Assembly (NCBI GenBank): GCA_017456895.1
Contig: JAFTIN010000045.1
Coordinates: 1-41,859 of the forward strand
Direction of reading: 5' to 3'
DNA: 41,859 bases
Source of the DNA: Clostridia bacterium
GTDB taxonomy: Bacteria > Bacillota > Clostridia > Oscillospirales > CAG-272
Shown here: positions 1 to 41,859 of the stretch, piece after piece
How the letters are laid out: each line of letters starts with the position of its first letter
How positions within the stretch are numbered: the stretch's first letter is position 1
Made by a program: the position numbers and the translations under genes
The notes under the pieces: model-generated
Told to the model about the DNA's origin: nothing
The model's database searches: none
What the model saw: the letters and a program-made list of their open reading frames with translations, nothing else

Positions 1-334
1 GATCCAGGCTTTTGTAAATGAGCAGCTTAAGACTGAGGTTCCTCAGTTCGAGATCGGTGACAGTGTAAAGGTTTACATTCGTATCACCGAGGGAGAGAAG
101 ACCAGAACTCAGATGTTCGACGGTACCGTTATCGCTAAGCATGGCGGCGGTATCTCCGAGACCTTCACTGTTAGAAGAGTTTCTTACGGCGTAGGCGTAG
201 AGAAGACTTTCCCTATCCATTCTCCCAACGTTGAGAAGGTTGAAGTATACCGCGTAGGTAAGGTTCGCCGTGCTAAGCTCTACTATCTTAGAGGCAGAGT
301 TGGTAAGGCAGCTAAGGTTAAGGAGAAGAAGTAA
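1..334 (+). CDS. rplS: 50S ribosomal protein L19, 5'-truncated by window edge
   Basis: Large-subunit ribosomal protein located at the 30S/50S interface. The reading frame is open from base 2 and ends at the TAA at 332-334. The translated part has the L19 hallmarks: the [20 protein letters not shown] segment, [25 protein letters not shown] and the basic tail [18 protein letters not shown]. Only the first few residues are missing, cut by the start of the window. In Firmicutes rplS usually follows trmD and rimM, which would lie just outside. A strong stem-loop follows 24 bases after the stop codon, so rplS ends its transcript here. The family call is secure. Confidence 0.97.
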
Positions 335-357
335 TTCACTCTTTGCCCCCGCGTATG

Positions 358-399
358 AAATAACCGCTATGCGAGTTTTACCTTGCATAGCGGTTATTT
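358..399. terminator. Bidirectional intrinsic terminator between rplS and the HIT gene
   Basis: Perfect 15-bp stem (AAATAACCGCTATGC with its complement) around a 12-base loop. It lies between convergent genes and ends in ATTT plus a pyrimidine-rich stretch. It can serve rplS on the plus strand and the HIT-family gene on the minus strand. Confidence 0.85.
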
Positions 400-502
400 C
401 TATCTTTCTCGTAGATAAATTTTGCGTGATACTTCATCGGTACTTCTTGAAATATGTGTATATTCCGCCGTAGTTCCGACTCATCTGACATGTTTTGTGA
501 TA

Positions 503-841
503 TTACGCCATTCTGTCGCTGAGCTTCTCTCCGCCGAGGATGTGGAAGTGCAGATGCTTTACGGATTGGCAACCGTTCTCACCGATATTGCTGACGATTC
601 TGTATCCGCCCACAAGGCCGAGGTCCTTGGCGATCTTCGGTATGACAGTAAAAATATGCGCGACAACGTCGGCGTTTTCGCTTGTGATCTCGTCTACCGA
701 GCCGATGTGTGCTTTAGGCACAACGAGGCAGTGTACGGGTGCTTGAGGGGCTATATCGAGGAAGGCGTAGCACTTTTCGTCCTCGTACACCTTATTTGAT
801 GGGATGTCTCCATTGATTATAGCGCAGAATAAACAGTTCAT
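503..841 (-). CDS. HIT family nucleotide hydrolase (HinT-like)
   Basis: Histidine-triad protein of 112 residues, the usual size for HinT/Hit proteins, which hydrolyse adenosine phosphoramidates and related nucleotides in the cytoplasm. The active-site triad is visible as HLHFHIL near residues 97-103. The N-terminus has the typical NCLFCAIINGDIPSNKVYEDE block with a Cys-x-x-Cys pair, followed by FLDIAPQAPVHCLVVPKAH. The ATG at 839-841 is preceded on the minus strand by AAGGAG at good spacing. It is convergent with rplS and shares the terminator; its promoter lies between it and the divergent FkbM gene. The exact substrate cannot be read from sequence. Confidence 0.93.
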   Translation of the reverse strand: MNCLFCAIINGDIPSNKVYEDEKCYAFLDIAPQAPVHCLVVPKAHIGSVDEITSENADVVAHIFTVIPKIAKDLGLVGGYRIVSNIGENGCQSVKHLHFHILGGEKLSDRMA

Positions 842-873
842 ATTATTTCTCCTTAAGATATTCTTTTTACTTC

Positions 874-902
874 ATTTTATCATAAATAAAAATTAAATTC
901 AA
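874..902 (-). promoter_or_regulatory. Sigma-A type promoter of the HIT gene
   Basis: On the minus strand TTGAAT and TAAAAT are 17 bases apart, with a TG dinucleotide one base before the -10 hexamer. The promoter lies 33 bases upstream of the HIT start codon. Confidence 0.6.
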
Positions 903-920
903 TAGAAATTCGGTATAAAT

Positions 921-2015
921 ATGAGATATATTAAATGCGATCTGCCCGAATACCCGGTAGTGTCTGATATGTGGGACACCCTCGCTCGCGAGTCAAGGCC
1001 AATCGTTGTGTACGGAATGGGTAACGGAGCGGATAAGCTTATCGATAGATTCGAAAAATATAATATAACCGTCTCTGATTTCTTTGCCTCGGATGGATTT
1101 GTTCGCGGACACAGCTTCCACGGTATGCGCGTTAAGTCCTTCAGCGAGATCAAAGCGACCTATCCGGACTTTGTTATCGTCCTCTCCTTTGCCTCGAACA
1201 GACCCGAAGTCATTGAGATGCTTGAGGGAATAGATTCCGAATACGATATGTATGTTCCGGATATGCCCGTTACAGGTGAATATTACTTCGACAGAGAGTT
1301 CTACAATACAAATTATGACAGAATACGAATGGCGCACTCGCTTCTTGCTGACGAGGAGTCGAAAAACGCCTTTGCGAGCATAATTAATTACAAGCTCACG
1401 GGAAAAATGCGCTACCTGATGGACACGTGGTCGACTAAGGACGAGCTATACAAAGAACTCTCAGCGAGAGAGGTGCGCACTTATATTGATGCAGGCGCCT
1501 ACAACGGTGATACCGCCAAAGAGGCTATACAGTATTTTCCACACCTTGAGAGAATAGTTGCGATTGAACCCGATCCAAAGAATTATAAGAAGCTGATAAA
1601 ATACAGCGAGAATACCACCTCGCACAGGATCGAGCCGATAAACGCGGCGGTATGGCACGAGGGTGGAGCAGGGGAGTTTTCCTCCTCGGGCAACCGTAAT
1701 TCCTCGATTGCATCCACTACCTCCTACGAGCATAAGGATACCGGTGTTTCGCTTATTTCGATCGACTCTCTCGGACTTTCACCTGACTATATCAAGTATG
1801 ACGTGGAGGGCGCTGAGCTTGAGGCTCTTGTCGGATCGCACGAAACCGTAGAGCGTTCTCACCCAACCTTGCTCGTCTCTTTGTATCACAGGAGCAGGGA
1901 TATATTCGAGCTTCCGATCTATCTTGCTGAAAGATACCCCTTTTACAAGATGACCTTGCGTAGACTCAAGTGCCTGCCCGCGTGGGAAATAGATCTGTTG
2001 CTTTTCGCTACTTGA
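921..2015 (+). CDS. FkbM family SAM-dependent methyltransferase
   Basis: Protein of 364 residues. The C-terminal half (about 185-345) is an FkbM-type methyltransferase domain: motif I YIDAGAYNGDTA binds S-adenosylmethionine, AIEPDPKNYKKL is the acidic second strand, and IKYDVEGAELEAL is the characteristic FkbM block. The N-terminal 150 residues begin with a nucleotide-binding-like strand, VVYGMGNGADKLIDRF, as often seen in fused FkbM proteins that modify glycans or small molecules. No signal peptide or membrane segment is seen. The ATG at 921 has only a weak ribosome binding site, and a TATAAA-like element almost touches it, so the start is less certain than the frame. The methyl acceptor is unknown. 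Confidence 0.85.
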   Translation: MRYIKCDLPEYPVVSDMWDTLARESRPIVVYGMGNGADKLIDRFEKYNITVSDFFASDGFVRGHSFHGMRVKSFSEIKATYPDFVIVLSFASNRPEVIEMLEGIDSEYDMYVPDMPVTGEYYFDREFYNTNYDRIRMAHSLLADEESKNAFASIINYKLTGKMRYLMDTWSTKDELYKELSAREVRTYIDAGAYNGDTAKEAIQYFPHLERIVAIEPDPKNYKKLIKYSENTTSHRIEPINAAVWHEGGAGEFSSSGNRNSSIASTTSYEHKDTGVSLISIDSLGLSPDYIKYDVEGAELEALVGSHETVERSHPTLLVSLYHRSRDIFELPIYLAERYPFYKMTLRRLKCLPAWEIDLLLFAT

Positions 2016-2040
2016 AAAAAGAAAATATATATGCTACAAT
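2012..2040 (+). promoter_or_regulatory. Sigma-A promoter upstream of the U32 gene
   Basis: TTGAAA and TACAAT are separated by 17 bases, with TG one base before the -10. The -35 hexamer overlaps the last codons of the FkbM gene. It probably drives the U32 gene and uppP. Confidence 0.65.
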
Positions 2041-2067
2041 AAAGAAAAAAACGAAGGATAGGCTTGT

Positions 2068-3297
2068 ATGAAAAGACCCGAGCTTCTTGCTCCCGCCGGC
2101 AATTTTGAGAAGATGAAGGCGTCTATTCTTTACGGCGCAGACGCGGTTTACCTTGCAGGAGAGATCTTCGGTATGCGTGCCGCGGCAGACAATTTTACCA
2201 TAGACGAGCTTGCCTCTGCGGTAGAGTACGCGCACGAAAGAAACGTAAAAATATACCTCACGGTAAACACTATGCCGAGGGAGAATGAGTATAATCTGCT
2301 CAAAGATTACTTCGGAAAATTAAAAAATATAGATATTGACGCGCTTATCATTGCTGACATAGGCGTGCTTATGCTCGCTCGTGAAATGTTACCGGAAAAG
2401 CAGATACACATATCCACTCAGGCCTGCTCGGTATCTGCGGCGGACTGTCGAGCGTGGCACTCTTTAGGTGCTTCCCGAGTCGTTCTCTCGCGTGAGCTTA
2501 CCCTCGATGAGATCAAGGCTATAAAGGCTAATATACCCGAGGACCTTGAGCTCGAGTGCTTCGTTCACGGATCAATGTGCATTTCCTACAGCGGCCGCTG
2601 TCTGCTCTCAAATCATATTGTTGGCAGAGATGCCAACCGCGGTATGTGCGCTCAGCCATGTCGCTGGAATTACACCATCCGTAATTACGAGATAACCGAG
2701 GAGAAACGTCCCGATTGCGTTATGCCCGTAGAGGAAGTAAACGGTGAGACCTTTATTATGGCCAGCCGTGATACTTGCACTATTGAGCACGTTCCGGAGT
2801 TTATAGAGGCGGGTATAGATTCCTTCAAGATAGAGGGAAGAATGAAGTCCGCGTATTACACCTCCGTAGTTACTAATACCTATAAGATGGCCATTGACTC
2901 CTACCTTAGCGGTAGCTATAAGTATGACCCTGCTTGGTATCGTGAGCTTGAGTCTGTCAGCCACAGAGATTACCATACCGGTTACTACTTCACTGACTCT
3001 CACACCGATGCTAATACCGCAGAGACTACCGGATATATCAAGGATAAGGCATATCTTGCAGTAGTTGTCTCATACGATGAACAGACGGGTGAGGCTCTTA
3101 TGACACAGAGAAACAAGATGGTCAAGGGGGACAGCATTGAGCTTCTCACTCCCGGCAAGGTTGGTCAGCCTCTTACCGTCACAGAGCTCTATGACGAGGA
3201 TCATAACGAAATTGATGACACCAAGCATCCGTATATGACCTTCTATATGAAGATGCCATTTGCGGTAAAGCCCGGCGACATCATCCGCGCATCATAA
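2068..3297 (+). CDS. U32 peptidase family protein (RlhA/TrhP-like RNA hydroxylation)
   Basis: 409 residues. The N-terminus RPELLAPAGNFEKMKASILYGADAVYLAG is diagnostic of the U32 family. The signature block lies at about 161-200, with Cys164, Cys171, Cys178, Cys194 and Cys198 in ELECFVHGSMC, SGRCLL and RGMCAQPCRW. In Bacillus (TrhP/YrrN-YrrO) and E. coli (RlhA, TrhP) members are needed for prephenate-dependent hydroxylation of tRNA or rRNA, and the cysteines probably hold an iron-sulfur cluster; the old peptidase label is not well supported for these. The C-terminal 90 residues form the usual beta-rich domain. The gene is followed after 21 bases by uppP. Which RNA is modified here is not known. 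Confidence 0.9.
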   Translation: MKRPELLAPAGNFEKMKASILYGADAVYLAGEIFGMRAAADNFTIDELASAVEYAHERNVKIYLTVNTMPRENEYNLLKDYFGKLKNIDIDALIIADIGVLMLAREMLPEKQIHISTQACSVSAADCRAWHSLGASRVVLSRELTLDEIKAIKANIPEDLELECFVHGSMCISYSGRCLLSNHIVGRDANRGMCAQPCRWNYTIRNYEITEEKRPDCVMPVEEVNGETFIMASRDTCTIEHVPEFIEAGIDSFKIEGRMKSAYYTSVVTNTYKMAIDSYLSGSYKYDPAWYRELESVSHRDYHTGYYFTDSHTDANTAETTGYIKDKAYLAVVVSYDEQTGEALMTQRNKMVKGDSIELLTPGKVGQPLTVTELYDEDHNEIDDTKHPYMTFYMKMPFAVKPGDIIRAS

Positions 3298-3318
3298 TTC
3301 ATTCCTTTCGGAGGAAAA

Positions 3319-4161
3319 ATGAAAGGCTTACTTGAAATATTAAAGATTATCTTAATCGGTATAGTCGAGGGCATAACAGAGTGGCTTCCTATCAGCTCGA
3401 CCGGGCATATGATACTCCTTGACGAGCTTGTCAGACTTAGATTCTCTGATGAATTTTTGGAGATGTTCCTTGTTGTTATTCAGCTCGGAGCTATACTTGC
3501 AGTTCCCGTAATGTTTTGGAGGAGATTATCTCCCTTTGGCTATAAGAATAGGCCGGAGGAGAGGAAGAGGATACTCGATCTGTGGCTTAAGGTTATAGTT
3601 GGTGTGATACCTGCCGCAGTGCTTGGATTCTTGCTTGACGACCTGCTTGATGAGTATCTCTACAACTACGTTGTAGTTGCCATCGCTCTTATCGTTTACG
3701 GTATTGCGTTCATTGTAGTAGAGAGGGTTAAGAAGGATAAGAAATACCGTATAGAGAACGTTTATGATATATCCTACAAGGATGCGTTTATTATCGGCGC
3801 CTACCAGTTCCTCTCTCTTATTCCCGGTACCTCTCGCTCCGGATCCACTATTCTTGGCGGTATGCTCACCGGCGTATCCCGTACAGCGTCCGCTGAGTTT
3901 TCCTTCTACCTTGCGATCCCGGTTATGCTCGGTGCATCGCTCCTTAAGGTGCTTAAATTCATTTTAGCGGGCTTTACCGTGACCTTAATAGAGCTTCTTT
4001 TGCTCTTCATTGGAATATTGGTTTCCTTTATCGTCTCGGTATTCGTAATAGACTTCCTTATGAGCTTTGTAAAGAAGCACAGCTTCAGCGCCTTCGGTAT
4101 ATACAGAATAGCCCTCGGCGTCATAGTTGTCGCATTCTTCCTCATAAAAACCTACGCGTAA
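3319..4161 (+). CDS. uppP: Undecaprenyl-diphosphate phosphatase (BacA/UppP)
   Basis: Integral membrane enzyme that dephosphorylates undecaprenyl pyrophosphate to recycle the lipid carrier for peptidoglycan and other wall polymers; its loss or excess affects bacitracin sensitivity. The 280-residue length is normal. Both catalytic motifs are present: the (E/Q)xxxE block GIVEGITEWLPISSTGH (Glu17, Glu21) and PGTSRSGS at 169-176 with the essential Arg174. About seven or eight hydrophobic helices are evident. GGAGG sits seven bases before the ATG. It ends in a strong terminator shared with the convergent BspA-like gene. Confidence 0.96.
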   Translation: MKGLLEILKIILIGIVEGITEWLPISSTGHMILLDELVRLRFSDEFLEMFLVVIQLGAILAVPVMFWRRLSPFGYKNRPEERKRILDLWLKVIVGVIPAAVLGFLLDDLLDEYLYNYVVVAIALIVYGIAFIVVERVKKDKKYRIENVYDISYKDAFIIGAYQFLSLIPGTSRSGSTILGGMLTGVSRTASAEFSFYLAIPVMLGASLLKVLKFILAGFTVTLIELLLLFIGILVSFIVSVFVIDFLMSFVKKHSFSAFGIYRIALGVIVVAFFLIKTYA

Positions 4162-4166
4162 TATAA

Positions 4167-4200
4167 AAAAAGACAGAGAACTCTGATTCTCTGTCTTTTT
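4167..4200. terminator. Bidirectional intrinsic terminator, uppP / BspA-like gene
   Basis: Perfect 14-bp stem AAAAAGACAGAGAA with its complement around a 6-base loop. There are A and T runs on both sides, so it works for both convergent genes. Confidence 0.92.
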
Positions 4201-4206
4201 ACTTTG

Positions 4207-6255
4207 TTACTGTTTTGTCTGACCGAAAAGCACGGTGCAGAATCCTGTTCCGCTTATATTTCCGGAGCAAAAATTCCAGTATCCCTCGAAGCCCTCGGGG
4301 AGTTCCTCGGCCTCGCAGTATATGGTAAGTGCCTTACAGTCGATAAATGCCCATAGAGCGATATGCTCAACAGAGCGGGGAATAAAGATGCCTTCGAGTG
4401 AGGCGCAGTTTGCAAACGCCTCACGGCCAATGCTTGTCAAAGCGTTGTCTATCTCGATAGATGTAAGCGCGGTACAACCGTTAAAGGCATATTCGCCGAG
4501 CGACTTGACGCTATTGCCGAGAATGACGTTTTCAAGGCTAGAGCAATAACGGAACGTACTGTCATTGATCCTTTCTACCGAGTCGGGTATGGTGATGCTC
4601 GTGAGCCCCTTGCAGAATTCAAATGCGCTGTGACCTATATTTTTAAGACCGCTTCCGAAGGTAATGGAGGATAAGGAGTCACAGTAATGGAATGCAGATG
4701 CTCCGATCGTGACCACGCTATCGGGGATAATGACCTCGGCAAGGCTTCTGCATAGCGAGAATGCCGTAGAGCATATGATCCTCGTGCCCTCTTGTATCTG
4801 ACATGAGGTCATTTCCTTATCGGAGGCTTCGAGAAGCAAATAATAAGGATTTTTCTCATCACCGAAGTATTTGCATCCGTTAAGCACGGTGAAGGAGAGA
4901 CTGTTGCAGCAATCGAATACTCCTCCGTCAACCTCAACGAGAGTAGAGGGGATAATGACACTCGACAGATTTGAGCAATAGTAGAATGCGCTGCCGCCTA
5001 AAGCTACTACGCCCTCGGGAATAACGATGCTTGTAAGATTAGAACAATTGCTGAATGCCCTTGCGGATATCTGCTTGACTCCTGTGCCGATCTCTACGTT
5101 CTTGAGTCCTTGGCAATAGAGAAACGCGGAGTATGGTATAACCTCAAGCGTGCCGGGTATCCTTATCTCGGAGAGACTGTCACAGTCATAGAAAGCCTCT
5201 TCTCCAAGATTTAGGAGCCCGTCGGGGAGGACAACTCCGTCTAGTGCCTTGCAGCCACTGAAGGCCTGATATTTGATATCGGTAACACCGTTCGGGATAC
5301 ATATGCGCTCAAGCGACTCACAGCCGCGGAAGGTCATATCCTCAATAACCGTGATACCGCTCGGGAGAGCGAGCTCGGTGAGCTTTTTGCAGGACTCGAA
5401 TGCCGCAGTACCAATGCTTGTTACACTATTTGGAATACTGATTTGTGAGAGGGAGTGGCATCCGAAGAAGGCAAAGCTGCCGATCTCGGTCAAATTCTCG
5501 GACAGATTAACGTTTTCGAGCCTTTTACAGTCTTGGAAGGCGAACTGCCCTATGGACGTTACCGTCTCGGGGAGCGTTACCGACGTTAGACTCTGACAGC
5601 CACTGAACGCCGATTCGCTAAGTGTATCTATTTTTGCCTTTAATACTGCCTTCTCGAGGTTTTCGCAGTCAGAGAAGGCTCCGGGTTCAATGTTGGTTAC
5701 GCTCTCTGGTACGTGAATGCTCTTGATAATGTTGCCTTGAGCGTTAAAACCGCTGAAGGCAGAGTAGCGTATACTGGTTACGGGTACACCCTCGTATTCC
5801 GATGCGATGATAACGTGAGGATCGGTACCCTCGTAGCCGATCACTTCCGCGTGCTTTTTATCCGTCGAGACAGCATACTTTATTCCTTTGGTAGGGCCGA
5901 GCTCTGCAGAACAAACGGCGCAAAGACCGGTGTCCGAGCTTGTGTGTGGAGCGATCGGAATCCCTTCTTCTTCCTTTGCGCCACAGCTGCAGATTCTTTC
6001 CCTGAGTCCCTCTGCAAGGCAGGTCGCTTCATTCAGGACCGTCCACTCGCCGTACGCATGGGCGCCGGACTGTATAACCGAGGTTTCCTTTTCACCACAG
6101 CTACAGAGCCTTTCCTTGACTCCCTCCTCGGTGCAGGTCGCCTCCTTCAGCACCGACCACTCACCGTATTCGTGAGTGTGATTTTTGCATGAGGAAAATA
6201 CGACGGTAATAACTGCTACCATCATTAAAAACATAAGTAAAGTTGTCTTTTTCAT
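4207..6255 (-). CDS. BspA-like leucine-rich-repeat surface lipoprotein
   Basis: 682 residues. The N-terminus is a lipoprotein signal: positive MKKT, a hydrophobic core, lipobox VFSSC with Cys23 as lipid site. Residues about 26-100 hold two copies of a Cys-rich unit (YGEW-V-L-EATC--EG--ER-CSCG-KE), each with CxCG, a module common on clostridial surface proteins. Residues about 150-650 are BspA-type LRR_5 repeats of roughly 23 residues (I-x-x-x-A-F-x-x-C-x-x-L-x-x-I-x-I-P-x-x-V), about 20 copies. Such proteins sit outside the cell and in some species bind host or bacterial ligands; the ligand here is unknown. It is monocistronic, with its own strong promoter and a shared terminator. Confidence 0.9.
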   Translation of the reverse strand: MKKTTLLMFLMMVAVITVVFSSCKNHTHEYGEWSVLKEATCTEEGVKERLCSCGEKETSVIQSGAHAYGEWTVLNEATCLAEGLRERICSCGAKEEEGIPIAPHTSSDTGLCAVCSAELGPTKGIKYAVSTDKKHAEVIGYEGTDPHVIIASEYEGVPVTSIRYSAFSGFNAQGNIIKSIHVPESVTNIEPGAFSDCENLEKAVLKAKIDTLSESAFSGCQSLTSVTLPETVTSIGQFAFQDCKRLENVNLSENLTEIGSFAFFGCHSLSQISIPNSVTSIGTAAFESCKKLTELALPSGITVIEDMTFRGCESLERICIPNGVTDIKYQAFSGCKALDGVVLPDGLLNLGEEAFYDCDSLSEIRIPGTLEVIPYSAFLYCQGLKNVEIGTGVKQISARAFSNCSNLTSIVIPEGVVALGGSAFYYCSNLSSVIIPSTLVEVDGGVFDCCNSLSFTVLNGCKYFGDEKNPYYLLLEASDKEMTSCQIQEGTRIICSTAFSLCRSLAEVIIPDSVVTIGASAFHYCDSLSSITFGSGLKNIGHSAFEFCKGLTSITIPDSVERINDSTFRYCSSLENVILGNSVKSLGEYAFNGCTALTSIEIDNALTSIGREAFANCASLEGIFIPRSVEHIALWAFIDCKALTIYCEAEELPEGFEGYWNFCSGNISGTGFCTVLFGQTKQ

Positions 6256-6282
6256 ATCTACTCCCTTGAGCTTTGTGAATAA

Positions 6283-6311
6283 ATTATATCACAGTAAGGT
6301 TGAAATGTCAA
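6283..6311 (-). promoter_or_regulatory. Near-consensus sigma-A promoter of the BspA-like gene
   Basis: On the minus strand TTGACA and TATAAT are 17 bases apart with the extended -10 TGTGATATAAT. It lies 28 bases upstream of the start codon. Confidence 0.85.
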
Positions 6312-6348
6312 TCAATAAATATGAATCAAGGAATATGTTCTGACACTA

Positions 6349-6377
6349 TTGCTCTTGTTGGATTTATGTGCTATAAT
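6349..6377 (+). promoter_or_regulatory. Sigma-A promoter of the GNAT gene
   Basis: TTGCTC and TATAAT are spaced by 17 bases, with extended -10 TGTGCTATAAT, 31 bases before the ATG at 6408. Confidence 0.75.
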
Positions 6378-6407
6378 TAACTCAAAATCCATTTGGAGTG
6401 CTTACGT

Positions 6408-7019
6408 ATGAACGCTGAATTTAAGATAAACGGTAAAATTATAGAGACAGAAAGGCTTGTGCTTCGTCCGTTCACCACCTCCGATGCCGATGATCTTTAT
6501 GAATACGCCTCGGTCGAGGGAGTCGGCGAGATGGCAGGCTGGCGCCACCACGTTTCCATAGATGAGACGAGAAGTATTCTTGACACCTTTATTGAGGAGG
6601 ACAAGACCTTTGCCATCTGCCTCAAGGACGGCGGCAAGGTGATAGGCACACTCGGAGTGGAGAAATACGGCCTTGAGGACAAGCTTACCGAGTTTTCCTC
6701 CTATAAGGGGCGCGAGATGGGCTACGTGCTCAGTAAGGATTATTGGGGCAGGGGACTTATGCCGGAGGCGGTATGTGCGGTGATAGATTACCTGTTTGAC
6801 GAATGCGACCTTGATTTTATCACCTGCGGATATTACGATTTCAATTTACAGTCAAAGAGAGTGCAGGAAAAATGCGGATTCAAGCCATACCGAAAGGTAA
6901 AAATGACCACCAAGCTCGGCACCACCGAGCCCTCCGTACTCAATCTCCTGTTAAACCCGAAGAAACGCATAGAGCTTGTATTTTCGCATCCCGAGACCTT
7001 GATATATACAGAGGATTAA
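6408..7019 (+). CDS. GNAT family N-acetyltransferase (RimJ/RimL type)
   Basis: 203 residues from the ATG at 6408. That start is preferred to an upstream in-frame TTG at 6393 because GGAG at 6395-6398 lies at ideal distance from the ATG. The sequence opens with ETERLVLRPFTTSDADDLYEYAS, the RimJ/RimL signature, and contains REMGYVLSKDYWGRGLMPEAV, where the WGRG segment is the acetyl-CoA pyrophosphate loop. The C-terminal VQEKCGFKPYR matches the family end motif (N-x-x-S-x-x-V-x-E-K-x-G-F). It is a soluble acetyltransferase; whether it acts on a ribosomal protein, a small molecule or a drug cannot be told. The gene stands alone between its own promoter and terminator. Confidence 0.9.
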   Translation: MNAEFKINGKIIETERLVLRPFTTSDADDLYEYASVEGVGEMAGWRHHVSIDETRSILDTFIEEDKTFAICLKDGGKVIGTLGVEKYGLEDKLTEFSSYKGREMGYVLSKDYWGRGLMPEAVCAVIDYLFDECDLDFITCGYYDFNLQSKRVQEKCGFKPYRKVKMTTKLGTTEPSVLNLLLNPKKRIELVFSHPETLIYTED

Positions 7020-7047
7020 AAAAGGACGAGAGATCTCGTCCTTTTTT
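7018..7047. terminator. Bidirectional intrinsic terminator
   Basis: Perfect 14-bp stem AAAAAAGGACGAGA with its complement and a 2-base gap, flanked by A and T runs. It overlaps the GNAT stop codon and also faces the convergent lipoprotein gene. Confidence 0.9.
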
Positions 7048-7078
7048 GCACTCAAAATACAGAGCGTATTTATTTGGC

Positions 7079-7543
7079 TTAAGCCTCGTTATTATTCACA
7101 GACTGATTTGCACTTATTCTAAAGGTGCTGATCATAAGGCCTGTCTTGTCACCTATAACCGTTGTCTCAAGCACAAAGTCCTTACCGCTTATTGAAATAT
7201 TGTGCTTCATGGAAAGTGCGGTATAAGCTCCCTTAATACCGTTGGTATTAAAGTTCGCGGATTTGTACCAATAGGTACGGTCTCCAAGCTCGATTCCGTC
7301 AGCAAAGTCGATGCTTAATGTCTTTTCCATATTTTCTATAGAGCTCTTAAGACTGTTCGCATCGAGATTGCATATAGGGTGCATATATGAGGCAGCGGTC
7401 TCATAATCATCCTCGGCTAATGCGGAGCAAAAGTCATTGATCAGCGCTTCTGCATCGTCGGAGCTTACCGACGTACAGCTTGTCAGTAAAAGACAAGAGA
7501 GAAGTGTGATTACAATAAGTATCGAAGTACAAATTCTTTTCAT
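7079..7543 (-). CDS. Small secreted lipoprotein of unknown function
   Basis: 154 residues. The N-terminus is a clear lipoprotein signal: MKRICTSILIVITLLSCLLLTSC, lipobox LTSC with Cys23 as lipid site. The mature part starts with SSDDAEALINDFCSALAEDDYETAASYMHP, the helical opening typical of NTF2-like or DUF4878-like lipoproteins in which a short alpha-helical pair precedes a beta sheet. No catalytic motif is visible. The ATG is preceded by AAGGAGG at seven bases and by a strong promoter. It is convergent with the GNAT gene and shares its terminator. The fold suggestion is only a resemblance. Confidence 0.8.
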   Translation of the reverse strand: MKRICTSILIVITLLSCLLLTSCTSVSSDDAEALINDFCSALAEDDYETAASYMHPICNLDANSLKSSIENMEKTLSIDFADGIELGDRTYWYKSANFNTNGIKGAYTALSMKHNISISGKDFVLETTVIGDKTGLMISTFRISANQSVNNNEA

Positions 7544-7574
7544 AGTTGCCTCCTTGCTTTATTATTACAATTAC

Positions 7575-7603
7575 AGTATATCATATCATGAACATATTGT
7601 CAA
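7575..7603 (-). promoter_or_regulatory. Sigma-A promoter of the small lipoprotein gene
   Basis: On the minus strand TTGACA and TATACT are separated by 17 bases, 32 bases upstream of the ATG. The -35 lies only 8 bases after the stop of the preceding exonuclease gene. Confidence 0.8.
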
Positions 7604-7610
7604 TAGAGTG

Positions 7611-8450
7611 TTAATGCCCTATTCCCCTGATAACGTCCATGGTTCTTACATACGGATTATTGAACACGATCTCATCGAGAGTGAAGGGAAGCTCAGCGTC
7701 ACCCCTAAGGCTTATAAGAGACATATTCCTTTTTAAAATATCAACGCCTTCCTTTATAGCTACTTTTATCTTTTCGCTCTCTATCTCTTCGCACCTTTTT
7801 ACAATAGACTCGATTTCGCCATAGGTGTTTACCAATTTTGCCGCGGTCTTGGGACCAATTCCACGTATGCCGGGTATATTGTCCGAGGTATCACCAACCA
7901 GGCACTTATAGTCGAGATACAGAGATGGAGATATTCCGTACTTTTCTCTTATATATCTTTCGTCGCAGAGAGTTGAGCACTTTCCTCTGTATCGTATTAC
8001 CTTTACTTTTTCGTTTATCAGCTGGAAATAGTCGCTATCAAATGATGAGATCAGCACGTCACATTCTCCACCGTATTTTACCGCATAAGCAGCTATAACG
8101 TCGTCGGTCTCACACGTTGTAGTTTCCATGTGTTTAACTCCCATATAGTCAAGAGCCTCGTAAATGAGAGGAAGCTGTGAGAAGGGATTTTCCTCCTCGG
8201 GAACTTCGGAGTAGTCAATTCTGTTCGCCTTATATTCCTCAAGCACGTCCTTCCTCGGATTGTGCTTCTCACCGTCAAACATCACGCATAAATGAGTTGG
8301 GTGATACATATCTGCAAGGCGGTTAAGCGCGCCGACAAACCCAATGACTCCTTGGATTGCCTGGCCTTTATTTCCTATGATCCTCGACGGCATTCCAAAG
8401 AACATTTGGAAGAGTAGATTGTGCCCGTCGATAATTAGCAGTCTTTTCAT
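7611..8450 (-). CDS. Stand-alone 5'-3' exonuclease (PolI N-terminal domain / FEN-like)
   Basis: 279 residues, corresponding to the 5' nuclease domain of DNA polymerase I without a polymerase part. Visible family features: IIDGHNLLFQMFF at the start (metal-binding Asp8), CVMFDGEKHNPRK, TTCETDDVIAAYA, SSFDSDYFQL with paired aspartates, and GDTSDNIPGIRGIGPKTAAKLV, which combines the last metal aspartates with the helix-hairpin-helix (H3TH) DNA-binding turn. Such enzymes (Bacillus YpcP/ExoR type) remove RNA primers or flaps and back up PolI. It is the last gene of a minus-strand group after ung and xpt. The stop is at 7611-7613. The function is confidently a 5' nuclease; the cellular role is inferred. 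Confidence 0.9.
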   Translation of the reverse strand: MKRLLIIDGHNLLFQMFFGMPSRIIGNKGQAIQGVIGFVGALNRLADMYHPTHLCVMFDGEKHNPRKDVLEEYKANRIDYSEVPEEENPFSQLPLIYEALDYMGVKHMETTTCETDDVIAAYAVKYGGECDVLISSFDSDYFQLINEKVKVIRYRGKCSTLCDERYIREKYGISPSLYLDYKCLVGDTSDNIPGIRGIGPKTAAKLVNTYGEIESIVKRCEEIESEKIKVAIKEGVDILKRNMSLISLRGDAELPFTLDEIVFNNPYVRTMDVIRGIGH

Positions 8451-8468
8451 ACGTTACCTCAACAAATG

Positions 8469-8501
8469 CCCACCTTGAACGAATCCACCGTCCAAAGTGG
8501 G
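8469..8501 (-). other. Intercistronic stem-loop between xpt and the exonuclease gene
   Basis: On the minus strand CCCACTTTGGAC pairs with GTTCAAGGTGGG over 12 bp using two G-U pairs; on the plus strand the same positions would be mismatches, so the structure favours minus-strand RNA. It is not followed by a U run. It may be a weak terminator or a stabilising mRNA hairpin. Confidence 0.5.
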
Positions 8502-8519
8502 AATTTAATTTTAAGCAGA

Positions 8520-9095
8520 TTAGCAGAATTCGATTTTACCATCGTCGCTGAGAGACGAAATTCTTGCAAGGGATTCTACTCTGTATCCAAGTCTGCGGAT
8601 ATACTCTCCGCCTCCCTGGTATACCTTTTCTACAGCCGCTCCGCAGCCTACGACCGTAGCGCCCGCATTTTTTACGAGAGAGATCAAGGCTCTCATCGCG
8701 CTGCCGTTGGCGAGGAAGTCGTCTATGATGAGGACTCTGTCCTCCTTGGTTATGAATTTCTTCTTTGCGAGTACATTGTATTCGTGCCCGTGGGTGAAGG
8801 ATACAACGGTAGTGGAGTAGAACTCATCTGTCACCTTGCTCGTCGCATTTGATTTTTTTGCAAAGAGAACGGGTACTTTAAAATGGAGCGCGGTAAGACA
8901 AGCGATACCGATTCCGGAGCCGTCAATGGTGAGTATTTTTGTCACTCCGGCATCCTTGAATGCTTCATACCATGCCTCGCTGCATTTTGATATCAGCTCG
9001 GTGTCCATCTGGTGGTTGATAAAGCTGTCTACCTTGATTACGTTACCGGGCAGGACCTCTGCGTCCTTGAGGATTCTTTCTTCAAGCAATTTCAT
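8520..9095 (-). CDS. xpt: Xanthine phosphoribosyltransferase
   Basis: 191 residues, the usual size of Xpt. The enzyme salvages xanthine by transferring it to PRPP to give XMP. The opening MKLLEERILKDAEVLPGNVIKVDSFINHQMD is typical of Xpt, and the PRPP-binding motif is RVLIIDDFLANGSAMRAL. The LFAKKSNATSKVTDEFYSTTVVSFTHG segment also matches the family. GGAGAA precedes the ATG. The gap to the upstream ung gene is only 15 bases, so it is cotranscribed with it; there is no room for the guanine riboswitch that controls xpt in Bacillus. The product call is strong. Confidence 0.94.
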   Translation of the reverse strand: MKLLEERILKDAEVLPGNVIKVDSFINHQMDTELISKCSEAWYEAFKDAGVTKILTIDGSGIGIACLTALHFKVPVLFAKKSNATSKVTDEFYSTTVVSFTHGHEYNVLAKKKFITKEDRVLIIDDFLANGSAMRALISLVKNAGATVVGCGAAVEKVYQGGGEYIRRLGYRVESLARISSLSDDGKIEFC

Positions 9096-9110
9096 ATTCG
9101 TTCTCCTTCC

Positions 9111-9785
9111 TTATTCGTTAATTCTTGACCAGTCTATCGGTTTTTCATTCATAGATATGAGATAGTCGTTTGCTTTCGCAAAGTGGTTTGAACCAAAGAA
9201 GCCTGCATAAGCAGATAGGGGACTTGGATGTGCGCACTCAAGTACAAGGTGCTTTTTATTGGTTATCAGTGACTTCTTTGCTCTCGCATTTCCGCCCCAG
9301 AGCATAAACACTACAGGTCTATCTTTTTCGTTCATCAGCTCGATGATCCTATCGGTCAGTATCTCCCAACCTTTACCCTTGTGGCTCTGCGGAGATCCCT
9401 CCCGTACGGTGAGCGTGGTGTTAAGCAGAAGCACACCTTGCTTTGCCCAGCCTACAAGCTCTCCCGATTCGGGAGTGGGGATACCGAGACTGTCTCCGAG
9501 CTCCTTGAATATGTTTTTTAGCGATGGCGGAAATTGGACTCCTTTTTTGACGGAGAAGCACAGGCCGTGAGCTTGACCTTCGCCGTGATATGGATCCTGA
9601 CCGAGTATAACAACTCTGGCATTCTCGTATGAAGTGTATTTGAGAGCGTTGAATATATCGTTCATAGGCGGATATATTTTTCTTGAGAAGTATTCTGTTT
9701 TTAGAAATTCCCTAAGGGAAAGGTAGTAATCCTTCTTGAATTCAGCCTCAAGAAGAGAGTCCCAATCGTTTCCGATGTGTACCAT
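9111..9785 (-). CDS. ung: Uracil-DNA glycosylase, family 1
   Basis: 224 residues, normal length. It removes uracil from DNA in base-excision repair. The catalytic water-activating loop GQDPYHG carries Asp64, and the leucine-intercalation/catalytic His motif [17 protein letters not shown] lies near the C-terminus. [23 protein letters not shown] and [13 protein letters not shown] are the other conserved blocks. An AAGGAGG site lies just ahead of the ATG, with a sigma-A promoter further upstream. It is the first gene of a minus-strand unit with xpt and probably the 5' nuclease gene. Confidence 0.97.
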
Positions 9786-9814
9786 ACATCCTCCTTTTTC
9801 ATCTCTTTTATTTA

Positions 9815-9843
9815 ATTATATCATCAAAATTTCTATAAATCAA
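9815..9843 (-). promoter_or_regulatory. Sigma-A promoter of ung-xpt
   Basis: On the minus strand TTGATT and TATAAT are separated by 17 bases, 30 bases upstream of the ung start codon. Confidence 0.7.
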
Positions 9844-9895
9844 CAAAAAACCCTAAACTTTTTATTGTCTCGGGTATAAATATTTGTTATTCAAT

Positions 9896-10834
9896 TTATA
9901 CAAAAACGGTCTCTATCACCTTTTTGCAGTTTGGAGGAGAGTATTGCCAGGAGTCTATGTGCCTGACATTGTCAGTATCGATGAAATACTCGAGCTCCTC
10001 GGGATATTCCTCCTCGTCGTGAGAATCTATGATGATCAGTTTGATTTTCATCTTCTCCGGGATTATTGATTTTATATATACCGCGGCTGCTTGACCCGGG
10101 CGCACATCGTCTCTGTATTCCGCAAGTCCGGCAAGGTTTGGCCTTAACTCAATAAATACACCGTAGTTTTCCACGCTTCGGATGACCCCTTTGACCGTCT
10201 GTCCTTCATTGAATAGAGAGGCGTTCTCGCTCCAGCTGCCGAGCAACTCGCGTTCGGAAACGTATATTCTGCCTTTTGAATCTATGCTTTTCACCACAGT
10301 GTGTATCATGTCGCCTACGGCGAGTCTGACCGAGGGGTGTGAGATCCTTGATACCGATATTGAGTCTATTGAGAGCAGGGAGGTAATACCGCAGCCAATG
10401 TCCACAAAGGCGCCGAAGCTTTCAAGGTGCGTTATCTTTGTAGGTATTATGTCACCGGGGATAAGTGTGGATATGTAGTTGTTTATACATTCCATTTGTG
10501 CGGCTCTGCGCGACAGAATTACCGTTGTTTTGCATGCGTCGTGCCTGTCAAAGCCTATTACCTTAAAGCATACGGTCTTTCCGACTCTTGTCAGCACTGC
10601 GATATCCTTTATTTCTTCTCCTTCTTTGACGTACAGTACCTCATCTCTTGGGATCACAGCACGCACCCTTGGGCCCAGGTCTACGTGCAGATTGAAGTTG
10701 TGGTCGCATAACGTTACACCTGCTTCAAGGATTACTCCCTTGTCGAGTGCAGCCTCCAATCCTTCTATACTTGATATATATTCTCGATTCTTATGAGTGG
10801 ATACGATGTATCCCTCGGGCATATACTTATTCAT
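9896..10834 (-). CDS. S1-domain RNA-binding protein (ribosomal S1-like)
   Basis: 312 residues with at least three S1-type OB folds. The first is degenerate (about 36-110). The second is clear, GDIIPTKITHLESFGAFVDIGCGITSLL at about 126-155, and the third is GQTVKGVIRSVENYGVFIELRPNLAGLAE at about 211-240. The C-terminal 50 residues are acidic and unlike S1. It probably binds RNA, as ribosomal S1 homologues of Firmicutes do; such proteins can assist translation or mRNA handling. No nuclease or helicase domain is present. It is preceded on the minus strand by mazF and an 84-base gap with a stem-loop. Its precise role is unknown. Confidence 0.85.
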   Translation of the reverse strand: MNKYMPEGYIVSTHKNREYISSIEGLEAALDKGVILEAGVTLCDHNFNLHVDLGPRVRAVIPRDEVLYVKEGEEIKDIAVLTRVGKTVCFKVIGFDRHDACKTTVILSRRAAQMECINNYISTLIPGDIIPTKITHLESFGAFVDIGCGITSLLSIDSISVSRISHPSVRLAVGDMIHTVVKSIDSKGRIYVSERELLGSWSENASLFNEGQTVKGVIRSVENYGVFIELRPNLAGLAEYRDDVRPGQAAAVYIKSIIPEKMKIKLIIIDSHDEEEYPEELEYFIDTDNVRHIDSWQYSPPNCKKVIETVFV

Positions 10835-10857
10835 GCTTTACCGTCCCTTATAGAGTT

Positions 10858-10878
10858 AATAGCAGTTCTCCTGCTATT
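10858..10878 (-). other. Short stem-loop in the leader of the S1-domain gene
   Basis: Perfect 8-bp stem AATAGCAG / CTGCTATT with a 5-base loop, about 24 bases upstream of the S1-domain start codon and just after mazF. There is no U run after it, so an mRNA-stability or leader role is as likely as termination. Confidence 0.5.
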
Positions 10879-10918
10879 TTAGAATATGATAAAGCATATT
10901 GAAATATGACGAAAAAGA

Positions 10919-11281
10919 TTAACCTATTGCACCCGCACCGCCAAGGCCAAAGCTTACCTGAATTGCGCTGTTTACGACCTGCATTGTTGCATCGTCGAGG
11001 TGCCCCATCTTTTCCTTCAATCGTTGCTTGTCTAAGGTACGAATCTGTTCGAGCAGTATCACACTGTCCTTAGCGAGTCCTACGCTCGGTGCGGAAACAT
11101 CGATATGCGTCGGCAATTTTGCCTTTCCCATTTTTGAGGTTATAGCCGCTGCTATAACCGTAGGACTGTATTTGTTTCCGACGTCATTTTGTACTATCAG
11201 TACGGGGCGCAGACCTCCTTGCTCGCTGCCGATAACAGGGCTTAGATCTGCGTAAAATATATCACCGCGTCTTATAGTCAT
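10919..11281 (-). CDS. MazF/EndoA-type endoribonuclease toxin
   Basis: 120 residues from the ATG at 11281. That start gives the canonical [33 protein letters not shown] opening and has GAAAGGAA ahead of it; a longer in-frame extension to 11335 is not family-like. Conserved PemK/MazF features are [10 protein letters not shown]-x-x-RPVLI, the [13 protein letters not shown] strand and [20 protein letters not shown]. Family members cleave mRNA at short sequences, as Bacillus EndoA does at UACAU. The last residues [10 protein letters not shown] are Gly/Ala rich. In Bacillus the antitoxin gene lies directly upstream; no such small ORF is seen in the 184 bases between this gene and the DUF378 gene. 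Confidence 0.92.
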
Positions 11282-11410
11282 TTTTTCTTTTCCTTTCAAC
11301 TTATACTTGGCAAAGTGAAATAACGGTAAGGTCAACTCTTATCTATATTCTTGCCTTCGGAGGTATTTTTAAACCGCAAATCCGAAAAAACCTCACCTTT
11401 ATTGTATGCG

Positions 11411-11450
11411 AAAAAAAGAAAAACGGCTATCATCAAATGACGACAGCCGT
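11411..11450 (-). terminator. Intrinsic terminator of the DUF378 gene
   Basis: On the minus strand ACGGCTGTCGTCA pairs with TGATGATAGCCGT (two G-U pairs) around a two-base gap, and is followed by TTTTTC and further T residues. Confidence 0.85.
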
Positions 11451-11465
11451 CGGGGTGACGCTTTA

Positions 11466-11684
11466 TTATACGCCGTGCTCGAGCGCCTCTTCCTCGTTTC
11501 TGAAGAGCAGAGAGATGCACCAAATACCCGCAAGAGCAACTGCAACGTAGATTATTCTTGCAAGCACGGTTTCAGCTCCGCCTGCGATCCAGGCGACGAG
11601 ATCAAAGGAGAACAAGCCGACCAGACCCCAGTTCAGTGTACCAATGATTGCGATCGCCAAGGCGATTTTGTTCATGATCATCAT
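11466..11684 (-). CDS. DUF378 small membrane protein (YuzA-like)
   Basis: 72 residues. The sequence NKIALAIAIIGTLNWGLVGLFSFDLVAWIAGG followed by LARIIYVAVALAGIWCISLLF is the DUF378 pattern: two hydrophobic helices with the conserved NWGLVG motif near the first helix. It is expected in the cytoplasmic membrane; the family has no known biochemical function. The start could be any of the closely spaced ATGs at 11684, 11681 or 11675; the first lies nearest a GGAC ribosome-binding-like stretch. It has its own terminator, and the leader to the right is structured. Confidence 0.88.
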   Translation of the reverse strand: MMIMNKIALAIAIIGTLNWGLVGLFSFDLVAWIAGGAETVLARIIYVAVALAGIWCISLLFRNEEEALEHGV

Positions 11685-11717
11685 TTGATCGGACCGTCCT
11701 TTTCAAATACTGTTTAA

Positions 11718-11776
11718 GCCGTAATACAATAATTCATCACTCTTAAAACAAGTGACTCTGCCTCTAATTATACGGC
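11718..11776 (-). other. Structured leader between sigK and the DUF378 gene
   Basis: GCCGTA at one end pairs with TACGGC at the other, and an inner hairpin TCACT/AGTGA closes on a 9-base loop. A TATAAT hexamer is embedded in the first arm on the minus strand, but no good -35 precedes it. It could end the sigK transcript, carry a promoter, or both. Confidence 0.4.
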
Positions 11777-11813
11777 TGAATATAGTTTTACACCATATTT
11801 CGCATTTTATTCG

Positions 11814-12512
11814 TCAATCATTAAAATCCGGCCTTGCACCAAATGAGTCTCTTAGCTTTTCGAGCGCCTTTTTCTCAATTCTCGATACGTATGAGCGTGA
11901 GATCCTTAAGTGATTTGCGACCTCTCTTTGTGTCAATGGCTTGTAGCCCTCAAGTCCGTATCTTAGGATGATTATCTCCTTTTCTCTTTCGTCGAGCTTA
12001 GTGTTTACAAGCTCGCATAACCGTGCGGTGTGTATTCTCAGATCCACACTGTCCGCTATGTCTTCATCAACGCTGATAACATCTAAGTAGGTCAGGGGAT
12101 TGCCATCCTTGTCAACGTCTATCGTGTCGTTAATTGATACCTCACCCTGCATCTTTTTCTGACTTCTGAAGTACATCAGTATCTCGTTCTGCACACACTT
12201 TGCACCGTATGTGGCAAACCTTGTTCCGTACTCGCTTTTGAAAGAGTCTACAGCCTTGATCAGTCCAAGGCTGCCGACACTTAACAGCTCATCGGGATAC
12301 TGATATGTAGAATAGTATTTCCTGATAATGTGCGAGACGAGTCTCAGATTTCTTTCAATGATAATTTCTCTTGCTTTTTTATCTCCGCTCCTCATCCTCT
12401 CAAAAGCTCGTGCTTCCTCATCCTTGGAGAGCGGAGGCGGAAAGCTCTCAAACTCCTCAATTCCAAGTATAAGACTTATGAATCTTAAAAGAATACGTGA
12501 TAATTCTCTCAA
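11814..12512 (-). CDS. sigK: Sporulation sigma factor SigK-type
   Basis: Region 2 is NLRLVSHIIRKYYSTYQYPDELLSVGSLGLIKAVDSF, followed by RFATYGAKCVQNEILMYFRSQKK (promoter melting). Region 4 ends with LTQREVANHLRISRSYVSRIEKKALEKL, the SigK wording. Upstream of region 2 a short hydrophobic stretch, ILLRFISLILGIEEF, resembles the pro-sequence that SpoIVFB removes from pro-SigK. I place the start at the TTG at 12512, with GGGAG six bases before it, giving 232 residues (Bacillus SigK 241). The longer frame to 12608 would begin inside the terminator of the preceding gene. The gene is intact, with no skin-element interruption. SigE is the alternative but fits less well. Confidence 0.85.
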   Translation of the reverse strand: MRELSRILLRFISLILGIEEFESFPPPLSKDEEARAFERMRSGDKKAREIIIERNLRLVSHIIRKYYSTYQYPDELLSVGSLGLIKAVDSFKSEYGTRFATYGAKCVQNEILMYFRSQKKMQGEVSINDTIDVDKDGNPLTYLDVISVDEDIADSVDLRIHTARLCELVNTKLDEREKEIIILRYGLEGYKPLTQREVANHLRISRSYVSRIEKKALEKLRDSFGARPDFND

Positions 12513-12559
12513 TTTCTTCTCCCAAAATATTTTTTGTTGCAGTATCCAATTATATTCCC

Positions 12560-12600
12560 GGAAAAAAAGAAAATGCATATCCGCACAGGGATATGCATTT
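12560..12600 (-). terminator. Intrinsic terminator of the winged-helix regulator gene
   Basis: Perfect 12-bp stem AAATGCATATCC with its complement and a 6-base loop, followed on the minus strand by TCTTTTTTTCC. It begins four bases after the regulator stop codon and separates it from sigK. Confidence 0.93.
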
Positions 12601-12604
12601 TGCA

Positions 12605-13285
12605 TCATTTTGCTTCATCAAGTGCTTTTATCAGCTCGGGGGTAGATACTGCATAGCCTTTACCTTGAATGTTGACAAAGAGGTTTTTACCTCTTATTTC
12701 ACGGAATTTTCTATTCATCACTGATATGTGAGTCCTTATGCTTGTTATCTCCGGTCTTCTTGAGGGCTTGAAGGCAAATTTTAATATATCTCTCGCGCTC
12801 ATAGGTATCGGATACGCGCTTATGAGATATCGCAGTATCATAGTTTCGGTCTTGGTGAAGGATATCGGGGTGTCGAAGACCTTTACCACATCGCTCGTGC
12901 AGGATGCATCAATGCCTGCGAGTCTGTAGTGTGCGCTGATAGGAATCATTTTCTCGTGCTGATAAGCAACAACACCTTCGATAAGAGTGGATGAGTATAT
13001 AGAATCGGGGAAGGTTGAGTCGAAGATCGACTGTGGGTATTCTGATGCGGGAGCGTCCGTTATAGCGAAGATCGGTGTCTTCGCGTTGTATGAACGGAGT
13101 CTTTCGACGAGGTCCTTAGCATCCGGCAAAGACTCCGGAGTTACGACCAGAACGGCTTTGTACAGTCCGGATATTTCCGAGAGTGCCTCCGTTGGTGTTA
13201 CCGCATAGGATACTACTCCCATGTAGTAGAATATATCGCTTATCGCCTGCGCCCTCTTTTTTTGAGCGCCAATTACGAGAATCAT
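12605..13285 (-). CDS. Winged-helix transcription regulator with degenerate receiver domain
   Basis: 226 residues. The N-terminal ~115 residues follow the beta/alpha rhythm of a response-regulator receiver (ILVIGAQKKRAQAISDIFYYMG, then AVLVVTPESLP, then PIFAITDAP). The phosphoacceptor position is Thr49, and no acidic pair follows the first strand, so phosphorylation by a histidine kinase is unlikely. Residues about 140-220 are an OmpR/PhoB-type winged helix: ISFTKTETMILRYLIS, RTHISVMNRKFREI and the wing NIQGKGYAV. It is probably a DNA-binding regulator controlled in some other way. GAAAGGAAA precedes the ATG, and no kinase gene is adjacent. Targets are unknown. Confidence 0.85.
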   Translation of the reverse strand: MILVIGAQKKRAQAISDIFYYMGVVSYAVTPTEALSEISGLYKAVLVVTPESLPDAKDLVERLRSYNAKTPIFAITDAPASEYPQSIFDSTFPDSIYSSTLIEGVVAYQHEKMIPISAHYRLAGIDASCTSDVVKVFDTPISFTKTETMILRYLISAYPIPMSARDILKFAFKPSRRPEITSIRTHISVMNRKFREIRGKNLFVNIQGKGYAVSTPELIKALDEAK

Positions 13286-13380
13286 AGTGATTTCCTTTCG
13301 TCATTTAAAGATTAAGTCATCTCGAGTAAGAATAATTATACCTAAAATTCTTGAAAAATTCAAGTCTTTATCTAAACGAG

Positions 13381-13409
13381 TTGACATTGCGGATAAAAAA
13401 GTATATAAT
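13381..13409 (+). promoter_or_regulatory. Consensus sigma-A promoter of the SDR gene
   Basis: TTGACA, a 17-base spacer and TATAAT, both hexamers perfect, 29 bases before the start codon. Confidence 0.9.
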
Positions 13410-13437
13410 ATACGTATAAATTTTTATGGAGAATATA

Positions 13438-14154
13438 ATGAAAACTGTATTGATCACGGGCGGCTCAAGAGGAATTGGCCGTGAGCTCGTCCGCCTTTTC
13501 TCTGAAAACGGATATAACGTTGCATTTACCTATAGATCCAGCGACGTTAGGGCAAATGAGCTTGCTAAGAATACCGGCGCCCTTCCCATCAAGGCTGATT
13601 CGGCCGTAGAGTCGGATGTCAACTCCGCGATAGCTAAGACACTTTCCGAGTACGGAAGCATAGATTGCCTTATCAACAACGCCGCTATTTCCTCCTTCTC
13701 GCTCTTTACCGACCTTTCCATTGAAGAGTGGAACGAAACTCTCGCTGTCAATCTTACCGGTGCCTTTCTTTACTCCAAAGGAGTAATTCCCGATATGCTT
13801 AAGAGAAAAGAAGGTAGAATAATCAATATCAGCTCCATGTGGGGACTTGTTGGATCGTCCTGTGAGGTTCATTATTCCGCTGCAAAGGCAGGGCTCATTG
13901 GTATGACTAAGGCTCTTGCCAAGGAGCTCGGACCCTCGGGTATAACAGTCAATGCCATAGCGCCCGGCGTTATCAACACGGAGATGAACAGCCACCTTTC
14001 GGACGAGGACAGGGAAGCGCTCATTGACGAGACACCTCTTATGCGCTTCGGTGAATGCTCTGACGTTGCCGAGGCAGCGCTCTTCCTTGCGAGCGATAAG
14101 GCATCTTTCATAACAGGTGAGGTGCTTAACGTGAGCGGAGGCTTCGTTATCTGA
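13438..14154 (+). CDS. Short-chain dehydrogenase/reductase (FabG-like)
   Basis: 238 residues from the ATG at 13438; the ATG at 13426 is rejected because GGAGA at 13428-13432 is the ribosome binding site for the later one. Classical SDR motifs are complete: TGGSRGIG for NAD(P) binding, the NNAA segment in CLINNAAIS, a catalytic Ser in INISSMWG, the YSAAK active site, and APGVINTEM. The C-terminal FITGEVLNVSGGF is standard for FabG-type 3-oxoacyl reductases. There are no fatty-acid genes nearby, so a FabG paralogue acting on another carbonyl substrate is as likely as the fatty-acid enzyme. The gene is monocistronic with a consensus promoter. Confidence 0.9.
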   Translation: MKTVLITGGSRGIGRELVRLFSENGYNVAFTYRSSDVRANELAKNTGALPIKADSAVESDVNSAIAKTLSEYGSIDCLINNAAISSFSLFTDLSIEEWNETLAVNLTGAFLYSKGVIPDMLKRKEGRIINISSMWGLVGSSCEVHYSAAKAGLIGMTKALAKELGPSGITVNAIAPGVINTEMNSHLSDEDREALIDETPLMRFGECSDVAEAALFLASDKASFITGEVLNVSGGFVI

Positions 14155-14176
14155 GTTTTTTACTGATTTGGAGTAA

Positions 14177-14200
14177 TTTGTCGATAAAAAATCCGACAAA
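14177..14200 (+). terminator. Weak stem-loop after the SDR gene
   Basis: A 7-bp stem TTTGTCG/CGACAAA with a 10-base loop, followed within a few bases by a T run that is also part of the SRP RNA promoter. Termination is plausible but not strong. Confidence 0.35.
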
Positions 14201-14204
14201 GCTA

Positions 14205-14233
14205 TTGATTTTTTAAAATATATGTGATATAAT
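14205..14233 (+). promoter_or_regulatory. Promoter of the SRP RNA gene
   Basis: TTGATT and TATAAT with a 17-base spacer and extended -10 TGTGATATAAT, about 34 bases upstream of the mature RNA 5' end. Confidence 0.75.
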
Positions 14234-14266
14234 CTTTAAGACTGTAAAGGTCTAATTAAAATTTAT

Positions 14267-14569
14267 CGGTGCGTCGGGTGGAGTCATACCAGCCGGGGTG
14301 GTAGCGGTACCTTGTACCTGAAATCCGCTATAGCAGGGGTTCATTCCCATCCGGAGGGCTCGTCCTGTGTAGTCTGCACCGTCATTTTCTATGTTGAAGA
14401 ATGGGTCTTGCGCAACGCGAGGCCGTGAACCATGTCAGGTGGGGAACCAAGCAGCATTAAGCGGTTTATCGGGTGTGCCGCGAGGCAGCCTGTTCGGAGT
14501 AGAGGTGGCGGTTACCGTATGTAGGGGGATTTTCGAAGTTTGGGTGTATGGCTCTTTCCGACGCATCGA
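14267..14569 (+). ncRNA. ffs: Signal recognition particle RNA, long Alu-containing type
   Basis: The universal domain IV is visible around 14430-14460: GTCAGGTGGGGAACCAAGCAGC, with the apical GGAA tetraloop and the asymmetric loop that binds Ffh. The 5' part holds the Alu-like domain found in Bacillus/Clostridium SRP RNAs (GCCGGGGTGGTAGCGGTACC and ATCCGCTATAGCAGGGG). The two ends pair: GGTGCGTCGG at 14268-14277 with CCGACGCATC at 14558-14567, fixing the mature length near 300 bases. It lies immediately upstream of dnaX, the common position in Firmicutes. Exact ends depend on RNase processing. Confidence 0.95.
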
Positions 14570-14571
14570 AC

Positions 14572-14620
14572 AAAGCGCGTACAGGGACCTTGTTTTGTCT
14601 ACCGCTTCGCGCTTTTTTTA
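14572..14620 (+). terminator. Terminator of SRP RNA
   Basis: AAAGCGCG at 14572-14579 pairs with CGCGCTTT at 14608-14615, and the second arm runs into a T tract. It lies directly after the SRP RNA and before dnaX. Confidence 0.8.
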
Positions 14621-14648
14621 TTTACTTTCACACTACAGAGGAGGTCGT

Positions 14649-16286
14649 ATGTCGGATTACAGAGCTTTATACCGTAAATGGCGCCCGGTCGATTTTGATG
14701 ACGTCTCGGGACAAGATGCGATAACCGATATTCTTAAATACGAGGTTGCCGGCGATAAGCTCTCGCATGCATATCTGTTTTGCGGCTCGCGCGGAACAGG
14801 TAAGACAAGCTGTGCGAAGATACTTGCCAAGGCAGTGAACTGCCTTAATCCGAGAAACGGCAACCCCTGTAACGAGTGCGAGTCCTGCCGTAGCATCGAT
14901 GCCGGAACTGCCACCGATGTTATTGAGATGGACGCTGCAAGTAACAACGGTGTCGATAACGTCAGAGATATGAAGGATGAGATAGCCTTCACTCCCGCGC
15001 TTCTCAAGTATCGTGTGTATATCATAGACGAGGTGCATATGATGTCCGGCTCGGCGTTTAACGCCCTTCTCAAGACTCTTGAGGAGCCCCCGTCATACGT
15101 CGTGTTCATTCTCGCGACTACCGAGTTCCACAAGCTCCCGACTACGATAGTTTCCAGATGTCAAAGATTTGATTTCAGAAGGATCTCTACAGACAATATA
15201 ATGTCTCGTCTGAAGCATATTGCAGGGAACGAGGGTATATCTCTTACCGATGACGGTGCGAGAGTTATCGCCAGGGTTTCACGCGGAGGCATGCGTGATG
15301 CGATTAGCCTTCTTGAGCTTTGCGCAGGTGCGCGCAGGACGATAGATGAAAGGCTTGTTTTTGAGACCGTGGGCTCCGGTAACAGAGACAACGCGTACAG
15401 ACTTATCAAGTCTATTCTTAAACAGGATTATACGGCGGTGTATGCCACTGTAAACGAGGTGGTTATGAATAGCGCCGACATCTCTGTGTTTTGGCAGGAG
15501 ATAATTGACTCATACAGAGATATTATGGTAGTTAAGAACTCCGAGCGCGCCAAGGACTATCTTGATCTTACCGAGGTAGAGTATGAGACTTTGGTTGAAC
15601 TCGCAGGGGAATTTACTCCCGCGCGTCTTTCTTACCATGTATCGTTACTCGAGGGAGCTATGGCCGATATGCAGAGGGCATTCAACTCCAAACGCTCGAT
15701 CGCTGACATCGCTCTTACCCGTATGTGCGACGCGAAATCTTCATTCTCTCCCGAGTCCTTGGCTCTTCGCGTTGATGAGCTCGAAAGAGAACTCTCTATG
15801 ATGAAGCTGGGCGTTGGAACAGTCTCGAGGATAGTTAACGATGAGACTAACGTTAAGGTGCTTCCTACCGTTAAGATCGTTGAAGAAAAAGCCGAAGATA
15901 AAACGGTAAAAAATCGAAATATCGATACAAAAAGCAAGGCAGAAACGACAGTTTCCAGAGATGGAAAACCTATAAAGTATGACAGGTGGCCATACGTTGT
16001 TGAGAGGATAGGCGAGCTCAAATGCTCGTTGTCTGTACAGTTTAAGAAGTCTGAGGCGTATAAGAGGCCGGACGGTTCCTTCCTTATCAGGATGAACTCG
16101 TTCTTTGCAAATAAGCTGGCAAAAAGCGACTCCGATCTCTCTATACTCCGCGGAATTCTTGCTGAAAAAGAGAATCTGCCTCCGGAACAGATCAGACTTA
16201 ATATAGAGCCGCTTGATACTTCTTCTATTGGAGACTTCTCCGACGAGATAGAGAGTAATATCGGTTCAATGAATACGTTGTTTTAA
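14649..16286 (+). CDS. dnaX: DNA polymerase III subunits gamma and tau
   Basis: Clamp-loader ATPase of the replicative polymerase, 545 residues from the ATG at 14649, which has AGAGGAGG just ahead. The same frame is open to 14391 but that stretch is the SRP RNA gene. Walker A is GSRGTGKT at 46-53; the zinc site uses Cys65, Cys74, Cys77 and Cys80; Walker B is YIIDEVH near 124-130; the SRC arginine finger is in IVSRCQRFDF. After about residue 365 the sequence becomes a variable linker and a short C-terminal domain. No convincing slippery heptamer for a gamma frameshift product was seen. It leads the dnaX-ebfC-recR unit. Confidence 0.97.
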   Translation: MSDYRALYRKWRPVDFDDVSGQDAITDILKYEVAGDKLSHAYLFCGSRGTGKTSCAKILAKAVNCLNPRNGNPCNECESCRSIDAGTATDVIEMDAASNNGVDNVRDMKDEIAFTPALLKYRVYIIDEVHMMSGSAFNALLKTLEEPPSYVVFILATTEFHKLPTTIVSRCQRFDFRRISTDNIMSRLKHIAGNEGISLTDDGARVIARVSRGGMRDAISLLELCAGARRTIDERLVFETVGSGNRDNAYRLIKSILKQDYTAVYATVNEVVMNSADISVFWQEIIDSYRDIMVVKNSERAKDYLDLTEVEYETLVELAGEFTPARLSYHVSLLEGAMADMQRAFNSKRSIADIALTRMCDAKSSFSPESLALRVDELERELSMMKLGVGTVSRIVNDETNVKVLPTVKIVEEKAEDKTVKNRNIDTKSKAETTVSRDGKPIKYDRWPYVVERIGELKCSLSVQFKKSEAYKRPDGSFLIRMNSFFANKLAKSDSDLSILRGILAEKENLPPEQIRLNIEPLDTSSIGDFSDEIESNIGSMNTLF

Positions 16287-16316
16287 ATTTACCTAACATA
16301 GAAAGGCAGACGAAAG

Positions 16317-16667
16317 ATGAAAGTTAGAATTCCTCAGGGAATGGGCGGCGGAAATATGCAGTCCATGCTTAAGCAGGCGCAGAAGATGCAGGAGGACATG
16401 GCCGCGAAGCAGGCTGAGCTTGAGGCTCGTGAGTATGAGATCCAGGCGGGCGGCGGCGTTGTTAACGTAAAGATAAACGGTAGGAAGGAGATCCTCTCGG
16501 TAAAGCTCGCGGAGGAAATCGTTGATCCTGATGATATCGAGACTCTCGAGGATCTTATTGTTGCAGGTGTAAACGAGGCGATAAAGAAGGTTGAGGCAGA
16601 CGCTTCTGCAGAGATGTCTAAGCTCACCGGAGGTATGAACATCCCCGGTATGAACGGTTTGTTCTGA
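16317..16667 (+). CDS. ebfC: YbaB/EbfC family nucleoid-associated protein
   Basis: 116 residues. The protein has the family pattern: a Gly-rich basic start (MKVRIPQGMGGGNMQSMLKQAQKMQEDMAAKQAELEA), then GGGVVNVKINGRKEILSVKLAEEIVDPDDIETLEDLIVAGVNEAIKK, and a C-terminal MSKLTGGMNIPGMNGLF. Members form tweezer-like dimers that bind DNA. The conserved position between dnaX and recR supports the call. The gap to recR is four bases, so translational coupling is likely. Confidence 0.96.
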   Translation: MKVRIPQGMGGGNMQSMLKQAQKMQEDMAAKQAELEAREYEIQAGGGVVNVKINGRKEILSVKLAEEIVDPDDIETLEDLIVAGVNEAIKKVEADASAEMSKLTGGMNIPGMNGLF

Positions 16668-16671
16668 TAAT

Positions 16672-17295
16672 ATGGCCGAATATATTTTACCTATACAGAG
16701 GCTTATCGAGGAATTCAGAAAGATTCCCGGTGTAGGAGCCAAGACTGCTGCAAGATACGCCTTTGCCGTTCTCAACTTGTCCGAGAATGATGCTCTTCGC
16801 TTTGCAGACGCTATAGTCGGTGTAAAGCGTGATGTATTTAAGTGTCCCGTGTGTTACGGACTTTCCTCAAGCGAGGAGCCATGTGACATTTGCTCTTCTC
16901 CTAACAGAGATCACTCGGTCATCTGTGTGGTTGAGGATGCTAAGGATGTTATGACTATGGAGAAGGTTCGCGGATACCGCGGTACCTATCATGTTCTCGG
17001 CGGAGCGCTTTCTCCCATTGACAATGTCACTCACGAGGATCTTACGGTAAAGGAGCTCGTTGCGAGAGTAGAAAAGGGCGGAGTTAAGGAAATCATTATT
17101 GCTACCAACCCCACCCCTAAAGGCGATACTACTGCCGCATATATTGCCAGACTTCTTGAGAAGTATCCTGTAGAGATATCCAGACTTGCATACGGTATTC
17201 CCGTTGGAGCGGATATAGAGTATGCCGATGAGGTCACTCTTCTTCGCGCCATGGAGGGCAGAAGGTTTTTCGGAAATAACCCACAGGATAAATAA
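16672..17295 (+). CDS. recR: Recombination mediator RecR
   Basis: 207 residues. RecR acts with RecO and RecF to load RecA onto gapped DNA covered by SSB. The N-terminal helix-hairpin-helix is KIPGVGAKTAARYAF; a four-Cys zinc finger is CPVCYGLSSSEEPCDIC; the Toprim domain follows with VVEDAKDVMTME and YHVLGGALSPIDN; the C-terminus contains RLAYGIPVGADIEYADEVTLLRAMEGRR. It ends seven bases before the convergent spo0A stop codon, with no obvious terminator between them. RecO is encoded about 8 kb away in this window. Confidence 0.97.
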   Translation: MAEYILPIQRLIEEFRKIPGVGAKTAARYAFAVLNLSENDALRFADAIVGVKRDVFKCPVCYGLSSSEEPCDICSSPNRDHSVICVVEDAKDVMTMEKVRGYRGTYHVLGGALSPIDNVTHEDLTVKELVARVEKGGVKEIIIATNPTPKGDTTAAYIARLLEKYPVEISRLAYGIPVGADIEYADEVTLLRAMEGRRFFGNNPQDK

Positions 17296-17302
17296 TTTAA
17301 TA

Positions 17303-18082
17303 CTAAACAGTCGTGTATCTGTACTTCAAACGGAGGTTGTCCGCTATCATTGCGATGAACTCAGAGTTTGTTGGCTTTCCACGGCTGTTTTGTATTGTAT
17401 AGCCGAAGTAGGAGTTGAGAGTATCGATATCACCTCTGTCCCAAGCCACCTCTATCGCATGTCGGATCGCTCTTTCTACTCTCGATGTTGTAGTCTGATA
17501 CTTCTTTGCAACTGATGGATAGAGTACCTTAGTAACAGAGTTGATTACCTCCTCGTCATCGATAGCCATAAGTATTGCGCATCTTAAGTACTGATATCCC
17601 TTGATATGGGCCGGTACGCCTATTTGGTGGATTATCTTTGTTACCTGCGCCTCCATATCCGGCAGATCCGAGAGCTTTTCATATCCCGATACTCCTTCAC
17701 CCGCGCGTAATTTTACCAGAGTGTCTATGTGAGCTCTGAGTGATAAAAGATCCACCGGCTTAAGAATACAAATATCAGCGCCCGCCATTGACGCCTCCAT
17801 AAGTATGTTCTGCTTATTTATGGGTGAGGTAAGTACAAAGGCGGGCTTTTTCTTTAACCCGAGGTTGCTTGCGTTACGTATTATTCCGATTCCATCAAGT
17901 CCGCTCATCCAAAGATCGGTTATCACTACGTCATACGAGCCGCAGGAGAGCATAGAAATTGCTCTGTCGCCCGTCATACATTCGTCAATATTCCTGTATC
18001 CGCTTTTCGCCAGAGCCTCGATCATTTTACGCCTCTCGTCGTTGTTTTCCGAGCAAATTAGAATTTTTGCTGTCTGTTCCAT
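17303..18082 (-). CDS. spo0A: Sporulation master regulator Spo0A
   Basis: 259 residues, normal length. The C-terminal effector domain is diagnostic: [21 protein letters not shown], the recognition helix [18 protein letters not shown], and [18 protein letters not shown]. The N-terminal receiver has the phosphoacceptor Asp56 ([13 protein letters not shown]) and Lys108. The acidic pair that normally follows strand 1 (Asp10-Asp11 in Bacillus) reads Ser11-Glu12 here, within ILICSENND. Phosphorylated Spo0A starts sporulation. spoIVB, the usual upstream neighbour in Bacillus, is absent; instead the gene faces recR and diverges from PEP carboxykinase across a 339-bp region with palindromes. Confidence 0.95.
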
Positions 18083-18118
18083 TGTTTAACTCCTTTTTTT
18101 GATTTGAAATTAGTAAAA

Positions 18119-18133
18119 TTTGGAAATTCCAAA
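18119..18133. promoter_or_regulatory. Perfect 15-bp palindrome in the spo0A leader
   Basis: TTTGGAA-A-TTCCAAA, lying between the spo0A -10 element and its start codon. It is a possible operator. No regulator is identified. Confidence 0.45.
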
Positions 18134-18143
18134 GTACAACAAC

Positions 18144-18173
18144 ATTTTACCACAATTTACTTCATAAAATCAA
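18144..18173 (-). promoter_or_regulatory. Candidate sigma-A promoter of spo0A
   Basis: On the minus strand TTGATT and TAAAAT are separated by 18 bases, with TG one base before the -10. No convincing sigma-H promoter was found by eye. Confidence 0.5.
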
Positions 18174-18217
18174 GAGTGAAAATAGCGAAAAGATTGACAA
18201 AGATCAAAGCGTTAAAA

Positions 18218-18232
18218 TGGTAAAATTTACCA
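18218..18232. promoter_or_regulatory. Perfect 15-bp palindrome TGGTAAA-A-TTTACCA
   Basis: A perfect palindrome near the middle of the spo0A/pckG intergenic region. Half-site-like copies recur next to the spo0A -10 (TTTACCA at 18146-18152) and just after the pckG -10 (TGGTAA). It is a possible binding site for a regulator of one or both genes. Confidence 0.5.
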
Positions 18233-18326
18233 ATTCGCAAGATAATTCTACAGCAAAAAGCAGAAAAATACAGTCTTCGACTTAATAATTTTTTAACAAT
18301 CTTTTGATTTTTATTTCTCAAATCTG

Positions 18327-18355
18327 TTGCAAAGACTTTATTATTGTGATATAAT
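18327..18355 (+). promoter_or_regulatory. Promoter of PEP carboxykinase gene
   Basis: TTGCAA and TATAAT with a 17-base spacer and extended -10 TGTGATATAAT, about 66 bases upstream of the start codon. Confidence 0.8.
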
Positions 18356-18421
18356 GTATTTGTGGTAAGTTGGCAATTTACACGATTTGATTTGTTATTT
18401 AATTAATTAAGGAGATAAACT

Positions 18422-20212
18422 ATGAACGCAAACGTTACTAACAACAAGTTCGTTAACGAGTGGATCGCCGAGATGGCAGAACTCGTAAACCCCTCTGAGA
18501 TCATTCTTGTCGACGGTTCTCTTGAGCAGACTGAGGCTCTCCGTAAGGAAGCGTGTGAGCTTGGTGAGCTTGTAAAGCTTAACCAGGATCTTTATCCTAA
18601 CTGCTACCTTCACAGAACCGCTATCAACGACGTTGCAAGAGTAGAGGACAGAACATTTATCTGTACTTCTAAGAAGGAGGATGCAGGTAACATTAACAAC
18701 TGGATGGATCCTCAGGAGTGCTACGCTAAGCTTTCTAAGCTTTACAAGGGTTCTTACAAGAATAAGCCCATGTACGTTATTCCTTATTCCATGTCTGTTG
18801 TAGGCTCTGACTTTGCTAAGTACGGTATCGAGCTTACCGACTCCATCTACGTTGTTCTCAATATGATCATTATGACCAGAGTAGGAACCAACGTTCTTGA
18901 GGCTCTCGGTGACAGTGCTGATTTCATCAAGGGACTTCATGCTCGCGCAGATATCGACCAGGAGAAGAGATATATCTGTCATTTCCCCGAGGATAACACC
19001 ATCTGGTCTGTTAACTCCGGTTACGGTGGAAACGTTCTTCTCGGTAAGAAGTGCTTTGCGCTCCGTATCGCATCCTACCTCGGCAGAAAGGAAGGCTGGA
19101 TGGCAGAGCATATGCTCATTCTCGGTATTGAGAATCCCGAGGGTGAGGTTAAGTACATAAGCGCTGCGTTCCCCTCCGCTTGCGGCAAGACCAACCTTGC
19201 AATGCTTATTCCTCCCGCAATTTATAAGAATAAGGGATATAAGACCTGGTGCGTAGGTGACGATATTGCTTGGCTCCGCGTTAAGGACGGCGGCCTTTGG
19301 GCTGTTAACCCCGAGAACGGATTCTTCGGCGTTGCTCCCGGCACTAACGAGCACTCCAACCCCAACGCTCTTCATACCGCTATGAGGGATACTATCTTCA
19401 CCAACGTTTGTCACAACCTTGATGACAACACCATTTGGTGGGAAGGTCTCAATGACAATCCTCCCAAGAACGCTCTTAACTGGAAGGGCGAGAAGTGGGA
19501 TTACACCAAGTATGACAAGAAGGATAAGGTCAACACCTCCGGTGCTCACCCCAACTCCAGATTCACCGCTATGGCGGCTAACTGTCCTTGCCTTTCCGAT
19601 AAGTTTAACGATCCTGCAGGCGTTCCGATCTCCGCTATCGTATTCGGCGGCCGCCGTGCAAAGACCGCTCCCCTCGTATATCAGTCTACCAGCTGGCAGC
19701 ACGGTACCTTCGTTGGCTCTATTATGGCCTCCGAGACTACCGCAGCAGCTGCAGGTGCAGTCGGCGTAGTTCGTCGCGATCCTATGGCTATGCGTCCCTT
19801 CGTAGGCTACGATATGGGTGACTACTGGCAGCATTGGCTCAACATGGGCAAGGTGCTTACCAACGCTCCTAAGATCTTCCACGTTAACTGGTTCAGAACC
19901 GATGACGAGGGACACTTCATCTGGCCCGGCTTCGGTGACAATATGCGTGTTCTTATGTGGATTCTTGCTCGTTGCGACGGCAAGGTAGGCGCAGTTGAGA
20001 CTCCTATCGGCTACGTTCCCAACGTTGATGACATCGAGCTTGAGGGCCTTGATATCACCAAGGATACTCTCCGTGAGCTTCTCTCGGTTGATAACGAGCT
20101 TTGGCTTGAGGACTGCAAGGGCATTCACGAGTTCTACAAGCAGGTTGGTGACAGAGTTCCCGCCGAGCTTTATGAGGAGCTCACTGCTCTTGAGGCAAGA
20201 CTCTCCAAGTAA
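18422..20212 (+). CDS. pckG: Phosphoenolpyruvate carboxykinase, GTP-type
   Basis: 596 residues, the length of GTP-dependent PEPCK rather than the ~530-residue ATP form. It interconverts oxaloacetate + GTP and PEP + CO2 + GDP, in gluconeogenesis or, in fermenters, CO2 fixation toward succinate or propionate. The kinase-1a P-loop is FPSACGKT at 250-257, the catalytic cysteine being Cys254 as in GTP enzymes. PYSMSVVGSDFAKYGIELTDS, RPFVGYDMGDYWQHWL and NWFRTDDEGHFIWPGFGDNMRVL are further family blocks. AAGGAG precedes the ATG. Codon use is strongly biased (GTT, CTT, AAG, AAC), which suggests high expression. It diverges from spo0A. Confidence 0.96.
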   Translation: MNANVTNNKFVNEWIAEMAELVNPSEIILVDGSLEQTEALRKEACELGELVKLNQDLYPNCYLHRTAINDVARVEDRTFICTSKKEDAGNINNWMDPQECYAKLSKLYKGSYKNKPMYVIPYSMSVVGSDFAKYGIELTDSIYVVLNMIIMTRVGTNVLEALGDSADFIKGLHARADIDQEKRYICHFPEDNTIWSVNSGYGGNVLLGKKCFALRIASYLGRKEGWMAEHMLILGIENPEGEVKYISAAFPSACGKTNLAMLIPPAIYKNKGYKTWCVGDDIAWLRVKDGGLWAVNPENGFFGVAPGTNEHSNPNALHTAMRDTIFTNVCHNLDDNTIWWEGLNDNPPKNALNWKGEKWDYTKYDKKDKVNTSGAHPNSRFTAMAANCPCLSDKFNDPAGVPISAIVFGGRRAKTAPLVYQSTSWQHGTFVGSIMASETTAAAAGAVGVVRRDPMAMRPFVGYDMGDYWQHWLNMGKVLTNAPKIFHVNWFRTDDEGHFIWPGFGDNMRVLMWILARCDGKVGAVETPIGYVPNVDDIELEGLDITKDTLRELLSVDNELWLEDCKGIHEFYKQVGDRVPAELYEELTALEARLSK

Positions 20213-20220
20213 TTTTGCTT

Positions 20221-20277
20221 GATAGCGACGGGCATTTTTCATCTTGCTATAAATGCCCGTCATATCTCACTGCTATC
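20221..20277 (+). terminator. Stem-loop downstream of pckG
   Basis: An inner 11-bp stem GACGGGCATTT/AAATGCCCGTC with an outer GATAGC/GCTATC arm. It is positioned as a terminator but has no U run after it. Confidence 0.5.
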
Positions 20278-20307
20278 TAAATATAAAATGTTTTTATAAG
20301 TTGATAC

Positions 20308-20336
20308 TTGACATTCATATATTCAGATGGTATAAT
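20308..20336 (+). promoter_or_regulatory. Consensus sigma-A promoter of the small lipoprotein gene
   Basis: TTGACA, a 17-base spacer and TATAAT, both perfect, 26 bases before the start codon. Confidence 0.88.
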
Positions 20337-20362
20337 AAAGAAAAAAGTTTTTTGGAGGACTT

Positions 20363-20683
20363 ATGAAAAAGCTTTTAGCGTTACTCCTTGTATCTGTACT
20401 TGTATTCGGCCTTTGCTCCTGCTCAGTTATCGACAACATTAAGGAGCTTATCTTTGGAACAGAGGATACTCCTGATGGTCCCGGCACCGGAGACGGCACC
20501 GGTGACGGCACAGGCGATGGTACCGGAGACGGCCCCGTGGACAGCACAGATCCCAATTTTGATATGAAAGATGATCCTCTCGGCACTGAGGGTGGCATTC
20601 AGCTTCCCATAGTTCCCGTTCCCAGCAACCCCGATCTTGAAGAGGGTACTGAGGGTGAGACTGAGGGCGAGCCTGAGGAATAA
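20363..20683 (+). CDS. Small acidic lipoprotein with Gly-Thr-Gly-Asp repeats
   Basis: 106 residues. The N-terminus MKKLLALLLVSVLVFGLCSC is a lipoprotein signal, with Cys20 the likely lipid site. The mature protein is short, acidic and low-complexity: four GTGD units at 41-56, then a Pro-rich stretch and a Glu-rich tail (EEGTEGETEGEPEE). It is probably an unstructured surface spacer or calcium-binding-like tail; no enzymatic motif is seen and I do not recognise a named family. GGAGG precedes the ATG, and the gene has its own consensus promoter and strong terminator. Confidence 0.75.
   Translation: MKKLLALLLVSVLVFGLCSCSVIDNIKELIFGTEDTPDGPGTGDGTGDGTGDGTGDGPVDSTDPNFDMKDDPLGTEGGIQLPIVPVPSNPDLEEGTEGETEGEPEE
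20483..20530 (+). repeat. 12-bp in-frame tandem repeat, four copies
   Basis: Four imperfect copies of GGCACCGGAGAC encode (Gly-Thr-Gly-Asp)4 in the lipoprotein. Most differences between copies are synonymous third-position changes, so the peptide repeat is kept while the DNA has drifted. Confidence 0.85.
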
Positions 20684-20691
20684 ATAAAATT

Positions 20692-20729
20692 AACTGCGGA
20701 GCTAACCGATAGCTCCGCAGTTGTTTTTT
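20692..20729. terminator. Bidirectional terminator overlapping the ylbJ stop codon
   Basis: Perfect 13-bp stem AACTGCGGAGCTA with its complement and a 5-base loop, followed by a six-T run on the plus strand and AATTTTATTT on the minus strand. The last codons of ylbJ lie inside the stem. Confidence 0.93.
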
Positions 20730-21667
20730 ATTGTGAAAAATATAGCGCACAGCGCTGCGGCAATTATTCCCTCAAGTAACTTAAAGGAATAGTATTTTCT
20801 CATATTTAATCCACACTTTGAGGTAAAAACTGTTGATTGCATTCCGACCGACATCCCGCCAAAGCCGAGTGAAAATGCTGATAAAGACACAGATAACAGA
20901 GGGTTGTTTTGCGCGAATTTAGAGAAATAGTTTACAGCATTAGTGACCTCTGAAAATGCAAAAACAATAACAGATATAGGCGCGTATTTTACGCGTTTTT
21001 TAATTATTCCCAAACCAACTGAGAAGAGGGAAACAAAGGATATTATACTGATCGAGGCTGCTCCCGCTCCTTTTACAGACTCGATAAAACTATATTTCTG
21101 CCCTGTAATATATTGCTGATTATCAAAATGCGTGTATCTGTTCTTTGTAATGATTCCTGCAATAACAGTAGCTGAATAGATGCATAATAAAAGTGTAAGT
21201 CCGACTCGCAGGTCTTGATATATTCCCAGGCCGACACCCCCCATAACGAATGCGCAGGAAGGGTTGTTGGACATAGGAAGCAGCCTTTCTGCTTCCTCCT
21301 TACTTATAGATCCGCTCATATACAGATCCGACGCGATCTTCGCGCCTATTGGAAATCCGCCTATGTTTCCGCATACTATAGCGGGAAGCCCTGACGGTGT
21401 TATCCCTACGAGCTTAGGCAGAGTCCACGATAACAGACGTATATTTTCGGGTCTGCCATAGCATACGTACATATCTGAAATGATCATAAACGGGAAGGAA
21501 GAGGGGATTACCCGTTCTATCGCGAGCTTGAGCCCTTCCTTAACGTACTCTGTGCTTTCTACTGAAATAACCGTGCCGAATAATAAAACAAAAACAAGGA
21601 GGAGTAGGGCTCTTGCCTCATTTCGCCACCGCGTTATCCATTTATCTTCAGCTCTTTCCTTTGTCAT
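20702..21667 (-). CDS. ylbJ: Sporulation integral membrane protein YlbJ-like
   Basis: 321 residues, with about eight hydrophobic segments. Family landmarks are VIPSSFPFMIISDMY, the GNIGGFPIGAKIASDLY loop and LPMSNNPSCAFVMGGVG in the first half, which is the nucleoside-recognition (Gate) fold, and SLGFGGMSVGMQSTVF in the second half. In Bacillus ylbJ belongs to the sigma-E regulon and is needed for heat-resistant spores. It diverges from yqfC-yqfD, also sigma-E genes in Bacillus, and a sigma-E-like promoter points toward it. The stop codon is embedded in a bidirectional terminator. The transported or sensed molecule is unknown. Confidence 0.88.
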   Translation of the reverse strand: MTKERAEDKWITRWRNEARALLLLVFVLLFGTVISVESTEYVKEGLKLAIERVIPSSFPFMIISDMYVCYGRPENIRLLSWTLPKLVGITPSGLPAIVCGNIGGFPIGAKIASDLYMSGSISKEEAERLLPMSNNPSCAFVMGGVGLGIYQDLRVGLTLLLCIYSATVIAGIITKNRYTHFDNQQYITGQKYSFIESVKGAGAASISIISFVSLFSVGLGIIKKRVKYAPISVIVFAFSEVTNAVNYFSKFAQNNPLLSVSLSAFSLGFGGMSVGMQSTVFTSKCGLNMRKYYSFKLLEGIIAAALCAIFFTIKNNCGAIG

Positions 21668-21692
21668 TTTTCAATCCTACCGACCATACATT
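21663..21692 (+). promoter_or_regulatory. Sigma-E-like promoter for yqfC-yqfD
   Basis: GTCATTTT (-35) and CATACATT (-10) are separated by 14 bases, close to the Bacillus sigma-E pattern. The -35 overlaps the ylbJ start codon on the other strand. Confidence 0.55.
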
Positions 21693-21705
21693 TTTACTGT
21701 AATAG

Positions 21706-21735
21706 AAGCTATGAAAGGTAAAGGATAAAAATGAC
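21706..21735 (-). promoter_or_regulatory. Sigma-E-like promoter for ylbJ
   Basis: On the minus strand GTCATTTT is followed after 14 bases by CATAGCTT, a weaker -10 than the opposing promoter. The -35 overlaps the yqfC start codon. Confidence 0.4.
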
Positions 21736-22012
21736 TGGTAGCAAAAAAAGACTTGGGATAAAGACTATACTTTCCACTATTTCAGAGGAGTCATTTCACG
21801 TTGAGATAAAGAAATCCTTAAGGGGAGCGGTTGCCGTTATCAGCGGAGTAATGGGCATAGGAGAATATACAGAGGACAGTATTCTTTTACTTTCTCACTC
21901 CGGGCGTATGACCGTCGTAGGCGAGTCGCTCGGAATATCCGTTCTCGAAGAGCGTACGGTTGAGATTTACGGCAGAATAACGGAGGTAAGACTCGGATAT
22001 GGCAAGTCTTAA
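21731..22012 (+). CDS. yqfC: Sporulation protein YqfC (YabP/YqfC family)
   Basis: 93 residues. It carries the YabP-family pattern in which short beta strands dominate: SFHVEIKKSLRGAVAVISGVMGIGEYTEDSILLLSHSGRMTVVGESLGISVLEERTVEIYGRITEVRL. Such proteins act in the mother cell during spore formation; the biochemical role is not known. An AAAGGATAAAA site precedes the ATG. The end overlaps the start of yqfD by 14 bases, implying translational coupling, and the order yqfC-yqfD-phoH matches Bacillus. Confidence 0.9.
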   Translation: MTGSKKRLGIKTILSTISEESFHVEIKKSLRGAVAVISGVMGIGEYTEDSILLLSHSGRMTVVGESLGISVLEERTVEIYGRITEVRLGYGKS

Positions 22013-23162
22013 TGAGTTGGTTTTCGGATATAGAAAGGGAAAGGTGGAGCCAAAGGATATGCCAAAGCTGACGAGTATATTTTTGAAGCTCGGAATCACC
22101 TCCTCAATAACACCTGATGGCTTGTTTACAATACCCGAGAAGGATTCAGGTCGCTTTACCGCCTATGCCGGAGGAAGAATACGCTTTACACTTAGTGAGC
22201 CTTTGGGCGTACCGGGGTTTTTTATCCGCGGTCGCAAGAGGTATGGGCTGATATTCGCGCTCATATTGATCTGTGTGATTTATTTTTTATCCTCGGGACT
22301 CGTTTGGGACGTAAGAGTGAGTGGTAATGAGACCTTGTCTGATCAGTCGATCATAGACAGCCTCGAGCAGGTCGGCTTAGGAGTTGGAACCTCATGGCGA
22401 GAAACCGATAACAGTGCTATAGAAAATGAGCTTTTGATGGCGCGGAATGACATAGCCTGGGTATCGGTTGTACGTCGTGGCACCGTGGCTTATGTCCGAA
22501 TCATAGAAACCGAGAACGTGACTTACGAGCAAGTACCCGTACCCTCATATTCCAACGTTATAGCAGACAGAGACGGTGTGATAGAAGAAATAACTGTAAA
22601 GAGCGGAGTTGCAGCTGTCAAGGTAGGTGACGTTGTCAGAGAAGGAGACGTACTTATTTCCGGTGTTGTAGAGACCGAGCGAGGGGTGATATTTTGTCGA
22701 GCGGAGGGGTGTGTACGTGCAAAGGCCGTTGCGGATGTGAGCGTCCTTGCCACACGTGAGATAAAAATAAATGAACCGTCTGACACTTCGCTTGCGTACG
22801 TGCGAGCAGTATTATTTAAATTTTCGATAAATATTTTTAAAAACTATAGAAATCACGAGAATAATTGTGATATAATAGAAGAAATAAGAAATTTTACGCT
22901 TTTTGGAGGGTATAAGCTCCCATTCAAGCTTGAAAAAGGCTATTATATTGAGTATTCCGAGGCAACCTATACGCGTACCGAGGAGGAAATGACGAAAGCT
23001 GCAAGGATGGAGCTTGAGACAAGAATAAACACCGAGTTCAGAGATGCCGATATTTTAAAGCTGCGTACCACCGGGGAGTTCTGTAATGACGGATATCGGA
23101 TCACATCTCGTGTAGTGTACGCTACCGAAATCGGTAAGGAAAGCGTAATTGAAGTAAACTGA
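21999..23162 (+). CDS. yqfD: Sporulation protein YqfD
   Basis: 387 residues. The N-terminal ~80 residues are cytoplasmic, followed by one membrane segment at about 83-103 (LIFALILICVIYFLSSGLVW). The extracytoplasmic part starts with a POTRA/FtsQ-like strand pair, VWDVRVSGNETLSDQSIIDSLEQVGLGVGTSW, and then the YqfD core with TVKSGVAAVKVGDVVREGDVLISG, a barrel-like hammerhead. It is needed for sporulation in Bacillus and lies in the mother-cell or forespore membranes. The stretch 22810-22905 inside the gene is markedly AT-rich and holds a TGTGATATAAT sequence that may act as an internal promoter. Confidence 0.9.
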   Translation: MASLNELVFGYRKGKVEPKDMPKLTSIFLKLGITSSITPDGLFTIPEKDSGRFTAYAGGRIRFTLSEPLGVPGFFIRGRKRYGLIFALILICVIYFLSSGLVWDVRVSGNETLSDQSIIDSLEQVGLGVGTSWRETDNSAIENELLMARNDIAWVSVVRRGTVAYVRIIETENVTYEQVPVPSYSNVIADRDGVIEEITVKSGVAAVKVGDVVREGDVLISGVVETERGVIFCRAEGCVRAKAVADVSVLATREIKINEPSDTSLAYVRAVLFKFSINIFKNYRNHENNCDIIEEIRNFTLFGGYKLPFKLEKGYYIEYSEATYTRTEEEMTKAARMELETRINTEFRDADILKLRTTGEFCNDGYRITSRVVYATEIGKESVIEVN

Positions 23163-23175
23163 AAGGAACAAACGA

Positions 23176-24201
23176 GTGTCAGAAGCAATTGTAATGACTC
23201 AGTCAAACGAGGCCACATCCTCACTTTTTGGTTCGTTTGATGCAAATATTAAGCTGGTTGAGAATGCATTTGGTGTCAGAGTATCCAATCGAAATAACAA
23301 TTCTGAAACCGGTGATGCCATAGTTGTAAGCGGTGAGGCATCGGATGTCAAGCTTGCTGTTAGAGTTCTTGAATACCTTAAGAGAATGATAGGTGATGGT
23401 GAGACTCTCAGTGAGCAAAGCATAGAGTACGTGATCAGCGCGGTTAAAGATGGCGTTGACGAGGGACTTGAGGATTATTCAAAGGATGTCGTTTGTATCA
23501 CCAACCGCGGTAAACCGATCAAGGCAAAGACGGTTGGCCAGAAAAAGTATATCAAGACGATAAAAACGAACACAATAGTTCTCGGACTTGGTCCCGCCGG
23601 TACGGGTAAGACCTTCCTTGCTGTTGCTATGGCTGTTGAAGCTTTGAGACAGAAGTCGGTAAACCGCATCATACTAACCAGACCTGCAGTTGAGGCCGGT
23701 GAGAGACTCGGCTTCCTCCCGGGAGACCTGCAGAGCAAGATCGATCCCTATCTTCGTCCGCTCTACGACGCTCTTTTTGAAATGCTTGGACCGGATAATT
23801 TCCAGAAGTATATGGAGCGAGGCACGATAGAGATAGCTCCTCTTGCATATATGCGAGGAAGAACGCTTGACGATTCCTTTATCATCCTTGACGAGGCGCA
23901 GAACACTACAGGCGAGCAGATGAAGATGTTCTTAACACGCTTAGGCTATAACTCCAAAGCGGTTGTAACAGGAGATCTTTCGCAGACCGACCTGCCGAGG
24001 GGTGTCAAGAGCGGTCTTTCCACCGCTGCTGCAATACTTAGAAATATCGAGGGCATTGGAATATTCGAGTTCTCCGAGCGAGACGTTGTGAGACACCATC
24101 TTGTCAGAAAGATAATTACCGCGTACGATAAGTACGAAAGGGAACAAATAGAGAAAAAACAGCGCAGATTTACCTCTGATAGCGGAAAGGACAGAAAATA
24201 A
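23176..24201 (+). CDS. phoH: PhoH family ATPase (PhoH-like, YqfE/YbeZ type)
   Basis: 341 residues from a GTG at 23176, chosen because GAAAGGAAC lies at the right distance; the first in-frame ATG at 23194 is too far away. An N-terminal KH-like segment (about 15-75) precedes the P-loop ATPase domain: Walker A GPAGTGKT and Walker B FIILDEAQNTT, with TGDLSQTDLPRG after it. PhoH/YbeZ proteins are RNA-linked ATPases that work with YbeY; here the ybeY gene overlaps by one base (TAATG). In Bacillus a gene for the c-di-AMP phosphodiesterase PgpH lies between the two; it is absent here. Confidence 0.95.
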   Translation: MSEAIVMTQSNEATSSLFGSFDANIKLVENAFGVRVSNRNNNSETGDAIVVSGEASDVKLAVRVLEYLKRMIGDGETLSEQSIEYVISAVKDGVDEGLEDYSKDVVCITNRGKPIKAKTVGQKKYIKTIKTNTIVLGLGPAGTGKTFLAVAMAVEALRQKSVNRIILTRPAVEAGERLGFLPGDLQSKIDPYLRPLYDALFEMLGPDNFQKYMERGTIEIAPLAYMRGRTLDDSFIILDEAQNTTGEQMKMFLTRLGYNSKAVVTGDLSQTDLPRGVKSGLSTAAAILRNIEGIGIFEFSERDVVRHHLVRKIITAYDKYEREQIEKKQRRFTSDSGKDRK

Positions 24202-24671
24202 TGAGAAACGTATATATAACCTTTACTGCATCAAGATATTTTGATGAGTCCTCTTACTATCTCAAGAGAGTTGTAAGGGAGGCGGTGAAGGCTACGCTTG
24301 ACTATGAGGATTTTCCCTACGATGCGGAAGTGTCTGTCACTTTCTGCGATAATGAGTATATCAGAGGATTAAACAAGGAGTTCAGGAATATTGACAGACA
24401 TACCGACGTCCTTTCATTTCCGATGTATGAGGGCGGAGAGTTTGATGAGGTCGAGTGCGCCGACGGAGCGGTTCTCGGAGATATAGTAATATCTATTGAG
24501 AGAGCTAAGGAGCAGGCCAAGGAGGTTGGCAATACCTTCCACCATGAGATCGCATTCCTCACCGTCCATTCTGTTCTTCATCTTCTCGGATACGATCACG
24601 AGCGCTCTCCTGAGGATGACGAGGAACAGTGCAGAAGGCAGCGAGAGATTATTGAAAACGTAGATATTTAA
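24201..24671 (+). CDS. ybeY: Endoribonuclease YbeY (rRNA maturation)
   Basis: 156 residues. The zinc-binding signature HSVLHLLGYDH (His-x3-His-x5-His) is intact, and the DRHTDVLSFPMYEGG block matches the family. YbeY takes part in 16S rRNA 3'-end maturation and ribosome quality control. Its start overlaps the phoH stop, and era follows after 12 bases, placing three ribosome-biogenesis genes in one transcript. The dgkA and cdd genes found between ybeY and era in Bacillus are missing. Confidence 0.96.
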   Translation: MRNVYITFTASRYFDESSYYLKRVVREAVKATLDYEDFPYDAEVSVTFCDNEYIRGLNKEFRNIDRHTDVLSFPMYEGGEFDEVECADGAVLGDIVISIERAKEQAKEVGNTFHHEIAFLTVHSVLHLLGYDHERSPEDDEEQCRRQREIIENVDI

Positions 24672-24683
24672 AGGATAAAGAAT

Positions 24684-25571
24684 ATGAAAAAGACTGCATT
24701 TATAGCAATCGTAGGAAGACCCAACGTTGGAAAATCGACGCTCCTCAACGCCATCATCGGTGAGAAGGTTGCAATCGTTTCCAAGAAACCGCAGACTACA
24801 AGAAATAGGATAACGGGAATTTATACCAAGGCAGATGATCAATTCGTCTTCTTTGACACCCCTGGTCTTCACAGTCCGAGAACTAAACTCGGCGACTTCA
24901 TGGTCAAGACTGCATCGCAGACTCTCGGCGGAGTCGATCACGCTATTCTTGTCGTGGAGGCCAGAGAGGAGGTAGGAGATATCGAGGCTCAGCTTATCTC
25001 TCGCTTTAAGTCGGACGGCATGCGTGCGATTCTCGTTATAAACAAGACGGATATGGTGAGATCGTCAAACATCGCCAAGACCATTCAGGCTTATGCTGAT
25101 GCATTTAACTTCGACGCGGTCATCCCGATCAGCGCAAAAAGCGGTAAGGGTGTGGATATAGTTATCGACGAGTGCAGACAGTTTCTTTCCGAGGGAGAGT
25201 GGTTCTTCGACGAGGATATGATCACCGATCAGCCCGAGAGACAAATTGTTGCGGAGATCATTCGTGAAAAGCTTCTCCGTTCGCTTGACGAGGAGATTCC
25301 TCACGGTACTGCTGTCACTATCGAGGAGTGGAACGAGAAGCGCGGTGTCATTTCCATCAGAGCCGAGATCTATTGTGAAAAGGCTTCACATAAGGGTATA
25401 ATTATAGGTAAGCGTGGCGCACTTATCAAACAGATAGGCACACAGGCGCGCGAAGATGCCGAACGTATGCTTGATGCCAAGGTATTCCTTGACCTCTACG
25501 TCAGGGTTAAGGAGAATTGGCGTGAGAGCGATTTCAATATTAACAACTTCGGCTATCATGAAGAGAACTGA
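24684..25571 (+). CDS. era: GTPase Era
   Basis: 295 residues. Ras-like GTPase that binds the 3' end of 16S rRNA during 30S assembly. G1 is GRPNVGKST at 10-18, the switch region has KPQTTRNRI, G3 is DTPGLH, G4 is NKTD, and ISAKSGKG is G5. The C-terminal KH domain contains ISIRAEIYCEKASHKGIIIGKRGALIKQIG followed by ARMLDAKVFLDLYVRVKENWR-like residues (ERMLDAKVFL). The stop overlaps the recO start by one base (TGATG). Normal length and complete motifs. Confidence 0.98.
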   Translation: MKKTAFIAIVGRPNVGKSTLLNAIIGEKVAIVSKKPQTTRNRITGIYTKADDQFVFFDTPGLHSPRTKLGDFMVKTASQTLGGVDHAILVVEAREEVGDIEAQLISRFKSDGMRAILVINKTDMVRSSNIAKTIQAYADAFNFDAVIPISAKSGKGVDIVIDECRQFLSEGEWFFDEDMITDQPERQIVAEIIREKLLRSLDEEIPHGTAVTIEEWNEKRGVISIRAEIYCEKASHKGIIIGKRGALIKQIGTQAREDAERMLDAKVFLDLYVRVKENWRESDFNINNFGYHEEN

Positions 25572-26347
25572 TGCATACCGAGGTTAAAGGACTGGTCCTT
25601 CGGACGGTCGACCTGAAGGAATCGGATAGGCTTCTTACTATTTTTACCGAGGAGCAGGGCATCGTTACCGCACTTGCCAAGGGCGCGCGATCGCTTAAAA
25701 GCAGAAAAATGTCCTCGACACAGCAGTTTTGTTATTCAAGTTTTATACTCTATGGACAGAGTGATAAGTATTGGGTAAAGGAAGCCTCGCTTATAGAGAG
25801 CTTTTTCGGCATAAGAAACAGTATAGAGGGACTCGCTCTCGCAGCTTATATAGTTGAGCTGCTGGCAGACGTTGGAGTAGAGGACAAAGAGGTCGATCTC
25901 TTAAGACTCGCTCTTAACTCTCTTTATGCGATTTCGCAAGGAAAGTATGACCTAAACAAAATTAAAGCCGTTTTCGAGATGCGCGCTATGTCTATTCTTG
26001 GATTTATGCCCGAGGTATTGGCTTGTCATACCTGCGGTCGCCGTGACGGAGAGTTCTTCTTCGACATTATGGCCGGCGCTATTGAATGCTTGGATTGCCA
26101 TAAGAGGTCTGTAGCATCTCATTCTACACTTTCCGAGGAGCATGAGGGGCACATAGTGTCCATTCTCTCTGAAGGCGCAAAAACGGCTATGTGCTATGCA
26201 ATTTACTCACCTCTTGAGAAGATGTTTTCGTTCAATATATCCGATGAGGATATGTCACTCCTTTCCGGAGCGACAGAGAGATATGTGATCAATCATCTTG
26301 AGAGAAACTACAAAACACTTGATTTTTACAACGAGGTAAAAAGATAA
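25571..26347 (+). CDS. recO: DNA repair protein RecO
   Basis: 258 residues. RecO anneals SSB-coated DNA and with RecR helps load RecA. The N-terminal OB fold starts HTEVKGLVLRTVDLKESDRLLTIFTEEQG, with AKGARSLKSRKMSSTQQFCYSSF after it. A four-Cys zinc site is present: CHTCGRRDGEFFFDIMAGAIECLDCH. It starts within the era stop codon and ends directly against the mutS2 ATG (TAAATG), so era, recO and mutS2 are translated from one message. Confidence 0.95.
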   Translation: MHTEVKGLVLRTVDLKESDRLLTIFTEEQGIVTALAKGARSLKSRKMSSTQQFCYSSFILYGQSDKYWVKEASLIESFFGIRNSIEGLALAAYIVELLADVGVEDKEVDLLRLALNSLYAISQGKYDLNKIKAVFEMRAMSILGFMPEVLACHTCGRRDGEFFFDIMAGAIECLDCHKRSVASHSTLSEEHEGHIVSILSEGAKTAMCYAIYSPLEKMFSFNISDEDMSLLSGATERYVINHLERNYKTLDFYNEVKR

Positions 26348-28753
26348 ATGATCTTTACCGGCAAAACACTTTCAACGCTCGAATACGATAAGATAATCGA
26401 AATGCTTGTTGAATGTACGGCTACTGAGGGAGCTAAGGCTCGCGCCAGAGCTCTGATGCCTACCGACGAGTACGATTTCGTTGTCGACAGACAAAACAAG
26501 ACGGATGACGCAAAAAAGCTTATTAACGCTAAAGGTTATCCGTCCTTTTCTGCTCCCGAGAGCGTTCCGGAGGCCGCAGACAGAGCCTACAAAGGCGGTA
26601 TTCTATCCCCTCGAGAGCTACTTGACGTTGCCTCTCTTCTTCGTTCAAGCCGAGCTATGCTCGACTATATCGATACGGACAAGCCCTTTGAGACGGTCCT
26701 TGATCCTATTTTCAGGAGATTGATCGCCAACAGACCGCTTGAGGACAATATAACTAGATCTATTATTTCCGAGGATCTCATAGCCGATGAGGCAAGTCCC
26801 GAGCTTGCGGATATCAGAAGAAAGATCCGTAATGCAAACAATAAGATCAAGGAAACGCTTCAAGGCTACGTGGGCGGAGCAAAGCTTAAGTATTTGCAGG
26901 ATAATCTCGTTACCATGCGTAACGGCAGGTACGTAGTACCTGTTAAAGCGGAATACAGAAATGAGTTCAAGGGACTCGTTCACGATACCTCCTCCTCCGG
27001 CGCGACTCTTTTCGTTGAGCCTATGGCTGTGGTTGAGGCTAATAACGAGCTTAAACGACTATCCAACGCAGAGACTCAGGAGATTGAGCGTATTCTTTCC
27101 TCTCTCTCTGCCGATGTTGCAGATATATCCTCGGTCCTTACGCTTGACTATCATAACATAACCGAAATATCCTTCTACTTCGGTTGCGCTACCTTGGCTA
27201 TGCAGATGAGAGCTGAGAAGCCGATTATAGTAAACGAAAGGATCATAGAGCTTAAGAGGGCGAGACACCCCTTGATTCCCAGAGAAACCGTCGTACCCAT
27301 TGACGTATCTATAGGCAAGGATTTTGATACCCTTATAATAACAGGCCCTAACACAGGCGGTAAGACAGTTACCCTCAAGACTATGGGACTTATGACTCTT
27401 ATGGTTCAGGCAGGACTGCAGATTCCTGCGCTCGAGACGTCGAGGGTGGGTGTGTTCTCCGAGGTGCTCGTCGATATAGGTGACGAGCAGAGCATAGAGG
27501 CATCCCTATCCACCTTCTCCTCTCACATGGTGACCGTAGTTGACATCCTGTCAAAGGTCGGCCCGCGCTCCTTAGCGCTTTTTGACGAGCTTGGATCGGG
27601 TACCGATCCGGTAGAGGGCGCTGCTCTCGCCATTTCCATACTTGAGAGGACGCAAAAGTGCGGAGCTCTTACAGCCTCCACAACGCATTACGCAGAGCTT
27701 AAGGCATATGCTCTTGATACCCCGAGAGTACAGAATGCCTCCTGTGAATTTGATATTGAAACCCTCCGCCCGACCTACCGACTTATAGTTGGTACGCCCG
27801 GACGATCCAATGCTTTTGCTATTTCTGAAAAACTCGGTATCTCCGATGAGATAATCGAGAGAGCGGAGCAACTGATAAAGAACGAGGACAAACGTTTTGA
27901 GAACGTTATTGAGCGTCTTGATAGTGACAGAATAGAGATGGAGCGCCACAAGACTGAGGCCGAGAGAATGCGCTCGGAGTATGAGACGTTCAAGGAGAAG
28001 GCAGAGTCTGAACTCGAGGATAAAATATCTAAGAGCGAGGCTGAAATCCAGAAAATGGTACAAAAAGCTCGGCAGATTTTAGATAGTGCCAGAGCGTCAA
28101 GCGAATTTATTTTCTCGCAGCTCGAGGATATCCGAAAGCAGGAGAACAGAGATAAACGAGACGAAATGGCTAAAAGAGCTCGTGAAGAAGTAAGAAACAG
28201 ACTTCGCGAAAGTGAAAAACTGTTTGGCGGAATAGATGTTCGCGAGGTCTCTCTCGAAGATGAATATACGCTTCCTCGCCCATTAAAGGTCGGTGATAAG
28301 GTATATCTTGTTACCGTAGGTAAAGAAGGCGTAGTTACCGCGCTAAAGGATAAAAACGGACTTGTCGCAGTTACTGCCGGAATACTCAAGACCAAGGTCA
28401 GTGAAGATAAGCTCAGACTGATGGAAGGAGATGTCAAGTTCAGGCGCAAGGACGATCCCAAGCCCAAGGTCAGTGAGGGTAAGGTGAAGAAATCCATTGT
28501 ATCCACCTTCAAGCCGGAGGTAGATGTCCGCGGTATGATAGGTGACGACGCTTGGTTTGTTGTAGACAAATATCTTGACGACGCTATCCTCGCGGGCATT
28601 GGAACGGTGCGAATCATTCACGGAAAGGGAACGGGTGCGTTACGCGCCGCCTTGTGGAGATACTTTAAGTCGGATAAGCGTATTAAGAGCTACCGACACG
28701 GAGAATACGGTGAGGGCGATGCGGGCGTTACCGTTATCGAATTCAAAAAGTAA
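26348..28753 (+). CDS. mutS2: Endonuclease MutS2
   Basis: 801 residues. It lacks the mismatch-recognition domains of MutS; MutS2 proteins suppress homologous recombination and in Bacillus also help rescue stalled ribosomes. Walker A is TGPNTGGKT at 332-340, followed by ALFDELGSGTDP (Walker B) and TTHYAELKAYA. Residues about 510-620 form a long charged coiled coil. The C-terminal Smr nuclease domain begins VDVRGM and has the IIHGKGTGALR motif. All expected domains are there. It is the last gene of the yqfC-mutS2 row; a serine hydrolase follows after 14 bases. Confidence 0.96.
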   Translation: MIFTGKTLSTLEYDKIIEMLVECTATEGAKARARALMPTDEYDFVVDRQNKTDDAKKLINAKGYPSFSAPESVPEAADRAYKGGILSPRELLDVASLLRSSRAMLDYIDTDKPFETVLDPIFRRLIANRPLEDNITRSIISEDLIADEASPELADIRRKIRNANNKIKETLQGYVGGAKLKYLQDNLVTMRNGRYVVPVKAEYRNEFKGLVHDTSSSGATLFVEPMAVVEANNELKRLSNAETQEIERILSSLSADVADISSVLTLDYHNITEISFYFGCATLAMQMRAEKPIIVNERIIELKRARHPLIPRETVVPIDVSIGKDFDTLIITGPNTGGKTVTLKTMGLMTLMVQAGLQIPALETSRVGVFSEVLVDIGDEQSIEASLSTFSSHMVTVVDILSKVGPRSLALFDELGSGTDPVEGAALAISILERTQKCGALTASTTHYAELKAYALDTPRVQNASCEFDIETLRPTYRLIVGTPGRSNAFAISEKLGISDEIIERAEQLIKNEDKRFENVIERLDSDRIEMERHKTEAERMRSEYETFKEKAESELEDKISKSEAEIQKMVQKARQILDSARASSEFIFSQLEDIRKQENRDKRDEMAKRAREEVRNRLRESEKLFGGIDVREVSLEDEYTLPRPLKVGDKVYLVTVGKEGVVTALKDKNGLVAVTAGILKTKVSEDKLRLMEGDVKFRRKDDPKPKVSEGKVKKSIVSTFKPEVDVRGMIGDDAWFVVDKYLDDAILAGIGTVRIIHGKGTGALRAALWRYFKSDKRIKSYRHGEYGEGDAGVTVIEFKK

Positions 28754-28767
28754 AAAGGAGATAAGCT

Positions 28768-29925
28768 ATGAACTTTCAGCCTTTAAAAGATTTTATGGAC
28801 GGATATATCCCTATGCTTGGGGTTCCCGGATCGGATATCGTCATTTATAAGGACCACGAGGAGATATTCCGTTATCAGAGCGGATTTGATAACGTCAGCG
28901 AGGGCACGCCCGTGCGCCCCGACGCGCTTTATCATATGTATTCCTGTACCAAGGTCGTGACCTGCGTAGCCGCTACCCAGCTTATTGAACGTGGCGAGAT
29001 ACTCGCGTCAGATCCTGTCTACGCTTATTTCCCCGAGTTTGCTGATATTAAGGTCAGGCATGTCCGTCCTGACGGCAGAGTTGAGGTAAAGCCTGCCAAG
29101 AACGTCCTTAAGATCGAGCACCTTCTTACTATGACAGGCGGACTTGACTACAATCTTCAACGTCCCGGAATACTTCGCGCTATTGAGAGGACGGGCGGAA
29201 AGGCCCCCACGCTTGAGATTGTAAAGGCTCTTGCAGAGGATCCCCTCGACTTTGAGCCCGGTACAAACTTCCAGTACAGTCTCGGCCTTGACGTTGTCGG
29301 CGGTCTTATCGAGCTCGTCAGCGGAATGAAGCTTGGAGATTATTTCAAGGAAAATATATTTGAACCGCTTGGTATGGATGAGACGTCCTTCGACCTCACC
29401 GAGCAAAGGCTTGCAAGACTTGCTACTCAGTATGTCTTTAATCCTATTACAGGTGAAGTTGAACAGATTCCCAAGACTCGTAACGATTTAGTTTTCGGTA
29501 CAGAGTATCAGAGCGGTGGCGCGGGACTTATTTCCAGCGTTAAGGATCAGATCCTTCTTGCAGACGCGCTCACTCATTACGGTGCAGGAAAGAACGGTAA
29601 TCGCATTCTTTCCAAGGCGGGCGTGCAGCTTATGTCGAGAAATCATCTTCCCGATGAGATCCTTACCGATTTCAAGAAGGGAACGATAGGTCAGGCTATA
29701 GGCTACGGCTACGGCTACGGTGTCAGGACGAATCTTGACCCCGCCATGGGCGGCAACCTTTCTCCCGTTGGTGAGTTCGGCTGGGATGGAGCGCGAGGCT
29801 CCTATCTCTCCTGCGATCCAAAGAATAAGATCGCGTTCTTCTACGCAGAGCATATGGGAGGTCTTCACCCCGTGATCCTTCCCAGACTCCGCAACATCGT
29901 TTACTCCTGCCTTGGTGATGTATAA
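28768..29925 (+). CDS. Beta-lactamase family serine hydrolase (class C-like)
   Basis: 385 residues. The catalytic Ser-x-x-Lys is SCTK in YHMYSCTKVVTCVAA. The Tyr motif reads YSL (FQYSLGLDVVGGLIE) instead of the YxN of true class C beta-lactamases, and a C-terminal LSPVGEFGWDGARGSY replaces the KTG region, as in EstB-type esterases and D-amino peptidases. There is no signal peptide, so it is probably cytoplasmic; an esterase or peptidase role is more likely than antibiotic resistance. AAAGGAG precedes the ATG. It overlaps the next gene by one base (TAATG). Confidence 0.9.
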   Translation: MNFQPLKDFMDGYIPMLGVPGSDIVIYKDHEEIFRYQSGFDNVSEGTPVRPDALYHMYSCTKVVTCVAATQLIERGEILASDPVYAYFPEFADIKVRHVRPDGRVEVKPAKNVLKIEHLLTMTGGLDYNLQRPGILRAIERTGGKAPTLEIVKALAEDPLDFEPGTNFQYSLGLDVVGGLIELVSGMKLGDYFKENIFEPLGMDETSFDLTEQRLARLATQYVFNPITGEVEQIPKTRNDLVFGTEYQSGGAGLISSVKDQILLADALTHYGAGKNGNRILSKAGVQLMSRNHLPDEILTDFKKGTIGQAIGYGYGYGVRTNLDPAMGGNLSPVGEFGWDGARGSYLSCDPKNKIAFFYAEHMGGLHPVILPRLRNIVYSCLGDV

Positions 29926-30398
29926 TGAAGCTTCTTAAGATTACCTCTTGCGCCAAGCGTGAGGCGCTCATCGAACTCATCAAGGACTCCGATCGAGTTA
30001 ACGACAGAGTAAAATTTGACGAGAATAAGGGCAGACCCAAAATGCACGTAAAGGAGAAGGGAGACCGTCTTCGTATCAAGTGTGAGATGGTAGGCGGGCC
30101 TACAAAGGATAACGGATTTTTGGAGGGTACCTACTTTGTAGGTAAGCTAACCGAAAAAGACGGAGTATCTTCTCTTAGAGGCATCATTCTTACCGCCCCG
30201 ATCTACCATACGATATTAGCCCTTATCCTTGTGATCTACGTTATCAGATGTATATCTCTTTCCGCCTTTAATCCCGTGCCTTTGATCCTTTTGGCCTTTA
30301 GCCTTTTTCTCTTTAAATCCGAATTTGAAAAACAGGGAATAATAGAACGCTATCTAAAGCGCGCGGTGAGAAAAGCCGAGGGAGAAACCGAAAAATAA
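29925..30398 (+). CDS. Membrane protein of unknown function
   Basis: 157 residues, no family recognised. The first ~88 residues are soluble and basic; two hydrophobic helices lie at about 90-130 (APIYHTILALILVIYVIRC and PVPLILLAFSLFLF), followed by a charged tail (SEFEKQGIIERYLKRAVRKAEGE). It is translationally coupled to the serine hydrolase by a one-base overlap, so the two may work together. An AT-only palindrome follows the gene. Confidence 0.65.
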   Translation: MKLLKITSCAKREALIELIKDSDRVNDRVKFDENKGRPKMHVKEKGDRLRIKCEMVGGPTKDNGFLEGTYFVGKLTEKDGVSSLRGIILTAPIYHTILALILVIYVIRCISLSAFNPVPLILLAFSLFLFKSEFEKQGIIERYLKRAVRKAEGETEK

Positions 30399-30421
30399 AA
30401 GCGAATTATTATCCGATATGT

Positions 30422-30439
30422 GAAAAAATATATTTTTTC
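30422..30439. other. AT-rich perfect palindrome after the membrane-protein gene
   Basis: GAAAAAATA/TATTTTTTC is an 18-bp perfect palindrome, immediately followed by an overlapping TTTTTTCGAAAAAA palindrome. It could form a weak terminator. A TTGACC...TATAAG promoter-like pair (15-base spacer) follows before the VWA gene. Confidence 0.4.
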
Positions 30440-30511
30440 GAAAAAAATGTAACCTTTGACCCTTTACTACTGTCTATATAAGTGAGAACATAAATAAGGA
30501 GGTCTACAGCT

Positions 30512-31852
30512 TTGAAAAAAACAATTGCTCTATTAACCTTGATTTGCATGCTTATGTCCGTGCTTATCCTCACGTCCTGTTCTAAGGGAGACTCTGCAGG
30601 AGATCTCATGGGAGGATATGCCCCCGGAATGGGCGACGGGTACTACGGCAGCACAGGGGGCGACTATGACGCTTCCGCTCCCGAAGGAGGCGACGAATAC
30701 GTGCCCGACGGAGCCGATAAGGGTGATACCGGAAGCAGTACTCCCGAGGAAAATGTAAAACTCCCTGCAGGTATGATCACCGCCGCGGCATGGAACGATA
30801 ACGACTATTATAACGATTGGCGCGCCCTTTTTTCTCAGGATGGCGATGGAAAGTTCTTTAGCTATACCAATGCCGAAAGCTCCTGGGGATATAATTCGCT
30901 TGATCGTGTTACGGTATCTGTTTTATGCGCTGATCAGCCCATAAAGGGCGCACAGGTAGTAGCTTATGACCTTCAGGGCAACAAGCTTTTCGGTGCAGTC
31001 ACGGATTCTAAAGGTAATGCATATCTTTTCCCAAATGAAGCGGAGGGAACCGTCAGCGTAACCTACGGTGACGAGAGCGTTACTGTGGGCTTCACTAAGG
31101 ATGAACGCGAGCTTGACGTAGCGCTTAACAGCAACGCCGGCAGTCTCAACGTAATTGAGATCATGCTCGTAGTTGACGTGACAGGTTCAATGTCCGATGA
31201 GATAAGCTTCCTTAAGGCTGAGCTTGCAGATGTCATAAATCGCATTGCTGATAACGATACCGAGACGGTTATTCGCCTCGCTATGCTGTTCTACCGTGAT
31301 ACCGACGATTCTGTTCCGTTTGCATACTATGACTTTGTTGATGTTACTACGCCTGAAGGCCTTTCCAAGCAGCAGGCCGCACTTGATGGTCAGTGGGCAA
31401 CCGGAGGAGGAGATTATCCCGAGGCCGTAGACGAAGCTCTTGATATCGCAGTTAATAAGCAGTGGAGCACAGGTGCTGCCACCAAGATAATATTCCAGGT
31501 CCTTGACGCTCCCGCGCACAATGCAGCAAAGAATAAGCAAAAGCTTGAAAACGCAGTTAATTCTGCGGCAGAAAAGGGCATTCGCTTCTGCCCGATCATT
31601 TGTAGCGGCGCATCGACCGAGACGGAATATACTATGCGAGAGGCTGCGATCCACACCGGCGGAACCTTCGTTTTTGTTACGGACGATTCCGGCATCGGCT
31701 CAGGACACCACGATCCCGGACTTCCAAACGCTACGGTAGAGCTTCTTAATTCCTTGATGGTTCGTCTTGTTAACGGCTATCATACGGGAGTATTTGATAA
31801 TCCCGTATACTGGAAGCAGGATCCGGGTCTCGGAACAAGTAGCAATTCTTAG
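30512..31852 (+). CDS. Lipoprotein with von Willebrand factor type A domain
   Basis: 446 residues from a TTG at 30512, chosen because AAGGAGG lies eight bases ahead and a lipoprotein signal follows directly (MKKTIALLTLICMLMSVLILTSC, lipobox LTSC, Cys23). After a Gly/Asp-rich linker (about 25-80) comes a small beta domain (about 125-205), then a VWA domain from ~213. Its MIDAS is DVTGSMS at 222-228, so the second metal ligand is Thr where Ser is usual; WATGGGDYPEAVDEAL and QVLDAPAH supply the other ligands. The protein is anchored outside the membrane and probably binds a protein partner via a divalent metal. Partner unknown. Confidence 0.87.
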   Translation: MKKTIALLTLICMLMSVLILTSCSKGDSAGDLMGGYAPGMGDGYYGSTGGDYDASAPEGGDEYVPDGADKGDTGSSTPEENVKLPAGMITAAAWNDNDYYNDWRALFSQDGDGKFFSYTNAESSWGYNSLDRVTVSVLCADQPIKGAQVVAYDLQGNKLFGAVTDSKGNAYLFPNEAEGTVSVTYGDESVTVGFTKDERELDVALNSNAGSLNVIEIMLVVDVTGSMSDEISFLKAELADVINRIADNDTETVIRLAMLFYRDTDDSVPFAYYDFVDVTTPEGLSKQQAALDGQWATGGGDYPEAVDEALDIAVNKQWSTGAATKIIFQVLDAPAHNAAKNKQKLENAVNSAAEKGIRFCPIICSGASTETEYTMREAAIHTGGTFVFVTDDSGIGSGHHDPGLPNATVELLNSLMVRLVNGYHTGVFDNPVYWKQDPGLGTSSNS

Positions 31853-31902
31853 TTTACAAAAAACTTTGCATCTTTGCAGGGAATGACAATTTAATAAAAA
31901 AT

Positions 31903-31930
31903 AAAATCCCGCTCGATCGAGCGGGATTTT
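31903..31930. terminator. Bidirectional terminator, VWA gene / tRNA-Leu
   Basis: A 28-bp perfect palindrome, AAAATCCCGCTCGA with its complement, with T runs on either side. It ends right at the CCA end of the tRNA gene and serves both convergent units. Confidence 0.92.
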
Positions 31931-31931
31931 T

Positions 31932-32018
31932 TGGTGCCGGTAGTCGGGGTCGAACCGACACGGTATTGCTACCTTCGGATTTTGAGTCCGACGCGTCTGC
32001 CAATTCCACCATACCGGC
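31932..32018 (-). tRNA. tRNA-Leu, anticodon CAA
   Basis: The minus strand folds as a class II tRNA. The acceptor is GCCGGTA/TACCGGC with discriminator A and an encoded CCA. The D arm contains GGAATTGGCAGACGCG. The anticodon stem TCGGA/TCCGA closes the loop CTCAAAA, giving anticodon CAA. A long variable arm is AGGTAGCAATACCGT and the T arm GTCGGTTCGACCCCGAC. It reads UUG codons. It has its own promoter and terminator. Confidence 0.97.
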
Positions 32019-32047
32019 ATGGTGTGTTGATCATATCAACGCTATGT

Positions 32048-32076
32048 ATTATAGCACATCTTTTGCGAAAAATCAA
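32048..32076 (-). promoter_or_regulatory. Promoter of the tRNA-Leu gene
   Basis: On the minus strand TTGATT and TATAAT are spaced by 17 bases with extended -10 TGTGCTATAAT, 29 bases before the tRNA 5' end. Confidence 0.8.
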
Positions 32077-32213
32077 TATATTTTCTCAAAAATGGTAGTA
32101 GGTATTTTATCGATCTTTTACCGTGGGGGAGACTTAGTGCGCTCTTTCGACCTTTTGATGCGGAATAACGAACAAAAAATCTTATTTATGTGCGCATAAA
32201 TTTTAAATATATA

Positions 32214-32242
32214 TTGTAATCCGCTCTGAAATATGTTATAAT
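32214..32242 (+). promoter_or_regulatory. Promoter of the prephenate-dehydratase-like gene
   Basis: TTGTAA and TATAAT with a 17-base spacer, 33 bases before the start codon. It probably also drives the following TSCPD and phosphoglucomutase genes. Confidence 0.75.
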
Positions 32243-32275
32243 GTATCCGTATAACTGTGTTAATTGGGAGGTGCT

Positions 32276-33232
32276 ATGGCAGAGAAAATGAATTTCTCAG
32301 TGCAGGATGCGGTGTTGGATAACCTTGAGCGTCTTTCACGAGAGTATAGTATAATCAGCGATCAGCGCCTTCTTGAGCTATGGGATATAGCAATCCCTAT
32401 GGTTAAGATCTCTTTAGAACTTTTTGACGAGGGACTTGACTCTTACGATGTACTCTCGGTTGTTTCAGAGGTGCTAAGCTTTGGCGAATATCGGGTATCC
32501 GAGTATACTACACCTGAGCACAGAGATCTTATCAGCCGGGGTACGCGTGTTCTCGCTCGTTCCGACAGAGCGCTTTTTACCGATCTGTATTTACGTGGAC
32601 TTTCCGAGGCTCGCCGTCCTTTCGACGAAGGCGACTTTTTGATCGAGGGATCAAGCTCGGAGATGTTTACCTATGTGCGCAATAGTCTGTCCGACGAGGC
32701 GTATGACGTTTTTTCCCAGGAGTTTTCCGACCCAAGAGTCAGATACAGCGACAGCTTTAAAGACGCTGCAAGACTTCTTTCGTCCGGCGAGGTTGACTTC
32801 TGCCTCTTTCCGCTTGAGGAAAAGGGAGGAGCAAGGCTGCCGACGGTTGCAGAGCTTATCTTCAGAAATGATTTTAAGATCAATTCCGTTACACCCGTAT
32901 TCGGACCTGACGGAAACGCGGACATGAAATACGCACTCGTTTCCAGAAGCTTCAGTGTTCCAAAGAGAAAAGCGGATGACGATATTTACCTTGAGTTAAG
33001 GCTAGGCGCAGACGTTGATACCGCTCTTTCGGAGCTTTTATCCGCCTCCGACCATTTTGGTATGACACTTTACCGTGTTAACACGGTAAACTTTGATACC
33101 GAGGGGGAGTCTGAGACTTATTTTTCCGTTGTTATCAAGGACGGCGGCACGGGTTTTGCTCCGCTCCTTGTGTATCTCGCGTTATTTGTACGGGATTTCG
33201 TTCCCGTTGGAATTTATAAAAACCTGGAATAA
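32276..33232 (+). CDS. Diverged prephenate-dehydratase-like protein with ACT-like C-terminus
   Basis: 318 residues from the ATG at 32276 (GGGAGG ahead); an upstream TTG is rejected. Residues ~1-110 are helical and unassigned. Residues ~123-205 follow the first lobe of prephenate dehydratase: FTYVRNSLSDEAYDVFSQEF matches the family's YQG-x-GS-x-S-x-x-A start, SFKDAARLLSSGEVDFCLFPLEE matches the region before PIENS, and TVAELIFRNDFKI follows. The second lobe is missing and the catalytic Thr-Arg-Phe reads Met-Lys-Tyr (ADMKYALVSR). Residues ~232-318 look like an ACT domain (LELRLGADVDTALSELLSASDHFGMTLYRV). I infer a non-catalytic sensor of an aromatic amino acid. The assignment rests on pattern similarity. 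Confidence 0.55.
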   Translation: MAEKMNFSVQDAVLDNLERLSREYSIISDQRLLELWDIAIPMVKISLELFDEGLDSYDVLSVVSEVLSFGEYRVSEYTTPEHRDLISRGTRVLARSDRALFTDLYLRGLSEARRPFDEGDFLIEGSSSEMFTYVRNSLSDEAYDVFSQEFSDPRVRYSDSFKDAARLLSSGEVDFCLFPLEEKGGARLPTVAELIFRNDFKINSVTPVFGPDGNADMKYALVSRSFSVPKRKADDDIYLELRLGADVDTALSELLSASDHFGMTLYRVNTVNFDTEGESETYFSVVIKDGGTGFAPLLVYLALFVRDFVPVGIYKNLE

Positions 33233-33249
33233 GAAAGGAATACTAAAAA

Positions 33250-33504
33250 ATGAAAAAGCATATTGAATACAAGACAAAAGGTACTTGCTCAAGAGCGGTT
33301 ATCGTTGACGTTGAGGATGGCGTCATCACCGATTGCGCCTTCGTTGGCGGTTGCTCCGGAAATACTCAGGGCGTTGCTTCTCTCGTTATAGGTATGAAGG
33401 CGGAGGATGCTATTGCAAAGATCAAGGGGATAAAGTGCGGTATGAAGACCACCTCTTGTCCTGATCAGCTCGCCCTTGCTCTTGAAGAAGTAACAAAAGC
33501 GTAA
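33250..33504 (+). CDS. TSCPD domain protein (TIGR03905 type)
   Basis: 84 residues. The name-giving TTSCPDQLALAL motif is at the C-terminus, and three other cysteines occur in GTCSRAV, DCAFVGGCSGN and IKCGMK, an arrangement suited to metal or iron-sulfur binding. Related TSCPD domains are found fused to class II ribonucleotide reductases, but the stand-alone form has no established role. It lies 17 bases after the dehydratase-like gene and 35 before phosphoglucomutase, in the same direction. Confidence 0.9.
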   Translation: MKKHIEYKTKGTCSRAVIVDVEDGVITDCAFVGGCSGNTQGVASLVIGMKAEDAIAKIKGIKCGMKTTSCPDQLALALEEVTKA

Positions 33505-33539
33505 TTATCATAATACGAAATAGATGGAGGAACTTCGCA

Positions 33540-35270
33540 ATGAAAAACTATCAGCTCGAGTATGAAAAGTGGTTAGCTTCCGACAAGCTTACCGAAAGTG
33601 AGAGAAATGAGCTTCTTTCTATTCAGAATGACGAGGAGACTAAGGAGCTCCGCTTTGGCGCGCCTATGGACTTCGGCACTGCAGGTCTTCGTTCCACTAT
33701 GTATATGGGTATCGGTTGTATGAACCGCTTTACCGTTGCTCACACAACGCGCGGAATAGCAGCTCTCATTAAGGCAGAGGGCGGTGAATCCCGCGGTGTT
33801 GCCATAGCTTACGACTCCCGTAATCATTCCGAGGAGTTTGCGCGTGTGAGCGCGTGCGTTCTTGCGGGCGCAGGCATTAAATCGTATATCTTTAACGGAC
33901 TTCGTCCCACTCCCGAGCTCTCCTACGCTGTAAGAGAGACCGGCGCACTCGCAGGTATAAATATTACCGCATCGCACAATCCCAAGGAGTATAACGGCTA
34001 CAAGGCATATTGGGAGGACGGCGCTCAGCTCGCTCCCGAGCATGCAAGCGTTGTTGCAAACGAGAGAAATAAGTTTGACTGTCTTGACACTGACGGTATT
34101 GCAGATTATGACGAGGCAGTGAAGAGCGGCCTTATTACCGTTCTTGATGAAAGGTTCGATGAGAAGTACCTTGACGAGGTTGTTGCTACCGCTATCAATC
34201 CCGAGCTTGTAAGAGAGGTTGCTGACACCCTCAAGGTTGTTTACACACCCCTTCACGGTGCGGGCTACAGACTTGTTCCCGAGGTATTTAGGAGAATAGG
34301 TCTTAAGCACCTTTACACCGTAGAGAGCCAGATGACTCCCGACGGCGACTTCCCGACCGTCAAGAAGCCTAATCCCGAGTATCCCGACGTATTCACCGAC
34401 GGTATCGAGATCGCCAACAGAGTAGGCTCCGACCTCGTTATTGCGACCGACCCCGACTCCGACAGAGTTGGTGTTATGACCAGAACCAAGTCAGGCGAGT
34501 TCGTTACCATCTCCGGTAACCAGATGGGTGCGCTCCTTCTTGACTACGCTATTTCTCAGAGAAGGCTTCTTGGCAAGCTTCCCGAGTATGCATACTGTGT
34601 AAAGAGCATCGTTTCTACAGATATGGCATATAAAATAGCGCAGAACAACGGAATTAAGCTCCATGACGTTCTCACCGGATTCAAGTTTATAGGCGAGACC
34701 ATCAAGAATTATGAGAAGGAAGGCAAAGCGGATGGCTTCGTTCTCGGCTTCGAGGAGAGCTACGGCTACCTTCTTGGCACCTATGCAAGAGATAAGGATG
34801 CGGTAGAGGGCTCTATGATGATCCTCGAGATGACCGCCTATTACAAGAAGCAGAATATGACTCTTTCCGACGCGCTTGAGGCTCTTTATGAGAAGTACGG
34901 TGTATATGGAGAGAAGGTTATAGACATTTATATGGAGGGCCTTGGCGGTATTGAGAAGAGAAGGCGTATTATGCAGTCTCTTCGCGATAACGCTCCCGTA
35001 TCTATTGGCGGCGTTGCCGTTGCCAAGGTTGGCGATTATAAGAAGGGAACAGTGCTTACCGTCGCTACCGGTGAAGAGGTTACAACGGGCCAGCCCGCAT
35101 CTGACGTACTCTACTATACCCTTGAGAACGAGGATAAGATCATAGTTCGTCCATCCGGCACCGAGCCCAAGATCAAGATCTACATTCTTGCGCACGCTAA
35201 CGATAAGGATTCGCTTCTTAAGAAAGCGGAGCTCTACGCTACAGATTCCAGAAAGATGACAGAGGTTTAA
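33540..35270 (+). CDS. pgcA: Phosphoglucomutase/phosphomannomutase (alpha-D-phosphohexomutase)
   Basis: 576 residues. It interconverts glucose-1-phosphate and glucose-6-phosphate (or the mannose forms), feeding glycogen, wall teichoic acid or glycolipid synthesis. The phosphoserine loop is TASHNP with Ser145, the metal loop is TDPDSDRVGV near residue 300, the sugar-binding loop is GFEESYGYL near 400, and the phosphate loop is RPSGTEPKIKIY close to the end. The N-terminal ELRFGTAGLR-like block (RFGAPMDFGTAGLRSTMYMG) marks the PgcA subfamily. AGATGGAGG precedes the ATG. lepA follows after 21 bases. Confidence 0.95.
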   Translation: MKNYQLEYEKWLASDKLTESERNELLSIQNDEETKELRFGAPMDFGTAGLRSTMYMGIGCMNRFTVAHTTRGIAALIKAEGGESRGVAIAYDSRNHSEEFARVSACVLAGAGIKSYIFNGLRPTPELSYAVRETGALAGINITASHNPKEYNGYKAYWEDGAQLAPEHASVVANERNKFDCLDTDGIADYDEAVKSGLITVLDERFDEKYLDEVVATAINPELVREVADTLKVVYTPLHGAGYRLVPEVFRRIGLKHLYTVESQMTPDGDFPTVKKPNPEYPDVFTDGIEIANRVGSDLVIATDPDSDRVGVMTRTKSGEFVTISGNQMGALLLDYAISQRRLLGKLPEYAYCVKSIVSTDMAYKIAQNNGIKLHDVLTGFKFIGETIKNYEKEGKADGFVLGFEESYGYLLGTYARDKDAVEGSMMILEMTAYYKKQNMTLSDALEALYEKYGVYGEKVIDIYMEGLGGIEKRRRIMQSLRDNAPVSIGGVAVAKVGDYKKGTVLTVATGEEVTTGQPASDVLYYTLENEDKIIVRPSGTEPKIKIYILAHANDKDSLLKKAELYATDSRKMTEV

Positions 35271-35291
35271 TTCCTCTTTAGGATTACAAAA

Positions 35292-37106
35292 GTGACAGAA
35301 AAACAAAAGCATATAAGAAATTTCTCTATTATTGCTCATATTGACCACGGTAAGTCTACGCTCGCAGACCGCATTCTCGAGAAGACTAAGACGGTCGCCT
35401 CACGTGACATGGAGTCGCAGATCCTCGATAATATGGATCTCGAGCGTGAGCGTGGAATTACTATCAAGGCAAGAGCGGTTAAACTCAATTACAAAGCCTC
35501 GGACGGTGAGGAGTATGTGTACAACCTTATTGATACTCCCGGTCACGTTGACTTCGGCTATGAGGTCTCCCGTTCGCTTCAAGCGTGTGAGGGTGCACTT
35601 CTCGTCGTTGACGCGACACAGGGAGTTGAGGCGCAGACTCTTGCTAATGCTTACCTTGCCGTTGACAATAATCTTGAGATACTACCTGTTATTAATAAAA
35701 TTGACCTCGCCTCTGCCGATATTGAGGGCGCAAGGCGTGAGATAGAGGACATTATCGGGATTCCCGCAGAGGGATGTCCCGCCGTTTCCGCAAAGAACGG
35801 TATCAATATCGAGGACGTTCTTGAGAAGATCGTTACGGACATTCCTGCGCCCATAGGTGATCCGGATGCTCCTCTTAAGGCCCTTATATTTGACTCCCAC
35901 TACGACTCCTATCTCGGTGTTGTGGTGTATATCCGTCTGTTCGACGGTAGGATCAAGGCGGGTGACAGAATACGCCTTATGGCAAAGGGAACCGAGTTCG
36001 ATGTAGTCGAAGTCGGAACTATGGAGCCCTTCGGGCTCTCTAAATGCGAGAGCCTTTCAGCAGGTGAGGTTGGATACATCACCGCATCCATTAAGACTGT
36101 GGGTGACACCCGTGTCGGTGATACTGTAACTACAGCTATTGATGGAGCCAAGGAGCCGCTTCCCGGATTCCGCGACGTTCACCCAATGGTTTACTCGGGT
36201 ATTTATCCCGCAGACGGCGCGAGATACGGTGACCTTCGTGACGCGCTTGAGAAACTCCAACTTAACGATGCCTCCCTCGTATTTGAGCCAGAGACTTCTG
36301 TTGCGCTTGGCTTTGGCTTCAGATGTGGATTCCTCGGCCTTCTTCATATGGAGATCATAGAAGAAAGACTTGAGAGAGAGTTCAATCTCGATCTTATTAC
36401 CACCGCACCATCGGTTATTTATAAGGTAAAGCTCAGAAACGGTGAGACGGTCATGGTCGACAATCCTTCTATGTTTCCCTCGCCCGACGAGATCGACACT
36501 TCATATGAGCCTATTATGAAGGCGACTGTAATTACTCCTACCGAGTTTGTCGGTGGAATTATGGATCTCTGTCAGGACAGACGAGGTGTGTTCGTGGATA
36601 TGAAATATCTCGATACCGAGAGAGTAGAGCTTCATTATCAGCTTCCTCTTAACGAGATCATATACGACTTTTTCGACGCTCTTAAGAGCCGCTCCAAGGG
36701 ATACGCTTCACTTGATTATGAGCTTCACGGCTACGAGGCATCTAAGCTTGTTAAGCTCGACTTTATGCTTAACGGTGAGGTGGTTGACGCCCTTTCCTTC
36801 ATCGTGTTTGAGGACAGAGCCTACGGCAGAGCGAGAAAAATAGCGGAGAAGCTTAAGGAAAACATTCCGCGTCAGCTCTTTGAGATACCCATCCAGGCGG
36901 CCATTGGCTCTAAGATAATCGCCAGAGAGACCGTTAAGGCTATGCGTAAGGACGTTCTTGCCAAGTGCTATGGCGGTGATATAACCAGAAAGAAGAAGCT
37001 GCTTGAAAAGCAGAAAGAGGGTAAAAAGAAGATGCGTAAGCTCGGTAGCGTAGAGGTTACGCCCGAGGCCTTTATGGCTGTATTGAGGCTCGATGATGGC
37101 AACTGA
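35292..37106 (+). CDS. lepA: Elongation factor 4 (LepA)
   Basis: 604 residues from a GTG at 35292 with TAGGA ahead; this start gives the usual N-terminus [22 protein letters not shown]. It is a ribosome-bound GTPase implicated in translation under stress and in 30S biogenesis. G1 is [10 protein letters not shown]2 RERGITI, G3 DTPGHVDF, G4 NKID. The LepA-specific C-terminal domain is complete, ending [32 protein letters not shown]. The 3' end overlaps hemW by 14 bases, a common Firmicutes pairing. Confidence 0.98.
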
Positions 37107-38217
37107 TAGACTCGGTCTATACGTTCATATTCCGTATTGCGTCAGGAAGTGTAATTACTGTGATTTTTGCTCCTTGCCAAACGGAGGAGCACAGGTTCCC
37201 GAGGCTTACGTTGACCGCATAATAGATGAAATTCTTTCTTACTCAGGCAGAGTGAGCACGCCCGTTGATACCGTGTATTTTGGCGGAGGAACACCGTCTC
37301 TGCTCTCATCGACACAGATGGCGAGGATAGTTTATACAATAAGAAAGAGTCTAAACATCTCTCCTCATTCAGAGTGGACACTTGAGGTAAATCCCGGGAC
37401 GTTGACAAAGGAAAAGGTAGATGCCTTTTTTAACCTTGGTTTTAACAGAGTTAGTCTTGGACTTCAATCAATTCACGAAAATGAGATGAAAACATTGGGC
37501 AGAATACACACGTTTGATGAGTTCATTTCTTCGTACAATATGCTCCGCGACGCCGGCTTTGGTAATATAAGCGTTGATTTGATGTACGGTATACCGCATC
37601 AGACCTTGGCCAGCTTTAAAAAAACTCTTGATACGGTGATCTCGCTGTCTCCGGAGCATATTTCAGTCTACGGGCTTATTGTCGAGGAGGGTACCCCGTT
37701 TTACCAATGGCGTGAATCATTACCTCTACCGACGCTTGATGAGGAGTGTGATATGTATGAGCTCGCGGGAAGACAACTTGCCGTTGCAGGATACGAGCAT
37801 TACGAAATATCCAATTATGCAAGAGACTCTTATCGTTCGAGGCATAACTCGCTTTATTGGCGTTTTGGTGAGTATATCGGTGTCGGTGCTGCGGCTCACT
37901 CCTTCTTTGCCGGACAGAGATATTTCAACACCGATAACGTGGACGACTATATCGCCTCGTCGGGAATCAGCGTTACACAAACTCCCGAGTCAGAGTGTGA
38001 CCTTGAATACGAATACGCTATGCTTGGCTTAAGACTCAAGGAAGGCATATCTCTTTCCGATTACGAGTCTTTATTCGGTCATTCATTCATTGACGGTAAG
38101 GAGCAGATCATCTCACGCCTTGAAGAGGCAGGGCTATTGACTCTTGACGGTGATCGACTTGCCCTTACAGAGCACGGTTTTTACCTTAGTAATTCCATAC
38201 TTGTTGAAATTCTGTAA
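37093..38217 (+). CDS. hemW: Radical SAM heme chaperone HemW
   Basis: 374 residues. The radical SAM cluster motif is Cys16-x3-Cys20-x2-Cys23 in [14 protein letters not shown]; a fourth HemW-type Cys follows closely in [28 protein letters not shown] and HYEISNYAR are typical of HemW rather than HemN, and the shorter length agrees. HemW is proposed to deliver heme to membrane enzymes. Two ATGs in a row (37093, 37096) can start it, and a GAGG lies five bases ahead. The start overlaps lepA, so the two are coupled. No heme genes lie nearby. Confidence 0.93.
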
Positions 38218-38223
38218 AACTAC

Positions 38224-38251
38224 TTGACAATTCAGAGATTTATAGTATAAA
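38224..38251 (+). promoter_or_regulatory. Promoter of the DUF1292 gene
   Basis: TTGACA and TATAAA separated by 16 bases (or TAAAAT at 18), just after hemW and 38 bases before the start codon. Confidence 0.7.
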
Positions 38252-38289
38252 ATAAAGATACAAAAATAAAATATATTTAGGAGACTAAC

Positions 38290-38595
38290 ATGGCAGATTT
38301 TGAAAAGAATCCCGAGCTCGAGGAAGAGCTTGAAGACAACATCATCACTCTTACCGACGAGGATACCGGCGAGGAGCAGGATTTTGAGATCTATGCTCAG
38401 GCTACCATCGATGAGAAGATCTACTTTGCTCTCGTTCCCGTAGATGATGAGGGTGACGAGTACGTTATTCTCAGAGCTACCGTTGACGGCGAGGATCTTA
38501 TCTTTGAGACCATTGAGGATGACGACGAGTTCGAGAAGGCAGAGGATTATTTCAACGACCTCCTCTTCAGCGAGGTTGACTACGACGAGAACTAA
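38290..38595 (+). CDS. DUF1292 family protein (YrzB-like)
   Basis: 101 residues, strongly acidic. The DUF1292 pattern is clear: NIITLTDEDTGEEQDFEIYAQATIDEKIYFALVPVDDEGDEYVILRATVDGEDLIFETIEDDDEFEKAEDYF. Members are small cytoplasmic proteins of Firmicutes with no established function. TAGGAG lies eight bases before the ATG. The gene ends only ten bases before the probable 6S RNA, for which no separate promoter is evident, so the RNA may be made as part of this transcript and processed. Confidence 0.92.
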   Translation: MADFEKNPELEEELEDNIITLTDEDTGEEQDFEIYAQATIDEKIYFALVPVDDEGDEYVILRATVDGEDLIFETIEDDDEFEKAEDYFNDLLFSEVDYDEN

Positions 38596-38604
38596 TTTCG
38601 TTTT

Positions 38605-38785
38605 TTCTCCTGCGGAGTTCGTGATATTGTGATATTTGGACCGACACACTTACGAAGGGAGTCTGGACTTCTTTTTTCGGGATGCAGGCCTCCTGTATGG
38701 GACTGTTACTTGTAACCTCCCTGTCACAGACGTTGGAAGCGCAATGAAAAAGAGAGGACACCCACCTGGTCATACCGGGTTAAAA
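38605..38785 (+). ncRNA. ssrS: Probable 6S RNA (SsrS)
   Basis: This non-coding stretch has the wording and shape of clostridial 6S RNA, which mimics an open promoter and sequesters the sigma-A holoenzyme. ATTG (38626-38629) pairs with CAAT (38742-38745). CCGAC (38641-38645) pairs with GTTGG (38732-38736) and GGGAG pairs with CTCCC across a large asymmetric internal bubble. An apical ATGCAGG/CCTGTAT hairpin caps it. The 3' part AGGACACCCACCTGG is typical of the Firmicutes RNAs. Ends are approximate. Identification is from memory of the family and the fold. Confidence 0.75.
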
Positions 38786-38812
38786 ATTGCCTTACACGGC
38801 TCTCGCGGGTAT

Positions 38813-38844
38813 TTTAGCGCGTTATCTTCGGATAGCGCGCTAAA
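38813..38844 (+). terminator. Stem-loop after the 6S RNA
   Basis: A 14-bp stem TTTAGCGCGTTATC with its near-complement (one G-U) and a TTCG loop, followed by TTATTTTAGATTTTA. It is a likely terminator of the 6S transcript. Confidence 0.8.
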
Positions 38845-38869
38845 GTTATTTTAGATTTTAGATTGCTAA

Positions 38870-38900
38870 AAAAAGAACAGACTGTCGGTCTGTTCTTTTT
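38870..38900. terminator. Second strong terminator before the P-type ATPase gene
   Basis: Perfect 13-bp stem AAAAAGAACAGAC with its complement and a 5-base loop, ending in a T-rich run. It isolates the ATPase gene from upstream transcription. Confidence 0.88.
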
Positions 38901-38952
38901 TCTTTTTCACCGTCATAGGCTTGTATATAGAAAAGATAAAGGAAGGGAAGCT

Positions 38953-41535
38953 ATGTTCGATAAAATAAATGGGCTTACCGACAAGGAGGTTTCAGCCTCA
39001 CGTGAAAAATACGGTACCAACGCTCTTGTTCGAATAAAAGGAAAAGGGATTATGAGGCGCTTTTTTGAGAACCTCTCGGATCCAATAATAAGGATACTTA
39101 TTGCAGCCCTCGCTCTTGAGGTTATTTTTACCTTCGGTAACTGCAATCTGATCGAGGTCTTCGGCATTCTCGCCGCAATTATTATTGCCACCACCGTTTC
39201 CACCTTGTCTGAGTATGGAAGTGAGCGTGCTTTTGCGCGCATAGAGGCCGAGAGCCTTGAAAGTAACGCGTACGCCATACGTTCGGGGCGTGAATGTTTA
39301 ATAAGCTCCGATGATGTCGTTGTTGGAGATGTTCTGCGACTTAAAAGCGGAGAAAAGGTACACGCTGACGGAAAAATAATCCGCGGCGAGGTCTTGGTAG
39401 ACCAGTCTGCCCTCAATGGAGAGAATATCGAGACGAGAAAATGGACTTCTCAAAGAGGTGACGGCTCTTTGGCGGATCCGGGCTCAGTATTTCGCGGCTC
39501 TTTGGTCGTAGATGGTGAAGCACTGATGAAGGTCGAAAAAGTAGGTCCGTCTACATACTACGGGCGTCTCGCCCTCGACGTGCAGAGTGAAACGCGTGAG
39601 AGTCCGCTTAAGCTCCGTCTATCACGCCTTGCAGGGCAGATCAGTATTATCGGCTACGTCATAGCCTTCCTCGTCGGATTGACTTATCTGTTTAACTTTT
39701 TTGTCGTTGACTCGGGCTTTGTTCCGTGGCGCATCATGGAGGCGCTGTCTGATACGAAATATTTGCTCACACATCTTCTTCGCGCCTTAACTCTGATGAT
39801 AACCGTCGTTGTTGTCGCCGTCCCCGAGGGATTGCCAATGATGATTACCGTGGTCCTGTCTGCAAATATGAAAAGAATGCTAAGAGACAACGTCCTTGTA
39901 AAAAAACTTGTTGGTATAGAGACTGCAGGTTCACTTAATATACTTTTCACAGATAAGACAGGCACTCTTACGACGGGAAAGCTCTCTGTAGATAGGATAG
40001 TTATTGAATCGGGAAGCTTTAAAAGTGTTCGTGCACTTAAGACCTTTCCGACGATATTTGATCAGATCCTCCTTGCCGTCAAGCTTAATACCGACTGCAC
40101 CGACTCGGGCGGTGAGATCATTGGTGGTAATTCTACCGATCGCGCCATATACGAGTTCTTTATTAATGATAGTTTAGCTTTGCCGACCGTTATATCTAAA
40201 ATACCGTTTAAAAGCGAAAACAAGTATTCCTCCGTTACGCTTAAAGACGGTACCGTCTATCTTAAAGGTGCACCGGAAAGCATACTTTCAAAATGCTCGC
40301 TCACACTCGGTGAGAATGGCGAGCCGTATGCTTCGGATCTGTCGTTGGTGCGTAGAGAATATGATGAGGCAGTATCAAAGGGAGAGAGAGTAATAGCTAT
40401 AGCGTCAAGTCACGTAGATCACCCGGATAGATTGTGTCTTGTTGCTCTGGTAATCTTAAAGGATAAGCTGCGTGCCGGAGTGAGAGAGTCTGTAAAGAGT
40501 GTTATGAGTGCGGGCGTACAAATAGTTATGCTCACAGGTGATAATCGCGACACAGCGGTAAGTATTGCCGAAGAGTGTGGATTTTTTAGGAAAAACAGCT
40601 CTAATATCGCATTGACATCTGCAGAGCTTGCTGCTCTTACCGACGGAGAATTGATGAAGGTATTGCCGAATTTACGAGTCGTTGCACGTGCTCTGCCCGA
40701 GGATAAAGTTCGACTTGTTGATATTTCTGCGAAGTGTAATCTTGTAGTGGGAATGACAGGCGATGGAATTAACGACGCTCCTTCACTTAAGAAGGCGGAT
40801 GTTGGTTTCGCTATGGGCAGTGGAACCGATATTGCTAAGAGTGCCGCGGACATCGTTATTTTGGACGATAGTTTTGAGGCTATTTCCAAAACGATCTTAT
40901 ACGGTCGAACGATCTTTAAATCTATACGCAAGTTCATCACCTTCCAGCTTATTATGAACCTTGCTGCTTGTGGTATAACCCTCATCGGACCGTATATCGG
41001 CATTGATACTCCTATAACGATAATCCAGATGCTCTGGGTGAACATTATAATGGACACTCTTGGCGGCCTGGCTTTTGCAGGAGAGGCTCCGTTGTCCTAC
41101 TATATGCTCGAGAAGCCCAAGCGTAGGGAAGAGCCGATACTCTCACACACCATGCTCCTTCACGTTATCCTTAACGGTGCATATACCCTTGGCTTGCTCG
41201 TCCTTTTTCTCAGCTTCATGCCATTCCGTATCTTATTTGGATCACCCGAAAAGCATCTGAGCGCCTTTTATGCCTTGTTTATTTTTTCGGGTATTGTCAA
41301 CTCCTTTACCGCCAGGAGCGAGAGGATTTTCATATTCTTTGGCCTACTAAAAAACCGCGCTTTTCTCTTTATAATGGCATTTATCACTGCGATACAGGTG
41401 TTGATAGTCTATTTCGGTGGATCCTTGTTCAGGAGCTTTCCTTTGTCCCTCAGAGAGATTGGTATCGTGATCCTATTATCACTTACCGTTTTTCTGTTTG
41501 ACGGAGTCAGAAGGATATTTCAAAAATTAAAATAG
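38953..41535 (+). CDS. Calcium-transporting P-type ATPase (PMCA-like, type IIB)
   Basis: 860 residues from the ATG at 38953, where AAAGGAAGGGAAG is the ribosome binding site; the longer frame starts inside the terminator. The membrane pump has the phosphorylation motif DKTGTLT with Asp334, TGDGINDAPSLKKADVGFAMG in the P domain, KGAPE in the N domain, and membrane helix 4 VVAVPEGLP at 287-295, the PMCA/SERCA calcium-site wording. The helix 6 pair is LWVNIIMDTLGGLA. The actuator loop reads NGEN at 155-158 instead of TGES, keeping the catalytic Glu. It probably exports Ca2+. The gene is monocistronic and ends in a strong terminator. Confidence 0.93.
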   Translation: MFDKINGLTDKEVSASREKYGTNALVRIKGKGIMRRFFENLSDPIIRILIAALALEVIFTFGNCNLIEVFGILAAIIIATTVSTLSEYGSERAFARIEAESLESNAYAIRSGRECLISSDDVVVGDVLRLKSGEKVHADGKIIRGEVLVDQSALNGENIETRKWTSQRGDGSLADPGSVFRGSLVVDGEALMKVEKVGPSTYYGRLALDVQSETRESPLKLRLSRLAGQISIIGYVIAFLVGLTYLFNFFVVDSGFVPWRIMEALSDTKYLLTHLLRALTLMITVVVVAVPEGLPMMITVVLSANMKRMLRDNVLVKKLVGIETAGSLNILFTDKTGTLTTGKLSVDRIVIESGSFKSVRALKTFPTIFDQILLAVKLNTDCTDSGGEIIGGNSTDRAIYEFFINDSLALPTVISKIPFKSENKYSSVTLKDGTVYLKGAPESILSKCSLTLGENGEPYASDLSLVRREYDEAVSKGERVIAIASSHVDHPDRLCLVALVILKDKLRAGVRESVKSVMSAGVQIVMLTGDNRDTAVSIAEECGFFRKNSSNIALTSAELAALTDGELMKVLPNLRVVARALPEDKVRLVDISAKCNLVVGMTGDGINDAPSLKKADVGFAMGSGTDIAKSAADIVILDDSFEAISKTILYGRTIFKSIRKFITFQLIMNLAACGITLIGPYIGIDTPITIIQMLWVNIIMDTLGGLAFAGEAPLSYYMLEKPKRREEPILSHTMLLHVILNGAYTLGLLVLFLSFMPFRILFGSPEKHLSAFYALFIFSGIVNSFTARSERIFIFFGLLKNRAFLFIMAFITAIQVLIVYFGGSLFRSFPLSLREIGIVILLSLTVFLFDGVRRIFQKLK

Positions 41536-41541
41536 AAAAAC

Positions 41542-41573
41542 AAAAACCGACAAGTATAAACTTGTCGGTTTTT
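41542..41573 (+). terminator. Intrinsic terminator of the P-type ATPase gene
   Basis: Perfect 13-bp stem AAAAACCGACAAG with its complement and a 6-base loop, ending in TTTTT. Its last base abuts the first tRNA-end repeat. Confidence 0.92.
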
Positions 41574-41592
41574 GGAGCTGGAAATGGGATTT
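41573..41592 (-). repeat. Direct repeat of a tRNA 3' end, copy 1
   Basis: TGGAGCTGGAAATGGGATTT, identical over 20 bases to 41838-41857. Read on the minus strand it is the half T-loop, T stem, acceptor strand and CCA of a tRNA. After it the sequence leaves the tRNA pattern within the T loop and turns into hairpins. Confidence 0.85.
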
Positions 41593-41689
41593 CCGCCCGT
41601 GGCGGCCTTAGCCGACAAACAGTCCACCGGACTGTTTGGTCCTTCGGACAAATTGCTGTGCAATTTTCTCCCTATTTCAAATCCCATTT
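41582..41689. repeat. Inverted-repeat-bounded element of tandem three-base-loop hairpins
   Basis: AAATGGGATTT (41582-41592) and AAATCCCATTT (41679-41689) are perfect 11-bp inverted repeats. Between them lie perfect hairpins back to back: CCGCC-cgt-GGCGG (41593-41605), AAACAGTCC-acc-GGACTGTTT (41617-41637), GTCC-ttc-GGAC (41639-41649) and AAATTGC-tgt-GCAATTT (41650-41666). All have three-base loops. No ORF with recognisable content crosses it. Confidence 0.8.
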
Positions 41690-41701
41690 TATCATGCAAA
41701 A

Positions 41702-41724
41702 GGATTTGAACCCACGACCTATTG
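41702..41724 (-). repeat. tRNA T-arm-like fragment
   Basis: On the minus strand CAATAGGTCGTGGGTTCAAA followed by TCC looks like the variable loop and T arm of a tRNA; it is the part that would sit just 5' of the 3'-end repeats. It is followed not by the acceptor strand but by unrelated sequence. Confidence 0.6.
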
Positions 41725-41729
41725 CAACA

Positions 41730-41746
41730 TTGGTGCAAAGCACCAA
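41730..41746. repeat. Hairpin TTGGTGC-aaa-GCACCAA
   Basis: A perfect 7-bp stem with a three-base loop, of the same design as the hairpins at 41593-41666. Confidence 0.75.
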
Positions 41747-41747
41747 A

Positions 41748-41785
41748 TTACGAATCGTATGATGAAGTCATACATGATTTCGTAA
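41748..41785. repeat. Long bulged hairpin containing an anticodon-arm-like sequence
   Basis: TTACG, AATC and GTATGA pair with TCATAC, GATT and CGTAA around TGAAG, with two small bulges. Read on the minus strand the left arm contains GATTCGTAAT, like the anticodon arm of tRNA-Thr(CGT). Confidence 0.6.
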
Positions 41786-41788
41786 GAA

Positions 41789-41828
41789 AAGGTCCGTGGG
41801 GTACAAAGAAAAAGACCTCACGAACCTT
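41789..41828 (-). terminator. Stem-loop 3' of the partial tRNA, possible terminator
   Basis: A 14-bp stem with one mismatch, AAGGTTCGTGAGGT against ACCCCACGGACCTT on the minus strand, followed by TTTTC. It lies just after the 3' end of the tRNA at the window edge. Confidence 0.5.
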
Positions 41829-41837
41829 AAAATACGA

Positions 41838-41859
41838 TGGAGCTGGAAATGGGATTTGA
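41838..41859 (-). tRNA. 3' end of a tRNA gene cut by the window edge
   Basis: The minus strand reads TCAAATCCCATTTCCAGCTCCA at the edge: T-loop remainder, T-stem strand CCCAT, acceptor strand TTCCAGC, discriminator T and CCA. The rest of the gene lies beyond the window, so identity is open; neighbouring fragments hint at tRNA-Thr. Confidence 0.55.

Follow-up and report, generated by a model that had tools for sequence, protein, structure and literature searches.

REP and BIME sequences are short, dispersed palindromic hairpins, non-coding and non-autonomous, which are associated with the RAYT (Y1) transposase; REP palindromes have a conserved foot tetranucleotide. MITEs are also short and free of open reading frames, and they have terminal inverted repeats together with direct repeats at the point of insertion. 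Here we compare with these systems a hairpin-rich sequence lying beside a bacterial tRNA gene, which probably represents one copy of a small, non-autonomous and palindromic mobile element whose insertion sites are the 3′ ends of tRNA genes.

The stretch of DNA analysed (the window) comprises 41,859 nt from a Clostridia bacterium (GCA_017456895.1, contig JAFTIN010000045.1; lineage Oscillospirales; CAG-272), the genome of which (G000) is 64.75% complete. G000 is also one of the 69 genomes in our sample of the genus. The last 133 bases of the window (41727-41859) are exactly the first 133 of a second contig, C51, and the contig break falls inside the repeat. The original prediction had placed a series of hairpins next to a tRNA gene. 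This holds to the extent that the window contains the 3′ end of a tRNA-Thr(CGT); the gene is incomplete there and whole on C51, as called by ARAGORN. The features of the locus are these:

41541-41574, no strand: intrinsic-terminator-like hairpin with 15-bp arms and a 4-nt loop, with the P-type ATPase gene on one side and the distal tRNA 3′-end copy on the other
41573-41592, minus strand: distal direct copy of the tRNA-Thr(CGT) 3′ end, from T-loop to CCA, 20 bp identical to 41838-41857
41586-41685, minus strand: hairpin element type 1, about 100 nt, with ends GGGATTT...AAATCCC
41593-41605, no strand: hairpin, 5 bp, loop CGT; one pair is altered on both sides in genome G022
41616-41638, no strand: hairpin, 10 bp, loop ACC; matches of 20-26 bp to this hairpin are found at other places in the genus
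41639-41649, no strand: hairpin, 4 bp, loop TTC; both sides are altered in genome G014 (GTGC/GCAC in sense)
41650-41666, no strand: hairpin, 7 bp, loop TGT
41677-41689, minus strand: inverted copy of the tRNA-Thr T-arm/acceptor 3′ strand, forming the closing arm of the element; exact 13-bp inverted repeat with 41847-41859
41691-41777 (up to 41785), minus strand: type 2 unit, degenerate sequence resembling tRNA-Thr, in which hairpins flank the anticodon-loop sequence
41730-41746, no strand: hairpin, 7 bp, loop AAA, within the type 2 unit
41748-41785, no strand: hairpin with outer stem 41748-41754/41779-41785 and inner stem 41757-41762/41768-41773
41789-41828, minus strand: terminator-like hairpin directly downstream of the functional tRNA-Thr (from RNA folding and reading)
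41838-41859, minus strand: 3′ end of the functional tRNA-Thr(CGT), which continues on C51 (L002:112-186, minus strand)

Elsewhere the window encodes two ordinary RNAs, the large bacterial SRP RNA (14284-14551) and 6S RNA (38604-38815).

The hairpin array is real and beyond chance. An 11-bp inverted repeat (41582-41592/41679-41689, plus-strand coordinates) encloses four perfect triloop hairpins, and these, like the additional one at 41730-41746, are present where they had been predicted. Between 41582 and 41689, perfect triloop hairpins (non-overlapping, with stems of at least 4 bp) contribute 34 bp in six hairpins, a sum that none of 5000 dinucleotide shuffles reached, the best of them giving 19. 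Furthermore, when the whole window was scanned in steps of 9, the 12 best 108-bp stretches listed all overlapped the array. Taken as RNA, the minus strand of 41573-41859 folds with z = -7.16 relative to 200 shuffles. The prediction that the array is neither a terminator nor a CRISPR array was borne out: the hairpins follow directly on one another and lack U-runs, the terminator-like hairpins to either side of the insert are separate from them, and 41400-41859 contains no identical direct repeats with unique spacers. Its framing of the unit requires revision, as the natural unit is the minus strand of 41586-41685 plus a 20-bp direct repeat that had gone unreported. The prediction also missed the inverted arms specific to each tRNA, which together with this repeat of the tRNA 3′ end are the most telling features.

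The direct repeat has a counterpart in an empty site. The window runs from the 41541-41574 terminator, which by its position would be the older one of the locus, to one copy of the tRNA 3′ end and, 245 bp further on, to another, that of the functional tRNA; the closing arm (41677-41689) pairs over 11 bp with 41582-41592. An empty site, proposed in the original prediction as something to look for, was found in the congener G014 (L068), where the P-type ATPase gene, a terminator, tRNA-Thr and ksgA are accompanied by one tRNA 3′ end. By eye, the terminator in G014 resembles that at 41541-41574 and occupies the same place. Since the window has two 3′ ends and the empty site one, 265 bp have been added at the T-loop end of tRNA-Thr.

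At the 28 of 30 loci (L067-L095) that hold both genes, tRNA-Thr(CGT) and ksgA are divergent in 14 and co-directional in 14; where ksgA adjoins, every type 2 hairpin unit seen accompanies a divergent tRNA-Thr. Locus L070 (G026:C41) has one tRNA-Thr amid two diverged ksgA and two P-type ATPase pieces, and may be a chimeric contig.

The type 1 element is not a solitary sequence without relatives, an outcome that would have told against the prediction. A sequence search followed by a covariance model identified eight copies in 7 of the 69 genus genomes, its own included, the others sharing 87-95% identity with that of the window. For the adjoining tRNA, ARAGORN gives Thr-CGT in the window and C51, Leu-CAG in G022 and Pro-GGG in G039, the last of which carries two tandem copies; in G014, G015, G018 and G011 the copies have Leu-like 3′ ends next to them, judged by eye. 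The 8-kb locus around the G011 element contains no called tRNA, and the element in G018 and G015 is preceded by what appears, by eye, to be degenerate tRNA-like sequence. In the G015 locus L063 (reverse complement, about 3959-4250) we noted, again by eye, a degenerate tRNA-Leu-like sequence with hairpin-rich insertions. Several stem pairs vary on both sides among the copies, in agreement with the expectation of covarying stems in a recurring non-coding element, and the type 1 stems hold 242 Watson-Crick pairs, three G-U pairs and three mismatches. Among the eight copies loop lengths vary by 1-2 nt and one hairpin varies by 2 nt, so no reading frame is kept and a protein-coding reading was rejected. 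A tmRNA was likewise rejected as the source of the tRNA-like 3′ end: the genome's tmRNA lies elsewhere and ARAGORN calls tRNA-Thr(CGT).

The element does not correspond to a described RNA family either, since no Rfam family scored at or above its gathering threshold for the window's array and L002. An exact pattern scan of GTDB genomes returned 18 loci. Six of these (L054, L057, L059, L060, L061 and L063, from Clostridia MAGs of sheep, goat and roe deer gut according to record titles) hold seven strong model matches; the other 12 hold none, the best scoring 14.6 bits (L065). A one-mismatch match in another genus (L046; 3 of 295 sampled family genomes matched) received no model score. Searches with 41573-41859 gave no match in 50,697 phage or 72,556 plasmid records, and an IMG/VR scan with two exact patterns gave none. 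An origin from a phage or plasmid was rejected on this evidence. A 3-kb query containing a related unit matched 249 phage records, of which the 20 listed all matched the tRNA-Leu part only.

In the window the type 2 unit adjoins the type 1 element, making this a compound insertion. Against the Rfam tRNA model 41691-41777 scores 16.9 bits (gathering 29; E 0.72). It is 82% identical over 91 nt to copies in G026 (L019), and similar units lie behind tRNA-Thr in G036 and G005 (tandem), G031, G018 and G012. Pseudo-tRNA-Thr units in which varying hairpin stems flank anticodon-loop sequence occur at L071, L081, L085, L088, L033 and L019, several of them in tandem and with a terminator of their own.

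By its architecture the type 1 element resembles a wider family of units behind tRNA genes of many types, arranged as tRNA, terminator, inverted T-arm, hairpin core and a copy of that tRNA's 3′ end. From the loci fetched we collected 50 distinct units with a common core motif, 41 of which have a tRNA on the same strand less than 450 nt upstream. A copy of the host tRNA's 3′ end follows 27 of these 41 units, and the host's inverted T-arm (at most 1 mismatch in 10) immediately precedes the core in 29. In a set in which 37 of 136 tRNAs have a 3′ copy, and which is subject to selection bias, as is the 54-row set used below, because many loci were fetched for holding a unit, an inverted T-arm (positions 54-63, at most one mismatch) accompanies 19 of the 37; controls, in which each region was paired with other tRNAs' T-arms differing at three or more places, gave 0/506. 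A good inverted T-arm is absent in the other 18. A 15-nt inverted arm in all units was considered and dropped, only 5/37 having p <=0.02; the recurring part is the T-arm. For the 3′ copies themselves, the control with another isotype's tail matched in 72 of 2469 cases. A terminator-like stretch usually separates the tRNA from the unit, and at 16 of 54 tRNAs the forward duplication runs into the terminator (control 19/1938). Tandem units occur in the family, and related cores were also found where no tRNA was detected. The window copy shares this outer architecture and differs in its inner hairpins, which makes it a family variant by architecture, not by core sequence. A TGAAT...AGAGCC hairpin core appears within different outer stems in other palindromic repeats (L234, L236, L238 and L240).

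How common such units are varies between genomes. In less biased surveys of tRNAs, which drew on no more than 30 search loci in each genome, with a few added for G000 and 20 stretches for G539, a copy of the tRNA's own 3′ end (at most 2/18 mismatches, within 330 nt) was found for 6 of 26 tRNAs in G000, 1 of 31 in G018 and 0 of 48 in G539, the last two figures arguing against generality. With looser limits (at most 4/18 mismatches, within 900 nt) the counts were 6/26 in G000 and 3/24 in G018, where one empty and one antisense-only row are not counted as copies; the two G000 sets of six differ, one including Ser and the other Lys, and the window's tRNA-Thr falls outside G000's six because the contig ends. 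G539, a near-complete genome of another family, has a solo core about 60 nt behind one tRNA. When the G000 Leu-CAG unit (L124) was used as query, 42 of the 69 genus genomes matched, a figure that includes partial matches to the hairpin core alone, and a core match was found in 51 of 394 sampled genomes of the order. At 28 loci outside the genus the motif occurs 33 times, 17 of them with a tRNA close upstream (one unit, L267, being counted twice in both numbers). Among these, 11 distinct units in six families have both the 3′-end copy and the inverted T-arm (at most one mismatch), with Leu, Arg, Gln, Tyr, Ala, Glu and Ser tRNAs as hosts.

Near-identical cores stand behind different tRNAs, implying that the module moves. 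Two pairs of cores show 98% identity over 60 nt, one from the Leu-CAG unit of G000 and a Trp unit of G038, the other from a Val unit of G000 and an Asp unit of G014, and in each case the flanks are those of the unit's own host. Mean core identity is 0.86 between different tRNAs of the same genome (19 pairs), 0.83 between the same tRNA in other genomes (56 pairs) and 0.80 otherwise (742 pairs), so that clustering by tRNA or genome is weak, and some tRNA-Asp units look inherited. At seven of eight tRNA-Asp loci the 21-nt distal copy is exact and the spacers differ; the eighth is cut by the contig end. Such exactness could mean that these units are not parasites and instead serve a function where they stand or are homogenised.

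The composition of the stems bears on whether the hairpins are maintained as DNA or as RNA. A structured RNA might arise by read-through from the tRNA promoter, with an acceptor/T-arm-like helix, a large hairpin domain replacing the T-loop and a CCA end, and could serve as a tRNA mimic, decoy or processing signal. The invariant internal-loop letters of the core, the covarying stems, the strong folding of the minus strand and the exact distal 3′ ends behind tRNA-Asp all agree with this. RNA selection, however, tolerates G-U pairs far more than mismatches. Across the family the stems hold 939 Watson-Crick pairs, 6 G-U pairs and 28 mismatches. P1, the closing stem, had its partner selected for matching, and its G-U count is lower as a result; the other stems were placed by flanking motifs, and without P1 the figures are 716, 5 and 18. 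The reverse holds for 115 tRNAs of the same loci, with 758 Watson-Crick, 43 G-U and 4 mismatched pairs in acceptor stems and 489, 67 and 19 in T stems. Covariation is present and G-U depleted, as would fit the upkeep of palindromes as DNA, by template switching or by an enzyme that binds DNA hairpins. The case for upkeep at the DNA level over RNA selection is strong but not final, and the motif-based definition of the units may favour perfect stems. One published account (PMC8794818) describes template switching creating and fixing perfect stems in RNA genes, and another (PMC8040213) describes palindromic candidate RNAs, most of them possible terminators. The structured RNA also fits poorly with the terminator-like stretch that usually precedes the unit, with related cores away from any tRNA found, and with a unit that is present in some congeners, unmatched in others and switches tRNA host; we consider it rather unlikely. 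A non-autonomous mobile DNA element, one of the two options originally put forward, is favoured, the element being discrete, recurring and non-coding, with an existing empty site.

An insertion relative to an empty site, a direct repeat of the tRNA end, an inverted host arm in about half of the units, shared cores and near-perfect Watson-Crick stems were all observed. Insertion of a mobile element at the T-loop would leave the functional tRNA with one 3′ end and a terminator, followed by the inverted T-arm, the hairpin core, the second copy of the tRNA 3′ end and the older terminator. The hairpins would act as DNA, single-stranded or as a cruciform, and be recognised in trans by a recombinase or transposase, and the inverted arm and perfect stems may be made or repaired by template switching during DNA replication. 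In the mechanism that we consider likeliest, a trans-acting enzyme places the core at the T-arm, and the inverted arm is produced or repaired as copying proceeds across the hairpin. More tentatively, the family may represent a novel mobile-element class of gut Clostridia with the T-arm of nearly any tRNA gene as target, its arms being the host 3′ end copied forward and backward and rewritten for each target, perhaps by way of the tRNA transcript or snap-back DNA; the duplications that reach through the terminator in some copies would allow the tRNA transcript as template. The partner proposed originally, a transposase or recombinase recognising single-stranded hairpins, did not emerge: the 10 proteins around the element include no recombinase, transposase or integrase, and G000 has no match to the IS200-type Y1 transposase (PF01797), an absence that is uncertain given a genome 64.75% complete. 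Among the 69 genus genomes 14 encode a Y1 transposase, 11 of the 42 with a related-unit match and 3 of the 27 without, and we rejected it as partner because it is not clearly associated with the units.

The length of the duplicated stretch, which runs into the terminator in those 16 of 54 cases and exceeds the target duplications of ordinary transposons, is a point against a mobile element, and could suggest that nothing has transposed: the tRNA end and terminator would be duplicated in tandem, templates switched at hairpins and the hairpins spread by gene conversion. The inverted arms do resemble template-switch products, and tRNA-Thr lies in either orientation beside ksgA, but the core is conserved and recurs behind unrelated tRNAs across genomes and families, for which some means of transfer is required, and we regard such an origin as improbable. 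Alternatively, the locus could be an attL/attR-like scar of a large integrative element or phage using the tRNA end as its attachment site. T-loops of tRNAs are known attachment sites (PMC2647930), and the tRNA end is directly repeated here; given that the copies seen are short, with a common core and an inverted arm, and that phage and plasmid records hold no match to 41573-41859 and IMG/VR none to two exact patterns, this explanation has very little probability.

If a mobile element is indeed what we see, it would be a previously unnamed one in gut bacteria, inserting at the universal T-arm of tRNAs with ends that adapt to each target, and would account for some of the hairpin-rich sequence that follows the tRNA genes of these bacteria. 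It would also imply that covarying stems can arise from palindrome upkeep at the DNA level, a pitfall for the discovery of structured RNAs. We found no description of the element in the literature searched (open-licence PMC). Among known hairpin-rich RNAs, Gut-1 (RF01706) gave sub-threshold matches in the arrays L060, L114 and L120 (best 46.0 bits, gathering 50), but these lie outside the described units, in L120 with one between tRNA-Ser and the distal 3′ copy, and no match is listed in the window. Fourteen loci containing related units were also run against Rfam; among the families listed at E up to 0.5, tRNA alone scored at or above gathering.

Like REP and BIME sequences, the element consists of short, dispersed, palindromic non-coding hairpins; it differs from them in being tied to tRNA 3′ ends, in its host-tRNA-specific flanks, in its long duplication and in having no clear link to Y1. 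Core starts vary, some being GTAG and others GGGG or CAGAG. With MITEs it shares terminal inverted repeats, direct repeats at the insertion and the lack of an open reading frame, but its terminal repeats follow the host tRNA and not a parent transposon. In its T-loop/3′-end target, the functional tRNA that is kept and the duplicated 3′ end it is similar to tRNA-targeting integrative elements, which use a tyrosine integrase. Unlike them it spans only about 100-265 bp without genes, related cores serve many tRNA types, and it has an inverted arm; no integrase is encoded in the 265-bp insert or among the 10 neighbouring proteins. If mobile, the element would connect REP/MITE-like hairpins with tRNA-site integration: it resembles REPs and MITEs in form and tRNA-integrating elements in target, none of the enzymes that define these systems was found with it, and there is a real possibility that it forms a separate class.
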